This document shows, in pieces, positions 1 to 64,000 of a stretch of 64,000 nt of DNA (position 1 is its first letter; the number at the start of each line of letters is the position of its first letter). The stretch covers positions 6,696,001-6,760,000 of the forward strand of contig CP108997.1 of the NCBI GenBank assembly GCA_036226585.1, written 5' to 3'. The translations under genes and the position numbers were made by a program. This stretch comes from Streptomyces sp. NBC_00708 (lineage in GTDB: Bacteria > Actinomycetota > Actinomycetes > Streptomycetales > Streptomycetaceae). The notes under the pieces were generated by a model. That model saw only the letters and a program-made list of their open reading frames with translations, was not told the origin of the DNA and searched no databases.

Positions 1-513
1 CACGCCGAGCAGCTGCGCGGAGACGAACTCCGCCGCGGGGTTGTCCGCCGCCACCTCGCCGCGCTCCACGCCGCGCCGTACGAGCGCGTCGATCGCCGCC
101 AGTTCGGGCAGGATCAGCGACTCGCGCAGGGCGCACAGCAGCTCCGGGCTCTGGAGCGCCGCGTGACTCAGCGCCAGCATCAGGGACGTGTCACGCCCCG
201 AACCCTCGCCGATCGCCCGCGCCGCCTCCAGCAGGTCGCCCGCCAGTGATCCGGTGTCGATCTTCCGCAGTGCGCCGCGCCGGGTGCCGTTCAGGGCGGC
301 CACCACCAGCTCGGGCTTCGACCCCCACTGGCGGTAGAGCGTGGACTTGCCGCAGCGGGAACGGGCGGCGACCCCCTCCATGGTCAGCGACTCGTAGCCG
401 CTCTCCCTCAGCGTGTCGAGCACGGCGGTGTAGAGCTCCTGGGCCCGCTCCGGCGTGATCTTCGACCGGCGCTGCGCGGGGGGCTGCTCCTGCTCGGTCT
501 GCTGCGGCGACAT
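1..513 (-). CDS. TetR-family transcriptional regulator (3' end outside window)
   Basis: DNA-binding repressor. The N-terminal half carries a classic TetR helix-turn-helix: residues about 20-66 include SLTMEGVAARSRCGKSTLYR and the following WGSKPELV. The gene runs off the left edge, so 171 codons and no stop are visible. ATG at 513 is preceded by GGGAAGG at a suitable distance. It is divergent from the PAP2 gene at 667, and the 153 bp between them hold a dense array of inverted and direct CGATACG repeats. Autoregulation and control of the PAP2/DMT pair is therefore likely (inference). The ligand cannot be deduced. Confidence 0.9.
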   Translation of the reverse strand, partial: MSPQQTEQEQPPAQRRSKITPERAQELYTAVLDTLRESGYESLTMEGVAARSRCGKSTLYRQWGSKPELVVAALNGTRRGALRKIDTGSLAGDLLEAARAIGEGSGRDTSLMLALSHAALQSPELLCALRESLILPELAAIDALVRRGVERGEVAADNPAAEFVSAQLLGV

Positions 514-548
514 GTGCCTTCCCTCTCTGCGACTCTGCGACGAGGTCC

Positions 549-618
549 ATCGATACGCCAGTGTACCGATACGCGAGTGTTCCGATACGCCTCCGTATCG
601 GTACACTGGCGTATCGAT
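549..618. promoter_or_regulatory. Operator array between divergent tetR and PAP2 genes
   Basis: A perfect 25-bp inverted repeat has arms 549-573 and 594-618 (outer sequence ATCGATACGCCAGTGTAC). Inside it the heptamer CGATACG recurs at 551, 567 and 583 with an exact 16-bp period, and its complement CGTATCG at 594 and 610. This gives five half-sites in 70 bp, suited to cooperative TetR dimers, and overlaps where both divergent promoters must lie. Confidence 0.75.
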
Positions 619-666
619 AAGGGCGGAGAGTCGCCGCCAGCCGCATCGTCAGCAAAGGGGCACCGG

Positions 667-1485
667 GTGAAGTACGCCGGTAACAAGCCCGTAGACCCGG
701 AGTCCCCGGACACCACTGCCCGCCCGCCCCTGGTCCGCGAGCTTCTTCTCGTCGTCGGGCTCTTCCTCGTCTACAAGCTCGGCCGCCAGGCCGCCAACGG
801 TCATATGGACGAGGCGTTCCACAACGGCGACCGCGTCTGGGACCTGGAGCGCGCCGTGCACCTGCCCGGCGAGGGCACCGTGCAGCGGCTGCTCCTGCAC
901 GACGAGACGCTGATCCACCTGGCGAACACCTACTACGCGACCGTGCACTTCCCGGCCACGGTGCTCTTTCTCGCCTGGCTGTACTGGCGCCGCCCCCGCC
1001 ACTACGTGTGGTCCCGCCGCGTCCTCGCCGTGCTCACCGGTGCCGCGCTCGCCCTGCACCTGCTCTTCCCGCTCGCCCCGCCGCGGCTGCTCGCCGCCGC
1101 CCATCTCGTCGACACCGGCCGGGTCTACGGACCGTCGGTGTACGGGGCCCGGCCGGCCGCCGACTCCATGGCCAACCAGTTCGCCGCGATGCCCTCGCTG
1201 CACTTCGGCTGGGCCGTCATGGTCGGCGTCGGCCTCGTCGTCGCCACGCGCTCTCGCCGGCGCTGGCTCTGGCTGCTGCACCCGGCGATCACCCTGCTCG
1301 TCATCGTCGGCACCGCCAACCACTACTGGCTCGACTCCATCGTGGTGGCCGCCCTGCTCGCGGTGATCCTCGCGGCCCTGCCGCTCCGCCGCGCCGAACC
1401 CGTCCGCCCGCCGCTGCCGTGGCCGTCCGTCGTGCCCCAGCGGGAGCACTCCACGGTGTACGCCGCCACCGGGGCGCGCCGGTGA
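667..1485 (+). CDS. PAP2-superfamily membrane phosphatase / inositol phosphorylceramide synthase-like
   Basis: Integral membrane protein of 272 residues with about six hydrophobic segments. It contains the phosphatidic-acid-phosphatase type 2 signatures: MPSLHFGWA (C2-like, with the active His) and NHYWLDSIVVA (C3-like, H..D). Family members dephosphorylate lipid or polyprenyl phosphates, or transfer inositol phosphate, at the outer membrane face. The GTG at 667 is chosen because AAAGGGG lies 6 nt upstream; the longer reading frame would begin inside the operator array. Its TGA overlaps the GTG start of the next gene, so the two are translationally coupled. Confidence 0.8.
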   Translation: MKYAGNKPVDPESPDTTARPPLVRELLLVVGLFLVYKLGRQAANGHMDEAFHNGDRVWDLERAVHLPGEGTVQRLLLHDETLIHLANTYYATVHFPATVLFLAWLYWRRPRHYVWSRRVLAVLTGAALALHLLFPLAPPRLLAAAHLVDTGRVYGPSVYGARPAADSMANQFAAMPSLHFGWAVMVGVGLVVATRSRRRWLWLLHPAITLLVIVGTANHYWLDSIVVAALLAVILAALPLRRAEPVRPPLPWPSVVPQREHSTVYAATGARR

Positions 1486-2417
1486 ACGCCACCCTGGCAG
1501 CCGTCGCGCTGTCCCTCGTCTCCGCCGCCGCGTACGCCGCCGCAGCGGTGGCCCAGGCCCGGCTGGCCGAACGCACCGCACCCGGCACCGGAACGCTCCG
1601 GATGCTCGGGCGCGGCGCCTGGTGGTGCGCGGTCGGCATGAACGCGGGCGGGGCGCTGCTGCACGTGGCCGCCCTGAAGTACGGGCCGCTCACCCTCGTC
1701 CAGCCGCTCGGCGCACTGACCCTGGTGGCGGCGGTCCCGCTGGGCGCCCGTGCCGCCGGCCGCCGGGTCACCCTCACCGAGTGGCGCGGCACCCTGCTCA
1801 CGCTGCTCGGCCTCGGCGCCCTGCTCCTGACGGCGGGCGGATCCGCCCCGCACGAGACGCTCACCCTGCCCGAGGCGCTGGCCGTGGGCGCGGGGACCAT
1901 GGCCCTCGTCGCCGGCCTCAGCCGCCCCGGCGCCCGCCCCGGACTCCGGCACGCGGCGGCCTCCGGCATCACCTCGGGTGTCGCCTCCGCACTCACCCAG
2001 ACCCTGACCGTCGCGGCCACCGACCACACGGGACCGCTGCTCAGCGCCCGCCTGGTGGTCGTCGCCCTGCTCGTGTCCGCCTTCGCGATGGGCGGGCTGC
2101 TGCTCTCCCAGACCGCCTACCGGGGCGGACTCGGGGCGCCGCTCGCCGTCGTCACCCTCGCCAACCCGGTCGCCGCCGCGGTCATCGGCCTCGCGCTGCT
2201 GGGGGAGCGGTTCCAGGGCGGCCCGGCCGGTCTCGTCCCGGCACTGCTCGGCACCGCGGCGGCCGTCAGGGGCGTGATCCTTCTCAGCCGGGCCCAGGCC
2301 CGGACCGCCCCCGCCGTGGCCGGGGCCCCGCCGGCCACCCCGTCGCGGGTGGTCATCAGCAGCCCCCGTCCGGCGCGCCGGGAACAGCGACGCCGGGTCG
2401 GGGCGGGGCGCCACTGA
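1482..2417 (+). CDS. DMT-superfamily membrane protein (EamA/NIPA-like)
   Basis: Integral membrane protein of 311 residues with about nine or ten hydrophobic segments, typical of drug/metabolite transporter relatives. It shows YGPLTLVQPLGALTLV in the first half and LAVVTLANPVAAAVIGLALL in the second, the internal-duplication pattern of this fold. The GTG start overlaps the PAP2 stop by 4 nt. It is clearly paralogous to the gene at 49046-50245: both share YGPL(T/S)LVQPLGALT and an AYRG...AP motif. Substrate unknown. The C-terminal tail is basic and Pro-rich. Confidence 0.75.
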   Translation: MNATLAAVALSLVSAAAYAAAAVAQARLAERTAPGTGTLRMLGRGAWWCAVGMNAGGALLHVAALKYGPLTLVQPLGALTLVAAVPLGARAAGRRVTLTEWRGTLLTLLGLGALLLTAGGSAPHETLTLPEALAVGAGTMALVAGLSRPGARPGLRHAAASGITSGVASALTQTLTVAATDHTGPLLSARLVVVALLVSAFAMGGLLLSQTAYRGGLGAPLAVVTLANPVAAAVIGLALLGERFQGGPAGLVPALLGTAAAVRGVILLSRAQARTAPAVAGAPPATPSRVVISSPRPARREQRRRVGAGRH

Positions 2418-2427
2418 GGCGCGGGCG

Positions 2428-2958
2428 TTACGCCGGGTGGTCCGCGAGCGCGCGGGTGATCCACCCGATCCAGAAATTCTCCAGGTCGATGCCACCGCGC
2501 AGCACCAGATGCCGCAGCCGGTCCTCGGGCGCGTCCCGCTCCGGCGGGAAGTCGCGGGTCTCGATTTCCTGGTACTCCGCGAGCTGCCGCCGGTGCAGCT
2601 CCAGATGGCGGCGCAGCTCCGCTTCGAGCCCCGGCGCCCCGACCACCGCCGCCGCCCGCATCCGCAGCAGCAGCGGATCGCGTACCTGCTTGGGGTCCTC
2701 CTGCCGGGCCACCCAGGCGGACAGCGCCTCGCGGCCCGCCGGCAGCACCTCGTACTCCTTCTTCTGCCCCCGGGCCGGCTGCGCCGAGGGCAGCGCCCTG
2801 ATCTGCCCGGCCTGCTCCAGCTTGCCCAGCTCGCGGTAGATCTGCTGGTGCGTGGCCGACCAGAAGTAGCCGATCGACCGGTCGAACCTACGGGTCAGTT
2901 CGAGGCCCGAGGAGGGCTTCTCCAGCAGGGCGGTGAGGATCGCGTACGGCAGTGACAT
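2428..2958 (-). CDS. PadR-family transcriptional regulator
   Basis: Winged-helix repressor of 176 residues. The N-terminal part has the PadR pattern MSLPYAILTALLEKPSSG, then FDRSIGYFWSATHQQIYREL as recognition region and a wing with GQKKEYEVLPAGREAL. The C-terminal half is the helical dimerisation domain (Vir_act_alpha_C type) ending FWIGWITRALADHP. The ATG at 2958 is preferred over the one at 2967 because AGGA sits 8 nt upstream of it, whereas the upstream ATG has no space for a ribosome binding site. It lies downstream of fadH on the same strand, separated by a terminator. Confidence 0.88.
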   Translation of the reverse strand: MSLPYAILTALLEKPSSGLELTRRFDRSIGYFWSATHQQIYRELGKLEQAGQIRALPSAQPARGQKKEYEVLPAGREALSAWVARQEDPKQVRDPLLLRMRAAAVVGAPGLEAELRRHLELHRRQLAEYQEIETRDFPPERDAPEDRLRHLVLRGGIDLENFWIGWITRALADHPA

Positions 2959-2977
2959 GGGGTGCATCCTAGGGACG

Positions 2978-3002
2978 GCCGGGCGGCCCGAGGCCGCCCG
3001 GC
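2978..3002 (-). terminator. Intrinsic terminator after fadH
   Basis: Perfect 11-bp stem (2978-2988 with 2992-3002, arm GCCGGGCGGCC) and a 3-nt loop, 8 bp beyond the fadH stop. No T-run follows, as is common in Streptomyces. Confidence 0.6.
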
Positions 3003-3009
3003 GTCCGGG

Positions 3010-5101
<2,092 letters not shown>

Positions 5102-5261
5102 GTTCGTCGCACTGTGTCACGGCTCACGCCCCGGGCCGAGGTCGCCCGGATGGAGCAGCACCGCGGTCCGCGTGCTCCGTGGGGCGCGGAGAGTGGTGTC
5201 GTACGGAACCGAGGGGCCCGCGTCGTCCGGGCGGGGCCCCGGAACACCACCGGAGACCTTC

Positions 5262-5786
5262 ATGGGCTGTGTCAACCGTCACGATCTCGGTCTGCTCGTC
5301 CTGCGCGCCGGCACCGGCGCGGTGCTCGCCGCGCACGGCGCCCAGAAGCTCTTCGGCTGGTTCGGCGGCGGGGGAGTCGAGGGGACCACCGCCGCCATGG
5401 AGGCGATGGGCTTCCATCCGCCGAAGCACAGCGCGGTCGCCGCCGGGCTCGGTGAGGCGGGCGGCGGCGTGCTGCTCGCCCTGGGCCTGGCCACGCCGGC
5501 CGCCGGTGCGGCGGCTGCCGGTGCGATGGCGGGCGCGGTGGCCGTCCACGCACCCGCGGGCTTCTTCGCGCAGGGCGGCGGCTACGAGTACCCGGCCTTC
5601 CTCGGCTTCACCGCCGCCGCGATCGGCCTGACCGGCCCGGGGCGCTACTCGGTCGACCATGCCACCGGCCACGCGTTCAACCAGCCCTGGATGGTCGTGC
5701 TCGCCTTCGCCGGCAGCGCGGCGGCTGCGGCCGCCGTGGTCGGCAAGCGGTCCCGGGCGCGGATGCCGGAGCCGGAGGAGTTCTGA
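5262..5786 (+). CDS. DoxX-family membrane protein
   Basis: Small integral membrane protein of 174 residues with four hydrophobic helices. It starts with the DoxX-like segment LLVLRAGTGAVLAAHGAQKL followed by FGWFGGGGVEGT, and GLGEAGGGVLLALG later. DoxX/YqjF relatives are quinone-associated or redox-stress membrane proteins; no specific reaction can be assigned. The ATG at 5262 has CGGAGA upstream. It stands alone, facing the ferredoxin-reductase gene with a shared terminator between them. Confidence 0.82.
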   Translation: MGCVNRHDLGLLVLRAGTGAVLAAHGAQKLFGWFGGGGVEGTTAAMEAMGFHPPKHSAVAAGLGEAGGGVLLALGLATPAAGAAAAGAMAGAVAVHAPAGFFAQGGGYEYPAFLGFTAAAIGLTGPGRYSVDHATGHAFNQPWMVVLAFAGSAAAAAAVVGKRSRARMPEPEEF

Positions 5787-5805
5787 GGGGCCGCCGCCGG
5801 AAAGG

Positions 5806-5844
5806 GTGTGGCCCGCGACCGCCTTCGGGCGTCACGGGCCACAC
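5806..5844. terminator. Bidirectional terminator between doxX-like and fprB-like genes
   Basis: Arms GTGTGGCCCG (5806-5815) and CGGGCCACAC (5835-5844) form a perfect 10-bp stem between two convergent genes. Confidence 0.65.
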
Positions 5845-5861
5845 GGAGGCCGCGCATGCGG

Positions 5862-7496
5862 TCAGCGACGCCCCTTCGAGGCCGCGACCAGTTCCGGGAC
5901 CGTGCCGAACTTGACCCTCGGCCGTCCACCGTCCCGGCCGCGTGCCCGCTCGGCCCGGTCGATGGCGGCCAGGCCGCGCGCGTCGACCACCTGACGGCTG
6001 CGGCCCCGGACCAGGCGGGCGAACGCCTTGGCCGGGTGGGCGGGGGAGGGGAGCGCGCCGGCCACCGCGTCCGCGAGCAGCGTGCCCACGGTCTCCGCCG
6101 CGCAGGTACGGTTCGCGCCGATGCCCCCGGAGGGCCCCCGCTTGATCCACCCGACGACATACGTGCCGGTCAGGCCCGCCACCCGGCCGCCCTCGTGCGG
6201 GACGGTGCCGCTCGCCTCGTCGAAGGGCAGACCGGGAACCGCCCGGCCCCGGTACCCGATGGCCCGCAGGAACAGCTGCGCCGGGATCTCCGCCTCGCCG
6301 CCGTCCGCCGTGACCCGTACGCCCGCCACATCGTCCCCGCCGCCGATCTCCACGGGCGCCGAGTGGAAGCGGAGCACGATGCGGCGCCCCTCGGCCGGGG
6401 TGCGCGACCAGTCGACGCGCTCCCGGCGTACCCCGTGCAGCACGGCCGCCGCGCTGCCGGGCGCCGCCTCCTCGATCGCGGGGCCGATGCGCGGATCGTG
6501 GTCGTCCACCACCAGCTCCACGCCCGGCAGATGCTTCAGCGCCAGCAGCTCGGACGAGGTGCACGCGGCGTCCTTTGGGCCGCGCCGGCCGAGCAGGACG
6601 ACCTCGCGCACCGCCGAACCCCGCAGGGCCGCGAGCGCGTGGTCGGCGATGTCGGTGCCCGCGAGCCCGGCCGGGTCCGCGACGAGGATGCGCGCCACGT
6701 CGAGCGCCACGTTGCCGTTCCCGGCGACGACCACCCGCTCGGCCCGGGACAGGTCCACGGACTCCGGTGCCACCTCGGGGTGCGCGTTGTACCAGGAGAC
6801 GAACGAGGTGGCCGCGATGCTGGACGGCAGGTCCTCGCCCGGGATGCCGAGCCGGCGGTCGGCGCCCGCCCCGACCGCGTAGATCACCGCGTCGTGGTGC
6901 ACCGCCAGCTCCTCGGCGGATATGTCCTTGCCCACCTCGACCCCGAGGTGCATCCGTACCCGGGGATGGGAGTGGAACCGTGCGAAGGTCTCACCCACCC
7001 CCTTCGTGCCCGGGTGGTCCGGCGCCACCCCGTACCGGACGAGGCCGCCCGCCACCGGCAGCCGGTCGACCAGGGTCACCTCGGCGTTGGTGTGCAGCAG
7101 CAGATCCTCGGCGGCGTACATCCCGGCGGGCCCGGTCCCGACGACCGCCACCCGGATCGGCGCGAAGTCCGACGGCAGGCTCCGCTCGAAGGAAGGGGCG
7201 CCCCAGGCATGGAAGTTGGGCCCGGCAGCGGGCTCCGGCTCCCGGTCCGCGTAGTACGCCGCGTTGATGGCGGCGTACTCCTTGCGCGCCCCGAAGAGGC
7301 TGTCCACCGGGAAGATCGCGTCCACCGGGCAGGCGTCGGCGCAGGCCCCGCAGTCGATGCAGGTCTGCGGGTCGACGTACAGCATCTCCGTACGGCCGAA
7401 GTCCCGCTCCTCCGGCGTCGGGTGGATGCAGTTGACGGGGCACACGGCGACACAGGTGGCATCGCTGCAGCAGGTCTGGGTGATGGCGTAGGTCAT
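5862..7496 (-). CDS. fprB: Ferredoxin-ferredoxin/NADP reductase fusion (FprB-type)
   Basis: Electron-transfer flavoprotein of 544 residues. Residues 1-80 are a 7Fe/8Fe-type ferredoxin with CCSDATCVAVCPVNCI and CIDCGACADACPVDAI. Residues 110-544 are an adrenodoxin-reductase-like FAD/NADP domain (VAVVGTGPAGMYAAE; VVVAGNGNVALDVARIL; GWIKRGPSGGIGANR). This domain order and length match mycobacterial FprB. It follows the AurF-like diiron oxygenase by 21 bp on the same strand, so it probably supplies reducing equivalents from NADPH to that enzyme (inference from operon structure). A bidirectional terminator follows its stop. Confidence 0.85.
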   Translation of the reverse strand: MTYAITQTCCSDATCVAVCPVNCIHPTPEERDFGRTEMLYVDPQTCIDCGACADACPVDAIFPVDSLFGARKEYAAINAAYYADREPEPAAGPNFHAWGAPSFERSLPSDFAPIRVAVVGTGPAGMYAAEDLLLHTNAEVTLVDRLPVAGGLVRYGVAPDHPGTKGVGETFARFHSHPRVRMHLGVEVGKDISAEELAVHHDAVIYAVGAGADRRLGIPGEDLPSSIAATSFVSWYNAHPEVAPESVDLSRAERVVVAGNGNVALDVARILVADPAGLAGTDIADHALAALRGSAVREVVLLGRRGPKDAACTSSELLALKHLPGVELVVDDHDPRIGPAIEEAAPGSAAAVLHGVRRERVDWSRTPAEGRRIVLRFHSAPVEIGGGDDVAGVRVTADGGEAEIPAQLFLRAIGYRGRAVPGLPFDEASGTVPHEGGRVAGLTGTYVVGWIKRGPSGGIGANRTCAAETVGTLLADAVAGALPSPAHPAKAFARLVRGRSRQVVDARGLAAIDRAERARGRDGGRPRVKFGTVPELVAASKGRR

Positions 7497-7517
7497 GGCT
7501 CGGGCTCTCGGCTCGGG

Positions 7518-8432
7518 TCAGATCAGGTCGGCGCGCTTGTAGAAGAACAGGGCCGGCTTCGTCAGCAGACGGGCCGAGGCCAGGAATTCCATCAGCCCCG
7601 AACAGCTCGACCGCATCAGGGACTTGTGGTGCTCGTTGGTCTTCGCCTCGGCCCGCGCCCGCGCGGCGTCCAGGCCGGCGTTCGCGTAGACGTCGCGGTT
7701 CACCATGCTGGTGACGATGTAGTACGAGGCGATGGCGACGACGAGCGCGTTGAGATGACGGCGCACCGGACCCGCGCCGCGCAGGCGCTTGCGGGTCTCG
7801 TCGCGGGCGAACTTCATGTGGCGCGACTCCTCCACCACATGGATGTTGTTGATCGTGCGGACGAACGGCGCGACGCGCTCGTCGCGCATCCAGTCGCGCT
7901 GCATCACGTCGAGCACCTCCTCCGCCACGAGGATCGCCGCGTACGCCGCCTCGCCGAAGGCAAGGGTCTTGAAGGCGCGGCCCAGTTCGACCACCGGGCG
8001 GCGCGGCCGGTACGCCGGAGCGCCGAGCTTCGCCGCGCCCCGGGCGAACATGATCGAGTGCCGGCACTCGTCGGCGACCTCGGTCAGGGCCCACTGGAAG
8101 CGCGGGTCGGTCGGGTCCTTGGCGTACATGTCCCGCAGCACCATCTGCTGGAGGATCATCTCGAACCAGATGCCGGTGCTGGCGACGGACGCGGCCTCCT
8201 GGCGGGTCAGCGCCTTGCGCTGAGCCTCCGTCAACTCGCCCCAGTACGCGGTGGCGTAGAGCGTGCTCCACTCCGGGCTCGCCCCGTGGTGATCCGTGTC
8301 CAGGGGGGTGTCCCAGTCCACTTCGGTGGCCGGGTCGTACGAGAGCTTCGCGGACGAATCGAGCAGGCGCCGGGCGACGTCCTGCTCGGCGGCCCGGTCC
8401 TGGTCCTCCGGCCGAACGGTGCTGCTTGCCAT
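7518..8432 (-). CDS. AurF-like diiron oxygenase
   Basis: Ferritin-like non-haem diiron protein of 304 residues, related to the p-aminobenzoate N-oxygenase AurF. Carboxylate/histidine ligand clusters are visible: FEMILQQMVLRD, EVADECRHSIMF, AILVAEEVLDVM and HVVEESRHMKF, giving the repeated E..ExxH pattern. AurF oxidises arylamines to nitro groups; here no biosynthetic partner is seen, so the substrate is open. The ATG at 8432 has AAGGAG 8 nt upstream. It is first in a two-gene unit with the ferredoxin reductase, and two tandem TetR-type palindromes lie about 100 bp upstream. Confidence 0.8.
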   Translation of the reverse strand: MASSTVRPEDQDRAAEQDVARRLLDSSAKLSYDPATEVDWDTPLDTDHHGASPEWSTLYATAYWGELTEAQRKALTRQEAASVASTGIWFEMILQQMVLRDMYAKDPTDPRFQWALTEVADECRHSIMFARGAAKLGAPAYRPRRPVVELGRAFKTLAFGEAAYAAILVAEEVLDVMQRDWMRDERVAPFVRTINNIHVVEESRHMKFARDETRKRLRGAGPVRRHLNALVVAIASYYIVTSMVNRDVYANAGLDAARARAEAKTNEHHKSLMRSSCSGLMEFLASARLLTKPALFFYKRADLI

Positions 8433-8527
8433 GCTGCGGCTCCTTGACTCGAGAGATCGACACGGCGCCGTCCGGCCCCCATCCTGTGTCACCCGATGAG
8501 ATCGCCTGCCGTCGAGCACCGCCCTCG

Positions 8528-8576
8528 CTTGTTAGACGTGGCGTCTAGCAAGCTGTTAGACGGAAGGTATAGCAAG
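8528..8576. promoter_or_regulatory. Tandem TetR-type operators upstream of the AurF-like gene
   Basis: Copy 1 (8528-8552) is CTTGTTAGACG, TGG, CGTCTAGCAAG, symmetric at 10 of 11 positions. Copy 2 (8552-8576) repeats GTTAGACG and TAGCAAG with more decay in the right arm. Adjacent copies at a 24-bp period suggest two bound dimers. The rest of 8433-8770 (338 bp) holds no gene that I can support. Confidence 0.6.
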
Positions 8577-8770
8577 AGGCGCGCGGTAACTACCCCCGCG
8601 TAGGAAATTCCCACGTTCTCTCCACGGGCGTTCTCGCCACGGGGCGGGTGGGCGCGTGGCGTTGGCGGGAGGGTGCGGGGGCCTTGTCCGGGGATCGGGG
8701 CCGGGGGATCATGACGGTCTGCCGCGGCCCGGGGGTGCCGTCCTCCGGCCCGCCGACCCGGGGGAGCGTC

Positions 8771-9196
8771 ATGGTCATCGCCGCCGTCTACTTCGTCATC
8801 GCCACGGCCGCGGCCGTGAGCCTCGCGCGGAGCCTCGACCGGCAGATGGAGGGCCCCCGGCTGCGGGCCGCGTGGGCCGGTCGCACCGCCGAGGCGCGAT
8901 GCACGGGCGTCCGCGCGGAGGAGACGCAGGACGCCGACGGGATCCCCGTCACCGTGTCGCACGCCACCCTGGAGTTCCGTACGGAGGCCGGCCGGACCGT
9001 CGCCTTCGAGGAGCGCCGGCGTCAACTGGACGTGGCGGAGGGCGATCTCGTGACCGTGTACTACGCGGAGGGTGCCCCCGGGGACGCGACCGCGCAGGCC
9101 CCGGCCTTCGGGACCCGGCGCGCCAGGGAGCTGGTGGCCGGGCTGGGGTGTGCCTTCGCGCTGGTGACGGCGGTAGTCCTCGCCGGGATGCTCTGA
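8771..9196 (+). CDS. DUF3592-like small membrane protein
   Basis: Protein of 141 residues with one N-terminal hydrophobic helix (VIAAVYFVIATAAAVSLA), a beta-rich central part (residues 35-100, including TVSHATLEFRTEAGRT and VEGDLVTVYY-like spacing), and a C-terminal helix (ELVAGLGCAFALVTAVVLAG). That layout fits DUF3592 proteins of unknown function. The ATG at 8771 is chosen with GGGGAG just upstream; an earlier in-frame ATG at 8711 would add a tail without family features. Confidence 0.6.
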   Translation: MVIAAVYFVIATAAAVSLARSLDRQMEGPRLRAAWAGRTAEARCTGVRAEETQDADGIPVTVSHATLEFRTEAGRTVAFEERRRQLDVAEGDLVTVYYAEGAPGDATAQAPAFGTRRARELVAGLGCAFALVTAVVLAGML

Positions 9197-9328
9197 CACG
9201 TCGCTGCCGGGTCGCGGGTCGCTCCGTCGGCGCGGTGCCTCGGCGGCGTAACGGTCCGGTTGGGCCCGGAACGTCCCACTGTTGACGTGCCCAAATCAAG
9301 AAAGCGCCGTCTTTCTGTGTTCACATAC

Positions 9329-9379
9329 TTGTACGCCAAGTCTTGGCGCCCCTATCCTCGCCATCCAGAAAGCGCTTTC
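9329..9379 (+). promoter_or_regulatory. Promoter and LacI-type operator of the pectate lyase gene
   Basis: TTGTAC (9329-9334), 18 bp, TATCCT (9353-9358). A 7-bp inverted repeat CGCCAAG-T-CTTGGCG (9334-9348) sits between the boxes, and the 12-bp palindrome GAAAGCGCTTTC (9368-9379) begins about 10 bp after the -10, where a LacI-family repressor would block elongation. A weaker AGAAAG...CTTTCT repeat lies at 9299-9316. Confidence 0.65.
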
Positions 9380-9407
9380 CATCTCTCTTCGACGAATGGG
9401 AACGAAC

Positions 9408-10955
9408 ATGAGGCGACCAGTCGCACTGCGACTCTCCGCGGCACTGTCCACGATGGCCCTGGCGGCCGCGACCGGGGCGGTCCTGACGATGCCCGAGGCC
9501 TCGGCCGCGGTGGCGGGCGGCGCCACCGGCTTCGCGAGCCAGAACGGCGGAACCACCGGCGGCGCGGGCGGGCAGACCGTACGGGCCACCACCGGGACCC
9601 AGATCCACCAGGCCCTGTGCGGCCGGGCCAGCAGCAGCACCCCGATCACCATCGAGGTCGAGGGCACCATCAACCACGCCAACACCGCCAAGGTGTCCGG
9701 CGACAGCTGCAACACGGCGGCCGGTGTCATCGAGCTCAAGCAGATCAGCAACGTCACGCTCGTCGGCGTCGGCAGCGGGGCCGTCTTCGATCAACTGGGC
9801 ATCCACATCCGCCAGTCCAGCAACATCATCATCCAGAACGTGACGGTCAAGAACGTCAAGAAGTCCGGTTCGCCCACCTCCAACGGCGGCGACGCCATCG
9901 GCATGGAGAGCGACGTCCGCAACGTCTGGGTCGACCACGCCACCCTGGAGGCGTCCGGCGGTGAGGACGACGGGTTCGACGGCCTCTTCGACATGAAGGA
10001 CAACACCCAGTACGTGACGCTGTCCTACAGCACCCTGCGCAACTCCGGCCGGGGCGGCCTCATCGGCTCCAGCGAGACCCAGCTCGACAACGGCTACGTC
10101 ACGTTCCACCACAACCTGTACGAGAACGTCGACTCCCGTACGCCCCTGCTGCGCGGCGGCGTCGCCCACATCTACAACAACTACTACGTGAAGCTGAACA
10201 AGTCCGGGATCAACTCCCGCGCCGGCGCCCACGCCAAGGTGGACAACAACTACTTCAAGGACTCCAAGGACGTCCTCGGCACCTTCTACACGGACACCAC
10301 CGGCTACTGGCAGGTGAGCGGCAACACCTTCGACAACGTCACCTGGTCCTCACCCGGCACCGAGAACCACCCGGCCGGACCCGACCCGAAGTCCAACACC
10401 ACCGTCAGCATCCCCTACGCGTACACCCTCGACGCCGCCTCCTGCGTGCCCTCCCTCGTGACCAGCACGGCCGGCGCCGGCAAGGGGCTGAAGGTCTCCG
10501 ACGGCGACTGCTCCACCACCACACCGACCCCCGACCCGACCGACCCCACGCCGGACCCGACCGACCCCACCGACCCGACCACGCCCGGCGGCACCAACCT
10601 CAGCCTCGGCGCCGGCGCCGACGGCTCCAGCAAGGCGAGCGGAACCAGCTACGGCAACGTGCGCGACGGCGACCTCGGCACCTACTGGTCCCCGGCCGGC
10701 TCGACCGGCTCCGTCTCCGTCAAGTGGCCCTCCGCCACCAGCGTCTCCGCCGTCACCATCCGCGAGGCCGCGGGCGCCCAGGGCGTGATCGGCTCCTGGC
10801 GGCTGCTGAACGCCGACACCGGAGCGGTCCTCAGGACCGGCAGCGGGGCGGGCAGCGTCACCGTCCCGGCCACCTCCCTGCGCAAGCTCACCTTCGAGAT
10901 CACCGGCGCCAGTGGTACGCCGAAGGTCGCGGAGTTCGAGACGTACGCCGGATAG
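9408..10955 (+). CDS. Secreted pectate lyase (PL1) with C-terminal carbohydrate-binding-like domain
   Basis: Cleaves polygalacturonate by beta-elimination outside the cell. A signal peptide (residues 1-33, ending PEASAA) is followed by a right-handed beta-helix PL1 domain to about residue 350. It has the VWVDHATLEA/DGLFDMK metal-binding region, RGGLIGSS, and the NVDSRTPLLRGGVAHIYNNY strand typical of Ca-dependent lyases. A TPDPTDPTPDPTDPTDP linker joins a C-terminal discoidin-like (F5/8, CBM32-like) domain with a jelly-roll pattern. The start at 9408 has GGGAAC 6 nt upstream; an in-frame ATG at 9396 is less well placed. Expression is likely under a LacI-type repressor. Confidence 0.88.
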   Translation: MRRPVALRLSAALSTMALAAATGAVLTMPEASAAVAGGATGFASQNGGTTGGAGGQTVRATTGTQIHQALCGRASSSTPITIEVEGTINHANTAKVSGDSCNTAAGVIELKQISNVTLVGVGSGAVFDQLGIHIRQSSNIIIQNVTVKNVKKSGSPTSNGGDAIGMESDVRNVWVDHATLEASGGEDDGFDGLFDMKDNTQYVTLSYSTLRNSGRGGLIGSSETQLDNGYVTFHHNLYENVDSRTPLLRGGVAHIYNNYYVKLNKSGINSRAGAHAKVDNNYFKDSKDVLGTFYTDTTGYWQVSGNTFDNVTWSSPGTENHPAGPDPKSNTTVSIPYAYTLDAASCVPSLVTSTAGAGKGLKVSDGDCSTTTPTPDPTDPTPDPTDPTDPTTPGGTNLSLGAGADGSSKASGTSYGNVRDGDLGTYWSPAGSTGSVSVKWPSATSVSAVTIREAAGAQGVIGSWRLLNADTGAVLRTGSGAGSVTVPATSLRKLTFEITGASGTPKVAEFETYAG

Positions 10956-10972
10956 CGGCGCGACCACGGCCG

Positions 10973-11016
10973 GGCGGCCCGGTCCGGGAGCAGCGACCTC
11001 CCCGGACCGGGCCGCC
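10973..11016 (+). terminator. Terminator after pectate lyase
   Basis: Perfect 16-bp stem, arms 10973-10988 and 11001-11016 (arm GGCGGCCCGGTCCGGG), 12-nt loop, 17 bp past the stop codon. Confidence 0.75.
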
Positions 11017-11177
11017 GCATGTGTGGGTGGAGCGAGGGCACCGAAACCACGGACGAAACCGGGCGATACCCCGGCGATCACTGGGTACGCGTGCCGGGAC
11101 CGATACACGCACCGCTGCGCCGGACGGATGGGCGCGGCCGGTGATTCGGACGATCGACGAAGGCAGGGTGACCTCGT

Positions 11178-11387
11178 ATGAGCACGATGGAGCGTCAGGC
11201 CCACGCCACCGATGAGCCGGTGAACGTGCTGGTCTCGCGTGCCTCGCGGCAGATCTCGGTGCCGGCTGCCGTCGCCGCCCCGGCGGGCGAGCGGCAGATC
11301 ACCGAGGCCGGGCCGCCCGTGCCCGGACAGACCGTCGACAGCGTCAGGGCCGATGTGGCAGAGACCAAGGAAAAGGCACACCGATGA
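11178..11387 (+). CDS. Holin-like (DUF1469/YqjE-type) protein lacking its membrane domain
   Basis: Predicted 69-residue protein. In Streptomyces the gene before a DUF3618-DUF4235 pair normally encodes a phage-holin-family III membrane protein of roughly 140 residues. Here the N-terminal part (EPVNVLVSRASRQISV) and the C-terminal part (PPVPGQTVDSVRADVAETKE) of such a protein seem to be kept, but the two central hydrophobic helices are absent and replaced by about 15 residues. Reading frame, start and the 4-nt overlap with the next gene are intact. An in-frame internal deletion is the simplest explanation (inference from remembered family layout). It may still be translated to couple the downstream genes. 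Confidence 0.55.
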   Translation: MSTMERQAHATDEPVNVLVSRASRQISVPAAVAAPAGERQITEAGPPVPGQTVDSVRADVAETKEKAHR

Positions 11388-11851
11388 GCGACACCCACCG
11401 GACGGACGACGAGAACCCCACACCCGAGGATCTGCGCAGGCAGGTCGAGCACACCCGTGACGAGCTCGGGATGACCGTCGAGGCGCTGGCCGCCAAGGCC
11501 GACGTCAAGGCGCAGGCGAAGGAGAGGACGGCCGCTGTGAAGCAGCAGACCGCGGAGAAGGCCGCTCTGGCCACAGGCCAGGTGCGCGACAAGGCGGCCC
11601 AGGTCGCCCAGAAGCTGAAGGAACACACGCCCGACCCCGTGCTGGAGAAGACGGCCCAGGCCGCCGCCCAGGTACGCGAGAGCGCGGCGAAGGCCGGACA
11701 GTACGCGGCGGACAAGGCGCCCGAACCGCTGCGCGGGACGGCCGGCCAGGCCGCCACCGCGGCGCGCGCCCACCGCATCCCGCTGCTCGCGGCCGGCGCA
11801 CTGATCGCCGCCGTCCTGCTGATCCGCCGCAGCCGGAGCCACCGCCGGTGA
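11384..11851 (+). CDS. DUF3618 protein
   Basis: Protein of 155 residues. The N-terminal signature PEDLRRQVEHTRDELGMTVE is the DUF3618 motif. The middle (residues 40-125) is a long Ala/Lys/Gln-rich amphipathic, probably coiled-coil helix (VRDKAAQVAQKLKEH; AAAQVRESAAKAGQYAADKA). The C-terminus is a single membrane helix (IPLLAAGALIAAVLLI) with a basic tail. It is probably a membrane-anchored helical protein; function unknown. Its start overlaps the preceding gene by 4 nt and its stop overlaps the DUF4235 start by 4 nt, so the three form a coupled operon. Confidence 0.8.
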   Translation: MSDTHRTDDENPTPEDLRRQVEHTRDELGMTVEALAAKADVKAQAKERTAAVKQQTAEKAALATGQVRDKAAQVAQKLKEHTPDPVLEKTAQAAAQVRESAAKAGQYAADKAPEPLRGTAGQAATAARAHRIPLLAAGALIAAVLLIRRSRSHRR

Positions 11852-12114
11852 ACGCGGCCAAGATCGCGTACAAGCCGGTCGGGCTCGTGCTCGGCGCCGC
11901 GGGCGGCATGCTCGCCGGCCTGGCCTTCAAGCAGGTGTGGAAGGTCATCGAGGGCGAGGGCGACGCCCCCGACGCCATGGACGAGGACCGCCGCTGGAGG
12001 GAGATCCTGCTGGCGGCGGCCGTCCAGGGCGCGATCTTCGCCGTGGTCAAGGCGGCGATAGAGCGTTCGGGCGCCGTGACCGCCCGCCGTCTGACGGGCA
12101 CCTGGCCGGGCTGA
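11848..12114 (+). CDS. DUF4235 membrane protein
   Basis: Protein of 88 residues with two hydrophobic segments (GLVLGAAGGMLAGLAF; EILLAAAVQGAIFAVVKAAI) separated by an acidic loop. This is the DUF4235 pattern, including AFKQVWKVI. The GTG start overlaps the DUF3618 stop. Last gene of the three-gene unit, with a strong terminator 12 bp after the stop. Function unknown; the family usually co-occurs with DUF3618 and holin-like proteins. Confidence 0.8.
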   Translation: MNAAKIAYKPVGLVLGAAGGMLAGLAFKQVWKVIEGEGDAPDAMDEDRRWREILLAAAVQGAIFAVVKAAIERSGAVTARRLTGTWPG

Positions 12115-12126
12115 GGCAGCGGAAAA

Positions 12127-12166
12127 GGAGGGGGCCGGTGCCCGTGACAGGACACCGGCCCCCTCC
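12127..12166 (+). terminator. Terminator after the DUF4235 gene
   Basis: Perfect 14-bp stem with arms GGAGGGGGCCGGTG (12127-12140) and its complement (12153-12166), preceded by AAAA and followed by GCTG. Confidence 0.75.
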
Positions 12167-12273
12167 GCTGTGCGCGGCCCTCACGGCGGGCCCGCCGCGG
12201 CAGCCTCGCCGGGGACGGGCGCGGGCGGGCTCTGGGCCTGCGAACCCCGCGCTCATCGGGGAACGTGGAGCAC

Positions 12274-12519
12274 ATGACTCCTTCGCAGACCCCGGACCCC
12301 GACCCGGACCCCCACGAGACCCCGGGCCGGGCGCGCGGCGGCGGAGTGCCGCCCGGTGAGACCCCGCCCCCCGAGAGCGGCTTGTCGGGGACGGGCCCCC
12401 GGGACACCACGTACAACCCGCCGAAGGGCTGGGCGAAGGCGCCGATGGCACTGATCATCGGCGTGACGCTGCTCATCGCGGCGTTCTTCCTGGTCTACGC
12501 GATCATCCTGCTGCTCTGA
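12274..12519 (+). CDS. DUF6480 small membrane protein
   Basis: Protein of 81 residues. The N-terminal 50 residues are Pro/Gly-rich (SQTPDPDPDPHETPG; GGGVPPGETPPPESG), then YNPPKGWAKAP leads into one membrane helix (MALIIGVTLLIAAFFLVYAI). This is the DUF6480 layout, and ATG 12274 matches the usual MTPS-type beginning. A GTG at 12265 is an alternative start. No function is known. Confidence 0.72.
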   Translation: MTPSQTPDPDPDPHETPGRARGGGVPPGETPPPESGLSGTGPRDTTYNPPKGWAKAPMALIIGVTLLIAAFFLVYAIILLL

Positions 12520-12573
12520 CGCGGCGGGACGGACGACCCGAACGGCGGAACCGCAGGGAGCGGGCAGGCCGGC

Positions 12574-13242
12574 TCAGGAGTTGTCGACGATCTGGTACAG
12601 GTAGATCAGCTGGTGCTCGTCGTCCGGCAGCGAGTTCGGGTCGCCGTCGGGCACATCCGTCCGGAAGTAGAACTGCGGCGCCTCGGGGCCGTTGAGCTGC
12701 CCGTTGTCCTGCATGGCGGCCATCCGGTCGAGGAACAGGTCGACCGAGGGCGTCTTCGTCCCGATGTCCTTCGCGAGCGCGCCGCCCAGCACCACCTTCA
12801 GGTGCTCCGTGTCGATCCGTACCTGCGTCGCCGACCCCCGCGCGCTGGTCGGCCGGAACGTGAAGCCCGAACCGTCGCACTCGTACATGCCGAAGACCAG
12901 GCCCATCACCGTCGGGCTCTCGCCGCCCCAGCTGACGGACGCCGCCGAGCCGTACGGCCCCTGGCCCCCGTGCTCGCACACCGAGCCCTGCGGAGGCGTC
13001 TGCCGGTCCGCGAACTTCCACCCGCCGGTGCTGCCGCCGCCGGTCGCGGTCTCCTTCGGCGTCGCCTTCCCCGTCGGCTCGGCGGCGGGCTTCGACGCCG
13101 TGTCCGAGGGCCCCGACGCACTCGCGGACGGACTCGCCGCACCGCCGGCGTTATCGTCGCCCCCGCCCGGCTCGCACGCCGTGGTCGCCAGGGCCGCCGC
13201 GACGGCCAGCCCCAGGGCGTACAGCCTCATGTTCCTGTGCAT
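12574..13242 (-). CDS. Putative secreted lipoprotein
   Basis: Protein of 222 residues with a lipoprotein signal peptide: LYALGLAVAAALATTAC ends in a lipobox cysteine at about residue 23. A Ser/Pro/Thr-rich linker follows to residue 80, then a globular domain with two cysteines (GSVCEHGGQGPYG; GMYECDGSG) that may form a disulphide. I do not recognise the domain. The ATG at 13242 has GGGGGA at correct spacing; ATG 13230 is a weaker choice. It is a single gene facing DUF6480. Confidence 0.7.
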   Translation of the reverse strand: MHRNMRLYALGLAVAAALATTACEPGGGDDNAGGAASPSASASGPSDTASKPAAEPTGKATPKETATGGGSTGGWKFADRQTPPQGSVCEHGGQGPYGSAASVSWGGESPTVMGLVFGMYECDGSGFTFRPTSARGSATQVRIDTEHLKVVLGGALAKDIGTKTPSVDLFLDRMAAMQDNGQLNGPEAPQFYFRTDVPDGDPNSLPDDEHQLIYLYQIVDNS

Positions 13243-13414
13243 CAGATCCCCCGATGTTCCGCACGTGGTGATGTGCATGACCAATGAATGGTGCATGGGC
13301 AGTGTGTGCCCGGACCCCGGTGTTCCGCGCCGCCCGTTCCGTACCGTTACGGAGCGGGGACACGGGCGCAGCAATCGCGGCAGCGGGGCACCGCTCCCGC
13401 ACCTCCCCGGCCGC

Positions 13415-13903
13415 TCAGCTCACGGGTCGGTCAGCGGCGTTGAGCCAGTAGTCGGCGAGCATCTCGCCCGGCCAGGCCGGCTGGCGCACGGGTCCGCGCG
13501 GTGCCATCTCCCGGAAGTACGGGGCCAGGTCCAGGACCGGCGTCCCGTCGACGGCGTCGAGGTCCGTCACCAGGAGGTCGCGGCCTTCCACGCCGAGCAG
13601 CCTCGGGTAGCTGATGGCCAACTGGTTGGGCCTGCGGTGATTGCGGTGGACGAAGGTGCCGGTCGCCGGCCACTGCGGGTTGCCCCGCGGGCTGCGCGCG
13701 TGGAGCTGGACATCGTCCGGCCGGGCCAGGTGAAAGGTCCAGGTCACCGCCAGGTGGGAGAACTCCTCGATGCCCTGGAGGGTTTCGAGGGGGTAGGTCT
13801 CGTTGAGCCGGATGACCGCCCGGACCCCGCCCTGGTAGTCGTCCCGGACCCGGGTGTGGCCGCCCACGACCGTAGCGACCGGTTGCACTTCGTAGGTTGC
13901 CAT
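13415..13903 (-). CDS. TrmO-family (UPF0066/YaeB) SAM-dependent methyltransferase-like protein
   Basis: Protein of 162 residues. It shows the YaeB/TrmO layout: an N-terminal VQPVATVVGGHTRV strand, GIEEFSHLAVTWTFHL, then HRRPNQLAISYPRLLGVEG (family RPN-I-x-x-S-x-V-x-L region) and LDAVDGTPVLDLAPYF. E. coli TrmO methylates N6 of t6A37 in some tRNAs using SAM. This short actinobacterial version may act on another substrate. It stands alone, 57 bp downstream of the TPR regulator on the same strand. Confidence 0.72.
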   Translation of the reverse strand: MATYEVQPVATVVGGHTRVRDDYQGGVRAVIRLNETYPLETLQGIEEFSHLAVTWTFHLARPDDVQLHARSPRGNPQWPATGTFVHRNHRRPNQLAISYPRLLGVEGRDLLVTDLDAVDGTPVLDLAPYFREMAPRGPVRQPAWPGEMLADYWLNAADRPVS

Positions 13904-13960
13904 CGACGCTCTTCCCTCTTCCCGGCCGACTTGTCCCGCAGCTGCGGATCCGCCCTCCGG

Positions 13961-15349
13961 TCACCCTATGACGCGCAGCAATTCCGTCGCACGGCGGTCG
14001 AGTTCGGCCACGCGGCGGCCACCGCGTCGTCGTACCGGGGAGAGGTCGCTCTGCATGCGGACGATGACGTCACGGGCGCGGCCGGACTGGATACCGGCCA
14101 TGGCGGCGAGGGCTTGTTCCCATGTGGCGCAGGCCTCGTCGAGGTGTCCTTGGCGGACTTGGACGGCTCCGAGATACCCGAGAGTCACGCTGTGGGTACG
14201 GGCGTACTGCTGCCGCCGGCGGGTGGCGACGCTGCGCCTGAAGTGGGACTCGGCGTCCTTGGAGTCGCCCAGGTCCCGCAACGCGCAGGCGGTTTCGTGA
14301 GCGAGCGACGCTTCCTGGAAGAAGCCGACGCGGCCGGGGGCCTCCTCGGCATCGGAGCGTGCGAGGTCCCTCTCCGCGCGGCTGATGGCCGCGAGGGTGC
14401 CCCGGCGGTCGCCGTCGGCGGCCAGGGCGCGGGCGTGCACGATGGCGAGGAGGGCCTTCTCCCGGGAGCCGGCCTGGGCGTAGTGCGTGCGCGACATCGA
14501 GGCGTCGGCCAGGTCGAGGGCTCTGCGGGGGTGCCCGAGGTCGACCGCCTGGTGGGCGAGGGCGCGCAGGATGTGGCCGCCCAGGGGTCCGTCGCCGGCC
14601 TCGGCCGCGATGCGCGCGGCTGCGGTCAGATAGCGCTGGGCCGTGCGGTGTTCGGAGGCGTCGAACGCCATCCATCCGGCGAGGTAGGTCATCTCCGCCA
14701 CGGCGGAGTACGTGTCGCGGCGGTGCTGTTCGGTCCGGAAGGTGCTGCCCAGAAGGGGGACGCCCTCGTCGCGGAGGTGGCCGGCCAGGGCGGAGCGGCC
14801 CGAGGCCCCACCGCGCTGCTGGTCCCGCGCGGAGTAGAAGGCGGTCAGCCTGCGTAAGTCGTCGATGTCGGCCCGGGTCACCTGCCGGGACGAGGTCGCC
14901 GGGCGGGAAGCCGCCGCGGCCGGAGCGGCTGACCACCACGAGGCGGCGGGCAGCGCGAGCCCGGCGGCCGAATAGGCGGTGGTCGCCAGCAGTTTGCGTC
15001 GGTGCATGTCCAGGTCGTCGCTTCCCAGCTCGGCCAGCACGGTCAGAGAGTCGGAACTCCAGTCGGAACGGTTGTCAGCCGCGCCCGTCGGCCGGTCCTC
15101 CAGTCCGAGGCCGGCGAGGGTGAGGCGGCGGCCGAGCCTGCGGGACAGCGTCTCGGCCAGGATATGAGGTGCCCGCCCGCCGGGTCTCGTGCCCTGGATC
15201 CACATTGCGATGTGGGAGCGGGAGACGGCCTCCAGTTCGCGCGCTCCGCTCTCCGCGGCGACGCGGGCGACTCCGGCGGCTGCTTGGGACTGGGACCAGC
15301 CCGCTTCGCGCAGAAGTGCGGCAAGGGCTTCGTTTCGCTCACGGGCCAT
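13961..15349 (-). CDS. NsdA-like HTH/TPR regulator
   Basis: Protein of 462 residues. The first 90 residues carry a Cro/XRE-like DNA-binding region (EALAALLREAGWSQSQAAAG; VSRSHIAMWIQGTRPGGRAP; LSRRLGRRLTLAGLGL) that resembles NsdA, a negative regulator of Streptomyces differentiation. A hydrophobic patch near residues 120-145 precedes a C-terminal array of TPR-like helices (AHQAVDLGHPRRALDLADAS; LGYLGAVQVRQGHLDEACAT). Such proteins usually sense a ligand or partner through the TPR domain. It is divergent from the GH15 gene, but no shared operator is obvious. NsdA identity itself is not claimed. Confidence 0.7.
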   Translation of the reverse strand: MARERNEALAALLREAGWSQSQAAAGVARVAAESGARELEAVSRSHIAMWIQGTRPGGRAPHILAETLSRRLGRRLTLAGLGLEDRPTGAADNRSDWSSDSLTVLAELGSDDLDMHRRKLLATTAYSAAGLALPAASWWSAAPAAAASRPATSSRQVTRADIDDLRRLTAFYSARDQQRGGASGRSALAGHLRDEGVPLLGSTFRTEQHRRDTYSAVAEMTYLAGWMAFDASEHRTAQRYLTAAARIAAEAGDGPLGGHILRALAHQAVDLGHPRRALDLADASMSRTHYAQAGSREKALLAIVHARALAADGDRRGTLAAISRAERDLARSDAEEAPGRVGFFQEASLAHETACALRDLGDSKDAESHFRRSVATRRRQQYARTHSVTLGYLGAVQVRQGHLDEACATWEQALAAMAGIQSGRARDVIVRMQSDLSPVRRRGGRRVAELDRRATELLRVIG

Positions 15350-15614
15350 GGGCCGCCCCCCGGTTCCTCAATGATCTTTGACGCCTTTGACGGCCTCGAC
15401 AGCCGCGCCGGCATACCCCTCGACGGGGTTTCGCGGTTCGCTCAACGTAGCGGCTGAATCGCACGTCCCGCACCCGGTCCGGCTGCCGCGCCCACCCGGG
15501 AACCGCTCGCTGGTTCCCGGCCCGACGACCCGGCCGATCGTTCCGCGAGGGCGGATCGCGCAGCCGCAACTCCCAGCAACGATCCCCTTCGTGGGGCCTA
15601 CGGAGATCCATACG

Positions 15615-17570
15615 ATGAGGCGTCTTCCACGCATCGAGCAGTACGGCTTGATCGGTGACACGCAGACCAGTGCGCATGTCTGTGACGACGGGTCGGTGGA
15701 CTGGCTCTGTCTGCCCCGCTTCGATTCGTCGGCCGTCTTCGCCCGCATCGTCGGTGAACAGCGCCACGGGAGCTGGCAGATCGCCCCCGCCGCTCACGCG
15801 GACACGGGCGGCGGTGGGCTGGTCGCCGAGCGCCGGTACCGGGGCGACTCCCTGGTGCTGGAGTCGGTGTGGCGGACGTCGGCCGGATCGGTGCGTGTCA
15901 CGGACTTCATGCCGCCGCGCCAGGGCGAGCCGCAGGTGATCCGGATCGTCGAGGGCCTGACCGGTGAGGTGAGGATGCTCTCGGCCATGCGTCCGCGCCC
16001 CGGCTACGGCCGGGTCCATCCATGGATCCACGAGGTCGGCGGGCGCATGGTCGCGGTGGCCGGCGCGGACGCGCTGTGGCTCGACAGCGGTGCCCGGCAG
16101 GTGGAGAAGGACGGCGTGATCGTCAGTGCCTTCACCGTCGCCGCCGGACAGACCCGGGCGTTCGTACTGACCTGGTGCCCGTCCCACGCTCCCGCGCCGG
16201 CCGTTCCGGATCCGGCGGTCGCGCTCGACGCGACGCTCGCCTTCTGGGCGGACTGGACGCGGCAATGCGTCTACGACGGGCCCTACCGCGAGGCCGTGGT
16301 CCGGTCGTTGATCACGTTGAAGGCGATGACGTACGCGCCCAGCGGGGGGATGGTCGCGGCGCCCACGACATCGTTGCCGGAGGAGATCGGCGGCGGCCGG
16401 AACTGGGACTACCGCTTCACCTGGCTGCGGGACGCCGCGACGACGCTGGCCGCGCTGCTGGGCACCGGATACCTGGAGGAGGCGCAGGCGTGGCGTCGGT
16501 GGCTGCTGCGTGCCGTGGCCGGTGACCCGGAGAACCTGCAGATCATGTACGGGATCACCGCGGAGCGCGATCTGCGGGAGCGGGAGCTGCCGTGGCTGCC
16601 CGGGTACGAGGGCTCCGCCCCCGTCAGGGTCGGAAACGGTGCCGCGGAACAGCTCCAGCTCGATGTGTACGGGGAGGTGATCGAGACCCTGTACCTCGCG
16701 CACCGGAGCGGTGCCGCCCACTGCGCCGACACCGCGGTGCTGCACCGGCGTCTCGTCGAGCACCTGGCGCAGCGGTGGCAGGAGCCCGACGAGGGCATCT
16801 GGGAGATACGCGGGGCGCGCCGGCACTTCGTGCACTCCAAGGTGATGGCCTGGGTGGCGGTGGACCGCACCATCCGCCTGGTCGAGGCGGGTGCGCTCGA
16901 CATGGACCCGGTCGCCCTGACCGAACTGCGGGAGGCGATCCATCGCGAGGTGTGCGCGAGGGGGTTCGACCCGGTGCGCAACACGTTCACCCAGTCCTAC
17001 GGGTCCCGGGAGCTGGACGCGGCCACCCTGCTGATCCCGAGCGTCGGCTTCCTGCCCGCCGACGACCCCCGCGTCATCGGCACCGTGGACGCGGTACGCC
17101 GGGAACTCGCGTCCCCGGACGGTCTCGTGTCCCGGTACCCGACCTCGGGTGAGGACGCCGGGGTGGACGGGCTGGCCGGTGACGAGGGGGCCTTCCTCCT
17201 GTGTTCCTTCTGGCTCGTCGACGCGCTGGCGCTGACCGGCCGCGTCGACGAAGCGACCGCCCTCTTCGAGCACGTGCTGACGCTGCGCAGTGAACTCGGT
17301 CTCCTGGCCGAGGAGTACGACCCCGTCCGGGGGCGCCAGCTCGGCAACTTCCCGCAGGCCTTCAGCCACATGGGGCTGATCCAGTCCGCCCGGCTCCTGG
17401 CGCACCTGGCGGCGCGGCCCGCGCCGCCGGGTGCGTCCTCACGCTCCCTGCGCCCCGCATGGGCCGGCCCGGTGAACGCCGGCCCCGGCGGGGGCGCTCA
17501 GCCGATGCCCTCGACGATGCGGAAGTCGCGCTCGACGCCGTCGGAGAGGGCGGCCAGCGCCTCCTGGTAG
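15615..17570 (+). CDS. Glycoside hydrolase family 15 (trehalase/glucoamylase-like)
   Basis: Cytoplasmic alpha-glucosidic enzyme of 651 residues without signal peptide. It starts with the GH15-like IEQYGLIGDTQTSAHVCDDG and SVDWLCLPRFDSSAVFARI. The (alpha/alpha)6 barrel has GGGRNWDYRFTWLRDA, the family hallmark, and ends GNFPQAFSHMGLIQSA. Mycobacterial relatives are trehalases; glucoamylase activity is also possible. The ATG at 15615 has GGAG at 9-nt spacing. Family homology ends near residue 605, and the last 45 residues look like read-through sequence that overlaps the convergent DUF1330 gene by 73 nt. Confidence 0.85.
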   Translation: MRRLPRIEQYGLIGDTQTSAHVCDDGSVDWLCLPRFDSSAVFARIVGEQRHGSWQIAPAAHADTGGGGLVAERRYRGDSLVLESVWRTSAGSVRVTDFMPPRQGEPQVIRIVEGLTGEVRMLSAMRPRPGYGRVHPWIHEVGGRMVAVAGADALWLDSGARQVEKDGVIVSAFTVAAGQTRAFVLTWCPSHAPAPAVPDPAVALDATLAFWADWTRQCVYDGPYREAVVRSLITLKAMTYAPSGGMVAAPTTSLPEEIGGGRNWDYRFTWLRDAATTLAALLGTGYLEEAQAWRRWLLRAVAGDPENLQIMYGITAERDLRERELPWLPGYEGSAPVRVGNGAAEQLQLDVYGEVIETLYLAHRSGAAHCADTAVLHRRLVEHLAQRWQEPDEGIWEIRGARRHFVHSKVMAWVAVDRTIRLVEAGALDMDPVALTELREAIHREVCARGFDPVRNTFTQSYGSRELDAATLLIPSVGFLPADDPRVIGTVDAVRRELASPDGLVSRYPTSGEDAGVDGLAGDEGAFLLCSFWLVDALALTGRVDEATALFEHVLTLRSELGLLAEEYDPVRGRQLGNFPQAFSHMGLIQSARLLAHLAARPAPPGASSRSLRPAWAGPVNAGPGGGAQPMPSTMRKSRSTPSERAASASW

Positions 17571-17791
17571 GCCGTACTTTCGCGCGCCGCGACCGCTTGC
17601 TCGAAGCTGTCGAACTCGATCAGGACCGTGCGCTCGGCGATCCCGGCGTCGTGCGCCGCGACCCGGCCGCCACGGACGAGGACCCGGCCGCCCCCGGCCT
17701 TGACGGCCGGAGCGGCCAGCTTGTTGTAGGCCGCCAGCTTCTCGGGGTCGGAAATGGTGCGGTAGACGCTGACCCAGTAGCCCTTGGGCAT
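17498..17791 (-). CDS. DUF1330 protein
   Basis: Small ferredoxin-fold protein of 97 residues with the DUF1330 features: YWVSVYRTISDPEKLAAYNK, a central VLVRGGR strand, ERTVLIEFDSFEQAVAARES and STAYQEALA. The fold resembles dimeric alpha-beta barrel proteins (EthD/Dabb); no reaction is established. GGAGG precedes the ATG at 17791. The 3' end overlaps the GH15 3' end. It lies 35 bp downstream of the MFS gene on the same strand and may be co-transcribed with it. Confidence 0.85.
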   Translation of the reverse strand: MPKGYWVSVYRTISDPEKLAAYNKLAAPAVKAGGGRVLVRGGRVAAHDAGIAERTVLIEFDSFEQAVAARESTAYQEALAALSDGVERDFRIVEGIG

Positions 17792-17826
17792 GGAACCTCC
17801 AGTGTGTGGTGACGAGTGCGTACGGC

Positions 17827-19260
17827 TTACGGGTTGGTCTCGGGCGGGCGTCTGCGGGCGAGGAAGAGGCTGGTCAGCGTCGTGATCGCCATGGCGCCCA
17901 TGCCCACCAGCGCCGCCGTGGTGTAGGCGCTGTCGTCGGGGAAGAGCCGGCCGGGGCCGGTGCCCGCGGCGAGGACCAGACCGCCGATGGCGCTGCCCAG
18001 GGAGTACCCGACGCTGCGGACGACGTAGTTGAAGCTCATGGCGCTCGACGTCTCGCTCCTGGGGGTGACGGCCAGGATGACGCCGGGCATGGCGGCCGAG
18101 AATCCGCCGACGCCGAAGCCGAGCACACCCATCGCCGCGAACAGTTCGGCCAGGTCCGACCGGGCCGCCGCGAACAGGGCGAACCCGCCGCCGACCACGA
18201 CGGCGCTGCCGGCCAGGAGCAGGGGATCGGGGACCCGCCTCCGGACCCGAGGCGTGAGCTTGCCGGCGACGAACCCCAGCACCGAGAACGGGATGAGGAC
18301 CAGCCCGGCGACGAAGGTCGTCAGCCCGAAGCCGTAGCCGGCGCCGTGCGGCGTCTGCGCGTACCGGGTGACGAGCGTGAGCAGGAGGTACATGCCGATC
18401 CCGCCGACGAACATGGCGAGGTTCGCCCCGGCGACCGCCGGGTGCCGTACCGCCCGCACATCGACCAGGGGCGTCGCGCTGCGCAGCTCGACGACGACCC
18501 AGGCGCAGAGCAGCACCACCGCGACGACGGCGAGGCCCGCCGCCACGGCGAGGTGACGGCTCCACAGATCCCGTTCGCCGGCGAGGAACAGCACCAGGAG
18601 CAGCGCGGCGGCCAGGAGCACGGCGCCCGCCACGTCCACGTGCGCGGAGCGGCCTTCCGGCGCTTCGGGCATGGAGCGCCACGCGGTAACGAGGGCGGCG
18701 GCGGTGACGACCAGGCCGAGGCCGTAGGCGGCCCGTACCCCGCCGAGTTCGGCGAGGAGTGCGGTCAGCGGGTAGCCGACGCCGGCCCCGATGATCGAGA
18801 CCACCGAGATCAGGGCGATCACGGTCGCGCCGCGCTCCTCGGGGAGGTGGTCCCGGGCCACGCCCATCATCAGCGCCGTCAGCCCGAGCCCGACGCCCTG
18901 GGCCGCCCGGCCGGCCAGCAGCCAGGCGAACGGCAGGGGCAGCACGGTGAGCGCGCTGCCGGCGACGACGACCGCCAGCGTCGCGAGGATCGTCGCCCGC
19001 CGGTGCGGACCTGCTCCGAGCCGCCCCAGGACCGGCGTGGCCACGGCGCCGCTGAGCAGGGCGACGGTCAGCGTCCACTGCGCGCTGCCGAGCGAGACAT
19101 GGAACGAGGTCGCCACGCTGGTGATGAGCGGCGCCCCGAGGCTGCCGACCGCCGCCACGACCAGAGCGATGAACATCAGGGCGGGGATCAGCAGCCGCCC
19201 CTCGGGGCGCGTCCCGGGGAACGCCTGCACCGCGGCCCCGTCGACCGGCTGCCCGGTCAC
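17827..19260 (-). CDS. MFS drug-efflux-type transporter (14 TM)
   Basis: Integral membrane protein of 477 residues with about 14 hydrophobic helices (DHA2-like). Motifs include LGRLGAGPHRRATILATLAV (motif A region), GRAAQGVGLGLTALMMG (motif B) and SIIGAGVGYPLTALLAELGG (motif C-like antiporter signature). Family members expel drugs or metabolites using proton motive force. The GTG start overlaps the stop of the upstream marR gene by 4 nt, which strongly suggests that the MarR protein controls this pump. Confidence 0.87.
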   Translation of the reverse strand: MTGQPVDGAAVQAFPGTRPEGRLLIPALMFIALVVAAVGSLGAPLITSVATSFHVSLGSAQWTLTVALLSGAVATPVLGRLGAGPHRRATILATLAVVVAGSALTVLPLPFAWLLAGRAAQGVGLGLTALMMGVARDHLPEERGATVIALISVVSIIGAGVGYPLTALLAELGGVRAAYGLGLVVTAAALVTAWRSMPEAPEGRSAHVDVAGAVLLAAALLLVLFLAGERDLWSRHLAVAAGLAVVAVVLLCAWVVVELRSATPLVDVRAVRHPAVAGANLAMFVGGIGMYLLLTLVTRYAQTPHGAGYGFGLTTFVAGLVLIPFSVLGFVAGKLTPRVRRRVPDPLLLAGSAVVVGGGFALFAAARSDLAELFAAMGVLGFGVGGFSAAMPGVILAVTPRSETSSAMSFNYVVRSVGYSLGSAIGGLVLAAGTGPGRLFPDDSAYTTAALVGMGAMAITTLTSLFLARRRPPETNP

Positions 19261-19715
19261 TGCTTCGGCCCCTCGCGGTCCTGGCTTTCGAGCTCCGCCA
19301 GATGTGTCAGCGCCGGAAGGGCCGCCACCAGCGCCTCGACCTCGTCGCCGGTCAGCTCGCCGATCAACCGCTCGAACGCGTGGACGCCCGCCCGGCGCCG
19401 CTTCCGGACATAGGAAGCGCCGGCCTCGGTCAGGTACACCAGCGTGACCCGCCTGTCGGACGCGTCACCCCGCCGCTCGACCAGCCCGGACTCCTCCATC
19501 ACCCGGACCAGGGCGGTCATCGCGGGCTGGGTGACGCCCTCGGCCGCGGCCAGATCGGTGATACGCCGCGGGCCGGTCCGGTCCAGGGTGGCCAGGGTTG
19601 CGGCGGACGTCAGGCTCATGTCCCGGGGCAGGCGTTTGACGGCCCTGGTGGCCAGGCCGTAGAGGGCTGCCCCGATGGCGGCGGACGCGCCGGGGGCGGT
19701 GTCGTGACGACTCAT
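19257..19715 (-). CDS. MarR-family regulator of the adjacent MFS pump
   Basis: Winged-helix repressor of 152 residues (GPRRITDLAAAEGVTQPAMT; LVRVMEESGLVERRGDASDR; RRVTLVYLTEAG). Translationally coupled to the MFS gene. The ATG at 19715 lacks a good ribosome binding site, but TATGCT lies 6 nt before it, so a leaderless transcript is possible. It is divergent from xlnA, sharing a 394-bp AT-richer region. Confidence 0.87.
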   Translation of the reverse strand: MSRHDTAPGASAAIGAALYGLATRAVKRLPRDMSLTSAATLATLDRTGPRRITDLAAAEGVTQPAMTALVRVMEESGLVERRGDASDRRVTLVYLTEAGASYVRKRRRAGVHAFERLIGELTGDEVEALVAALPALTHLAELESQDREGPKQ

Positions 19716-19778
19716 ACCCAAAGCATAGCGTGTTTATATTCAGATCTTATGTAAATGCCTCGGCTGCGTTGAAGTGCT

Positions 19779-21549
<1,771 letters not shown>

Positions 21550-21564
21550 GGGACCGGACGGACC

Positions 21565-21610
21565 CCGGAGAGGCCGCAACCGATGACGGACTCGGTTGCG
21601 GCCTCTCCGG
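21565..21610. terminator. Bidirectional terminator between xlnA and catalase
   Basis: Perfect 19-bp stem, arms 21565-21583 and 21592-21610 (arm begins CCGGAGAGGCCGCAAC), 8-nt loop, between two convergent genes. Confidence 0.85.
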
Positions 21611-21639
21611 CTGCCTGCGTCGCGGACCCGCCCCGAGCG

Positions 21640-23100
21640 CTACGAGCCCTGCTCGGCGCGGACGCCCTCGGCGATACGGGCGCCCACCGACGGGTCGATG
21701 TTGGTCCAGTACGTGAAGGCGCGCTCCAGGACCGGTTCGCTCACCCCGTCGAGGAGATGGCCGACGACGTTGTCGACGAGGCGGTCGCGCGCCGCGTCGT
21801 CCAGGACCTCGCGCACGAGGGTGCCGGGCTGTCCCCAGTCGTCGTCCTCCGGATGCGAGACATAGGCGGACCGGGTGATCTCACCGTCGACGCCCCAGCT
21901 GGGCGGGGTCCCGTACCGCTCCGTGTCGGCGGCGGGCCCGCCCTTGGAGTTCGGCGCGTAGACCGGGTCCGACGTCTTCCGGTAGGCCATCGCGCCGTCC
22001 TTGGAGTACGTGTGGACGTCGACGACCGGCGCGTTCACCGGCAGCTGCTGGTAGTTGGTGCCGATGCGCGCGCGGTGGGCGTCCGCGTACGAGAAGAGCC
22101 GGCCCAGCAGCATCCGGTCCGGGCTCGGGCCGATGCCGGGCACGAAGTTGTTCGGCTGGAAGGCGGCCTGCTCGATCTGGGCGTGGTTGTCGGTGGGGTT
22201 GCGGTCCAGCGTCATGCGGCCCACCGGGATGAGCGGGTAGTCGCCGTGCGGCCACACCTTGGTGAGGTCGAACGGGTTGAAGCGGTACGTCGCCGCGTCC
22301 TCGAACGGCATGACCTGCACATGCAGCGTCCACGAGGGGAAGTCCCCGTCCCGGATGTGCTCGAACAGGTCCCGCATGTGGAAGTCCGAGTCGGAGCCCG
22401 CCATCCGGTCGGCCTCTTCCTGGGGGAAGAACTCGATGCCCTGGTCGGTCTTGAAGTGGTACTTCACCCAGAACCGCTCGCCTGACGCGTTGATCCACAT
22501 GTACGTGTGGGAGGTGTACCCGTTCATGTGACGCCAGGTACGCGGAATGCCCCGGTCACCCATCAGCCACGTCACCTGGTGCGCGGACTCGGGGGAGAGG
22601 GTCCAGAAGTCCCACTGCATGTCGTGGTCGCGCAGATTGTTGTCGGCCCGGCGCTTCTGGGACCGGATGAAGTGCTGGAACTTCATCGGGTCCTTCACGA
22701 AGAAGACCGGCGTGTTGTTGCCGACCATGTCGTAGTTGCCCTCGGACGTGTAGAACTTCACCGCGAAACCCCGGGGGTCCCGCCAGGTGTCCGGGCTGCC
22801 CCGTTCCCCGGCCACGGTGGAGAACCGGGCGACCAGATCGGTGCGGACCCCCGGCTGGAACAGCGCCGCCTTGGTGTAGCGGCTGACATCATGGGTGACC
22901 TCGAAGTGCCCGAACGCGCCACTGCCCTTGGCGTGCGGCTGGCGCTCCGGGATCCGCTCGCGGTTGAACTGCGCCATCTGCTCGATCAGGTAGGCGTCCT
23001 GAAGCAGGACGGGTCCGCCGGGGCCCGCGGTGAGCGAGTGTTCGTCGCTCTCCACCGGGGCCCCGGAATCGGTGGTCGTCGCCGGTCGGCTCTCGGTCAT
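21640..23100 (-). CDS. katA: Haem catalase (small-subunit, clade 3)
   Basis: Dismutates hydrogen peroxide in the cytoplasm. The 486 residues fit small-subunit monofunctional catalases. Visible: [16 protein letters not shown] with the distal His region, [33 protein letters not shown] with the active Asn, and the proximal haem ligand Tyr in [20 protein letters not shown]-binding-type loop residues follow. The ATG at 23100 is preferred because it begins the normal N-terminus and has AAAGG upstream; a GTG at 23139 is possible. No catalase regulator gene (CatR/FurA) is adjacent. Confidence 0.93.
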
Positions 23101-23465
23101 GGCGGTCTGCCTTTCGTGCTCGTCGTCGCGCGTGCCCACCCTCAGCCTTCTCGACAGCAGCCGCCACCTGAAACCTCACGCACGGTCACACGAGCGCCGT
23201 GGAGCGCTTTCATGAGGGGCGGAGGGCGACGGGGCCGGCGAGGCAACCAGGTGAACGATCCGGTGTCGGGCCTCCACCGGGTGACGACGATCACGGCAGT
23301 TCCCGGAGAGAGCTACGTAAGATTGCGGGGAGTGGCGAGCGGCCGTCGGCGGTCCCCTGAGAACCTGAGGAACCGCGCCCTGGCCTGCGGCTCGTTGGTA
23401 AGGTGGGGGAGTAGCCCTTGACCTGCAAAAACGCAGGCAGGGAGCCGGAAACCAGGAGTATCTCG
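23101..23465. other. Intergenic region between divergent katA and panD
   Basis: 365 bp without a supportable gene. A TAAGAT hexamer (23318-23323) and TAAGGT (23399-23404) could be -10 elements for panD, but no convincing -35 is seen. CCTGC-AAAAAC-GCAGG (23422-23437) is a small hairpin in the panD leader. Confidence 0.4.
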
Positions 23466-23891
23466 ATGCTGCGCACCATGTTCAAGTCCAAGATTCACCG
23501 TGCCACCGTCACCCAGGCCGATCTGCACTACGTGGGTTCGGTCACCATCGACGCCGAGTTGATGGAGGCCGCGGATCTGCTGCCCGGTGAGCTGGTGCAC
23601 ATCGTGGACATCGACAACGGTGCCCGGCTGGAGACGTACGTCATCGAGGGCGAGCGCGGTTCCGGTGTGATCGGGATCAACGGCGCCGCCGCCCACCTCG
23701 TGCACCCGGGTGACCTGGTCATCCTCATCAGCTACGCGCAGGTCGAGGATGCCGAGGCGCGTGCCCTCGTGCCGCGTATCGTGCACGTCGACGCGGACAA
23801 CCGCATCGTCGCACTCGGTGCCGACGCCTCCGCGCCCGTGCCGGGCAGTGACACCGAGCGCAGCCCGCACGCGGTGCCCGCGGCACGCTGA
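23466..23891 (+). CDS. panD: Aspartate 1-decarboxylase
   Basis: Makes beta-alanine from aspartate for pantothenate and CoA. The 141 residues are a pyruvoyl enzyme: [20 protein letters not shown], then the self-cleavage site Gly24-Ser25 in HYVGSVTID. Catalytic-site residues [19 protein letters not shown] follow. The C-terminal 20 residues are a low-complexity tail common in actinobacterial PanD. AGGAG is 7 nt before the ATG. The GNAT gene follows after 30 bp; in enterobacteria a GNAT-like protein (PanZ) activates PanD, but this GNAT is not recognisably PanZ. Confidence 0.95.
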
Positions 23892-23921
23892 GGCGGCTCG
23901 TCCAGCAAGGGAGCAATCCGC

Positions 23922-24275
23922 ATGGCAGAGCAGACCGGGCCCGAGATCCGTGACGACCGGGCGGCCGGCCGGCTGTCCGCGTTCGAGGACGGCGAGGCCG
24001 TCGGGGTCATCGCGTACTTCGTGATGGACGGCGAGCCCGCCGGGCTCGTCGCCGTCCACACCGTCGTCGAGCCCGGACACGAGGGCAAGGGCATCGGAGG
24101 TGCCCTGGTCAGGGAGTTCTACGCCATGGCGGGGCGCGAGGGAGTGCCGGTCGTGCCGCTGTGCCCGTACGCCGCCAAATGGGCCTCGCGCCATCCCGAC
24201 GAGGCCCCCGAGGCGCCGGACGCACTGGTGGAGCGCGCGAAGACACAGCTCGCCTCGCACCCCGAGCTGTACTGA
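23922..24275 (+). CDS. Short GNAT-type acetyltransferase (YjdJ-like)
   Basis: Protein of 117 residues matching the short GNAT family (PF14542 type). It has the beta strand GVIAYFVMDGEPAGLVAVHT, then the acetyl-CoA pyrophosphate loop in EPGHEGKGIGGALVREFY, and VPVVPLCPYAAKW with a conserved Cys. Members are thought to bind acetyl-CoA; substrates are unknown. It lies 30 bp after panD and 20 bp before the racemase-like gene, all on one strand, so co-transcription is likely. Confidence 0.85.
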   Translation: MAEQTGPEIRDDRAAGRLSAFEDGEAVGVIAYFVMDGEPAGLVAVHTVVEPGHEGKGIGGALVREFYAMAGREGVPVVPLCPYAAKWASRHPDEAPEAPDALVERAKTQLASHPELY

Positions 24276-24295
24276 GCCGGAAGGACGTGTCCGCC

Positions 24296-24934
24296 GTGAC
24301 GCTCGCGCTGCTGCACACCTCGCCGGTCCATGTCCCGGTCTTCGACGCCCTGCGCGACGCCGACCACCCGGGAACCGTCCTGCGTCATCTCGTACGCGAG
24401 GAGCTGCTGACCAGGGCGGCGGCGCTGGGGCCCGAGGCGGTGGGGGACGACGTGGAGGCGCTGATCGCGGGGCTCGCCGCCGAAGGGGCGGACGCCGTGC
24501 TCTGCACCTGTTCGACGATCGGTGCCGTGGCCGAGTCCGCCGGGGTCGCCCTCGGCATCCCGGTCCTGCGCGTCGACCGGCCCATGGCCGCGGCGGCCGT
24601 CCGTGCCGGACGGGTCACCGTCCTGGCCACCCTTGCCTCCACCCTGGAGCCGACCCGCGCGCTTCTCGCCGAGGAGGCGGGCGTGGCCGGCCTGCCCGGA
24701 GCGGATGTACGCACCGTGCTGGTGGAGGGGGCCTGGGAACGCTTCGTGGCCGGTGACCAGGACGGCTTCCTGGACCTTGTGGCCGCCGCTGCCGACACGG
24801 TGGGCGACGCGGACGTCATCGTGCTCGCCCAGGGCTCCATGGCGGGTGCGGCCGAGCGCACGACCACCGCGGTCCCGGTGCTGTCCAGCCCCCGCCCGGG
24901 GCTGGCCGCCGCGGTGGCGGCGGCAGGGCGCTGA
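24296..24934 (+). CDS. Asp/Glu racemase-superfamily protein
   Basis: Protein of 212 residues with the two-lobe fold of Asp/Glu/hydantoin racemases. The first lobe has AVLCTCSTIGAVAESAG, placing a potential catalytic Cys in TCST. In the second lobe the usual GC-T/E motif is replaced by VIVLAQGSMAGAAERT, so the partner Cys is missing. It is probably a racemase relative with altered chemistry (maleate isomerase-like or non-catalytic). The GTG at 24296 is chosen with AAGGA 10 nt upstream; GTG 24287 is too close to it. Confidence 0.65.
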   Translation: MTLALLHTSPVHVPVFDALRDADHPGTVLRHLVREELLTRAAALGPEAVGDDVEALIAGLAAEGADAVLCTCSTIGAVAESAGVALGIPVLRVDRPMAAAAVRAGRVTVLATLASTLEPTRALLAEEAGVAGLPGADVRTVLVEGAWERFVAGDQDGFLDLVAAAADTVGDADVIVLAQGSMAGAAERTTTAVPVLSSPRPGLAAAVAAAGR

Positions 24935-25115
24935 AGGGCGGTCGGGGCGCTGGCGCTCGTCGCCGGGCCCGTCCGGTCCGGGCGGACCCGGCTGTCGGCC
25001 GAACCGGTCGTCCGGGCGCCGTTCCCTCGCTCGTACGTGTGGGCTCGCCGGGCGCGGGCAGCCGCTCCGGGAGACGGTGGAAGAGAGATCCACCCCGATC
25101 GCTGGGAGGCCCGAG

Positions 25116-25331
25116 ATGACTCACCCGTTCCCCGACCCCGTGCCGCCGGGGCCGACCCCGGGTCCGCTGCCGGAGCCGACGCCGCCCGCGCCGACCCCGC
25201 CGGCGCCCACGCCCCCGGCGCCGAATCCGCCGGCGCCGCCCGGCCCCGCACCCGACCCGATCCCGCAGCCGCCTGCGCCGAACCCCGACCCGGTGCCGCC
25301 GCCCGAGCCGGAGCCGTCACCCGTGGGCTGA
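25116..25331 (+). CDS. Small proline-rich repeat protein
   Basis: Predicted protein of 71 residues, roughly half proline. It repeats PTPPAP / NPPAPP units with Glu/Asp near the ends and has no aromatic core, signal peptide or membrane segment, so it should be an extended polyproline-type chain. GGGAGG lies 7 nt before the ATG, which supports translation. Function unknown. The 181 bp before it (24935-25115) hold no gene that I can support. Confidence 0.55.
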   Translation: MTHPFPDPVPPGPTPGPLPEPTPPAPTPPAPTPPAPNPPAPPGPAPDPIPQPPAPNPDPVPPPEPEPSPVG

Positions 25332-25345
25332 CCGGGGGTGAGCGG

Positions 25346-25780
25346 TCAGCCGGCGGCCAGCATCGCGTCGGCCCGCGCGGTCACCTCGGTCAGGACCCGG
25401 CCCGCAGCGGCCAGGTCCTCGGCCGGCAGGTCCCCGTACAGCGCTGCCGCGATGTCGGCGACGCCGGCTTTGTACGACTGGACCAGCGCGTCGGCGTCGG
25501 CAGTGAGCGCCAGCAGGTTCACAGGGCGCTCCTCCAGCAGCCCGGCGGCCGTCAGCTCCGCGACGGTCCGCTCCGCCGCCGGAAGGCCGAGCTTCACCGC
25601 ACCGGTCAGGCGCTCGATCAGTGCGCCTCGTTCGATGGTGCCGCCCACGGCTTCCGCGGCGTTGAGCGCCAGGGCCTGGTGGAAGGTGACGCCCTGGGGC
25701 AGGAGCCGTTCGGCGACGGCGCGGGTGGCGTAGTGGGCCATGCCGATGACCTGGCCGTTGACTGCGGGTGCGGTAGCCAT
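25346..25780 (-). CDS. MarR-like winged-helix protein (second gene of pair)
   Basis: Protein of 144 residues. A winged-helix-like centre (LNAAEAVGGTIERGALIERL; AAERTVAELTAAGLLEERPV) is followed by a C-terminal helical part (VQSYKAGVADIAAALYGDLP). It resembles MarR-type regulators or their effector-binding partners, without a charged wing typical of strong DNA binding. GAGGAG precedes the ATG. It starts 2 bp after the stop of the upstream MarR gene and is surely co-transcribed with it. Confidence 0.6.
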   Translation of the reverse strand: MATAPAVNGQVIGMAHYATRAVAERLLPQGVTFHQALALNAAEAVGGTIERGALIERLTGAVKLGLPAAERTVAELTAAGLLEERPVNLLALTADADALVQSYKAGVADIAAALYGDLPAEDLAAAGRVLTEVTARADAMLAAG

Positions 25781-25782
25781 GA

Positions 25783-26253
25783 TTACTCCTCGCGGGAAAC
25801 AGGGGGAACGGGCACATCGAGCAGAGCCGTCAGTGCCTCGGTGAACGCCTCGGCACCGGCGCCGCCGATACCGCCCAGAGGGGCGAGCAGCCCGTCGACG
25901 AGCCCCCGGACCACCGTGATGGCGCGGCCGGTCGTCTCGCGGCCCTCCTCGGTCAGGGACAGGAGGACCGCCCGGCTGTCCGCCGGGTCGGTGGTCCGTT
26001 CGACGAGCCCCGCAGACTCCAGGGCGCGGGCAATTTTCGAGACGTAGAGCGCTTCGAGTCCGGTGTGGTCCGCCAGGGCGCGCTGACTCGGCCGCAGCCC
26101 CGCGTGTTCCATCCCCGACAGGGAAGCGACCAGCGAATACTGCGCGTGCGTCAGGCCGAGCGGGGCCAGGGCCCGGTCGATGGCCACCCGCCATTTCATG
26201 GATAGGCGCCAGACCAGGAAACCCGGGGTCGCGCCCTCGATCGCGTTGCTCAT
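25783..26253 (-). CDS. MarR-family regulator
   Basis: Repressor of 156 residues with a full MarR core: LGLTHAQYSLVASLSGMEHA, RPSQRALADHTGLEALYVSK, IARALESAGLVERTTDPADS and RAVLLSLTEEG. First gene of a two-gene unit. Direct repeats CATGGCTACTA (26267-26277, 26282-26292) sit 14-39 bp upstream of its start and probably mark its own operator. Confidence 0.87.
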   Translation of the reverse strand: MSNAIEGATPGFLVWRLSMKWRVAIDRALAPLGLTHAQYSLVASLSGMEHAGLRPSQRALADHTGLEALYVSKIARALESAGLVERTTDPADSRAVLLSLTEEGRETTGRAITVVRGLVDGLLAPLGGIGGAGAEAFTEALTALLDVPVPPVSREE

Positions 26254-26266
26254 GACGAATACCGTA

Positions 26267-26331
26267 CATGGCTACTATGTCCATGGCTACTAAATTCCGC
26301 GAGGCCATCGCGAGGCCATCGCGAGGCCATG
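26267..26331. repeat. CATGGCTACTA direct repeats and 11-bp tandem repeat
   Basis: CATGGCTACTA occurs at 26267-26277 and 26282-26292 (15-bp period), in the marR promoter region. Immediately after, GCGAGGCCATC is repeated in tandem three times (26299-26331, last base changed). The tandem lies between the marR promoter and the decarboxylase stop. Confidence 0.7.
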
Positions 26332-26352
26332 GAGGCCCGAAGGCCCGCTGCC

Positions 26353-27729
26353 TCAGTCCCGTGGATTCAGCAGGGCGTCGGCGTGCGCGAGGCCGCTCTC
26401 GGCGGAGACGGAGTCCAGCGACTGGGCGTCCCGCACCGGCGCGAACCGCACCGCAGGCTCCTCGCGCCCGCTCGTGGCGGCGACGTCGAACCCGTACACC
26501 GCCGGGCGCGGCAGACTGTTGTACGACCACGGCGTGGAGAAGTAGTACGCCCCCGTGTCGTACAGCACCACGTAGTCGCCCGCCCGCAGCTCGGGCAGTT
26601 CCCGCGCGTGCGCGACGACGTCCCCGGCGAAGCAGCACGGCCCCGCGATGTCCTGAACCACCACGGGCCCCTCCTTCGGCCACCCCTGGGCGTCGAAGGC
26701 ACCGACCCGCAGCGGCCAGGCGTCGGGCATGAACACCGTACGGGTGGCGGTCTGGGCGCCCGCGTGGGTCAGCGCGATACGGCGGCCGCCCGCGTCCTTC
26801 GTGTACTCGACCAGTGCGCCGATGAAGCCGTTCTTCGCGAGCAGCGAGCGGCCGAACTCGGTGACCAGTTCGTACCGGCCGTCGAAGAGGCCGGGCACGG
26901 CGGCCCGCAGCGCCCCGGCGTAGGCGGCGAAGGTGGGGCGCACCTCGTCGTCGGCGAAGTTGACCGGGAGGCCGCCGCCGATGTCGAGCCCGGTGATCTG
27001 CCGGCGGCCCAGCGTCTCGTTGATCTCCTCGGCCAGCCGGTACGTCTCGCCGATCCCGGCCGCGATCAGCTCCAACGAGCAGCCCTGCGAACCGACATGG
27101 GCGTGCAGCCGGGTCAGCCAGGGGTACGCGGCAAAGGTCTTCACCACCTGTTCGCGCGCGCCGGGGTCGCGCAGCGCCACGCCGAACTTCGACGTGGCCG
27201 TGGCCGTGCTCATCGCTCCGATGGAGCCGCCGCCGACCTGCGGGTTGACCCGGAGGCCGATGGCGGACACCGCGTCCGCCGGCCGCAGCGAGGCGATCCG
27301 TGCCACCTCGTCGAGGTTGTCGGCGTTGATCGCCACGCCCACGGCCAGCGCGCGGCGGATCTCGTCACGCGTCTTGGCGGGGGAGTCCAGGACGATCTTC
27401 GACGGCGCGAACCCCGCGTCCAGCGCGAGCCGCAGCTCACCGGGGCTCGCGACCTCGCAGCCCATGCCGCACCGGGCCAGCAGCCGCAGCACGGGCACCA
27501 GCGAGGACGCCTTCGCGGCGAACGTGTGCAGCACGGCGGGCACCCCGGGGAACGCCTCGTGCAGGGCGGCGACCGACGCCCGTACGCCGTCCGTGTCGAT
27601 GAAGCCGACGACCGGGCTCGACTCGCCGAGCAGGCCGGCGGCCACGGCGTGGCGGACCACCGCCGCGACACGCGCGGACGGGGTTGAGTCGGAGGGGATC
27701 GGGGCGGCGGAGGGCGAGGAGAGGCTCAT
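26353..27729 (-). CDS. Type III PLP-dependent decarboxylase (diaminopimelate decarboxylase-like)
   Basis: Fold-III PLP enzyme of 458 residues. The N-terminal alanine-racemase-like barrel has the PLP lysine in HTFAAKASSLVPVL, CGMGCEVASPGELRLAL, HAHVGSQG and ITGLDIGGGLPV (phosphate-binding Gly loop). The C-terminal beta domain has GPCCFAGDVVAHARELP with the catalytic Cys and YDTGAYYFSTPWSYN. It belongs to the DapDC/ornithine decarboxylase superfamily. Since a housekeeping lysA is normally elsewhere, this copy may serve specialised metabolism or polyamines (inference). The start is uncertain: no good ribosome binding site precedes ATG 27729. The PucR regulator lies upstream on the same strand. 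Confidence 0.8.
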   Translation of the reverse strand: MSLSSPSAAPIPSDSTPSARVAAVVRHAVAAGLLGESSPVVGFIDTDGVRASVAALHEAFPGVPAVLHTFAAKASSLVPVLRLLARCGMGCEVASPGELRLALDAGFAPSKIVLDSPAKTRDEIRRALAVGVAINADNLDEVARIASLRPADAVSAIGLRVNPQVGGGSIGAMSTATATSKFGVALRDPGAREQVVKTFAAYPWLTRLHAHVGSQGCSLELIAAGIGETYRLAEEINETLGRRQITGLDIGGGLPVNFADDEVRPTFAAYAGALRAAVPGLFDGRYELVTEFGRSLLAKNGFIGALVEYTKDAGGRRIALTHAGAQTATRTVFMPDAWPLRVGAFDAQGWPKEGPVVVQDIAGPCCFAGDVVAHARELPELRAGDYVVLYDTGAYYFSTPWSYNSLPRPAVYGFDVAATSGREEPAVRFAPVRDAQSLDSVSAESGLAHADALLNPRD

Positions 27730-27765
27730 GGAGCCAGAGTCGGTGATGGGTGCCCCCGAGGTCTC

Positions 27766-27813
27766 TGTCGGGACGGCCAAGAACGGTGAGCCTGTTTGTC
27801 GGTCCGGCCAAGA
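27766..27813. promoter_or_regulatory. Paired 17-bp direct repeats between PucR and decarboxylase genes
   Basis: TGTCGGGACGGCCAAGA (27766-27782) and TGTCGGTCCGGCCAAGA (27797-27813) agree at 15 of 17 positions and start 31 bp apart, about three helical turns. They lie just upstream of the decarboxylase start and are candidates for PucR binding. Confidence 0.5.
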
Positions 27814-27852
27814 GCTGTGGGTGAGCCCGCCGCCGTACGGTCAGACCGCAAC

Positions 27853-29469
27853 CTACCCGCTGAGCCGGACGGCGAGCGTGACCAGCAGCCTGGTGTCGGG
27901 GTCCTCCAGGTCCACCCCGAATCGTTCCCGGGCGCGCCGCACCCGGTAGCGCAGCGTGTTGGGGTGGACGACCAGCCGGGCCGCCGCCCGCGAAACATCG
28001 CCGGATGCCTCCAGGTAGGCCGCCAGCGACCGGACCAGGTCGCCGCCCGCCGCCAGGTCCGTCCGTACGAGCTCGTGCACGGGCCCGTCCCCTGCCTCCC
28101 AGACCGGCCGGGCCGCGTCCAGGACCCGGGCGACGTCCAGCGAGGGCCCCACGCCCGCGGCGTCCGCCGACCGTTGCGCGCCGCCCGCGTCCGCCCGCTC
28201 GCGCAGCACCCGCACGATGAGCAGGGCCTCTTCGTACGAGCCCCGCACCCCCTGCGCACCCGCGACCACCGGGCCGGCCCCCGCCAGCACCCCGGCGCCG
28301 CCGCCCGGACCCGCCAGCTCCCTGGCGAGAGCCGCCGCGCCGCGCTCCGCCCCCGCGTCCACGGGCAGCAGCACCAGCAGCCGGTCGCCGTCGCGCAGTA
28401 CGCGCACGGACGGGCGGTACGTCGCCGCCTGGAGCGCCGCCACGTCGAGGGTGCGGTCGCCCGGGGCGGGCACGGCGGTGAGGGGTTCGGCGACCACCAC
28501 CGCGCAGGCGGCGTCGGGGGACAGGCCGAGCGACCAGGCGTGCGTGCGGGCGTCCCCGTCCCCGTACAGCAGTCCGCGCAGCGCGAGTTCGCTGCGGCGG
28601 GCGGCGCCGCTCTCGCGCAGCCGGTGCCGCACCAGCAGGGGCGCGGCGACCTCGGCGGCCCTGCGCAGGGCGTCCGGCGCGTCCGGGCGCAGCGGACGTC
28701 CGTCGCCGGCCACCCAGATGGAGCCGAGGACCTCGGGGCCGCTGCGGACCGCGATGATCAGGCGCTCGGGTCCCTCCGCGTCGGCCGCGCGGTGGATCAC
28801 GTCACGGGAGGTCCACAGCGTCCGGAGCATTCCGCTGCGGCGCAGCTCCGCGACCCGCCACTCCGGAACCCGGCCGCCCAGGATGGTCGACCGGCGCAGC
28901 ACATCGGCGTCGGGCCCCGTGGCGGAGTGGGCCAGGACCCGCAGGCGCGTGTCCTCGATGGTGATCGAACCGCCGGTGTACTCGGCGACGGCCGCCGCGA
29001 GGGCGCTCAGGCTCTCCGGACCCCCGGCCGCCATCCGCCCCGCCGTCCCGTCGTCGGCGCCCGCCCGTGCGCAGGCCAGCGCGGATCGCAGCAACGCGGC
29101 GGTGTCCGTCCAGTCCGCCCACTCCGCGCGGGTGAGCAGGGCGACCCCCGCCCCCGCGGCGGCGTCGACCACCTGCGGCGCGGCGGCGACCCCTTCCACG
29201 GCGCGCAGCACCACGCCGGACGCGCCCCGGCGCGCGGCTTCGCGGACCGGGGCCGCGGCGTCGGGGGACGAGGCGGGCGCGCCGGTCAGCAGGACCAGAC
29301 AGCCGTCCAGCGACCGGGCCGGGCCTTCGTCGCCCACGGCCACACCCCGCACGCCGACGTCATGGCCGGCGGGCGCCAGCAGCAGCCGCAGGCTCCCGCC
29401 GTCGTCGAAGGCGAGGAGTTCGCGCAGCGCGACGGAGGGCTCCGGCGGGAGGGGCGCACGACTCGTCAT
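27853..29469 (-). CDS. PucR-family transcriptional regulator
   Basis: Protein of 538 residues. The N-terminal PucR domain (residues 1-130; LRELLAFDDGGSLRLLLAP, GCLVLLTGAPASSP) is followed by a GGDEF-like/GAF-like middle. The C-terminal PucR helix-turn-helix reads LAAYLEASGDVSRAAARLVV and HPNTLRYRVRRARERFGVDL. PucR-type proteins often activate purine, amine or amino-acid catabolic genes near them. The decarboxylase gene downstream on the same strand is the likely target. Confidence 0.85.
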   Translation of the reverse strand: MTSRAPLPPEPSVALRELLAFDDGGSLRLLLAPAGHDVGVRGVAVGDEGPARSLDGCLVLLTGAPASSPDAAAPVREAARRGASGVVLRAVEGVAAAPQVVDAAAGAGVALLTRAEWADWTDTAALLRSALACARAGADDGTAGRMAAGGPESLSALAAAVAEYTGGSITIEDTRLRVLAHSATGPDADVLRRSTILGGRVPEWRVAELRRSGMLRTLWTSRDVIHRAADAEGPERLIIAVRSGPEVLGSIWVAGDGRPLRPDAPDALRRAAEVAAPLLVRHRLRESGAARRSELALRGLLYGDGDARTHAWSLGLSPDAACAVVVAEPLTAVPAPGDRTLDVAALQAATYRPSVRVLRDGDRLLVLLPVDAGAERGAAALARELAGPGGGAGVLAGAGPVVAGAQGVRGSYEEALLIVRVLRERADAGGAQRSADAAGVGPSLDVARVLDAARPVWEAGDGPVHELVRTDLAAGGDLVRSLAAYLEASGDVSRAAARLVVHPNTLRYRVRRARERFGVDLEDPDTRLLVTLAVRLSG

Positions 29470-29518
29470 GGCAGCCGAGCATACGAGCGCACCGGGGCTC
29501 CGGGTCCGGAACCGGCCC

Positions 29519-30259
29519 TCACTCGTCGGCGAGGTCGCTGCGGCTGCACGCCAGGACGCCCGCCGTGCCCGCCAGCCGTGCCGTCAGCGCGTCGGGGTCG
29601 CCCCGGCCCTGCACGCTCAGCGCGACCTCGACGGTCCGCTCGACGTCCTCCTGGGGGCGCCGGCGCCGGTATCGGCCCGAGCCGGAGAGCGTGGTCAGCT
29701 CGGAGACCGCGAACCCGGTCTCCGTACAGTGGTTGACCAGTTCCCGCAGCGCCCCGACCCCCTCGGTGTACGTGATGCGGTACCCGATCGAGGCGTTGCG
29801 CAGGGTGGGGAGCCGGTGGGCGAGGGGGCGTACTCCGTAGGACACCAGGAAGTACGCGAGCGTGGCCAGCGTGGCGAGGACCGGCAGCCCCGCACCGGCC
29901 GCGCAGCCCACGGCGGCGGTGAGCCAGATCGAGGCCGCGGTGGTCAGGCCCCGCACGGAGCCCCGGTGGACGAAGATGACGCCGCCGCCGATGAAGCCGA
30001 GGCCGGAGACGATCTGGGCCGCGACCCGGGACGGGTCCAGCTCCACCTGGCCGGTGACCACGACGTCGGAGAAGCCGAACTTGCTGACCAGGGTGAAGAG
30101 CGCGGCCCCGAGTCCGACGATGGTGTACGTGCGCAGGCCGGCCGCCTTCTGGCGGATCTCGCGCTCGATCCCGATCGCGCACGACAAGACGAACGCGATG
30201 CCGAACTGCGCCGCGTGCGTCCAGTTCTGACCGAACGGTTCGTTGATGTCGAGTGCCAC
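29519..30259 (-). CDS. mgtC: MgtC/SapB-family membrane protein
   Basis: Inner-membrane protein of 246 residues. The N-terminal MgtC domain has about four or five helices with the family motif CAIGIEREIRQKAAGLRTYT and LGAALFTLVS, then GLGFIGGGVIFVHRGSVRGL and TTAASIWLTAAVGCAAGAG. A cytoplasmic ACT-like C-terminal domain begins near residue 160. MgtC proteins help survival at low Mg2+ and can act on ATP synthase in pathogens; the role in Streptomyces is not defined. Single gene on the minus strand. Confidence 0.9.
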   Translation of the reverse strand: MALDINEPFGQNWTHAAQFGIAFVLSCAIGIEREIRQKAAGLRTYTIVGLGAALFTLVSKFGFSDVVVTGQVELDPSRVAAQIVSGLGFIGGGVIFVHRGSVRGLTTAASIWLTAAVGCAAGAGLPVLATLATLAYFLVSYGVRPLAHRLPTLRNASIGYRITYTEGVGALRELVNHCTETGFAVSELTTLSGSGRYRRRRPQEDVERTVEVALSVQGRGDPDALTARLAGTAGVLACSRSDLADE

Positions 30260-30367
30260 GCAGCCTCCGGGCCCGGCGGGCCTGTCCGGCGGATCATGAT
30301 CGGACAGACTCCACCGTACCCGGCCATTCGGGTCCCGGTCGCAAGCGGCACGGCGGCCGGTCCCCGG

Positions 30368-30399
30368 GCGGTACGGGAGGGCGGCGGCTCCCGTACCGC
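30368..30399 (-). terminator. Terminator after the LPMO gene
   Basis: Arms GCGGTACGGGAG (30368-30379) and CTCCCGTACCGC (30388-30399) form a perfect 12-bp stem, about 30 bp past the LPMO stop. An alternative GGCGGCGG/CCGCCGCC pairing overlaps it. The rest of 30260-30428 is empty. Confidence 0.7.
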
Positions 30400-30428
30400 G
30401 AGGGAACCGCCGCCGTCCGCGCAGGCGG

Positions 30429-31538
30429 CTAGTTGACGCAGCCGATCGAGCCGATGGGGAAGTTGTTGCCGGTGGAGGTCGCGGTGAACCCGAAGGTCAC
30501 GCTGCCGTCCGGCGGGATCGTGCGGTTGTAGTCGGCGTTCCTGACTGTCAGCGTGCCGTCGGAGCCGGTGCTCAGCACCCCGCTCCACACGCTGCTGACC
30601 GTGGTGCCCGCGCCGGGCTTCCAGTTCACGGACCAGCCGTCGAGCGCCGTCGTGTTGTGGTTCATGACCTCGACGGAGCCCTGGAAGCCGCCGCTCCAGG
30701 AGTTGGTCACGCTGTAGACGGCCATGCAGCCGGTGTGCGGATCGGTGGGGTCGGTCGGATCGGGCGTCGGGTCCGTGGGGTCCGGGGTCGGGTCGGTCGG
30801 GTCCGGCGTCGGGGTGGTGGAGCCGCGCATGCCGGTCACCTCGCCGTGGCCGCCGTCGAAGACGATGTCGGAGCAGGAGAAGAAGTTCTCCTGGCTGTCC
30901 GAGCGCACCCACTGGATGAACATCACCGCGTCACCCGAGCGGCCCGAGGGCAGGGTCAGGTCCCAGTAGTAGTGGCCACCGTCGGTGCCCGGCGAGCCCA
31001 CGGCGGGCGGGTTGGTGACCGTCTGCACCAACTCCAGGTCGTTCCAGCCCAGTTCGGACGTGGGCGCGTACCCGGGCTTGGACACGTAGACCCGGAACGA
31101 GCCCGGGTGCGCGGCCCAGTTGCTGTGGTCGACCTCGATCGTGGCGCCCGAGGTCAGGTGCGTACGGGGCCAGTCACCGCGCGGCGCGTTGTAGCCGGTG
31201 AAGTTGTACGGCGAGCGGTCGCCGGCGCTGCACAGCTTGCCGTCCGGGACGTAACCCTGGCCCCGGCCACCGGCGTTGGAGTCGAGCACGGCGAACCAGT
31301 TGTACAGGGCGGTCGCACCGCTCTCCGCGAGCGCGGCCTTGCACGCCGGGTTGGTCGGGTCCAGGGCGCCGGTGCTCGTCTTGGCGTCCAGGTAACAGAG
31401 GTAGGTGCGCGATCCCGGCGACATCGTGACGCCGTGGGCCTGCGCGCTGCCCTGGCCCAGCAGGGTGAAGGCGATGCCGCCGAGCAGCGTCGCCAGCACC
31501 GCCGCCAGGGAGGCGAGTTGTGTCCTGCGTCTTGCCAT
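30429..31538 (-). CDS. celS2: Secreted cellulose-active lytic polysaccharide monooxygenase, AA10 + CBM2
   Basis: Copper enzyme that oxidatively cleaves crystalline cellulose. The 369 residues align by eye with Streptomyces CelS2 (ScLPMO10C). Signal peptide 1-34 (ends QGSAQA), so mature residue His35 starts the copper histidine brace; His144 (NWAAHPGSF) completes it and Phe219 (QENFFSCSD) is the axial residue, at the same numbers as ScLPMO10C. A PTPDPTDP linker (about 241-270) leads to a C-terminal CBM2 (YSVTNSWSGGFQGSVEVMNH). A promoter with a TGGGAGCGCTCCCA operator lies upstream, placing it in a CebR/CelR cellulose regulon. Confidence 0.95.
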   Translation of the reverse strand: MARRRTQLASLAAVLATLLGGIAFTLLGQGSAQAHGVTMSPGSRTYLCYLDAKTSTGALDPTNPACKAALAESGATALYNWFAVLDSNAGGRGQGYVPDGKLCSAGDRSPYNFTGYNAPRGDWPRTHLTSGATIEVDHSNWAAHPGSFRVYVSKPGYAPTSELGWNDLELVQTVTNPPAVGSPGTDGGHYYWDLTLPSGRSGDAVMFIQWVRSDSQENFFSCSDIVFDGGHGEVTGMRGSTTPTPDPTDPTPDPTDPTPDPTDPTDPHTGCMAVYSVTNSWSGGFQGSVEVMNHNTTALDGWSVNWKPGAGTTVSSVWSGVLSTGSDGTLTVRNADYNRTIPPDGSVTFGFTATSTGNNFPIGSIGCVN

Positions 31539-31697
31539 GGTGTCTCCTTCTGCGTGTGCGGGGGCGGTCGTCGTGCGGGACGAGCGTCAGGAGGTCGCAC
31601 CGAGGTGTGGTCGGACCGACGGTGCCGTGGCGGATCACCCTCCGGGCCTGGGCGGTGGGGGATGCGTGGGGGTGACAGGCAGCGGAGGGGTGCTGCA

Positions 31698-31759
31698 TGG
31701 GAGCGCTCCCATGCATTCGTTGGTAGGGGACTGTAGGGGATTCGCCGTGTCCCTGACAA
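31698..31759 (-). promoter_or_regulatory. LPMO promoter with CebR/CelR-type operator
   Basis: On the minus strand: TTGTCA (31759-31754), 18 bp, TACAGT (31735-31730), then the perfect 14-bp palindrome TGGGAGCGCTCCCA (31711-31698), 18 bp after the -10. This is the published CebR/CelR box. In 31539-31912 nothing else is supportable. Confidence 0.85.
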
Positions 31760-31912
31760 TGGGGCGGACGGGATCGGCCGAAAGGGGCCGCCGAAGGGGG
31801 CGGGTCCGGGGTGGGCGCCGGGGCGGGGCCGGGGCGGGCGCCGGGGTGGCCAACCCGGCGCGGCGGCCCGGCGGTGCGCGCCGCACGGGTCACCAGTTGC
31901 CGCGCCGCCTGC

Positions 31913-32047
31913 CGAGCATCCGCCTGTCGAGCGCCCGCCCGTCGAGCATCCGCCCGTCGAGCGCCCGCCCGTCGAGCATCCGCCCGTCGAGCATCCGCCC
32001 GTCGAGCGCCCGCCCGTCGAGCGCCCGCCCGTCGAGCGCCCGCCCGT
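31913..32047. repeat. 15-bp minisatellite, nine copies
   Basis: Nine exact-length tandem units, CGAGCGCCCGCCCGT or CGAGCATCCGCCCGT (first unit with one T), followed by a partial unit. The two variants differ only at GC/AT in positions 6-7 and are interspersed. The array ends 15 bp past the 3' end of the celR-like gene. It is open in several frames (minus strand gives repeated LDGRA/LDGRM) but has no start, ribosome binding site or family support as a gene. Confidence 0.85.
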
Positions 32048-32062
32048 CGGGCGCCTCGTGTG

Positions 32063-33085
32063 TCAGCCCGACCCGCGCACCATCAGTCGCGTCCGCAGGA
32101 TCACGTGGTGCCAGGCCACCTTCGGCCGGCTCATCTCCTCCAGCAGCAGCCGCACCATGGCCCGGCCGATCTCCTCCATCGGCTGGCGGACCGTCGTCAG
32201 TGGCGGCTCGGTCTGCTCGGCGAGCTCGAAGTCGTCGAAGCCGACCACCGCGACGTCGTCGGGCACCCGGCGCCCCGCCGCGTGCAGCGCGGCCAGCGCG
32301 CCGGCGGCCATGCTGTCCGAAGCGGCGAACACGGCGTCGACCTCCGGGTGTTGCTCGATCAGACCCGTCATCGCGCGCCGGCCGCTGGCCTCGGTGAAGT
32401 CGCCCTGCACGACCAGGGACGGCAGCTCCGCGCATCCCGCCTCGCGCAGCGCCTCCCGGTATCCGCGCAGCCGGCACTGGGCGACGTACATCTCGGGCGG
32501 TCCGGTGATGGCGGCGATGTTCTTCCGGCCGCCGCGCACCAGGTGGCCCACCGCGTCCCGCGCGCCGCCAACGTTGTCGGCGTCCACGTAGGTGACCCGC
32601 TCGTCACCGGAGCGCCGGCCCAGCAGCACCGTGGGAACCCCGGCGTCCGCGAGCATGTCCGGCAGTCGGTCCTCGGCGCTCACCGACATGAGCAGCACCC
32701 CGTCGACCCGGCCCCCGCGTACGTACTCCAGGAGCCGCTGCCGTTCGCTGTCGGTCCGGACCAGGGTGAGGAGCAGTTGCACCCCCTGCTCGTCCAGGGC
32801 GTCCCCGACCGCGCTGACGATCTCCGAGAAGAACGGCTCGCCGAACAGCCGCCAGTCGGTCTTCGTCATCACCAGGGCGACGGCGCCCGCCCGTTGCCCG
32901 GCCAGGGAGCGTGCGGCCAGGTTGGGCACGTAACCCAGTTCGTCGATGGCGCGCTGTACGGCGCGGCGGGTGGACTCCCTGACGCCCGAGGCATTGTTGA
33001 TCACCCGGGAGACCGTGCCCCGTCCCACCCCGGCGAGCGCGGCGACCTCTTCCAGCGTCGGCGTGCCGGAACTCCTGTTCAGCAT
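32063..33085 (-). CDS. CelR/CebR-like LacI-family regulator of cellulose genes
   Basis: LacI repressor of 340 residues. The headpiece reads TLEEVAALAGVGRGTVSRVI; the recognition helix GVGRGTVSRVIN is the same as in Thermobifida CelR, which binds TGGGAGCGCTCCCA and is released by cellobiose. The periplasmic-binding-like core follows (VALVMTKTDWRLFGEPFFSE; VDGVLLMSVSAEDRLP; VFAASDSMAAGALAAL). That exact operator occurs three times around it: at the LPMO, and twice between this gene and the divergent cellulase. TAGGAT (minus strand, 33113-33108) is a likely -10. Whether this is the organism's main CebR or a second copy cannot be told from here. Confidence 0.88.
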   Translation of the reverse strand: MLNRSSGTPTLEEVAALAGVGRGTVSRVINNASGVRESTRRAVQRAIDELGYVPNLAARSLAGQRAGAVALVMTKTDWRLFGEPFFSEIVSAVGDALDEQGVQLLLTLVRTDSERQRLLEYVRGGRVDGVLLMSVSAEDRLPDMLADAGVPTVLLGRRSGDERVTYVDADNVGGARDAVGHLVRGGRKNIAAITGPPEMYVAQCRLRGYREALREAGCAELPSLVVQGDFTEASGRRAMTGLIEQHPEVDAVFAASDSMAAGALAALHAAGRRVPDDVAVVGFDDFELAEQTEPPLTTVRQPMEEIGRAMVRLLLEEMSRPKVAWHHVILRTRLMVRGSG

Positions 33086-33176
33086 CTCCCACCCCCAAGA
33101 GCCCCCGATCCTACGGCCAGGAGGGTGAACGCCCGAGTGAACGGGGCGATCGGCGGCCGATATCGGCTCCCGCGTC

Positions 33177-33190
33177 TGGGAGCGCTCCCA
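33177..33190. promoter_or_regulatory. CebR/CelR box 1 (cellulase/celR intergenic)
   Basis: Perfect TGGGAGCGCTCCCA palindrome, 92 bp upstream of the regulator start and just before a possible TTGTGC -35 (33198) for the cellulase. Confidence 0.85.
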
Positions 33191-33268
33191 AGTTTATTTG
33201 TGCATGACAGCGTCGGATCCCTATGCGCGGGGGCTCGGCGGCGTGTACGGTCTCGGCCCGATGGGTTC

Positions 33269-33282
33269 TGGGAGCGCTCCCA
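33269..33282 (+). promoter_or_regulatory. CebR/CelR box 2 (cellulase leader)
   Basis: Perfect TGGGAGCGCTCCCA, centred 92 bp from box 1 and 45 bp before the cellulase start. TACGGT (33246-33251) lies 17 bp upstream and may be the -10, matching the spacing at the LPMO promoter. Confidence 0.85.
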
Positions 33283-33327
33283 TTCGAAAGTTCCTCAGTT
33301 GTTCCCCTTCGAACGAGGAGAAATGCT

Positions 33328-34716
33328 GTGAAACGCTTCTTGGCTCTGCTGGCGACCGGCGCGACGGTCATGGGCCTGACGGTCCTGGCCAGTCCTCCGG
33401 CGGCGGCCGCCACCGGCTGCAAGGTGGACTACACCGTCGCCAGTCAGTGGGAGGGCGGCTTCCAGGGCGGCGTGAAGGTCACCAATCTCGGTGATCCCGT
33501 GAGCGGCTGGCAGCTCAAGTTCACCCTGCCGGATTCCGGTCAGAAGGTCGTCCAGGGCTGGAACGCGACCTGGTCGCAGTCCGGCTCCACGGTGACCGCC
33601 GCCGGCGTCGACTGGAACAGCAGCCTGGCCACCGGCGGCTCGGCCGACCTGGGCTTCGTCGGCTCGTTCACGGGCTCCAACCCGCAGCCCACGGGCTTCA
33701 CGCTCAACGGTGTCGCGTGCACCGGGTCCGTCGGCGGCGGGGGAGACGACGACGGTCCGCCGCCCACCACGGGTGACGGCACCCCGGTCGGGACCAACGG
33801 CCAGCTCCACGTGTGCGGTACGAACCTGTGCAACCAGTACAACCGACCCATCCAGCTGCGCGGCATGAGCACGCACGGCCTCCAGTGGTTCAGTCAGTGC
33901 TACAACAACGCGTCCCTGGACGCGCTGGCGAACGACTGGAAGGCGGACCTGCTGCGCACCGCCATGTACGTCCAGGAGGACGGCTACGAGACCGACCCGG
34001 CGGGCTTCACCAGCAAGGTCAACGGCCTTGTCGACATGGCCGAGGCCCGTGGCATGTACGCCCTGATCGACTTCCACACCCTCACGCCGGGCGACCCCAA
34101 CTACAACCTGGAGCGCGCCAAGACGTTCTTCGCGTCCGTCGCGGCCCGCAACGCCTCGAAGAAGAACGTCATCTACGAGATCGCCAACGAGCCCAACGGT
34201 GTGAGCTGGGCGGGCATCAAGAGCTACGCAGAGCAGGTCATCCCGGTGATCCGGGCCGCCGACCCGGACGCGGTCGTCATCGTCGGCACCCGTGGCTGGT
34301 CCTCCCTGGGCGTCTCGGACGGGTCCAGCGAGAGCGAGGTCGTCAACAGCCCCGTCAACGCCACGAACATCATGTACGCGTTCCACTTCTACGCCGCGAG
34401 CCACAAGGACAACTACCGCGCGACGGTGAGCCGGGCCGCGTCACAACTCCCGCTGTTCGTGACGGAGTTCGGCACGGTGAGCGCCACCGGCGGCGGCGCG
34501 CTGGACCGGGCGAGCACGACCGCCTGGCTGGACCTGCTCGACCAGCTGAAGATCAGCTACGCGAACTGGACCTACTCCGACGCCAACGAGAGCAGTGCCG
34601 CGTTCAAGCCCGGCACCTGTGACGGCGGCGACTACAGGAGCAGCGGTGTGCTGACCGAGTCGGGCGCACTGCTCAAGTCCCGGATCAGCACCCCGGACAA
34701 CTTCCCCACCAGCTGA
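33328..34716 (+). CDS. Secreted endoglucanase, CBM2 + GH5
   Basis: Cuts internal beta-1,4-glucan bonds in cellulose. The 462 residues have a signal peptide (1-28, ending AAAA), an N-terminal CBM2 (YTVASQWEGGFQGGVKVTNL; W-rich binding face), an acidic/Pro linker (GGGGDDDGPPPTTGDG), and a GH5 barrel. The barrel has QLRGMSTHGLQWF, acid/base Glu in IYEIANEPNG, and nucleophile Glu in PLFVTEFGT. The GTG at 33328 has GAGGAG at 7 nt. It is divergent from the celR-like gene, with two CebR boxes between, and probably acts with the LPMO. Confidence 0.95.
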   Translation: MKRFLALLATGATVMGLTVLASPPAAAATGCKVDYTVASQWEGGFQGGVKVTNLGDPVSGWQLKFTLPDSGQKVVQGWNATWSQSGSTVTAAGVDWNSSLATGGSADLGFVGSFTGSNPQPTGFTLNGVACTGSVGGGGDDDGPPPTTGDGTPVGTNGQLHVCGTNLCNQYNRPIQLRGMSTHGLQWFSQCYNNASLDALANDWKADLLRTAMYVQEDGYETDPAGFTSKVNGLVDMAEARGMYALIDFHTLTPGDPNYNLERAKTFFASVAARNASKKNVIYEIANEPNGVSWAGIKSYAEQVIPVIRAADPDAVVIVGTRGWSSLGVSDGSSESEVVNSPVNATNIMYAFHFYAASHKDNYRATVSRAASQLPLFVTEFGTVSATGGGALDRASTTAWLDLLDQLKISYANWTYSDANESSAAFKPGTCDGGDYRSSGVLTESGALLKSRISTPDNFPTS

Positions 34717-34726
34717 TCCGCGAAAT

Positions 34727-34756
34727 GCGGGGGCCCCGGTGCGCCGGGGCCCCCGC
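34727..34756 (+). terminator. Terminator after cellulase
   Basis: Perfect 13-bp stem (arm GCGGGGGCCCCGG, 34727-34739 with 34744-34756), 4-nt loop, 10 bp past the stop. Confidence 0.8.
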
Positions 34757-34781
34757 AGTCATGCGCGGACACCGCCGAACC

Positions 34782-34840
34782 TTGACACTCCGTCGACAGC
34801 GGCGAGACACTGGGGCCGTCGCGGGAGAGCGCTCTCCCGC
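34782..34840 (+). promoter_or_regulatory. Orphan LacI-controlled promoter
   Basis: TTGACA (34782-34787), 17 bp, GACACT (34805-34810), then a perfect 22-bp palindrome (34819-34840) with core GGGAGAGCGCTCTCCC. The arrangement and even flanking bases (TTGACAC..CTGGG..CGGGAGAGCGCTCTCC) resemble the GH3 promoter at 46493-46551. No glycosidase gene follows; the next feature is the long hairpin at 34887. Confidence 0.65.
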
Positions 34841-34940
34841 GCGATTTCCGCCACCGTGCCGACCCACTCCCCGCTGTCGGCGCGGTACAGAAGCCCGTGG
34901 TGGCCACGGCTCTCCGTGGCCACCACGGGCTTCTGTGTAT
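34817..34940 (+). ncRNA. Candidate LacI-controlled small RNA
   Basis: Hypothetical transcript bounded by the orphan promoter (expected start near 34817) and the 23-bp terminator hairpin. It would contain the operator palindrome (itself a hairpin), a 6-bp GCCGAC/GTCGGC stem (34858-34881) and the terminator. No open reading frame with a ribosome binding site is seen inside. The alternative is a scar left by loss of a coding gene between promoter and terminator. Confidence 0.3.
34887..34936 (+). terminator. Exceptionally strong hairpin (23-bp stem)
   Basis: Perfect 23-bp stem, arms 34887-34909 and 34914-34936 (arm begins ACAGAAGCCCGTGGTGGC), 4-nt loop CTCT, followed by the AT-rich GTATATTC. It would end any transcript from the orphan promoter at about 120-125 nt, or act as an attenuator ahead of the tetR gene. 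Confidence 0.75.
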
Positions 34941-34993
34941 ATTCGGCAAAGGCCGAGCTGAGGGCCCTGGGACACGCACAGGCGGGGGTGGGG

Positions 34994-35575
34994 ATGGTTC
35001 GCGCGGGGCTGACGACCGAACGGGTCGTGGCGGCTGCGGCCGATCTGGCGGACTCGGCCGGCTTCGACAAGGTCACCATCTCCGCACTGGCCCGGGGCTT
35101 CGGCGTGAAGGACGCGAGCCTCTACTCCCACGTCAGGAACCTGGGCGACCTGCGCACCCGTGTCGCGCTGCTCGCCGCCGAGGAGTTCATCGACCGGATC
35201 GAGGCGGCGGTGGCCGGCCGGGCCGCGAAGGACGCCCTGGTCGCGTTCGCCGGTGCCTACCGCGCCTTCGCGCTGGAGTGCCCGGGCCGGTACGCGGCCA
35301 CGCAGTACCCCGTCGACCCCGCGATCGTCGCCGAGGCGCCCGCGTACCACCGCACCCTGCGGACCACCTCGGCGATGCTGCGCGCGTACGGTCTGACCGA
35401 ACCCGACCTCACCGACGCGGTACGGCTGCTGCGCAGCACCTTCCACGGCTTCACCGCCCTGGAGGGGGACGGCGGCTTCGAGGCCCCGCGGCCCGTGCAG
35501 GCCTCGTGGGAACGCGCGGTCGACGCCCTGCACTACCTGCTGTCGAACTGGTCGCGGGCGACCGGGGGAGCGTAG
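34994..35575 (+). CDS. TetR-family regulator (TetR_C_33/WHG type)
   Basis: Repressor of 193 residues. HTH region: RAGLTTERVVAAAADLADSA, then TISALARGFGVKDASLYSHV, the pattern of the YSHV-type TetR group. The C-terminal ligand domain has AYRAFALECPGRYAATQYPV and LLRSTFHGFTALEGDGGFE. The ATG at 34994 matches the usual family start, in a G-rich stretch that could serve as ribosome binding site; a GTG 6 nt earlier is possible. No neighbour is an obvious target. The long hairpin lies 58 bp upstream. Confidence 0.85.
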   Translation: MVRAGLTTERVVAAAADLADSAGFDKVTISALARGFGVKDASLYSHVRNLGDLRTRVALLAAEEFIDRIEAAVAGRAAKDALVAFAGAYRAFALECPGRYAATQYPVDPAIVAEAPAYHRTLRTTSAMLRAYGLTEPDLTDAVRLLRSTFHGFTALEGDGGFEAPRPVQASWERAVDALHYLLSNWSRATGGA

Positions 35576-35594
35576 GCGCGCTCCACCGGAGCCC

Positions 35595-36428
35595 TCACCC
35601 GAGCGTGCGCAGCACCTCGGTGATCGTCGCCCGGTACGTGCGCAGCGCCTCCAGGCCGGCGGTGTAGCGGGCGCGGTGCTGTGTGATGTCGATGGTCTGT
35701 TTCCGCGCCCGTGCGGTGTGCCAGATCTCGGCCGTGTGATGGCGGCGTTTGCAGATGACGTCCGCGACGGCGGTGTCACGCTCCCGCCGTGTGTGCCTCG
35801 TATTGCCGTCGCCGCCCCGGTGCCAGGCGGTGTCCGTGTACGCCGCCACCGGGTCCGCATAGCGTGTGAACCCCCGGTCGGCCATACAGCCGGACCAGGC
35901 GTCCCAGGCCGCGCGGAGATCCGGGTCGCGCTTGAGCGCCTTGTCGGTCTCGATGGCCCGTGTGCCCGCGTAGAGCCAGTCCCGCCGGAGGTCGATGCCG
36001 CGCATCAGCCGCTGATCCGACCGGGACAGGCAGGCGGGGTAGTCCGCGTACTCGGCATCGGTCATCCGGCGGCCCGTCGGCCGGTGTGCCCGCGACGTCG
36101 CAGGATCCCAGCCGTAGCCCCAACGGCGGGCGGAGGCGAGGTCCAGGGCGCCGTAGTCGGTCGAGACCGCCGTGAGGGTGATGGGGTCACTGGGGCTACG
36201 GGGGTCGAGCGGGAAATCCGCGTGGCCGCGCTCCGCCATGCACTGGCGCACCAGCAACGCCGTTGCCTGTTGCGACCGTTGGTAGTCCTGCGCCGTGTAG
36301 GTGTAGCGGTCGGCCGGCAGGGGGCCGAGATCGGACGCCGTACGGATGACGTCCGGGCGCCCCGGACCGGACACACATATCGCCGTCAGCACCGCCACGC
36401 AGCCCAGCCGCCACCCCCGCCTCGTCAT
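35595..36428 (-). CDS. Exported protein of unknown function
   Basis: Protein of 277 residues with a probable signal peptide or N-terminal anchor (WRLGCVAVLTAICVSGPG). The mature part is Arg/Asp/Tyr-rich and has four well-spaced cysteines (LLVRQCMAERG; YADYPACLSR; AWSGCMADRGF; DVICKRRHH), in repeated Cys-Met-x-x-x-Gly/Arg contexts, suggesting two disulphides. Similar secreted proteins are common in Streptomyces, but I do not recognise a named family. It faces the tetR gene with 19 bp between stops. Confidence 0.6.
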   Translation of the reverse strand: MTRRGWRLGCVAVLTAICVSGPGRPDVIRTASDLGPLPADRYTYTAQDYQRSQQATALLVRQCMAERGHADFPLDPRSPSDPITLTAVSTDYGALDLASARRWGYGWDPATSRAHRPTGRRMTDAEYADYPACLSRSDQRLMRGIDLRRDWLYAGTRAIETDKALKRDPDLRAAWDAWSGCMADRGFTRYADPVAAYTDTAWHRGGDGNTRHTRRERDTAVADVICKRRHHTAEIWHTARARKQTIDITQHRARYTAGLEALRTYRATITEVLRTLG

Positions 36429-36470
36429 GCGACGGATGCTAACGAACGGCCTCCGGCGGCCGGTCGCCGC

Positions 36471-36540
36471 CCCGGCAGCTTCGCCGCACGACGGGAAACC
36501 CCCGGCAGCTTCGCCGCGCGGCCCGAAACCCCCGGCGGCG
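36471..36540. repeat. 30-bp tandem repeat, about 2.3 copies
   Basis: CCCGGCAGCTTCGCCGC begins at 36471 and again at 36501 (30-bp period, with the ends GAAACC conserved); a third partial copy begins at 36531. It lies between the exported-protein start and the GH1 stop, and 36429-36587 shows nothing else. Confidence 0.7.
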
Positions 36541-36587
36541 ACGGTGATCCGTCGCGGCCGGGGGCTGTCGGGGTGCGCGGCCGGGGG

Positions 36588-37946
36588 TCAGGCGGCCTTG
36601 CGGGAGCGGGGAGTCGATGCCTCGCGGATCAGCTCCGCGTAGCGCCGGCCGCTGCTCTTGACCGTACGGCGCTGGGTCGCGTAGTCGACGTGGACCAGGC
36701 CGAACCGCTTGTCGTAGCCGTACGCCCACTCGAAGTTGTCCAGGAGCGACCAGGCGAAGTAGCCGGCCAGCGGCGCGCCCTTGCGGACGGCGCGTGCACA
36801 GGCCGCGAGGTGTTCCTCCAGGTACTGGGTGCGCTCCGGGTCGTGCACCGAACCGTCGGCCAGGACGACATCCTGGTAGGCCGAGCCGTTCTCGGTGACG
36901 TAGAGGCGCTCGACGCCGTACTCCTCGGTCAGGCGCAGGAGCAACTGCTCCAGGCCCTGCGCGTGCACCTCCCAGTCCATGTGGGTGTGCCGGGACCCGG
37001 GCAGGTAGACCTGCTTGGCCTGCGGGACCGGGCCGGACGGGTCGGCGGTGACGACCTGGCGGAAGTAGTAGTTGACGCCCAGCCAGTCCAGCGGCGCGGA
37101 GATCAGCTCCATGTCACCTTCCTGGACCGGGAGTTCGACTCCGTACAGGTCCACCATGTCCTGCGGGTAGCCGCGCCCCAGGATCGGGTCGAGCCACCAG
37201 CGGTTGGTGTGGCCGTCGCCGCGCACCGCCGCCGCCCGGTCCGCCTCGCGGTCGGTGGCCGGTTCCACCGGGCTGAGGTTGTTGACGATGCCGACCCGGG
37301 CGTCGGGGGAGATGCTCCGGATCGCCCGGACCGCGAGGCCGTGGCCCAGGTGCAGGTGGTAGGAGGCCCGGACGGCGGCGGTCAGGTCGGTGAGACCCGG
37401 TGCCATCGTGCCCTCCAGATGGCCGATCCACGCCGAGCACAGGGGCTCGTTGAGGGTCGCCCAGTCCTTGACACGGTCCCCGAGCCGTTCCACGACGACC
37501 GAGGTGTACGCGGCGAAGTGCTCCGCGGTCTCCCGTACGGTCCAGCCGCCCCGGTCCTGGAGCGCCTGCGGAAGGTCCCAGTGGTAGAGCGTGGCGAACG
37601 GGGTGATCCCGGCCTCCAGCAGCCCGTCCACCAGCCGGTCGTAGAAGTCGAGGCCGGCCGCGTTGACCGGTCCGTCGCCGCCGGGCACGATCCGCGGCCA
37701 GGCGAGCGAGAAGCGGTACGCGTTCGCCCCGACCTCCTTGATCAGGCCGATGTCCTCCGGCACCCGGTGGTAGTGGTCGCAGGCCACGTCCCCGGTGTCG
37801 CCGCCGGCCACCTTGCCCGGGGTGTGCGAGAAGGTGTCCCAGATGGAGGGGGCGCGGCCGTCCTCGGCCACGGCTCCCTCGATCTGGTACGCGGCGGTGG
37901 CGACGCCCCAGGTGAAGCCGGCCGGCAGGGCGCTGAGGTCGTTCAC
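36588..37946 (-). CDS. GH1 beta-glucosidase
   Basis: Cytoplasmic enzyme of 452 residues that splits cello- or other beta-gluco-oligosaccharides. GH1 signatures: [20 protein letters not shown] at the N-terminus, acid/base Glu in [13 protein letters not shown], and nucleophile Glu in [32 protein letters not shown] near the end binds glucose. The GTG at 37946 is chosen with GGAAAGGAAG upstream. It is the last gene of an operon with two permeases and a binding protein, so it probably hydrolyses the imported sugar. Confidence 0.93.
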
Positions 37947-37966
37947 GGACTTCCTTTCCGGGGCGG

Positions 37967-38875
37967 TCACTTGACGGCTCCCGCGGTGAGGCCGGCCACC
38001 AGATAGCGCTGGAGGAGCAGGAAGCCGGCGACGATGGGCACGCTGACGACGAGCGAGGCGGCCATGACCTGGTTCCAGTACACGTCGTTCTGGGTGGCGT
38101 AGCCCTGGAGGCCGACGGCCAGGGTGCGGGTGGTGTCGTTGGTCATCACGGAGGCGAAGAGGACCTCGCCCCACGCCGTCATGAACGCGTACACGGCGAC
38201 GGCGACGATGCCCGGCACCGCGGCCGGCACCACGACCTTGAACAGGGCGCGGATGGGCCCGCAGCCGTCGACGAGCGCGGCCTCGTCCAGATCCCGGGGG
38301 ATCGAGTCGAAGTAACCGATCAGCATCCAGATGGAGAACGGCAGCGAGAACGTCAGATACGTGAGGATCAGTCCGCCGCGCGAGCCGTACAGGGCGACGC
38401 CCGTGCTGTTGCCGATGTTGACGAAGATGAGGAACAGCGGGAGCAGGAAGAGGATGCCCGGGAACATCTGGGTGGAGAGCACCGTGACGGTGAAGACCCG
38501 CTTGCCGCGGAACTTGTAGCGGCTCACCGCGTACGCCGAGAACACCGCGATGATCACCGACAGGACCGTCGCCGCGCCCGCCACGATCAGCGAGTTGACG
38601 AAGTACCGGGCGAGCGGGACGGTGTCCCAGATGTCGAAGTAAGGCTTCACGGTCAGCCCGGACGGGATCCAGTGGAACTTCCCCGACACGTCCTGGAGCG
38701 GCTTGAGCGAGCTGCTGACCATCACATAGACGGGCAGCAGGGCGAAGGCGGTCAGGAAGGCCAGGACGAACCGGCGGGCCCACAGGAAGGACTGCGGCGC
38801 GGCCATCGGGGAACGGGTCCGCGAGCGCGTTGCCTTCTTCGCCGGCAGCGCGGACGGCTGGGCATGGCTAGGCAT
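37967..38875 (-). CDS. Sugar ABC transporter permease (MalG-type)
   Basis: Membrane protein of 302 residues with six helices. The cytoplasmic EAA loop reads [20 protein letters not shown] followed by PAAVPG, the contact for the ATPase. ATG 38875 has AAGGAAGGG upstream and overlaps the MalF-type gene by 8 nt; a GTG at 38881 is an alternative. No ATPase gene is in the operon, so a shared MsiK-type ATPase is inferred. Confidence 0.92.
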
Positions 38876-39878
38876 CGGCACCCTTCCTTCCGCGTGAGGT
38901 GATGAGCAGGTAGACGGCCGTCACGACCAGCAGGAACAGCAGCAGGAGCACGGACATCGCGGAGCCGGTGCCGAAGTTCCAGGTGACGAACGAGGACTGG
39001 TAGATGTGGATCGAGATGAGGTCCGCGTTCTCCGGGGCGGCCTTGCCGAAGAGCACGTACGGCGTGTTGAAGTCGTTGAACGTCCACAGGAACAGGACGA
39101 GCACCAGGACCTGGTTGACCGGGCGCAGCGAGGGCAGCGTGATCTTGCGGATCTGCTGCCAGATGCCGGCGCCGTCGATCGAGGCGGCCTCGTACAGTTC
39201 GCGCGGGATGTTCTGGAGCCCGGCCATCACGATGAGGAAGGCGAAGGGCCAGCCCTTCCAGACCGAGACGATGATCAGCGCGTAGATGCTGTTGTCGCCG
39301 ATCAGCCAGAACGACGGCTGGTCGGTGAGCCCGAGCTGGTCATGGAGCACGTGGTTGATCAGGCCGTTGTCGCGCTGGAACATGAAGGCCCAGGTGATGA
39401 CGGCCGCGTAGACCGGCAGGGCGTACGGGACGAGGAAGATCGCCCGCAGGATGCCCCTGCCGCGGAAGTTCTCCTGGAGCATGATCGCCGCCGCGACCCC
39501 GAACAGCCATGCCAGGCCGACGGCGAAGAACGTGAAGACGCAGGTGACGAAGAACGAGTGGAGCAGTGCCTCGCCGATCGGGGCGTTGACGTCGACGGCG
39601 ATCTTGTAGTTGTCGAAGCCACTCCAGGGCGCCCCGCCCCAGTTGTTGATGTAGAACTGCGTGAACTGGCGGAAGCTCATCACGATTCCGATGACCATCG
39701 GAATCACATGGACGAGGAGTTCGAGCAGGACGGCCGGCAGGAGCAGGAGATAGGGCAGTCCGCCCTGGCGGATCCGGTCGGGGATGCGCGGCAGTCTCCT
39801 GCGCGCACCCCCGTTGCCCCGGCTCGTCACCCTGTCCGACTTTTCCGTCAGGCTGTCGGTGGTCACGGTGGCGGTCAT
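38868..39878 (-). CDS. Sugar ABC transporter permease (MalF-type)
   Basis: Membrane protein of 336 residues. After a basic cytoplasmic N-terminus (about 40 residues) come six helices, with the EAA loop LYEAASIDGAGIWQQIRKIT then LPSLRPV. It has the periplasmic loop region typical of carbohydrate uptake permeases. It lies 10 bp after the binding-protein gene and overlaps the next permease, forming the transporter core with it. Confidence 0.92.
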   Translation of the reverse strand: MTATVTTDSLTEKSDRVTSRGNGGARRRLPRIPDRIRQGGLPYLLLLPAVLLELLVHVIPMVIGIVMSFRQFTQFYINNWGGAPWSGFDNYKIAVDVNAPIGEALLHSFFVTCVFTFFAVGLAWLFGVAAAIMLQENFRGRGILRAIFLVPYALPVYAAVITWAFMFQRDNGLINHVLHDQLGLTDQPSFWLIGDNSIYALIIVSVWKGWPFAFLIVMAGLQNIPRELYEAASIDGAGIWQQIRKITLPSLRPVNQVLVLVLFLWTFNDFNTPYVLFGKAAPENADLISIHIYQSSFVTWNFGTGSAMSVLLLLFLLVVTAVYLLITSRGRKGADA

Positions 39879-39888
39879 GAAGGCTGCC

Positions 39889-41202
39889 TTACTGCTGCAT
39901 CGTCTGCTGGGCCTTTTCCAGGCGCGCCTTGACGGATTCGGTGGTCACGGGGCGTCCGGCCGCCGCATCGGCCCACAGTTCCTTGACCGCGGTGCCGACG
40001 GCGGTCTCGAACTGCGACTCGTTGGGCACCTGCGGCAGCGGGGCCGCGCTCTTGGCCAGGGTGTCGCGCAGGACCGCGAGGTCGGGCGCCGAGAACGCCT
40101 CGTCCGCCTGGGCGGTCTTGACCGGCGGGATCGACCCGTAGGTCTTGTTGAGCAGCTTCTGCTCGGCGTCGCTCGTCATGAACTTCACGAACTTCTTGGC
40201 GCCGTCGATGTTCTTGGTGTTCTTGAACACCGCCATGTTGATGCCGGCGACCATGGAGTTGGTGTTCTTGCCCTGGCCGGGGGTACCGGAGGCGACCGGG
40301 ACGGGGGCCGCGCCCCAGTCCTCGGGCTTCATGCCCTGGGAGGCGAAGGTGGACGCGGCGGCCTGCCACAGCACCATCGCGGTCTTGCCCTTGGCGAAGT
40401 CCGTGAGGGACTGGTTCTGGGCGTACTCCGCGTTGCCCGGAGCGATGATCTTGTCCTTGGCCATGAAGTCGATGTACTGCTTCACGGCCGCCACCGCACC
40501 GTCCGAGGTGAAGGTCGGCTTGCCCTCGGCGTCGAAGAAGTCGGCGCCGTGCTGCTGGCCCAGGACGAAGGTCTGGTGGATGTTGTTGGAGAGGTTGGAG
40601 CCCTCGGCGCCCAGCCCCCACTTGCCGTTCTTGGAGAGCTTCTTGCCGTCCGCGACCAGCTCGTCCCAGGTGGCCGGGGGCTTCTCGATGCCGGCCTCGG
40701 CGAAGCTCTTCTTGTTGTAGTAGAGGGCGTACGCGAGGGAGTACAGCGGCACCGCGGAGGGGTCCTTGCCCTCCGCACCGGCCGAGGCGACCGCGGACTC
40801 GACGAAGCGGTCGCGCCCGCCGATCGCGTCGAAGTTCTCCTTGGTCCAGGGGAGCAGCGCACCCGTCGCCTGGAGCGAAGCCGACCAGGTGTTGCCGATG
40901 TTCAGGACGTCCGGTCCCTGACCGGACGTGGTGGCGGCGAGGATCCGGTTGAGCAGGTCGGCCCAGGGCACGACCTCCAGCTTGACCTTGATGCCGGTCT
41001 GCTTCTCGAACTTCTTCAGCTCGGGAGCGAGGATCTTCTTGTCGGCCTCGATGCTGGGGCCCTGGTTGGACGCCCAGTACGTGAGCGTCTTCGGCGAATC
41101 GTTGCTGCCGCCGCCCGAGGACGAACCGCCTCCGCAGCCGGTGACACCGGCGGCTATGGAGATCGCGAGGGTGACGGCTGCCGCGGCTCTGATGGTGCGC
41201 AT
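39889..41202 (-). CDS. Sugar ABC transporter solute-binding lipoprotein
   Basis: Extracellular lipid-anchored receptor of 437 residues. The signal peptide ends in the lipobox GVTGC (Cys23), then a Gly/Ser linker and a family-1 (MalE/UgpB-like) binding fold: TLTYWASNQGPSIEADKKIL, GQGPDVLNIGNTWSASLQAT, VPLYSLAYALYYNKKSFAEA. The GH1 gene in the operon points to a beta-glucoside or cello-oligosaccharide ligand (inference). It is the first gene of the unit, with a promoter and operator shared with the divergent ROK gene. Confidence 0.92.
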   Translation of the reverse strand: MRTIRAAAAVTLAISIAAGVTGCGGGSSSGGGSNDSPKTLTYWASNQGPSIEADKKILAPELKKFEKQTGIKVKLEVVPWADLLNRILAATTSGQGPDVLNIGNTWSASLQATGALLPWTKENFDAIGGRDRFVESAVASAGAEGKDPSAVPLYSLAYALYYNKKSFAEAGIEKPPATWDELVADGKKLSKNGKWGLGAEGSNLSNNIHQTFVLGQQHGADFFDAEGKPTFTSDGAVAAVKQYIDFMAKDKIIAPGNAEYAQNQSLTDFAKGKTAMVLWQAAASTFASQGMKPEDWGAAPVPVASGTPGQGKNTNSMVAGINMAVFKNTKNIDGAKKFVKFMTSDAEQKLLNKTYGSIPPVKTAQADEAFSAPDLAVLRDTLAKSAAPLPQVPNESQFETAVGTAVKELWADAAAGRPVTTESVKARLEKAQQTMQQ

Positions 41203-41261
41203 ACGGGATGGCCCCTTTCCGGGGAGGAAGGCCGTGTTCGAGAACCGAACGACCTTCAGGA

Positions 41262-41306
41262 CTTAATTTATGACGTGATTTAAGAGGTGAGGGAAGGTCG
41301 CGTCAA
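41262..41306 (-). promoter_or_regulatory. Promoter and inverted-repeat operator of the ABC-GH1 operon
   Basis: On the minus strand TTGACG (41306-41301), 18 bp, TAAATC (41282-41277). The AT-rich inverted repeat CTTAA...TTAAG (41262-41284) overlaps the -10. It lies between the operon and the divergent ROK gene and is the likely ROK site. No CebR box is present in 41203-41347. TATGTT (41322-41327) may be the ROK -10. Confidence 0.6.
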
Positions 41307-41347
41307 GTCCTGGGGTCGCGGTATGTTTCCGTCAGGGAAGGAGCCAC

Positions 41348-42706
41348 ATGGCTGAGCGCAACAGACGGACCGTGCGTGACCTGCGACGGGGCAACCGGGC
41401 GCGGGTATTGCAACGGTTGTATTTCGACGGCCCGCTGAGCCGCCAGGAGCTGGGTCCCGCCACCGGGCTGAGTTCGGGATCCATCAGCAACGTCGTCGCG
41501 GAACTCGCCGCGGAGAACCTCCTGGAGGAGGCGGGTGTCGTCGAATCCGACGGCGGCCGCCCCCGTACCCTGCTGCGCGTCGCTCCGGGCGGCGGCCTCC
41601 TCATCGGCATCGACATCGGTGAGACCCGCATCCGGGTGGAGCTCTTCGATCTGTCCCTCACCGAACTCGCCCGCACCGAACGGCTGCTCGCCCAGCACGG
41701 CTACGACGTCGACCGCATCGTCGGCCATGTCCGCAGCGGCGTCGCCGACGTGCTGCGGGACGCCGGCGCCGACCCGCACCGGCTGCTCGGCATCGGCATC
41801 GGCGTCCCGGGGATCATCGAGCGCGACGCGCCGGACGGCGTCATCGGCGACGTGGGCTCCGTCGTCCACGGCCAGACCATCGACTGGAGCGCCGTCCCCT
41901 TCGAGCGGCTGCTCCGGGACGCCGTGCGGGTGCCTCCCGAGGTGCCCTTCTTCATCGACAACGGCGCCAAGACGCTCGGCCAGGCCGAGATGTGGTTCGG
42001 CGGCGGGCGGGGTGCGGGAGCCTCCGCGATCGCCCTCATCGGTTCCGGCGTCGGTGCCTGCGTGAACCACGGCGACCTGCTCGACGAGGATCGCAGCAGC
42101 CAGGCCCTGGAGTGGGGGCACAGCACGGTGCAGCTGCGCGGCCGGCGCTGCCGCTGCGGCTCGATCGGCTGCCTGGAGGCGTACGCGGGAGCCGAGGCGA
42201 TGCGCGAGCGCTGGCACGAGGCGGGCGGCCCGCTGCCCGCCGACGCCGACGACGAGACCGCGCTCGCCGCGCTCCTCGCCGCCGCCTACCCGGCCGCGGG
42301 CGTCGAGCCCGACCCCGTGGCCGTCGCCGTGCTCGACGAGACGGCCGAGTGCCTGGGCGCGGCGCTGGGCGACCTGATCAACCTCTTCCTGCCCGAGCGC
42401 ATCCTGCTCGGCGGCTGGGCGGGGCTGCTGATAGGCCCGCACCTCCTGCCCGACATCCGGCGGTACGCGCGGGAGTACGCGCTGAAGCACGCGGCGGGGC
42501 GCACCACGATCGAGCTGGGCCGCCTCGGTCCCGACGCGGTCACCGTCGGCGCGGCGACGCTTCCCCTGGCCGACTTCCTGGCCCGCGGCGGCAGCCGCCC
42601 GTCACCGGCACCCCGGCAGGGATCCACGGGGCCGGCGCCCCGGACCCCGGCGGCAGCGGTGCGCGGACGGGAGCGGCCCCGGACGGGGGTGGATGCGACG
42701 GGGTAG
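41348..42706 (+). CDS. ROK-family transcriptional regulator
   Basis: Protein of 452 residues. N-terminal winged helix (VRDLRRGNRARVLQRLYFDG; LSRQELGPATGLSSGSISNV) followed by a sugar-kinase-like ROK domain: LIGIDIGETRIRVELFDL (phosphate-1 loop), GIGVPGI, the zinc motif CRCGSIGCLEAYAG and LEWGHS (ExGH). The intact DIGET and ExGH motifs mean residual sugar binding is likely. The last 45 residues are a Pro/Arg/Thr-rich tail. GGAAGGAG precedes the ATG. It is divergent from the ABC-GH1 operon, its probable target. Confidence 0.9.
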   Translation: MAERNRRTVRDLRRGNRARVLQRLYFDGPLSRQELGPATGLSSGSISNVVAELAAENLLEEAGVVESDGGRPRTLLRVAPGGGLLIGIDIGETRIRVELFDLSLTELARTERLLAQHGYDVDRIVGHVRSGVADVLRDAGADPHRLLGIGIGVPGIIERDAPDGVIGDVGSVVHGQTIDWSAVPFERLLRDAVRVPPEVPFFIDNGAKTLGQAEMWFGGGRGAGASAIALIGSGVGACVNHGDLLDEDRSSQALEWGHSTVQLRGRRCRCGSIGCLEAYAGAEAMRERWHEAGGPLPADADDETALAALLAAAYPAAGVEPDPVAVAVLDETAECLGAALGDLINLFLPERILLGGWAGLLIGPHLLPDIRRYAREYALKHAAGRTTIELGRLGPDAVTVGAATLPLADFLARGGSRPSPAPRQGSTGPAPRTPAAAVRGRERPRTGVDATG

Positions 42707-42777
42707 GCCGGGGGCGGTGGGCCGGGTGGTCACGCCGCGTCCGGTCCGGCCCGTGGCCGTACGGGTCCGACCGCGCC

Positions 42778-43875
42778 CTACGCCGAGTCCCGCACCACCA
42801 GCGACGGCTCGAAGATCACGGACGTCGCCGCGCCCTCGGGCCTGGCCAGCCGCTCGATCAGCAGCCGGGCCATCTCGGCGGCCATCGCCTCCACCGGCTG
42901 GCGGACGGTGGTCAGCGGCGGACGGCAGGCCAGGGCCGCGCTGCTGTCGTCGAAGCCGATCACCGCGACGTCCTCCGGCACCCGCTTGCCGCGTTCCCGC
43001 AGGACGTGGCAGGCGCCCGTGGCCATCAGGTCGTTGGCTGCGAACACCCCGTCCAGATCGGGGTGTTCGGCCAGCAGCCGCTCCATCGCGGTCTCGCCGC
43101 TCTCCTGCGTGAACCGCCCCTCGGCGATCGCGATGTACGGATGCCCGTTGCTTGCCATCGTGTCCCGGAAGCCGGCCAGCCGCTCCTGCACCGCGGGCAC
43201 GTCGAGCGGGCCGGTGATGGTCGCGATACGGCGGCACCCCCGGGCCAGCAGATGTTCGGCGGCCAGCCGCGCGCCGTCCTGGTGGGCGACGTCGACATAG
43301 CTGATCCGGGCCGCGCGGGCGGGCCGCGCGTAGAGCACGGCCGGCAGCCCGGCGTCCGTCAGCATGCCCGGCAGCGGGTCCTCCGCGTGCGTCGATACGA
43401 CCAGCGCACCGTCCGCGCTGCCCTGGCGCAGGAACGCCACCACATCCTCGCGGGCCCGTGATGTCTCGGCGAACATCAGGACGGGGTGCATCCCACGCGG
43501 CCGCAGGTAGTTGACCACGCCCGTCACCACCCGGCCGAAGAACGGGTCCGCGAAGACCTGCCCGGTGAACGACGCCCCCTCGCTCCCGTCCATGTCCTCC
43601 GGGGACGGGCCCTCCTCCGGCTCCGTCTCCGGCTCGACACCGGCGCCGGAGACCACCAGCGCGATGGCGTCGGTGCGCCGGGTCACCAGCGAGCGCGCCG
43701 CACGGTTGGGCGCGTAGCCGGTGGAGGCGACCGCCCGGCGCACGGCCTCCTGGATCACCGGGTCGACATTCCGTACGCCGTTGATCACCCGGGAGACGGT
43801 GGCGCGGGAAACACCGGCCGCCCTCGCCACGTCCTCAAGGGTGGGTGTTCCGGCCGGTCGCAGATCATCCGTCAT
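42778..43875 (-). CDS. LacI-family regulator of the GH3 gene
   Basis: Repressor of 365 residues. The headpiece TLEDVARAAGVSRATVSRVI has recognition helix GVSRATVSRVIN, differing from the CelR-like protein (VGRG), and thus another operator is expected: GGAGAGCGCTCTCC. An acidic insertion of about 28 residues (VEPETEPEEGPSPEDMDGSE) interrupts the start of the ligand domain near residue 78, before FADPFFGRVV. The gene follows GH3 by 8 bp, but an internal promoter (minus strand TATAAA, 43888-43883, ending 7 nt before the ATG) suggests a separate leaderless transcript. Confidence 0.9.
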   Translation of the reverse strand: MTDDLRPAGTPTLEDVARAAGVSRATVSRVINGVRNVDPVIQEAVRRAVASTGYAPNRAARSLVTRRTDAIALVVSGAGVEPETEPEEGPSPEDMDGSEGASFTGQVFADPFFGRVVTGVVNYLRPRGMHPVLMFAETSRAREDVVAFLRQGSADGALVVSTHAEDPLPGMLTDAGLPAVLYARPARAARISYVDVAHQDGARLAAEHLLARGCRRIATITGPLDVPAVQERLAGFRDTMASNGHPYIAIAEGRFTQESGETAMERLLAEHPDLDGVFAANDLMATGACHVLRERGKRVPEDVAVIGFDDSSAALACRPPLTTVRQPVEAMAAEMARLLIERLARPEGAATSVIFEPSLVVRDSA

Positions 43876-43882
43876 GAGCGCA

Positions 43883-43911
43883 TTTATAGCATCAGCGGAG
43901 AGCGCTCTCCA
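43883..43911 (-). promoter_or_regulatory. Internal lacI promoter and operator inside the GH3 3' end
   Basis: On the minus strand TGGAGA (43911-43906), 17 bp, TATAAA (43888-43883); the expected start coincides with the lacI ATG at 43875. The palindrome GGAGAGCGCTCTCC (43897-43910) occupies the spacer and -35. The bases also encode GH3 residues GERSP, and the GH3 stop TAA lies within the -10. Confidence 0.65.
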
Positions 43912-46451
43912 TCGTGCTCCGAACCGTTACCGGATCCTTTCCCGGCCGAGTCCGGGCCCGGCAGCGCCACGACCTGTGCGGTGAGCGGCAGATCACCCGC
44001 CGAAGGGCCGCCGAGCAGCGTGAAGGCACCCGGCTCCGTCTCCCACCCGTGCCGTGCGGACGACCAGTGAGCCAGCGCCCGCCCGTCCACCCGGACCACC
44101 GCGACCACACTCTCCCCGGGCTCCGCCTCGACCGCCGCGTACCCGATGAGCCCGCGCACCGGCCGCTCGACGGCGGAACCGCTCCGGGCCAGATAGACCT
44201 GGACCACCTCCCGGCCGCGCCGCCGCCCGCTGTTGCGCACCCGCACCCGCACGTCGAAGGGCTCCCCGGGCCGCACCGGCTCCGGGGCGGTCAGCTCCTC
44301 GTACTCCCAGGCCGTGTATCCGAGGCCGTGGCCGAACCAGTACGCCGGAGCGGCCCCGGACCGCAGCCAGGCCCGGTACCCGATGTGCGGGCCCTCCGCG
44401 TAGTGCAGCCGCCCGTCGGCGCCGGGGGCGGTCCCGAGCACCGGTACGTCGTCCTGCGCGGCGGCCCAGGTGGTCGGCAGCCGGCCGCCGGGCTCGGTGC
44501 GCCCGAACAGCACGTCGGCCAGCCCGTCCCCGGCCTCCTGGCCCGGGAACCAGGCGAGCAGCAGCGCGGGCACCCGCTCGTGCCAGGGCAGGGCGACCGG
44601 GCCGCCCGCGTTGACCACCACGACGGTGCGCGGGTTGGCCCGGACCACCGCCCGGACCAGCGCGTCCTGGCCCTCCGGCAGGTCCAGGCTTTCGCGGTCG
44701 TGTCCCTCCGACTCGCTCTGCTCCGTCGTGCCCACGACCACCACCGCGACGTCGGCCGCGCGTGCGGCGGCGACCGCACCGGCGCGCGCGGCGTCCGCGT
44801 CACCGGCGGGCGGGGCGGCGGCCAGGACCGTGGCGACGCCCGATCCCGGGGCGAGCGAACGCCGTGCGACGACCTCCACCTCCCGGTCCGCCGTCATCTC
44901 CGCGCCGGCGGTGCGCAGCGGCGGGGCGACGTGCACCCGGGTCGGGTCGTCGCTGTCCAGCGGGAACGTGCCGGACAGCACTTCGTGGCCGTCGACGGAC
45001 AGCGACATGTCGCCCCAGCCACCCACCGCCCAGGTCCATCTGCCGCTCTCGGCGGGCCGGAACAGCGCCCGGATCTCGACCAGCGCCGCGTCCCCGGCCG
45101 GCACCGAGGGCTCCACGATCCGGCCCGACAGCCGGTGTTCGGCGTGGAGTTCGGCCCCGTGCGCGTCGAGCAGCCGCACGAGCACCCCGGGCTCGCCGTC
45201 CCGCGGATCGCGGGCCCGGTCGCGGCCGAGTGGCTGCGGCCGGGCCGACGGCGGGAGACCCGGCCGGTACGTCACCGCCGCCCCCTCCAGTGCCCGCTCG
45301 ATGCCGGCCAGCGGGGTCACCACGTGCTCGGGGAACACCTCCGCGCTGCCGCCGCCCTGGATGCGTATCGCCGTGGCGTGCGGACCGATGACGGCGACGG
45401 ACCCGAGCGCCGCCGGGTCGAGCGGCAGCAGCCCGCCCTCGTTGCGCAGGAGCACCGCACCGGCGGAGACGGCCCGGCGCAGCAGGGCACGCGCGGCGTC
45501 CGGAGCCACCGGGGGGCGGCGCGCGGGGCGGTCGGACCCGGTTCCGTTCACTCGGTGCGCCGGGCGGTCGGACCCGAAGGCGCCCACGCCGTCCGCCCCG
45601 AGCGCACCCACCCGGCGGGCCAGCCGCAGCAGCCTGCGTACCTTGTCGTCGACGGCCTCGGCCGGCACCAGCCCCTGTTCGAGCGCGGCGAGCAGACCGG
45701 CCGCCCAGGGGCCGTCGGGGCCCGGCATCGCCAGGTCCTGACCGGACCGGGCGGTCTCCAGCAGGGTGCGCACGCCTCCCCAGTCCGAGACCACGAGGCC
45801 GTCGAAGCCCCAGTCCTCCTTGAGAGGGCGATCGAGGAGCGGGGACGCGGACATGGTCACGCCGTCGACCTTGTTGTACGCGGACATGACCGCCCACACC
45901 CCGGCCGCCACGGCTTCCTCGAACGGGGCGAGATACACCTCGTGCAGGGTCCGTTCATCCATACGGATGTCCACGGTCAGCCGGTCGGTCTCGGCGTCGT
46001 TGCCCACGAAGTGCTTGGCGGTGGCCGCCACTCCGCCCGACTGGATGCCCCTGATGAGCGCGGCGCCGGTGCGGCCGGTGAGCAGCGGGTCCTCGGAGAA
46101 GCACTCGAAATGCCGGCCGCCCAGCGGTGAACGGTGCAGATTCAGGGTGGGGGCCAGGAGCACGTCGACGCCCTTGCGGCGCGCCTCGGACGCGAGCAGC
46201 GCGCCGAGGTCCGTCAGCAGCCGCTCGTTCCAGGAGGCGGCGAGCGCGGTGGGGGAGGGGAGGACGAGCGAGGTCTCGCGTTCGTCCCACGTCTCACCCC
46301 GTACGCCGGCCGGTCCGTCGGAGAGGGTGAGCGGCCGCAGCCCGACAGCGGGTTCGCCGTAGGTGCGCCAGGTGCTGGCGCCGGTGAGCAGACGGACCTT
46401 CATGGCCGCGTCGAGTTTGTCGAGCAGCGGTTCGGTCTCTTCGTCCGTCAT
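43884..46451 (-). CDS. GH3 beta-glycosidase with PA14 domain
   Basis: Cytoplasmic enzyme (no signal peptide) of 855 residues. Domain 1 barrel: SDGPAGVRGETWDERETSL, KHFVGNDAETDRLTVDIRMD, and the nucleophile Asp in DGLVVSDWGGVRTLLE. Domain 2 follows (VAVIGPHATAIRIQGGGSAE). An inserted PA14-like domain lies around residues 395-540 (ALVEIRALFRPAESGRWTWA), then the rest of domain 2 and a C-terminal fibronectin-III-like domain (FDVRVRVRNSGRRRGREVVQ). PA14-GH3 enzymes are beta-glucosidases or beta-xylosidases. The ATG at 46451 has AAGGAG 10 nt upstream; ATG 46460 is too close to it. Confidence 0.9.
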   Translation of the reverse strand: MTDEETEPLLDKLDAAMKVRLLTGASTWRTYGEPAVGLRPLTLSDGPAGVRGETWDERETSLVLPSPTALAASWNERLLTDLGALLASEARRKGVDVLLAPTLNLHRSPLGGRHFECFSEDPLLTGRTGAALIRGIQSGGVAATAKHFVGNDAETDRLTVDIRMDERTLHEVYLAPFEEAVAAGVWAVMSAYNKVDGVTMSASPLLDRPLKEDWGFDGLVVSDWGGVRTLLETARSGQDLAMPGPDGPWAAGLLAALEQGLVPAEAVDDKVRRLLRLARRVGALGADGVGAFGSDRPAHRVNGTGSDRPARRPPVAPDAARALLRRAVSAGAVLLRNEGGLLPLDPAALGSVAVIGPHATAIRIQGGGSAEVFPEHVVTPLAGIERALEGAAVTYRPGLPPSARPQPLGRDRARDPRDGEPGVLVRLLDAHGAELHAEHRLSGRIVEPSVPAGDAALVEIRALFRPAESGRWTWAVGGWGDMSLSVDGHEVLSGTFPLDSDDPTRVHVAPPLRTAGAEMTADREVEVVARRSLAPGSGVATVLAAAPPAGDADAARAGAVAAARAADVAVVVVGTTEQSESEGHDRESLDLPEGQDALVRAVVRANPRTVVVVNAGGPVALPWHERVPALLLAWFPGQEAGDGLADVLFGRTEPGGRLPTTWAAAQDDVPVLGTAPGADGRLHYAEGPHIGYRAWLRSGAAPAYWFGHGLGYTAWEYEELTAPEPVRPGEPFDVRVRVRNSGRRRGREVVQVYLARSGSAVERPVRGLIGYAAVEAEPGESVVAVVRVDGRALAHWSSARHGWETEPGAFTLLGGPSAGDLPLTAQVVALPGPDSAGKGSGNGSEHDGERSPLML

Positions 46452-46492
46452 GGCGGCCATGCTCCTTCGTGCACCGCGCTCCCACACCTGCC

Positions 46493-46551
46493 GGAGAGCG
46501 CTCTCCCGGGCTGTCGCGCCCAGGGTCGCCGGTCGCCGCCGACCGTGTCAA
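46493..46551 (-). promoter_or_regulatory. GH3 promoter with LacI operator
   Basis: On the minus strand TTGACA (46551-46546), 18 bp, GACCCT (46527-46522), then GGAGAGCGCTCTCC (46506-46493), a perfect 14-bp palindrome 15 bp after the -10. The same palindrome recurs inside the GH3 3' end and at 34823-34836. Confidence 0.75.
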
Positions 46552-46631
46552 TGGGGGGCCGTGCGGGGCGCGTTCGGGTGCGGGCCAAGGGGTGGCGCCT
46601 AGGATGCCCCCGGCCTTGTCCTGGGGGATAC

Positions 46632-46655
46632 GTGAAGTCCGCGGGGGATACATGA
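46632..46655 (+). CDS. Possible seven-codon leader peptide
   Basis: GTG AAG TCC GCG GGG GAT ACA TGA. Its TGA overlaps the ATG of the following lipoprotein gene. The ribosome-binding and start sequence GGGGGATAC(G/A)TG is present twice at 20-bp spacing (46623-46634 and 46643-46654), so a local duplication produced two similar initiation sites. Translation is not proven. Confidence 0.3.
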   Translation: MKSAGDT

Positions 46656-47647
46656 GATCCATACGCATCACGGGCGTCCTCGCCCTCCTCGTCCTCGTGA
46701 CGGCATGCGGCGGCAACGCCCCCGCGCCGGCGCCGAGCCCGTCGGCCTCGCCGCCCGTGTCGGTGTCCCTGGAGAACATCGGCAGGGCGGGGGACACCCG
46801 GCTCGGGCTCGCCCTGCACCTCCACAACGACGGACGCACCCGCCCGGGAACCGTCGTACGGGTGCACATCGGGGAGGCCCGCGGCGGTGACCCCCTGCCA
46901 GGTCTGGAGGAGAAGACCGACGCGGGCTGGAAGGACATCGCGCTCACCGCCGACGCGGACGGCTCGACCGGCACGTTCCGTATGACCCTGCCGAAGGGCG
47001 GCCTGCTCGGCTTTCTGGACGTCACCCCGCACGCGGGCCCCCGGGTGGACGGGGACGAGATCCCGGTCGACGTCACCCTGCTCGACGGTGCGCGGACGCT
47101 CGCGCGCGGCCACGGGGCCGTACGGCCGGCCGCCCTGTCGCTCGACCGTGCGGTCATGAAGGAGCCCGCGGCGCTGGGCCGGGGGCGCTGGACCGAGGTC
47201 ACGTACACCGTCACCAACCGCTCGCACAGCGCGTACCCGCAGGCCCAGGTGCAGGCGGAGTTCGGCGCCTGCGAGTCCGGACCGGACAACCCCGCCGAGG
47301 GTGTGGCCTGCTCCGTGTCGCAACGGCGGCACGTGACCACGGAGTTGCGCACCCAGTGGTACGACGGGGGCCGCTGGAAGGACGTGTCCCCGCCGGACGA
47401 CGGCACCCTGCTGGCCGACACGCTGACCATGCCGCTGGGTGAACTGCCCGCGGACACACGGCGGAAGGTCCGGCTCAGATTCGCCGGGACCGGGCAGCTC
47501 GACGCCGAGGAGCACCTGCTCACGCTCACGGCTCGGACCAACGGGAAGGCCACCGGCGCCTCGCTCGCTCGGCATCGCCCCGCCGCTGACCTTCGCCCTG
47601 CGCTGACCACGCGCGGACGGCCCTTCCCGGCCATGGCCGAAACGTAA
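46652..47647 (+). CDS. Putative lipoprotein, unknown function
   Basis: Protein of 331 residues with a lipoprotein signal (ITGVLALLVLVTACGG, lipobox Cys at about residue 19) and a short Pro/Ser linker. The mature part appears to be two beta-sandwich domains (VSVSLENIGRAGDTRLGLAL; VTYTVTNRSHSAYPQAQVQA), with two cysteines close together in the second (FGACESGPDN; GVACSVSQ). I do not recognise the family. ATG 46652 has GGGGGA close upstream. It is divergent from GH3 but shares no obvious operator with it. Confidence 0.65.
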   Translation: MRSIRITGVLALLVLVTACGGNAPAPAPSPSASPPVSVSLENIGRAGDTRLGLALHLHNDGRTRPGTVVRVHIGEARGGDPLPGLEEKTDAGWKDIALTADADGSTGTFRMTLPKGGLLGFLDVTPHAGPRVDGDEIPVDVTLLDGARTLARGHGAVRPAALSLDRAVMKEPAALGRGRWTEVTYTVTNRSHSAYPQAQVQAEFGACESGPDNPAEGVACSVSQRRHVTTELRTQWYDGGRWKDVSPPDDGTLLADTLTMPLGELPADTRRKVRLRFAGTGQLDAEEHLLTLTARTNGKATGASLARHRPAADLRPALTTRGRPFPAMAET

Positions 47648-47654
47648 CGTGCTC

Positions 47655-50245
<2,591 letters not shown>

Positions 50246-50438
50246 GTACACCACGATCCCCTTTTCCAGCCGCCGCGTCGTCGTCCCTGAGGCGGCGATC
50301 CGGCGTACTGCTTTGGTAGTACGGCAGTGGTCCCGGTGTCCTCCTCCTGACGGTAGTCCTCCGGGCGGCAGACGTCAGAAGGATCATGCGGGGCGGCCGC
50401 CTTCACCGGACCGACACGCAAGGCTCCTGTCCGACCCC

Positions 50439-50491
50439 TTGACGGGGATCACGGCGCGATCCAAGAATGATCGCGCTCTGACAACGTTGTC
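50439..50491 (+). promoter_or_regulatory. GH92 promoter and LacI-type operator
   Basis: TTGACG (50439-50444), 18 bp, AAGAAT (50463-50468), then the perfect palindrome GACAACGTTGTC (50480-50491) 11 bp after the -10. Position and CG-centred symmetry match LacI-family operators; this is a different sequence class from the others in the window. Confidence 0.65.
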
Positions 50492-50510
50492 CTCAAGGAG
50501 GAGTCACCCC

Positions 50511-52874
50511 ATGCATCGGACCTCACGGCCGAGACTGCGCGGCCCGGCGGCCGCACTCGCCGCCGCCGCGCTCCTGGGCGGTGTCCTCATCCCCGGGGCC
50601 ACGGCCGAGGCCGCCCCCCGGACCGACGGCCGGCTGACCGACCTGGTCAACCCGTTCATCGGCACCCAGAACGAGGGCAACACCTACCCCGGCGCCTCCG
50701 TGCCCTTCGGCATGGTGCAGCTCTCGCCGGACACCGGCCACAACACCGGTTACGACTACGGCGAGAACCACATCCGCGGCTTCTCCTCCGTCCATCTCTC
50801 CGGCGTCGGCTGCGGCCTCGGCGGCGACCTGCCGACGCTGCCCACCACCGGGGACGTCACCGAGACCGACTACGCGAAGTACGCCGCCGAGTTCAGCCAC
50901 GACGACGAGAAGGCGAGCCCCGGCTACTACCGGGTGGGGCTCAAGACCGGCATCGACGCCGAGCTGACCGCCACCCAGCGCACCGGCGTGCAGCGCTACA
51001 CCTTCCCGGCCACCGACAAGGCCAACGTCCTGCTCAACGCGGGCCAGTCGCTGCACAGGACGCTGGCGTCCGAGGTCGAGATCCTGGACAACCGCACCGT
51101 GCGCACCGCGATCACCGGCAGCGGCTTCTGCCAGGACACCAAGCCGTACACGGTCTACACGGTCACCCGCTTCGACCGTCCCTTCACCACCTCCGGCACC
51201 TGGAACGGCGACACCGTCACCCAGGGCTCGAAGAAGTCCACCGCCACCGACGCCCGCAACGGCGCCTGGCTGCGGTTCGACACCACCAAGGACCGCACCG
51301 TCGAGGCCACCACGGCCCTCAGCTACGTCGACGCCAAGGGCGCCGCGCTCAACCTCCGCGCCGAGGGCGGCCACGGCTTCGACCACGTCCGGCGCGCCGC
51401 CGAACGCACCTGGGAGGACCGCCTCGAAGGTGTGAAGGCCCAGGGCGGCAGCGACGAACTGCGCCGGACCTTCTACTCCTCCCTCTACCGGTCCTTCCTC
51501 GCGCCCAACGTGGGCAGCGACGTGGACGGCCGCTACACCGGCTGGGACCAGAAGAAGCACCGCGCCGTTTCCGGCAGGGGAACCTTCACGTACTACCAGA
51601 ACTGGTCGCTCTGGGACACCTACCGCACCCAGGCCCAGCTGCTCTCGCTGCTCGCCCCGCGCGAGTCCCGCGACATGGCCATATCCGTCCTGCGCATCGA
51701 CGCGGAGAGCGGCTGGCTGCCCAAGTGGGGCTACGGCACGGTCGAGACGAACATCATGACCGGCGACCCCGTCACCCCCTTCCTCACCAACGCCTACCAG
51801 CAGGGCCTGCTGAAGGGGTACGAGGAGGAGGCGTACCGCGCGCTGAAGAAGAACGCCGACGGGGTGCCGCCCGCCGACTCCGCACCCGTGGGCCGGGAAG
51901 CCAACGTCCAGTACCTCAAGGACGGCTTCGCCCCCTACATCAAGGACCGGCCGCACGCCAAGCCCGGTGACTCCGACTTCGACCACGGCGCCTCCGCCAC
52001 CCTGGAGTACGCCCTGGCCGACGGCATGCTCGCCGAGATGGCCCGCGACCTCGGCCACAAGGCCGACGCGGCGCGCTACGACGCCCGCGCCCAGAACTAC
52101 CGGAAGATCTTCGACTCCTCCACGGGCTTCTTCCGCGCCCGTGACACCGCCGGCGCGTTCACCGGCCCCGCCGACCCGGCCGAGAGCGAGGGCTTCCACG
52201 AGGGCACGTCCTGGCAGTACCAGTGGATGGTCCCGCAGGACATCCCCGGCATGGTCGATCTGATCGGCGGGAAGGACGCCGCCAACCAGCGGCTGGACTC
52301 CTTCTTCGCGTACGACAAGCTCCTCGCCGACCCCGCGAAGACCGCTCGCGAGGTGTGGGTCAACGGCCCGTACGCGTACTACAACGCCGACAAGTACAAC
52401 CCGCAGAACGAGCCCGACCTGATCGCCCCGTACACCTATCTCTCCACCGGCCAGCCGTGGAAGACGACCGACGTGGTCCACGCGGCCCTCACGCTCTTCA
52501 CCAACGGCCCGACCGGCATGACGGGCAACGACGACCTCGGCACGATGTCCGCCTGGATGGTGCTGTCGTCCATCGGCGTCTTCCCGGTCCAGCCGGGCAC
52601 CGACACCTGGGGCCTGTCCACGCCCGCGTTCGAACGCGTCGACATCAAGCTCGACCGGCGCTACTACCCGCGCGGCGCGCTGACCGTCAGCGCTCCCGGT
52701 ACGTCGGACGCCGACCGCTACATCCAGTCCGCCGGGCTCGACGGCGCGCAGCAGTCGCGTACGTATCTGACCACGGACGACATCCGCTCGGCCCGCTCGC
52801 TCTCCTTCACGGTGGGCGACGAGCCGTCGGCATGGGGCACCTCGCCCGAGGACGCCCCGCCCGCCCTGGGCTGA
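50511..52874 (+). CDS. Secreted GH92 alpha-mannosidase
   Basis: Exo-acting, calcium-dependent alpha-mannosidase of 787 residues. Signal peptide 1-35, then the GH92 N-terminal beta-sandwich (LVNPFIGTQNEGNTYPGASV; PFGMVQLSPDT; FSSVHLSGVGC). The (alpha/alpha)6 domain has TYYQNWSLWDTYRTQAQLLS, GWLPKWGYG, EGTSWQYQWMVPQDIPGMVD and the GNDDLGTMSAW motif. Most characterised members release alpha-1,2-mannose from fungal or N-glycan mannans. AAGGAGGAG precedes the ATG. Monocistronic, with a strong terminator; the likely regulator is not in the window. Confidence 0.93.
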   Translation: MHRTSRPRLRGPAAALAAAALLGGVLIPGATAEAAPRTDGRLTDLVNPFIGTQNEGNTYPGASVPFGMVQLSPDTGHNTGYDYGENHIRGFSSVHLSGVGCGLGGDLPTLPTTGDVTETDYAKYAAEFSHDDEKASPGYYRVGLKTGIDAELTATQRTGVQRYTFPATDKANVLLNAGQSLHRTLASEVEILDNRTVRTAITGSGFCQDTKPYTVYTVTRFDRPFTTSGTWNGDTVTQGSKKSTATDARNGAWLRFDTTKDRTVEATTALSYVDAKGAALNLRAEGGHGFDHVRRAAERTWEDRLEGVKAQGGSDELRRTFYSSLYRSFLAPNVGSDVDGRYTGWDQKKHRAVSGRGTFTYYQNWSLWDTYRTQAQLLSLLAPRESRDMAISVLRIDAESGWLPKWGYGTVETNIMTGDPVTPFLTNAYQQGLLKGYEEEAYRALKKNADGVPPADSAPVGREANVQYLKDGFAPYIKDRPHAKPGDSDFDHGASATLEYALADGMLAEMARDLGHKADAARYDARAQNYRKIFDSSTGFFRARDTAGAFTGPADPAESEGFHEGTSWQYQWMVPQDIPGMVDLIGGKDAANQRLDSFFAYDKLLADPAKTAREVWVNGPYAYYNADKYNPQNEPDLIAPYTYLSTGQPWKTTDVVHAALTLFTNGPTGMTGNDDLGTMSAWMVLSSIGVFPVQPGTDTWGLSTPAFERVDIKLDRRYYPRGALTVSAPGTSDADRYIQSAGLDGAQQSRTYLTTDDIRSARSLSFTVGDEPSAWGTSPEDAPPALG

Positions 52875-52890
52875 CCGGCGACCGCACGAA

Positions 52891-52932
52891 CGAGCGCCCT
52901 TCCTCCCGGTCGGCCGGGAGGAAGGGCGCTCG
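52891..52932. terminator. Bidirectional terminator between GH92 and STAS genes
   Basis: Perfect 19-bp stem (52891-52909 with 52914-52932, arm begins CGAGCGCCCTTCC) with a TCGG tetraloop. Confidence 0.87.
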
Positions 52933-52947
52933 GTGTTCGCGTCCCGC

Positions 52948-53310
52948 CTATGCGGGAAGCGGGGGGTCGATCGCCTCGGCGACGCTCGGGAAGACGGGGA
53001 CCGCGCTGTCGAGTCCCAGAACGGAGATCAGCCGCTCCATGAAGACCGACGGCGAGGCGAGCCGCAGCCGGGGACCGAGTGCCGTCTGCCCCTGCAGGAT
53101 GACGTTCACCGTCGTGGAGTCGGCGAAACTCACATCCGAGAGGTCGACGACGACCGGTCCGGAGCCCTCCCGCGACGCGTTCTCCAGCGCCGCGCCGAGG
53201 GGCGCGACGTTGTCGATGTCGAGGTCACCGGTTACCACGAGTACCAACGCCCCACGTTCGTGCCGTGGGACGATCTGCATGGCTCTGCCGGCGCTGGGCG
53301 GTGGAAGCAC
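52948..53310 (-). CDS. STAS-domain anti-sigma-factor antagonist
   Basis: Partner-switching protein of about 120 residues. STAS core: ERGALVLVVTGDLDIDNVAP, then VVVDLSDVSFADSTTVNVIL with the phosphorylatable Ser in ADST. When dephosphorylated, such proteins bind an anti-sigma kinase and free the sigma factor. Start uncertain: GTG 53310 has GAGG at 5 nt; ATG 53280 would begin MQIVPRHERG; GTG 53328 is also open. It belongs with the partner-switching genes to its right. Confidence 0.85.
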   Translation of the reverse strand: MLPPPSAGRAMQIVPRHERGALVLVVTGDLDIDNVAPLGAALENASREGSGPVVVDLSDVSFADSTTVNVILQGQTALGPRLRLASPSVFMERLISVLGLDSAVPVFPSVAEAIDPPLPA

Positions 53311-53528
53311 GTTCACCTCATGATGCACTGGGCGGCGGGGGTACCGCCGGGATCAGTATGACGGTCCGATTCTGCTCCGTCCCTGCTCGCGGCGGGAATG
53401 CTCAACGATAAAAGTAACAGTTGCCATTTGACAACATTCTTCGTGGGGCAACAATCTGTACCGAACGATCAACGTGAGCGCCCGCCGAGCGGCGCCTCCG
53501 GAACGCGGAAGCAGGGGCGTGCATGAAG

Positions 53529-54041
53529 CTAGGCGCTGTCCGCGACATCGTCGCGAAGCCGGGCGGCGGTACTCCGCTCGCCTGTGAGCCGCTGCGATGC
53601 CGCCGAGCGGAAGGCGGCGAGCCCCACGGCCAGCGCCGCCACATCGGAGGGCTGCATCCTCTCCAGGACGGAGGTCAGCTCCCGTGTGCGGATCGCCCGG
53701 TATTCCTCCAGCAGCTCGCGGCCCTGAAGGGTCAGCCGCAGCTCGACCTCCCGGCGGCTCGTCGGGCTCGGGTCCCGCTGCACCAGGCCCATGGCCTCCA
53801 TCCGGTCGCACAGGCGGCTCACCGAGGGCGCCCGCGAGCCCAGCGCCTCCCCCAGCGAGCGCAGATTGCTCCCCTCCTGCTGCTCGATGACGAGGAGCGC
53901 GCGAAGCTGGGAGGGGGACACCACACCCCGGGCGGCGGCCTCCTGGCCACGCCCCCACAACACCTCCAGAAGTTCGGACGCGGCACAGACGTCCTCGGAC
54001 ACCTGTTCAGGGCGGTGAGGGAGTCCGGTGCGGTGGGGCAT
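53529..54041 (-). CDS. MarR-family regulator
   Basis: Repressor of 170 residues with MarR core: GVVSPSQLRALLVIEQQEGS, NLRSLGEALGSRAPSVSRLC, DRMEAMGLVQRDPSPTSRRE, VELRLTLQGRELLEEY. It is divergent from the SpoIIE-type gene at 54122 and lies upstream of the STAS gene, so it may set the level of this signalling module. The 218 bp between it and the STAS gene are AT-rich and contain TTGACA..CAATCT (53428-53457, plus strand) and an inverted GTTGCC...GGCAAC, but no gene. Confidence 0.86.
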   Translation of the reverse strand: MPHRTGLPHRPEQVSEDVCAASELLEVLWGRGQEAAARGVVSPSQLRALLVIEQQEGSNLRSLGEALGSRAPSVSRLCDRMEAMGLVQRDPSPTSRREVELRLTLQGRELLEEYRAIRTRELTSVLERMQPSDVAALAVGLAAFRSAASQRLTGERSTAARLRDDVADSA

Positions 54042-54121
54042 TCTTCCACTCTGTCACCCGTAGCGTGCTCCTGTCAGCCTGGCTCCGTTCCCGCCACTCA
54101 CCGAAGAATGGGCGAAACAGC

Positions 54122-55297
54122 GTGATTGCCCCCACGGGGATCGAACGAGCGCTACGCGCGGCGCCGCCGTATGCCCTGGTCCATACGGTGCGCGAGATCC
54201 TCGCGCAGTCCTACGGAGCCCTCTCGGTACAACTGCTCCTGGCGGACTACGGAATGACCGTGCTCAACCCGGTCGACCCCGCCGACGGGCCCGCCCAGCC
54301 GCTCTCCCTGCACAACAGCACGCAGGGCCGCGCCTTCGGCAGCCAGCGCCCGCACCAGGGCCGGACCGGCTCCGACGACGCGGCCGACCACTACTTCCCG
54401 GTCACGGTCCGGGGCGAACGCCTCGGCATCCTCACGGTCCGGCTGCCCTCCGCGCGCTCCACCCCGCAGGTCATGGACGACCTCGCCCAGGTCGCCGATC
54501 TCCTCGCCCACGAGATCGTCGTCGCCGAACGGGACACCGACCACTACCAGCGGGTCCGGCGCACCACGCGTCTCACCCTCGCCGCCGAGATGCAGTGGCA
54601 GCTGCTTCCGGCCAGATCGTTCACCGCCGCCGAGTACGCCATAGGCGCCCAGCTCGAACCCGCCTACGCCATCCACGGCGACAACTTCGACTGGGCGGCG
54701 GAGGGCGACCAGCTCAGCGTCGCCGTCACCAACGGCATGGGCGAGGGCATCCGCGCCTCCCTCCTCACCAACCTGGCCGTGAACGCGCTGCGCAACGCCA
54801 GGAGGGCCGGGATCGGCATCGCGGACCAGGCGGCCCTGGCCGACCAGGCCATCTACGAACAGCACCGCGGCGCCGCCCACGTCTCGACCCTGCTGCTCCG
54901 CTTCGACCTGCCCACCGGATCGGTCGAGGCGGTGGACGCGGGCTCCCCGCAGCTGTGGCGCCTGCGCGGCCGAACGGTCACGCGGGTGGCCCTGGACGCA
55001 CAGCTTCCGCTGGGGATGTTCGAGGAGTCCCAGTACGCCGTCCAGCACCTTCAGGCGCGCCCCGGCGACCGGCTGCTGCTCGTCAGCGACGGGGTGTACG
55101 ACGCGGTGTCGCCGCTCGGTGAGATGTTCGCGGCACGGGGGCTGGCCAGGGCCGTCCTCGCCACCCGGCTGCTGCCGGCGGCCGCGGTGCCGGGCGCGGT
55201 ACTGCGGGAACTGGCGGAGCACCGGGCGTCGGACACGCTCGACGACGCCCTGGTCATGTGCATCGACTGGTTCGGCCGGCCGGACGCCGGAGGCTGA
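54122..55297 (+). CDS. SpoIIE-type protein with altered metal site
   Basis: Protein of 391 residues with an N-terminal GAF-like region (YALVHTVREILAQSYGALSV; DDLAQVADLLAHEIVVAERD) and a C-terminal PP2C/SpoIIE fold. In an active SpoIIE phosphatase, aspartates in GD-x-YD, GD-x-x-GHG, SDG and DD bind Mn2+. Here HGDNFDW, LLLVSDGVYD and LDDALVMCID keep three, but the second motif is VAVTNGMGEGI, with Asn for Asp and Glu for His. It may be a weak phosphatase or a sensor. The GTG at 54122 lacks a clear ribosome binding site. Confidence 0.82.
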   Translation: MIAPTGIERALRAAPPYALVHTVREILAQSYGALSVQLLLADYGMTVLNPVDPADGPAQPLSLHNSTQGRAFGSQRPHQGRTGSDDAADHYFPVTVRGERLGILTVRLPSARSTPQVMDDLAQVADLLAHEIVVAERDTDHYQRVRRTTRLTLAAEMQWQLLPARSFTAAEYAIGAQLEPAYAIHGDNFDWAAEGDQLSVAVTNGMGEGIRASLLTNLAVNALRNARRAGIGIADQAALADQAIYEQHRGAAHVSTLLLRFDLPTGSVEAVDAGSPQLWRLRGRTVTRVALDAQLPLGMFEESQYAVQHLQARPGDRLLLVSDGVYDAVSPLGEMFAARGLARAVLATRLLPAAAVPGAVLRELAEHRASDTLDDALVMCIDWFGRPDAGG

Positions 55298-55303
55298 ACG
55301 CTC

Positions 55304-55335
55304 GCGGGGGCGCCGCGGGTCCGGCGCTCCCCGGC
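55304..55335. terminator. Possible terminator between convergent SpoIIE-type and anti-sigma genes
   Basis: GGGGCGCCG and CGGCGCTCCCC pair with one bulge. The two stop regions also repeat as GCTGAAC (55293) and GTTCAGC (55338). Confidence 0.4.
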
Positions 55336-55339
55336 GGGT

Positions 55340-55795
55340 TCAGCTGCTCAGCGTGAACTCGGCCCGGATGCGCTTGCCGACCGGCACGCGCTCGGCCGTG
55401 ACGCGGTCGCACAGGGCCACCACGATCTCCATGCCGTGACCGCCCAGGCGGCTCGGGTCGGGGGCGTAGAAGACGGGCAGCGCGCTGCTGCTGTCGTACA
55501 CCGTGATGCTGATCCGCTCCGCCGTGCCTTCCAGCTCCAGCAGGTACGGGCCGTGGCTGTAGCGCTCCGCGTTGGTCACCAGCTCGCTCACGGCGAGCAT
55601 CAGGTCGTTGCGGGTGTGGGTTCCGAGCACGGCCATCCACTCGGACACCAGCCGGCCGAGGAAGCGGTCGGCCAGAGCCCGTGCCTGGGAAATGCACCCC
55701 GGTTCGCCGTCGAACACTTCGGCGCTGTGCAATGCCTCCGTGGGCGGACAGCTCCGGGCGGAGTCGTCCTGCCGGGAGATCGCCTGTTCGTTCAT
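55340..55795 (-). CDS. Anti-sigma factor / serine kinase (HATPase_c_2, RsbW-like)
   Basis: GHKL-type ATPase of 151 residues. N box: NDLMLAVSELVTNAERYSHG; G box: DPSRLGGHGMEIVVALCD. The final catalytic strand reads GKRIRAEFTL. RsbW-like proteins bind a sigma factor or phosphorylate a STAS antagonist. ATG 55795. A promoter matching the SigB-type consensus lies about 50 bp upstream, suggesting feedback from the sigma factor at 59403. Confidence 0.88.
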   Translation of the reverse strand: MNEQAISRQDDSARSCPPTEALHSAEVFDGEPGCISQARALADRFLGRLVSEWMAVLGTHTRNDLMLAVSELVTNAERYSHGPYLLELEGTAERISITVYDSSSALPVFYAPDPSRLGGHGMEIVVALCDRVTAERVPVGKRIRAEFTLSS

Positions 55796-55848
55796 GTGCT
55801 CCAGCCAGGGCGCAGCGGGGAGGTCAGGGACCTCTTTCTTGTGATCGT

Positions 55849-55873
55849 GTACCCGCGTCGGGAGATCCCACTC
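55849..55873 (-). promoter_or_regulatory. SigB-type promoter of the anti-sigma gene
   Basis: On the minus strand GAGT (55873-55870), 15 nt, GGGTAC (55854-55849), matching the Streptomyces SigB-type consensus GNNT-N14-16-GGGTA(C/T). The expected leader is about 48 nt. Confidence 0.55.
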
Positions 55874-55893
55874 CCATGCGTCGACAGCGAATA

Positions 55894-56337
55894 TTACGCG
55901 CGGCCGGGAAGCCGCACCACGGTGACGAAGAAGTCGTCGATCTGGCGGACGGCCGCGATGAACTGGTCCAGGTCGACCGGCTTGGTGACGTAGGCGTTGG
56001 CGTGCAGCTTGTAGCTGCGCAGGATGTCCTCCTCGGCGGAGGACGTCGTCAGCACGACGACGGGGATCAGCGCGAGCTCCGGGTCCTGCTTGATCTGCTC
56101 CAGCACCTGGCGGCCGTCGTACTTCGGCAGGTTCAGGTCGAGCAGGATCAGATCGGGGCGGGGGGCCTCGGTGTGGGCGCCGCGCCGGTAGAGGAAGTCG
56201 AGCGCCTCCTCGCCGTCGCGGACCACGTGGAGCGTGTTGCGGATCTTGTTGTCCTCGAACGCCTCACGCGTCATCAGCTCGTCGCCCGGGTCGTCCTCGA
56301 CGAGCAGGACCTCGATGGGTTGTACGGGGGTGTTCAC
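55894..56337 (-). CDS. Single-domain response regulator (Rcp1-like)
   Basis: CheY-like receiver of 147 residues with no output domain. Acidic pocket in [18 protein letters not shown], phospho-acceptor Asp in [13 protein letters not shown], Thr/Ser in VVLTTSSAE and Lys in [12 protein letters not shown]. The long DPGDE loop and layout are those of Rcp1-type regulators that pair with phytochrome-like kinases. Its start overlaps the kinase stop by 4 nt, so the two form a pair. Confidence 0.9.
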
Positions 56338-57953
56338 GTGGCGTCTCCGGAGATCTCGGCAGGGGAAGCGGTGTCGTTCGGTTCCGCGGGTTCGGGGTCG
56401 GCGGGCAGGGAGAAGTGGACCCGTGCCCCCTCACGGGAATCGGGATCGAGCCAGATCCTGCCACCGTGGAATTCGATGATCTTGCGGCACAGGGCGAGGC
56501 CGATGCCCGTCCCGTCGTACTCGTCGCGGGCGTGGAGGCGCTGGAAGATGACGAAGACCTTCTCCGCGAACTCGGGCGCGATCCCGATCCCGTTGTCCGC
56601 CACGGTGAAGTGCCAGTCGTCGCCCTCCCGCTCGCACCCGACCGTGATCACGCACGGCTCGTCGGGGCGGCGGAACTTCACGGCGTTCCCGATCAGGTTC
56701 TGCCAGATCATCGCGAGCGTCGTGGGGTCCCCGGTGACCGAGGGGAGCGGGGTCTCACGGACGACCGTGGTGCCCGACTCCTCGATCACCATCCCCAGAT
56801 TGGCCAGCGCCCGGTCCAGCGCCCGGTCCAGCTCGACCGGGGTCCAGCTGTCGTGGACCCGGCCGACCCGGGAGAACGTGAGCAGGTCGTTGATGAGCAC
56901 CTGCATGCGCTTGGCACCGTCGACCGCGAAGTCGATGTACTGCTTGCCGCGGCCGTCGAGCTCGTTCCCGTACCGCTTCTCCAGCAGCTGACAGAAGGAG
57001 GCGACCTTCCGCAGCGGCTCCTGGAGGTCGTGCGAGGCGACGTACGCGAACTGCTCCAGCTCGGAGTTGGACCTGCGCAGTTCCACCGTCTGCTGCGCCA
57101 GCACGTCCTCCCGTTCCTTCGCGGCGTCCAGCTCCGCGACCAGCTTGCCCCGCATGTCCTCGACCGCGGCGGCCACCGCCCGGACGTCGGAGGGCCCGCG
57201 TACCTCGATCCGTTGCCGGCGGAAGCTGCTGGAACGGACGCGCCGGGACGCCTCGGCCAGGGCGTTCAGCGGCCGGCCCACCGTGCGCTGCAACAGCACG
57301 CTGAGGGAGACCACGCACACCGCGAAGACGATCAGCAGGGCGATGAGCACCCGGTCGCGGGTGTGGCGGGCGTCGTCCAGCTGGGCGCGTGCCCGGTCCC
57401 TGGCGGCGTCGAGATGCGCCTGCTGGGTGCCGTACAGCTGCCGCAGCTTGTCGAAGGCCGCCTTGCTCTCGGCGGTCCGGCCGGACGAGCGTGTCCCGGG
57501 GCCGTCGCGCCGGACATCGGCGATCAGCGGGTCGGCGTGCACCCTGCGCCATTCCGCGGCGGCGGCGGCGATCCGGTCCAGGTCGCGGTTGTACGGCTGG
57601 CCGTCGCCGATCGCGGCGCGCGCGCGGGCGAGCCGCTCCTTCTCCTCCTTCTTGCCCTCGGCGAACGGCTCCAGGAACGAGGTGTCACCGGTGAGCGCGA
57701 AGCCACGCACCCCCGTCTCCTGGTTGAGGAGCGCGTTCTGCAACTGGAAGGAGGCGGAGCGGGCCGGCTGGACGCGGTCCACCAGCTCGGTGGTCCGGTC
57801 CGAGATGCGGGCGAGGACGAGGCCGCCCGCCACCACGCAGCCGCAGACCACGAGGACGAACGCGCCCAGGATCAGGTGGACCCAGTTCTGGACGGAGAGC
57901 CGTGCCCACGTCCCGTCCGGTTTCGCCTTGGTGTCCGGTATTTCACTGTTCAT
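56334..57953 (-). CDS. Sensor histidine kinase (CHASE3-HAMP-HisKA-HATPase)
   Basis: Membrane kinase of 539 residues. A first helix ([20 protein letters not shown]), a CHASE3 extracellular domain ([20 protein letters not shown]), a second helix ([20 protein letters not shown]) and a HAMP linker precede the kinase core. The phospho-His lies in [21 protein letters not shown] box [13 protein letters not shown]1 [13 protein letters not shown]2 [14 protein letters not shown]. It overlaps the response-regulator-phosphatase gene by 11 nt upstream and the Rcp1-like gene by 4 nt downstream, giving a three-gene signalling unit. Confidence 0.92.
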
Positions 57954-59211
57954 GCGCGGTGTTTCTCCAGCCGAGGTGCAGGACGGCGACATCGTCGGCG
58001 AGGCCTCCGTGCGGGGCGGCCGCCTCCGAGGCGCCCGCGACCAGTGCGTCGACGAAGGGGCGGGCGGCGAGTGGGGCCAGCTCCCGGGCCATGCCGAGCA
58101 GCCCTTCCTCGCCCAGGCGGCTGTGCGGCCCGGTGCGCCCCTCGAAGAGGCCGTCGGTGAACAGGACGAGGGCAGCGTCGGGTGTGAGCTCCACCTCGGT
58201 GACCGACCACTGGCCGTGTCCGGGCAGCAGCCCGAGCGCCATACCGCCCTCGGGCTCCACCCACTCGACCTCCGTGCCGCGGCGCAGCAGCAGGCCCGGG
58301 TGGCCGGCCCGCATGATGCGGACCCGGTCGCCGCCGGGCGGGAAGACCAGCGAGGTGACGGTCGCGAAGACATGGGGGTCGGAGCGTTCGGCGACCAGGA
58401 TCGACTCCAGCAGCCCGAGCTGTCGCAGCGGATCGGTCCCGCACAGAACGGCCGTGCGCCACGCGACCCGCAGGCACACGCCGAGCGCCGCCTCGGCCGC
58501 ACCGTGTCCCGACACGTCACCGATGACCGCCCACACCGTGCCGTCGGCCGTCTGGACGACGTCGTAGAAGTCACCGCTGAGCAGCCCGTGGGCGCGGCCC
58601 GGCTCGTAGCGGGCGACGGCCTGGAAGCTGTCGTCGTTCAGCAGGGGGACGGGCAGCAGCCCGCGTTCGAGGCGCGCGTTCTCCTGCGCCATCAGCTGGT
58701 TGGCGCGCAGTGCCGACGCGGCCCGCTCGACCTGCTTGCGCTGGAGGGCGTAGCGGATCGCGCGCGAGAGCGCCTGCGGATCGAGCCGCCCCTTCATGAG
58801 GTAGTCCTGCGCGCCGGTCGCCACTGCGTCGAGGCCGGCGTCGGCCTCCGCGAGGCCGGTGAGCACCACGATCGCGGCGTCCGGGGACGACTCGACGATC
58901 TGTGTGACGGCCCGCAGCCCGTGGACGTCGGGCAGATGCAGATCGAGCAGGACGCAGACGGGAGCCCGGTGGGACCGCAGGAAGGCGAGTGCCTCGGAGA
59001 GCGTCTTGCACCAGGTCAGCGTCGGGTTCAGCTCGCCGTCGGCGAGCATCTCCTCGACGAGCAGCGCGTCGCCCGCGTCGTCCTCGACGAGCAGAATGGT
59101 GCCGCTGACGTCCCACACGGAGCCCCGGACGTCCGCCTCGGACGCCGCCTGGACCGGGAAGGCCCCTGGGACGGGAGGTCGGGCCGGGGCGCCCATGCGC
59201 ATCTCAGCCAC
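57943..59211 (-). CDS. Response regulator with SpoIIE-type phosphatase output
   Basis: Protein of 422 residues, like RsbU/RssB-type switches. Receiver (residues 36-155): ILLVEDDAGDALLVEEMLAD, phospho-acceptor Asp in VCVLLDLHLPDVHG. A short coiled linker (RKQVERAASALRANQLMAQE) leads to a PP2C/SpoIIE domain with intact metal sites: LLSGDFYDVV, AVIGDVSGHGAAEAAL, LFTDGLFEG and LADDVAVLHL. Phosphorylation by the adjacent kinase probably switches the phosphatase, which would dephosphorylate a STAS protein. GTG 59211 has GGAGAGAG upstream. Confidence 0.9.
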   Translation of the reverse strand: MAEMRMGAPARPPVPGAFPVQAASEADVRGSVWDVSGTILLVEDDAGDALLVEEMLADGELNPTLTWCKTLSEALAFLRSHRAPVCVLLDLHLPDVHGLRAVTQIVESSPDAAIVVLTGLAEADAGLDAVATGAQDYLMKGRLDPQALSRAIRYALQRKQVERAASALRANQLMAQENARLERGLLPVPLLNDDSFQAVARYEPGRAHGLLSGDFYDVVQTADGTVWAVIGDVSGHGAAEAALGVCLRVAWRTAVLCGTDPLRQLGLLESILVAERSDPHVFATVTSLVFPPGGDRVRIMRAGHPGLLLRRGTEVEWVEPEGGMALGLLPGHGQWSVTEVELTPDAALVLFTDGLFEGRTGPHSRLGEEGLLGMARELAPLAARPFVDALVAGASEAAAPHGGLADDVAVLHLGWRNTAHEQ

Positions 59212-59266
59212 GTTTCACTCTCTCCTTGCACCCGAGCGGGCCGCCCGCCGGTTTTGCGCAGCATAT

Positions 59267-59306
59267 GTGAACGACGCCTGGCGGTTTGCCGCCAGGCGTC
59301 GTTCAC
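59267..59306 (-). terminator. Terminator after the sigma factor gene
   Basis: Perfect 18-bp stem (59267-59284 with 59289-59306, arm begins GTGAACGACGCC), 4-nt loop TTTG. Confidence 0.82.
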
Positions 59307-59402
59307 AGCGTCTTCGGCCACACTCCGTCGGTGCGTGACCGATTCGAGAGGGTGGTTGGTCCGGCCCATGGGCGGGATACGCCCCGCGCGCCGGGCCCCG
59401 CG

Positions 59403-60305
59403 TCAGGCCTCCACGGACATCCCCGCGCGCAGCCGCTTGACGATACGGGCGAGCAGCCGGGACACGTGCATCTGGGAGACGCCCAGCTCCGCGCCGATCT
59501 GGGCCTGCGTCATCTCCTCGCCGAAGCGCATCTGGACGATCCGGCGCTCGCGGGCGTCCAGCTTCTCCAGCAGCGGCGCCAGCGTGTGCAGGTTCTCGAC
59601 GGTCTCCATGCCGGGGTCGGCCTCGCCGATCACATCGGCGTACGAGCGCTGCTCGTTGCCGGAGTCGGTCTCCGCGCTGGGGGTGTCGAGCGAACCGGCG
59701 GAGTACCCGTTGGCCGCGACGAGGCCCTCGATGATCTCCTCCTCCGGCAGGTCGAGGTGGGCGCTCAGCTCGGCGACCGTCGGATCGCGGTCCAGCCGTG
59801 CCGACAGCGTCTCCTTCGCCTTGGCCAGGTCGACCCGGAGCTCCTGGAGCCGGCGCGGGACGTGCACCGCCCAGGTGGTGTCCCGGAAGAAGCGCTTGAT
59901 CTCGCCGACGATGTAGGGGACCGCGAATGTGGCGAACTCCACCTCGCGCGAGAGGTCGAAGCGGTCGATGGCCTTGATCAGACCGATGGTGCCGACCTGG
60001 ATGATGTCCTCGGTGTCGTCACCGCCGCGGTTGCGGAAACGCGAGGCGGCGTACCGCACGAGCGAGAGATTCATCTCGATGAGGGTGTTGCGCGCGTACT
60101 GGTACTCGTGCGTCCCCTCCTCCAGCGTCTGCAGCCGGTCCAGGAACATCTTCGACAGCGCACGGGCGTCCTTCGGAGCGACCTTCCCGGTGTCCTCGAT
60201 CCACGGCAGTTCCGCAGTCCCCGCACCGAGCGGCGCGCCGTCCTGCCCGGCGAGCGTGCACGCCTCGCTCAGGACTCCGCCGGTCTGCTCCGTCGTGGTC
60301 GCCAT
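59403..60305 (-). CDS. SigB/SigF-family sigma factor
   Basis: Group-3 stress or differentiation sigma factor of 300 residues. Region 2: YARNTLIEMNLSLVRYAASR, DIIQVGTIGLIKAIDRFDLS and EFATFAVPYIVGEIKRFFRD; region 3: VPRRLQELRVDLAKAKETLS; region 4: DARERRIVQMRFGEEMTQAQ and IGAELGVSQMHVSRLLARI. It should recognise GNNT...GGGTA promoters. The strong AAGGAGGGG site is 8 nt before the ATG. With the STAS, anti-sigma and SpoIIE-type genes nearby it completes a partner-switching set, though the exact pairings are inferred. Confidence 0.93.
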   Translation of the reverse strand: MATTTEQTGGVLSEACTLAGQDGAPLGAGTAELPWIEDTGKVAPKDARALSKMFLDRLQTLEEGTHEYQYARNTLIEMNLSLVRYAASRFRNRGGDDTEDIIQVGTIGLIKAIDRFDLSREVEFATFAVPYIVGEIKRFFRDTTWAVHVPRRLQELRVDLAKAKETLSARLDRDPTVAELSAHLDLPEEEIIEGLVAANGYSAGSLDTPSAETDSGNEQRSYADVIGEADPGMETVENLHTLAPLLEKLDARERRIVQMRFGEEMTQAQIGAELGVSQMHVSRLLARIVKRLRAGMSVEA

Positions 60306-60510
60306 GATGTGGACCCCTCCTTGTCGCCAAGTGCTTCGCACACCGCCTGCCCCGGATCGGCGAGGGCATGCACAACCGATGCGAATCTTTTTCCGCGGTC
60401 GTTCCGCACGCCCCGCCCCACCCGAATGGAGCAGCCCGCGGATCATGGCAAACTTGACCGGGGCGTTCGGCCCGCAGTGAGGCCGGCGGCACGAGTACAG
60501 AGGAACGGCG

Positions 60511-61995
60511 ATGACGGTGACAGAGAACGGCCCCGAGATCGTGGCCGGAACCGAGGAATTCGGTCCCGGTATCGACCCGGAGCGGCTGGCCGTCTGCCTG
60601 AGCGTGCTCGACGAACTCGACACCATCGAGGTCGACCACCCGGACGCCGTCGCGGTGCGCCGGGCCACCGCCGGGATCTACCGGACCGTGAAGCAGCGCC
60701 GCCGCCAGGAGCGACGGGCCGCCAAGACCGCGCACGACAAGGCGGTGACCGAGGCCACCGCCACCGGTTCGGCCGAGCGCATCGACGACGAGACCCAGGG
60801 GGTCCTGCCGTCGTCGTCCGCCACCAGCGAGATCGCCGGCATCCTCCAGCGGCCCCGCTCCTGCTACGTGTGCAAGACGCGCTACATCGAGGTCGACGCG
60901 TTCTACCACCAGCTCTGCCAGGACTGCGCCCGCGAGAACCGCGCCCGGCGCGACGCGCGCACCGACCTGACGGGCCGCCGCGCACTGCTCACCGGTGGCC
61001 GCGCCAAGATCGGCATGTACATCGCGCTGCGGCTGCTGCGCGACGGTGCGCACACCACGATCACCACGCGCTTCCCCAACGACGCGATCCGCCGCTTCAA
61101 GGCGATGGAGGACAGCGACGAGTGGATCCACCGCCTGAAGATCGTCGGCATCGACCTGCGCGACCCCGCCCAGGTCGTCGCCCTCGCCGACTCGGTGGCC
61201 GCCGAGGGGCCCCTCGACATCCTGATCAACAACGCGGCGCAGACGGTCCGCCGCTCACCGCAGGCGTACAGCGAGCTGCTCTCCGCCGAGTCCGCCCCGC
61301 TGCCCGCCGGTGAGCTGCCCGCCGCCGAGGTGATCGGCACCTTCGGCAGCGGCAGCGTGGACCGCGTCGCCGCACTGCCCGCGGCGCGCAGCGAGCAGCT
61401 GAGCGCCCAGGACGTCACGGACCTGGCGCTGGTCAGCGGTTCGGCGTCGCCGGCCCGGATCGCCGCCGGGACCGCGATCGACGCGGGCGGACTTGTACCG
61501 GACCTGCACGACACCAACAGCTGGATCCAGACAGTCGACGAGGTCGGGCCGATCGAGCTGCTGGAAGTGCAGCTCTGCAACTCGACCGCGCCGTTCATCC
61601 TGATCAGCCGGTTGCGCCCGGCCATGGCGGCGACCGCTGCCAAGCACGCGTACGTGGTCAACGTCTCCGCGATGGAGGGCGTGTTCGGCCGGGGCTACAA
61701 GGGCGCGGGGCACCCGCACACCAACATGGCCAAGGCCGCGCTGAACATGCTGACCCGCACCAGCGCCCAGGAGATGTTCGAGAAGGACGGCATCCTGATG
61801 ACCGCCGTCGACACGGGCTGGATCACGGACGAGCGTCCGCACCCGGACAAGATGCGACTGGCCGAGGAGGGCTTCCACGCCCCGCTCGACCTGGTCGACG
61901 GCGCCGCCCGGGTCTACGACCCGATCGTGCGCGGCGAGGCGGGCGACGTGCTGTACGGCTGCTTCCTCAAGGACTACGCCCCCGCCAACTGGTAG
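60511..61995 (+). CDS. Zinc-ribbon-SDR fusion, atypical short-chain dehydrogenase
   Basis: Protein of 494 residues. Residues 1-110 are helical (AVRRATAGIYRTVKQRRRQE); residues 117-138 are a zinc-ribbon-like CYVC...CQDC pair. A Rossmann SDR domain follows: ALLTGGRAKIGMYIALRLLR (TGGrakIG instead of TGxxxGIG) and DILINNAAQT (NNAA-type). A long insertion (about residues 250-345, Ala/Ser-rich) precedes the active site. The usual YxxxK is not seen: HPHTNMAKAAL has Thr at the Tyr position. It is probably an SDR with altered chemistry or a structural role. It is divergent from the sigma factor gene. Confidence 0.75.
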   Translation: MTVTENGPEIVAGTEEFGPGIDPERLAVCLSVLDELDTIEVDHPDAVAVRRATAGIYRTVKQRRRQERRAAKTAHDKAVTEATATGSAERIDDETQGVLPSSSATSEIAGILQRPRSCYVCKTRYIEVDAFYHQLCQDCARENRARRDARTDLTGRRALLTGGRAKIGMYIALRLLRDGAHTTITTRFPNDAIRRFKAMEDSDEWIHRLKIVGIDLRDPAQVVALADSVAAEGPLDILINNAAQTVRRSPQAYSELLSAESAPLPAGELPAAEVIGTFGSGSVDRVAALPAARSEQLSAQDVTDLALVSGSASPARIAAGTAIDAGGLVPDLHDTNSWIQTVDEVGPIELLEVQLCNSTAPFILISRLRPAMAATAAKHAYVVNVSAMEGVFGRGYKGAGHPHTNMAKAALNMLTRTSAQEMFEKDGILMTAVDTGWITDERPHPDKMRLAEEGFHAPLDLVDGAARVYDPIVRGEAGDVLYGCFLKDYAPANW

Positions 61996-62342
61996 GGGAC
62001 AGGGGCGTGCACGCCCCCACCGTGCGAAGGCCCGGCCGGGATGATTTCCTGGCCGGGTCTTTTCCGTACGCGGTGGCTGAAAGTGACTCACGGCACACGT
62101 TCCATCGAGCGCGGACGCGCTCATTTGGTTACTCTGATGTGAACGGACGTCATCGAGGAGTCCACGAACCTTCCTCGACCGTCCTGGGACAGGCTTGTCA
62201 ACCAAGTCGCCGTCCCGCCCCGTACCCGGCGCCACCGCGACCGAACTGTTCCTGCCCCTGCCCCGCATGGGCGCCTGATTCCCGGCAATGAGAACCGGAG
62301 CGTCGGCAACGCCCGGGGCTACGCGACACGAAGGAGTGCGCG
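61996..62342. other. Intergenic region before the 58-residue gene
   Basis: 347 bp with no supportable gene. It begins with a terminator (62031-62057). TTACTCT near 62129-62135 could be part of a -10, but no convincing -35 is seen. AAGGAG (62332-62337 region) is the ribosome binding site of the next gene. Confidence 0.4.
62031..62063 (+). terminator. Terminator after the SDR gene
   Basis: CCCGGCC (62031-62037) pairs with GGCCGGG (62051-62057) and is followed by TCTTTT, a rare T-run for this genome. Confidence 0.7.
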
Positions 62343-62519
62343 GTGACGACACCGGAATTGACGAAGCAAGAGGAGCGCCCGGCCGACCGGCGAGGAAAGC
62401 CGGGGTCCGGCAGCGACAAGCTCCAGAACATCGAGGTCTGGGCCAGGTCCGCACCGATCCGGCTGGCCGGCTACGAGGACGACCTCGCCGAGCCGCACAT
62501 CCTGCCCGGCATCGACTGA
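62343..62519 (+). CDS. Small protein of 58 residues, unknown family
   Basis: GTG start with AAGGAG about 8 nt upstream, stop at 62517, and a 20-bp terminator stem 8 nt later, so it looks like a complete gene unit. Sequence features: a charged, disordered first half (TKQEERPADRRGKPGSGSDK) and an ordered-looking second half (LQNIEVWARSAPIRLAGYED, then DLAEPHILPGID). It has no Cys, no signal peptide and no membrane segment. The layout recalls a RiPP precursor or a small adaptor, but no modifying enzyme is adjacent. I do not recognise it. Confidence 0.7.
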   Translation: MTTPELTKQEERPADRRGKPGSGSDKLQNIEVWARSAPIRLAGYEDDLAEPHILPGID

Positions 62520-62527
62520 GCCTCGCG

Positions 62528-62570
62528 ACGCGCTGTGGCCCGCCCCCGACGGGGGCGGGCCACAGCGCGT
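62528..62570. terminator. Terminator after the 58-residue gene (shared with crcB unit)
   Basis: Perfect 20-bp stem, arms 62528-62547 and 62551-62570 (arm begins ACGCGCTGTGGCCC), 3-nt loop, followed by TTT. It serves both convergent units. Confidence 0.88.
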
Positions 62571-62590
62571 TTCCCCCGCCCACCGCGCCC

Positions 62591-62965
62591 TCAGAACACC
62601 GCGCGCGCCACGGCGGCCCCGGCGAAGGAGAGCCCCACCCCGGCGCCGACGGTGAGCAGGAGATAGCCCGCGGCCAGGCCGAGCCGACGGGCCGAGTTCA
62701 GGGTGAGCAGTTCGTACGAGAACGTCGACCACGTCGACAGGGCCCCGCAGAAGCCGGTGGCCAGCAGCAGGTTCAGCCGGTTGCCCAGATCGCCGTCGGT
62801 CGCCGCCTCCGCGACGAAGCCGAGGATCAGCGCCGCGCCCGCGTTGGCGGCGAAGGTGCCCCAGGGGAAGACGCTGTGCAGGCGGAACTTCGCGTCCACG
62901 CCGAGCAGATAGCGCACCGGCGCCCCCACCAGGCCGCCGGCCAGGACGAGCAGCCAGTCGGTCAT
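62591..62965 (-). CDS. crcB: Fluoride channel subunit CrcB/Fluc (second gene)
   Basis: Membrane protein of 124 residues with four helices. Fluc signatures: GGLVGAPVRYLLG, FPWGTFAANAGAALILGF (Asn of the pore), and GFCGALSTWSTFSYEL (central Na+-site GxxGxxSTxSTF motif). Exports fluoride. Its ATG overlaps the stop of the first crcB gene by 4 nt; paired genes commonly form heterodimers. Confidence 0.93.
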   Translation of the reverse strand: MTDWLLVLAGGLVGAPVRYLLGVDAKFRLHSVFPWGTFAANAGAALILGFVAEAATDGDLGNRLNLLLATGFCGALSTWSTFSYELLTLNSARRLGLAAGYLLLTVGAGVGLSFAGAAVARAVF

Positions 62966-63432
62966 GATGCCTCGCCCTCGGTGCCGTAGGAGCGGCCGAA
63001 GGCGAAGTGCGCCGCGAACGCCCCCGCCGTCACGGCCGCCAGCGCCGCGGCCACGGTCAGCACCAGATAGCCGACCGCGTAGCCGGGCTGATGGTTGTCG
63101 AACAGCTGCCGGACGTTGTCCGTGTAGTGCGAGAACGAAGTGAACCCGCCGAGCACCCCGGTGCCGAGCAGCGGGCTGATCAGCCGGGGAGCCCGGGGAA
63201 ATCGCAGCTTCAGGGTGACCATCAGGATGCCCATCAGAAAGCACCCCACCGCGTTGACCAGCAGGATCGTCCAGGGGAAGGCGTAAGTGCCGGTCGGCCA
63301 CAGGCGCTCGGCCGCGTACCGGGCGCAGGCCCCCGCGGCCCCGCCGACCGCGACGGCCGCCACGACCGGGAGCTGTACGCCCGGATGGTGGTCGGGGTGA
63401 CTGTGCCGGTGCAACCGCATCTTCTGCGCCAT
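62962..63432 (-). CDS. crcB: Fluoride channel subunit CrcB/Fluc (first gene)
   Basis: Membrane protein of 156 residues. A His-rich N-terminal extension (RLHRHSHPDHHPG) precedes four helices with GGAAGACARYAAERL, YAFPWTILLVNAVGCFLMGI and GVLGGFTSFSHYTDNV. The motif TSFSHY differs from the partner's STWSTFSYE, as expected for a heterodimer with specialised halves. I see no crcB-motif fluoride riboswitch in 63433-63540. The His tract might bind metal. Confidence 0.9.
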   Translation of the reverse strand: MAQKMRLHRHSHPDHHPGVQLPVVAAVAVGGAAGACARYAAERLWPTGTYAFPWTILLVNAVGCFLMGILMVTLKLRFPRAPRLISPLLGTGVLGGFTSFSHYTDNVRQLFDNHQPGYAVGYLVLTVAAALAAVTAGAFAAHFAFGRSYGTEGEAS

Positions 63433-63627
63433 CCGGCGAACGTACGGAAGGTGGCCGGATGCCGAGGGTCCGGTGCGCGGCGTGCCCCCGCGGTGTACCC
63501 GAGTGGTCTACCCGGTCAGGCTCCGGCATGAGAACCACAAGGTTGTGTGGCTGTATGGCATATGACGGATTTGTCGTGATCTCCGTCGTGCCCGGACCAC
63601 ACCCGCGACGAGCCGCTGGAGCCTGCC

Positions 63628-64000
63628 TTGTCCCTCGCCGAGCCGGATCTCGTGCGGCGGCTGGAGAGCCGTCAGCCGACCGCGTACCTCCTGGCATCGC
63701 TGCGAGGCGTCGGGCAGGTCGACTTCCAGGCCAGTCTGTACACGGGGGCCGCGATCCTCGCCGGGCTGTGGGCGGCGGGCTGGCAGACCGGCCTGTTCGC
63801 CACGATGGGCACACTGATCGCCACCGCCACCGCCTATGTGCTGGCCGTCGACCGGGGAAGCATCGCGCTCGGCATGCAGGGGTTCGCGGGCTGCCTGACC
63901 GGTATCGCCCTCGTCTCCTCCCTGGGCAACCACCCGGCCACCTATGTGCTGACCGTCGTCGGCGCCGTCCTCTGCGTCATCCTCATGGCGACCCTGGCCA
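63628..64000 (+). CDS. Probable urea transporter (UT family), 3' part outside window
   Basis: The visible 124 codons encode a short N-terminus and three or four hydrophobic helices. ASLRGVGQVDFQASLYTGAA resembles the LRGxxQVxF...N/S..TG motif that opens bacterial urea channels. Then come LWAAGWQTGLFATMGTLIAT and GMQGFAGCLTGIALVSSLGN, like the GL.GFN..L.G selectivity segment. The only suitable start is TTG 63628 with GGAG 6 nt upstream, since an in-frame stop lies at 63577. No urease gene is in the window. Confidence 0.6.
   Translation, partial: MSLAEPDLVRRLESRQPTAYLLASLRGVGQVDFQASLYTGAAILAGLWAAGWQTGLFATMGTLIATATAYVLAVDRGSIALGMQGFAGCLTGIALVSSLGNHPATYVLTVVGAVLCVILMATLA

Follow-up and report, generated by a model that had tools for sequence, protein, structure and literature searches.

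An orphan LacI-type promoter beside tetR in Streptomyces: a probable small RNA retained from the 3'UTR of a deleted glycoside hydrolase operon

INTRODUCTION

Some small RNAs (sRNAs) arise from decayed genes, and the origin of stand-alone bacterial small RNAs is rarely visible. The stretch of Streptomyces sp. NBC_00708 DNA analyzed here (64,000 nucleotides, hereafter the window) raises this question at a single locus, where a promoter with a LacI-type operator is followed by a large hairpin next to a tetR gene. What does a promoter with no gene of its own produce, and is the unit a leftover of lost genes, an RNA gene in its own right, or a leader of tetR? Comparison with related genomes indicates that the unit descends from a glycoside hydrolase operon and probably persists as a small RNA gene.

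RESULTS

Parts and predicted folding of the orphan unit

The orphan promoter begins with the -35 hexamer TTGACA (34782..34787, + strand). At a 17-nt spacing, comparison points to AGACAC (34805..34810, +) as a weak -10 sequence, the counterpart of which reads CAACAC or TAACAC in relatives. A sigma-70 scan, whose rule requires A and T at fixed positions of the -10, returned no promoter-like site; therefore, the assignment of the orphan promoter rests on comparison with relatives. The LacI-type operator, an exact GGAGAGCGCTCTCC (34824..34837, +), would lie within the transcript, which is predicted to span approximately 120 nt if it starts near position 34817. Further downstream, a stem-loop overlooked by the earlier note (stem-loop 1; 34854..34885, +) combines a 10-bp stem with a 12-nt C-rich loop, CCACUCCCCGCU (34864-34875). 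It precedes the terminator hairpin (34887..34936, +), confirmed here as 23 perfect base pairs with a CTCT loop, the pairs of which are retained via double changes. As had been described, no reading frame separates operator and hairpin, in the sense that no conserved frame was found there, and no trace of lost reading frames is visible in the window between operator and stem.

The RNA from 34808 to 34945, for which the minimum-energy and centroid structures were considered, folds with -93.8 kcal/mol (z = -9.9), and none of 200 shuffles was as good. A search of positions 33000-36000 of the window against Rfam 15 gave no match at the gathering score, the best being mir-4776 with 33 bits versus 97. 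A role as a DNA site was also weighed for a 9-bp inverted repeat formed by the promoter spacer and the loop and was rejected, as the spacer half of the repeat, compared by eye, is not retained in relatives.

The orphan operator belongs to the GH3 and LacI set

The window holds three of the six exact GGAGAGCGCTCTCC copies in the genome. Besides the orphan copy, one lies at 43897..43910, within the last part of the GH3 frame and just upstream of a gene for a LacI-family regulator (42778..43875, - strand; flanking exact operators), and the third lies at 46493..46506, in the promoter upstream of GH3. The exact-match scan thus places one operator at the orphan unit, GH3 and LacI genes, and the promoters of GH3 and of the orphan unit share one layout, which bears out the GH3-like promoter and operator described in the earlier note. 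The LacI-family regulator is the presumed binder of this operator. With up to three mismatches allowed, matches were not enriched in the window (15 versus 10.5 expected), and therefore only exact matches carry weight.

The orphan operator is not of the CebR set, TGGGAGCGCTCCCA, found near the cellulase. Three exact CebR-type sites occur at 31698, 33177 and 33269, at the LPMO and GH5/LacI genes. Because the longest GH5 frame includes the site at 33269, the actual start of GH5 probably lies further downstream.

Orphan units in related genomes

A protein search with tetR in 246 genomes of the genus gave six relatives at 81-90% identity. Operator, stem-loop and hairpin are retained in four of the six (G179, G195, G140 and G094); G171 has the terminator alone left, and G099 has no part of the unit and keeps the tetR promoter element. 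Named genomes were also scanned for a pattern in which the operator and loop letters are fixed, which returned nine orphan stretches. The unit is present in record NZ_KB892013.1 (L059) of Streptomyces sp. ATexAB-D23, a strain that was among those used for RNA-seq in PMC4898821. The orphan alignment comprises 11 distinct sequences: five were obtained by the pattern only (A1277, CB01249, 2131.1, col6 and A0958), and six are independent of the pattern, five of them having come from the search with tetR and G337 from a covariance model built with the loop. A first nucleotide search of 61 genomes, including our own, had matched 11 but missed all ten relatives that carry the complete unit; its match in G008 sits in a frame resembling a sugar-binding transport protein.

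In all nine named orphan loci, tetR stands beside the unit and a GH1 match is present. In the window, the corresponding GH1 gene of an ABC-sugar operon (36588..37946, -) serves as the convergent anchor of synteny. The GH1 match of L064 is a 79-residue piece only. Indeed, the ABC-GH1 operon itself is reduced or lost in L064, L117 (G171), L189 (G379) and L190 (G096), where, among the last three, a 43-residue permease piece was left or GH1 was missing. Between tetR and GH1, the window also contains a 277-amino-acid reading frame (35595-36428) with no Pfam match, which is present in two of the nine named loci (L060 and L063). The proposed link of the unit to the cellulase turned out to be weak: a GH5 gene does lie upstream in L057, L058 and L060, as well as in G195 and G140, but this amounts to only three of the nine named loci (L063 being too short to tell), and the operator is not that of the CebR set.

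The same RNA element ends an intact DUF1996-glycoside hydrolase operon

A covariance search of 392 genomes of the genus, with strict filters that lose weak matches, matched 32 at E <= 0.01, of which 22 carry both stem-loop and terminator. These comprise six orphan units with tetR, the orphan unit of G190 without an adjacent tetR, 13 elements located behind a glycoside hydrolase (GH) gene, and two further cases, G256 and G371. Nine matches that look like terminator-type hairpins or chance were set aside, seven after inspection and two (G187 and G002) solely on the basis of which part of the model they matched; the remaining one, in G171, is the terminator alone.

In the 13 genomes (of 392), a gene for a secreted glycoside hydrolase ends in a stop codon 15-62 nt ahead of stem-loop and terminator, so that the orphan sequence is homologous to an mRNA 3' end. 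Two of the 13 hydrolases were scanned for domains and have a Glyco_hydro_2_C-like TIM barrel and an F5/8 type C domain. A DUF1996-type gene precedes the hydrolase in all 13, and both operon genes have GGAGAGCGCTCTCC-type operators. Comparison of strains for a gene between operator and hairpin, as suggested in the earlier note, thus revealed a pair of them. Among 16 fetched loci, the DUF1996 promoter shows the layout of the orphan promoter (TTGACA, AACACT or ACACT, operator) in 15; the remaining one is G190, where a DUF1996 gene is absent from this place. Identity of the window promoter to the DUF1996 promoters is modest (0.60-0.70, with shuffles reaching up to 0.70), and that of the G179 promoter is higher (0.66-0.81). 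Ten of the 13 intact operons face, in convergent orientation, the GH1 gene of the ABC operon that the window unit also faces, at a distance of 0.6 to 7 kb, and G256 and G371 share this arrangement relative to the GH1/ABC operon. Of the other three, G379 and G096 have further genes of the ABC/ROK cluster and no GH1, and G139 is cut off by the end of its contig.

By eye, an inverted repeat of the form CTCCCTCATGGG...CCCATGAGGGAG borders the second operator, located between the two genes, in the intact operons L098, L100-L102, L104, L106, L107 and L110. The repeat enters the left half of the operator, as if the DUF1996 terminator and the GH operator shared sequence. The window's genome has another DUF1996-GH pair at 2.835 Mb (L111; G000:C1:2835366-2838470), which is diverged, has its own exact operators, lacks the C-loop element and is followed directly by the next frame.

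Fossils of the deletion

Intermediate states were observed in living species. Between operator and element, G190 carries a degenerate copy of the C-terminal GH codons, stop and 3'UTR leader. When these 47 nt (operator to stem, stem excluded) were aligned with 12 intact genomes, 10 of the 12 scores were reached in at most 0.5% of shuffles, and the alignments with L075 (8% of shuffles) and L092 (42%) gave no support. In G371, only the last GH codons are left, in frame, after the second operator. G256 (L103/L120) lost the hydrolase separately and retains DUF1996, and its element appears to be decaying, with broken pairs.

In a tree of the rpoB region of 27 genomes, which omits the five pattern-only strains, the six tetR orphans, G190 and G171 form one clade with a bootstrap of 100, and G256 and G371 fall outside it. 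Since the orphans and G171 form a single clade, one ancestral loss suffices. Overall, synteny, the intact relatives and the gene-end fossil of G190 identify the orphan unit as the remnant of a deleted DUF1996-GH operon, both reading frames of which were lost in the clade of the window. The idea that a glycosidase gene had been excised therefore holds for the origin of the unit and falls short in number, two genes (DUF1996 and GH) having gone.

Conservation of loop and stems

The operator is present in all 11 orphan sequences, with 13 of its 14 positions invariant, even in G094 and G337, in which other sequence stands in place of the -35 hexamer and the spacer and a promoter is not clearly recognizable. 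The loop CCACUCCCCGCU is identical in the 11 sequences (12 of 12 sites invariant), versus 0 of 15 sites in the spacer adjoining it. Among the six pattern-independent sequences, the loop is still invariant and 1 of 15 spacer sites is. For comparison, 4-fold sites of four neighboring genes are 0.66-0.82 identical between our genome and G094. Across the 27 element sequences (26 distinct) from orphan and post-GH contexts, the CCCCGC of the loop is invariant in 27 of 27, and the loop of the G190 orphan differs outside CCCCGC. A conserved, single-stranded candidate seed, as expected of a 3'UTR-type RNA, is therefore present.

Pairing was evaluated with shuffles that ignore the kinship of the sequences. 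In the 11 orphan sequences, six pairs show double changes, in 12 cells versus 3.7 in shuffles, and the number of further pair types is not above that in shuffles. Among the 27 element sequences, double changes affect 9 of 26 pairs (47 cells versus 16.6), and 95.4% of cells are paired, versus 30-51% with one strand slid; in stem 1, pair 9-24 does not form in 14 of 26 sequences. The reduction of G171 to a terminator and the broken pairs of G256 imply that the RNA is dispensable in places.

tetR as a candidate target of the C-rich loop

The gene downstream of the unit encodes a TetR-family regulator (TetR_N and TetR_C_33; 34994..35575, +), and its ATG lies 57 nt from the hairpin end on the same strand. 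Its ribosome-binding site, GGCGGGGGTGGGG, is partly complementary to the C-rich loop. Directly 3' of the hairpin, TATATT (34938..34943, +) is the putative tetR -10. A TGTGTATATT element and CCTAG repeats lie downstream of the hairpin and also occur in L032, which lacks the orphan unit. At tetR loci (window 34938-34990; L032, L034 and L035), a TATATT-type element and CCTAG repeats are often retained upstream of the gene. They are likely the promoter and autoregulatory operator of tetR itself.

Among 35 starts examined in the window (39 frames called), the ribosome-binding site of tetR pairs best with the loop (-26.3 kcal/mol). The mean energy with the window loop is -25.3 kcal/mol for 11 tetR leaders adjacent to a unit versus -11.2 for 25 without a unit, kinship being ignored in this comparison. 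When the leaders were shuffled, the loop-tetR energy was reached in fractions of 0.0185 (our genome), 0.0025 (G179) and 0.0105 (G195), and the pairing was not significant in G140 (0.13), G094 (0.15) and G337 (0.08). The corresponding fractions for shuffled loops are 0.08, 0.008, 0.04, 0.18, 0.11 and 0.11 in the same order, so that values below 0.02 were obtained in three of six genomes with leader shuffles and in one of six with loop shuffles.

Elsewhere, perfect loop complements before ATG numbered 41 in six genomes versus 37 for the reversed control, which is no enrichment, and 16 loci with the element and no adjacent tetR yielded no strong target for the loop. The gene directly after the element ranks 1-3 among the few starts examined in G311, G227, G090, G139 and G371, though with no more than -15.4 to -20.1 kcal/mol. 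A perfect 10-base loop complement is found at the ribosome-binding region of what we take to be atpD in six of six genomes (L164 and five relatives); it overlaps the end of the preceding frame, presumably atpG, and atpD was not adopted as a target. Taken together, these data are suggestive of tetR as a candidate target, the best found here. G190 retains the element without tetR beside it, and we do not think it likely that tetR is the sole target.

DISCUSSION

The comparison suggests that the loss of an operon and the presence of a small RNA are complementary, not competing, options, and that the 3'UTR of the lost operon was probably retained as a LacI-controlled RNA of about 120 nt. The main rival to this reading is that promoter, operator and terminator are simple leftovers, with the terminator kept because it insulates tetR and a C-rich loop without a role. 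The clear origin by deletion, the terminator retained alone in G171 and the decaying copy of G256 agree with such a scar. It leaves unexplained, however, why an unpaired loop of no use to a terminator is wholly invariant next to a spacer with no invariant site, why the operator is nearly so, and why the pairing of stem 1 is kept through changes, between genomes whose neighboring genes have diverged at 4-fold sites. Because of the loop, the compensatory stem changes and the persistence of the unit through the clade, we consider it unlikely that the unit is merely a scar, and the sugar-controlled small RNA envisaged in the earlier note gains support from conservation as the present state of the locus.

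The remaining readings are far less probable. Sugar-controlled transcription might enter tetR unless halted at the hairpin, which would make the unit a tetR leader or attenuator; the shared strand and short distance would permit this, and on a read-through transcript the loop could pair in cis with the tetR ribosome-binding site. Against attenuation, which the earlier note had offered as an option, tetR has, past the hairpin, a TGTGTATATT element of its own together with CCTAG repeats, also where the unit is lacking (L032), and the same RNA stands behind GH genes in 13 genomes and without tetR in G190; we hold attenuation to be quite improbable. An equally slim chance is given to the operator acting at the DNA level, where it would attract the GH3 operon's LacI repressor as a decoy or take part in looping, and transcription would be incidental. 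The presence of the operator in every orphan sequence, even behind changed promoters (G094 and G337), would fit, but the conservation of the loop and the compensatory changes of the stem would not be accounted for. Least probable by far is a short peptide starting at a GTG at 34856 (VPTHSPLSAR...). A similar frame opens in several relatives, but it is shifted in G140, it has no start codon in 2131.1, and no clear Shine-Dalgarno sequence lies upstream; with the frame broken in one and startless in the other, a conserved small reading frame in the unit was ruled out.

The retained-RNA reading would entail the following course of events. The starting point was a LacI-controlled operon of two genes, DUF1996 and a secreted TIM-barrel/F5-F8C glycoside hydrolase, convergent to the ABC-GH1 operon. 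As the comparison shows, the ancestor of the clade then lost both reading frames by deletion, which fused promoter and operator to the 3'UTR of the operon, and of this 3'UTR the stem-loop with its C-rich loop and the terminator were both retained. When an inducing sugar frees the operator of its LacI repressor, putatively the regulator encoded at 42778-43875, a stand-alone RNA of about 120 nt may be transcribed, and its C-rich loop may pair with G-rich ribosome-binding sites in the manner of the icaR 3'UTR. A more tentative proposal, possible though doubtful at present, is that an sRNA gene was born by deletion of reading frames as a free LacI-controlled riboregulator, its RNA having had a function at the mRNA end beforehand, and that one lineage captured the adjacent tetR by adaptation of its ribosome-binding site.

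Intact operon, partly deleted forms and forms without reading frames coexist in living species at one syntenic place. With all stages extant at one locus, the birth of an RNA gene from the tail of an mRNA becomes readable and testable. If true, it would add an RNA arm to the control of polysaccharide use in Streptomyces, beside the known LacI/CebR repressors.

A literature search, conducted mostly outside subscription papers, found no description of the unit or of an sRNA derived from an operon by loss of its reading frames. The operator has already been published as a CelR-like palindrome (PMC3377646); compared with the CelR/CebR-type LacI operators described (PMC3377646, PMC4898821), the one studied here precedes a unit without a reading frame. 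Many short intergenic and UTR-associated RNAs, to which the predicted RNA is alike, have been described in a comparison of S. coelicolor, S. avermitilis and S. venezuelae (Moody et al. 2013, PMC3765725), the main text of which does not contain the terms LacI and glycos-. The unit also resembles the 3'UTR-derived bacterial sRNAs reviewed in PMC9438474, in that a structured RNA behind an operon uses the mRNA terminator. Whereas those RNAs are processed or have an internal promoter, the promoter here would be that of the operon, joined to the RNA through deletion of the reading frames. The closest parallel for the loop is the icaR 3'UTR of Staphylococcus aureus, a UCCCCUG motif of which pairs with the Shine-Dalgarno region and blocks translation (PMC3868564). 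Both have a C-rich 3'UTR motif able to pair with a G-rich Shine-Dalgarno sequence; however, the icaR motif has a proven pairing with its own mRNA, whereas here the reading frames are gone in one clade and the target is a candidate.
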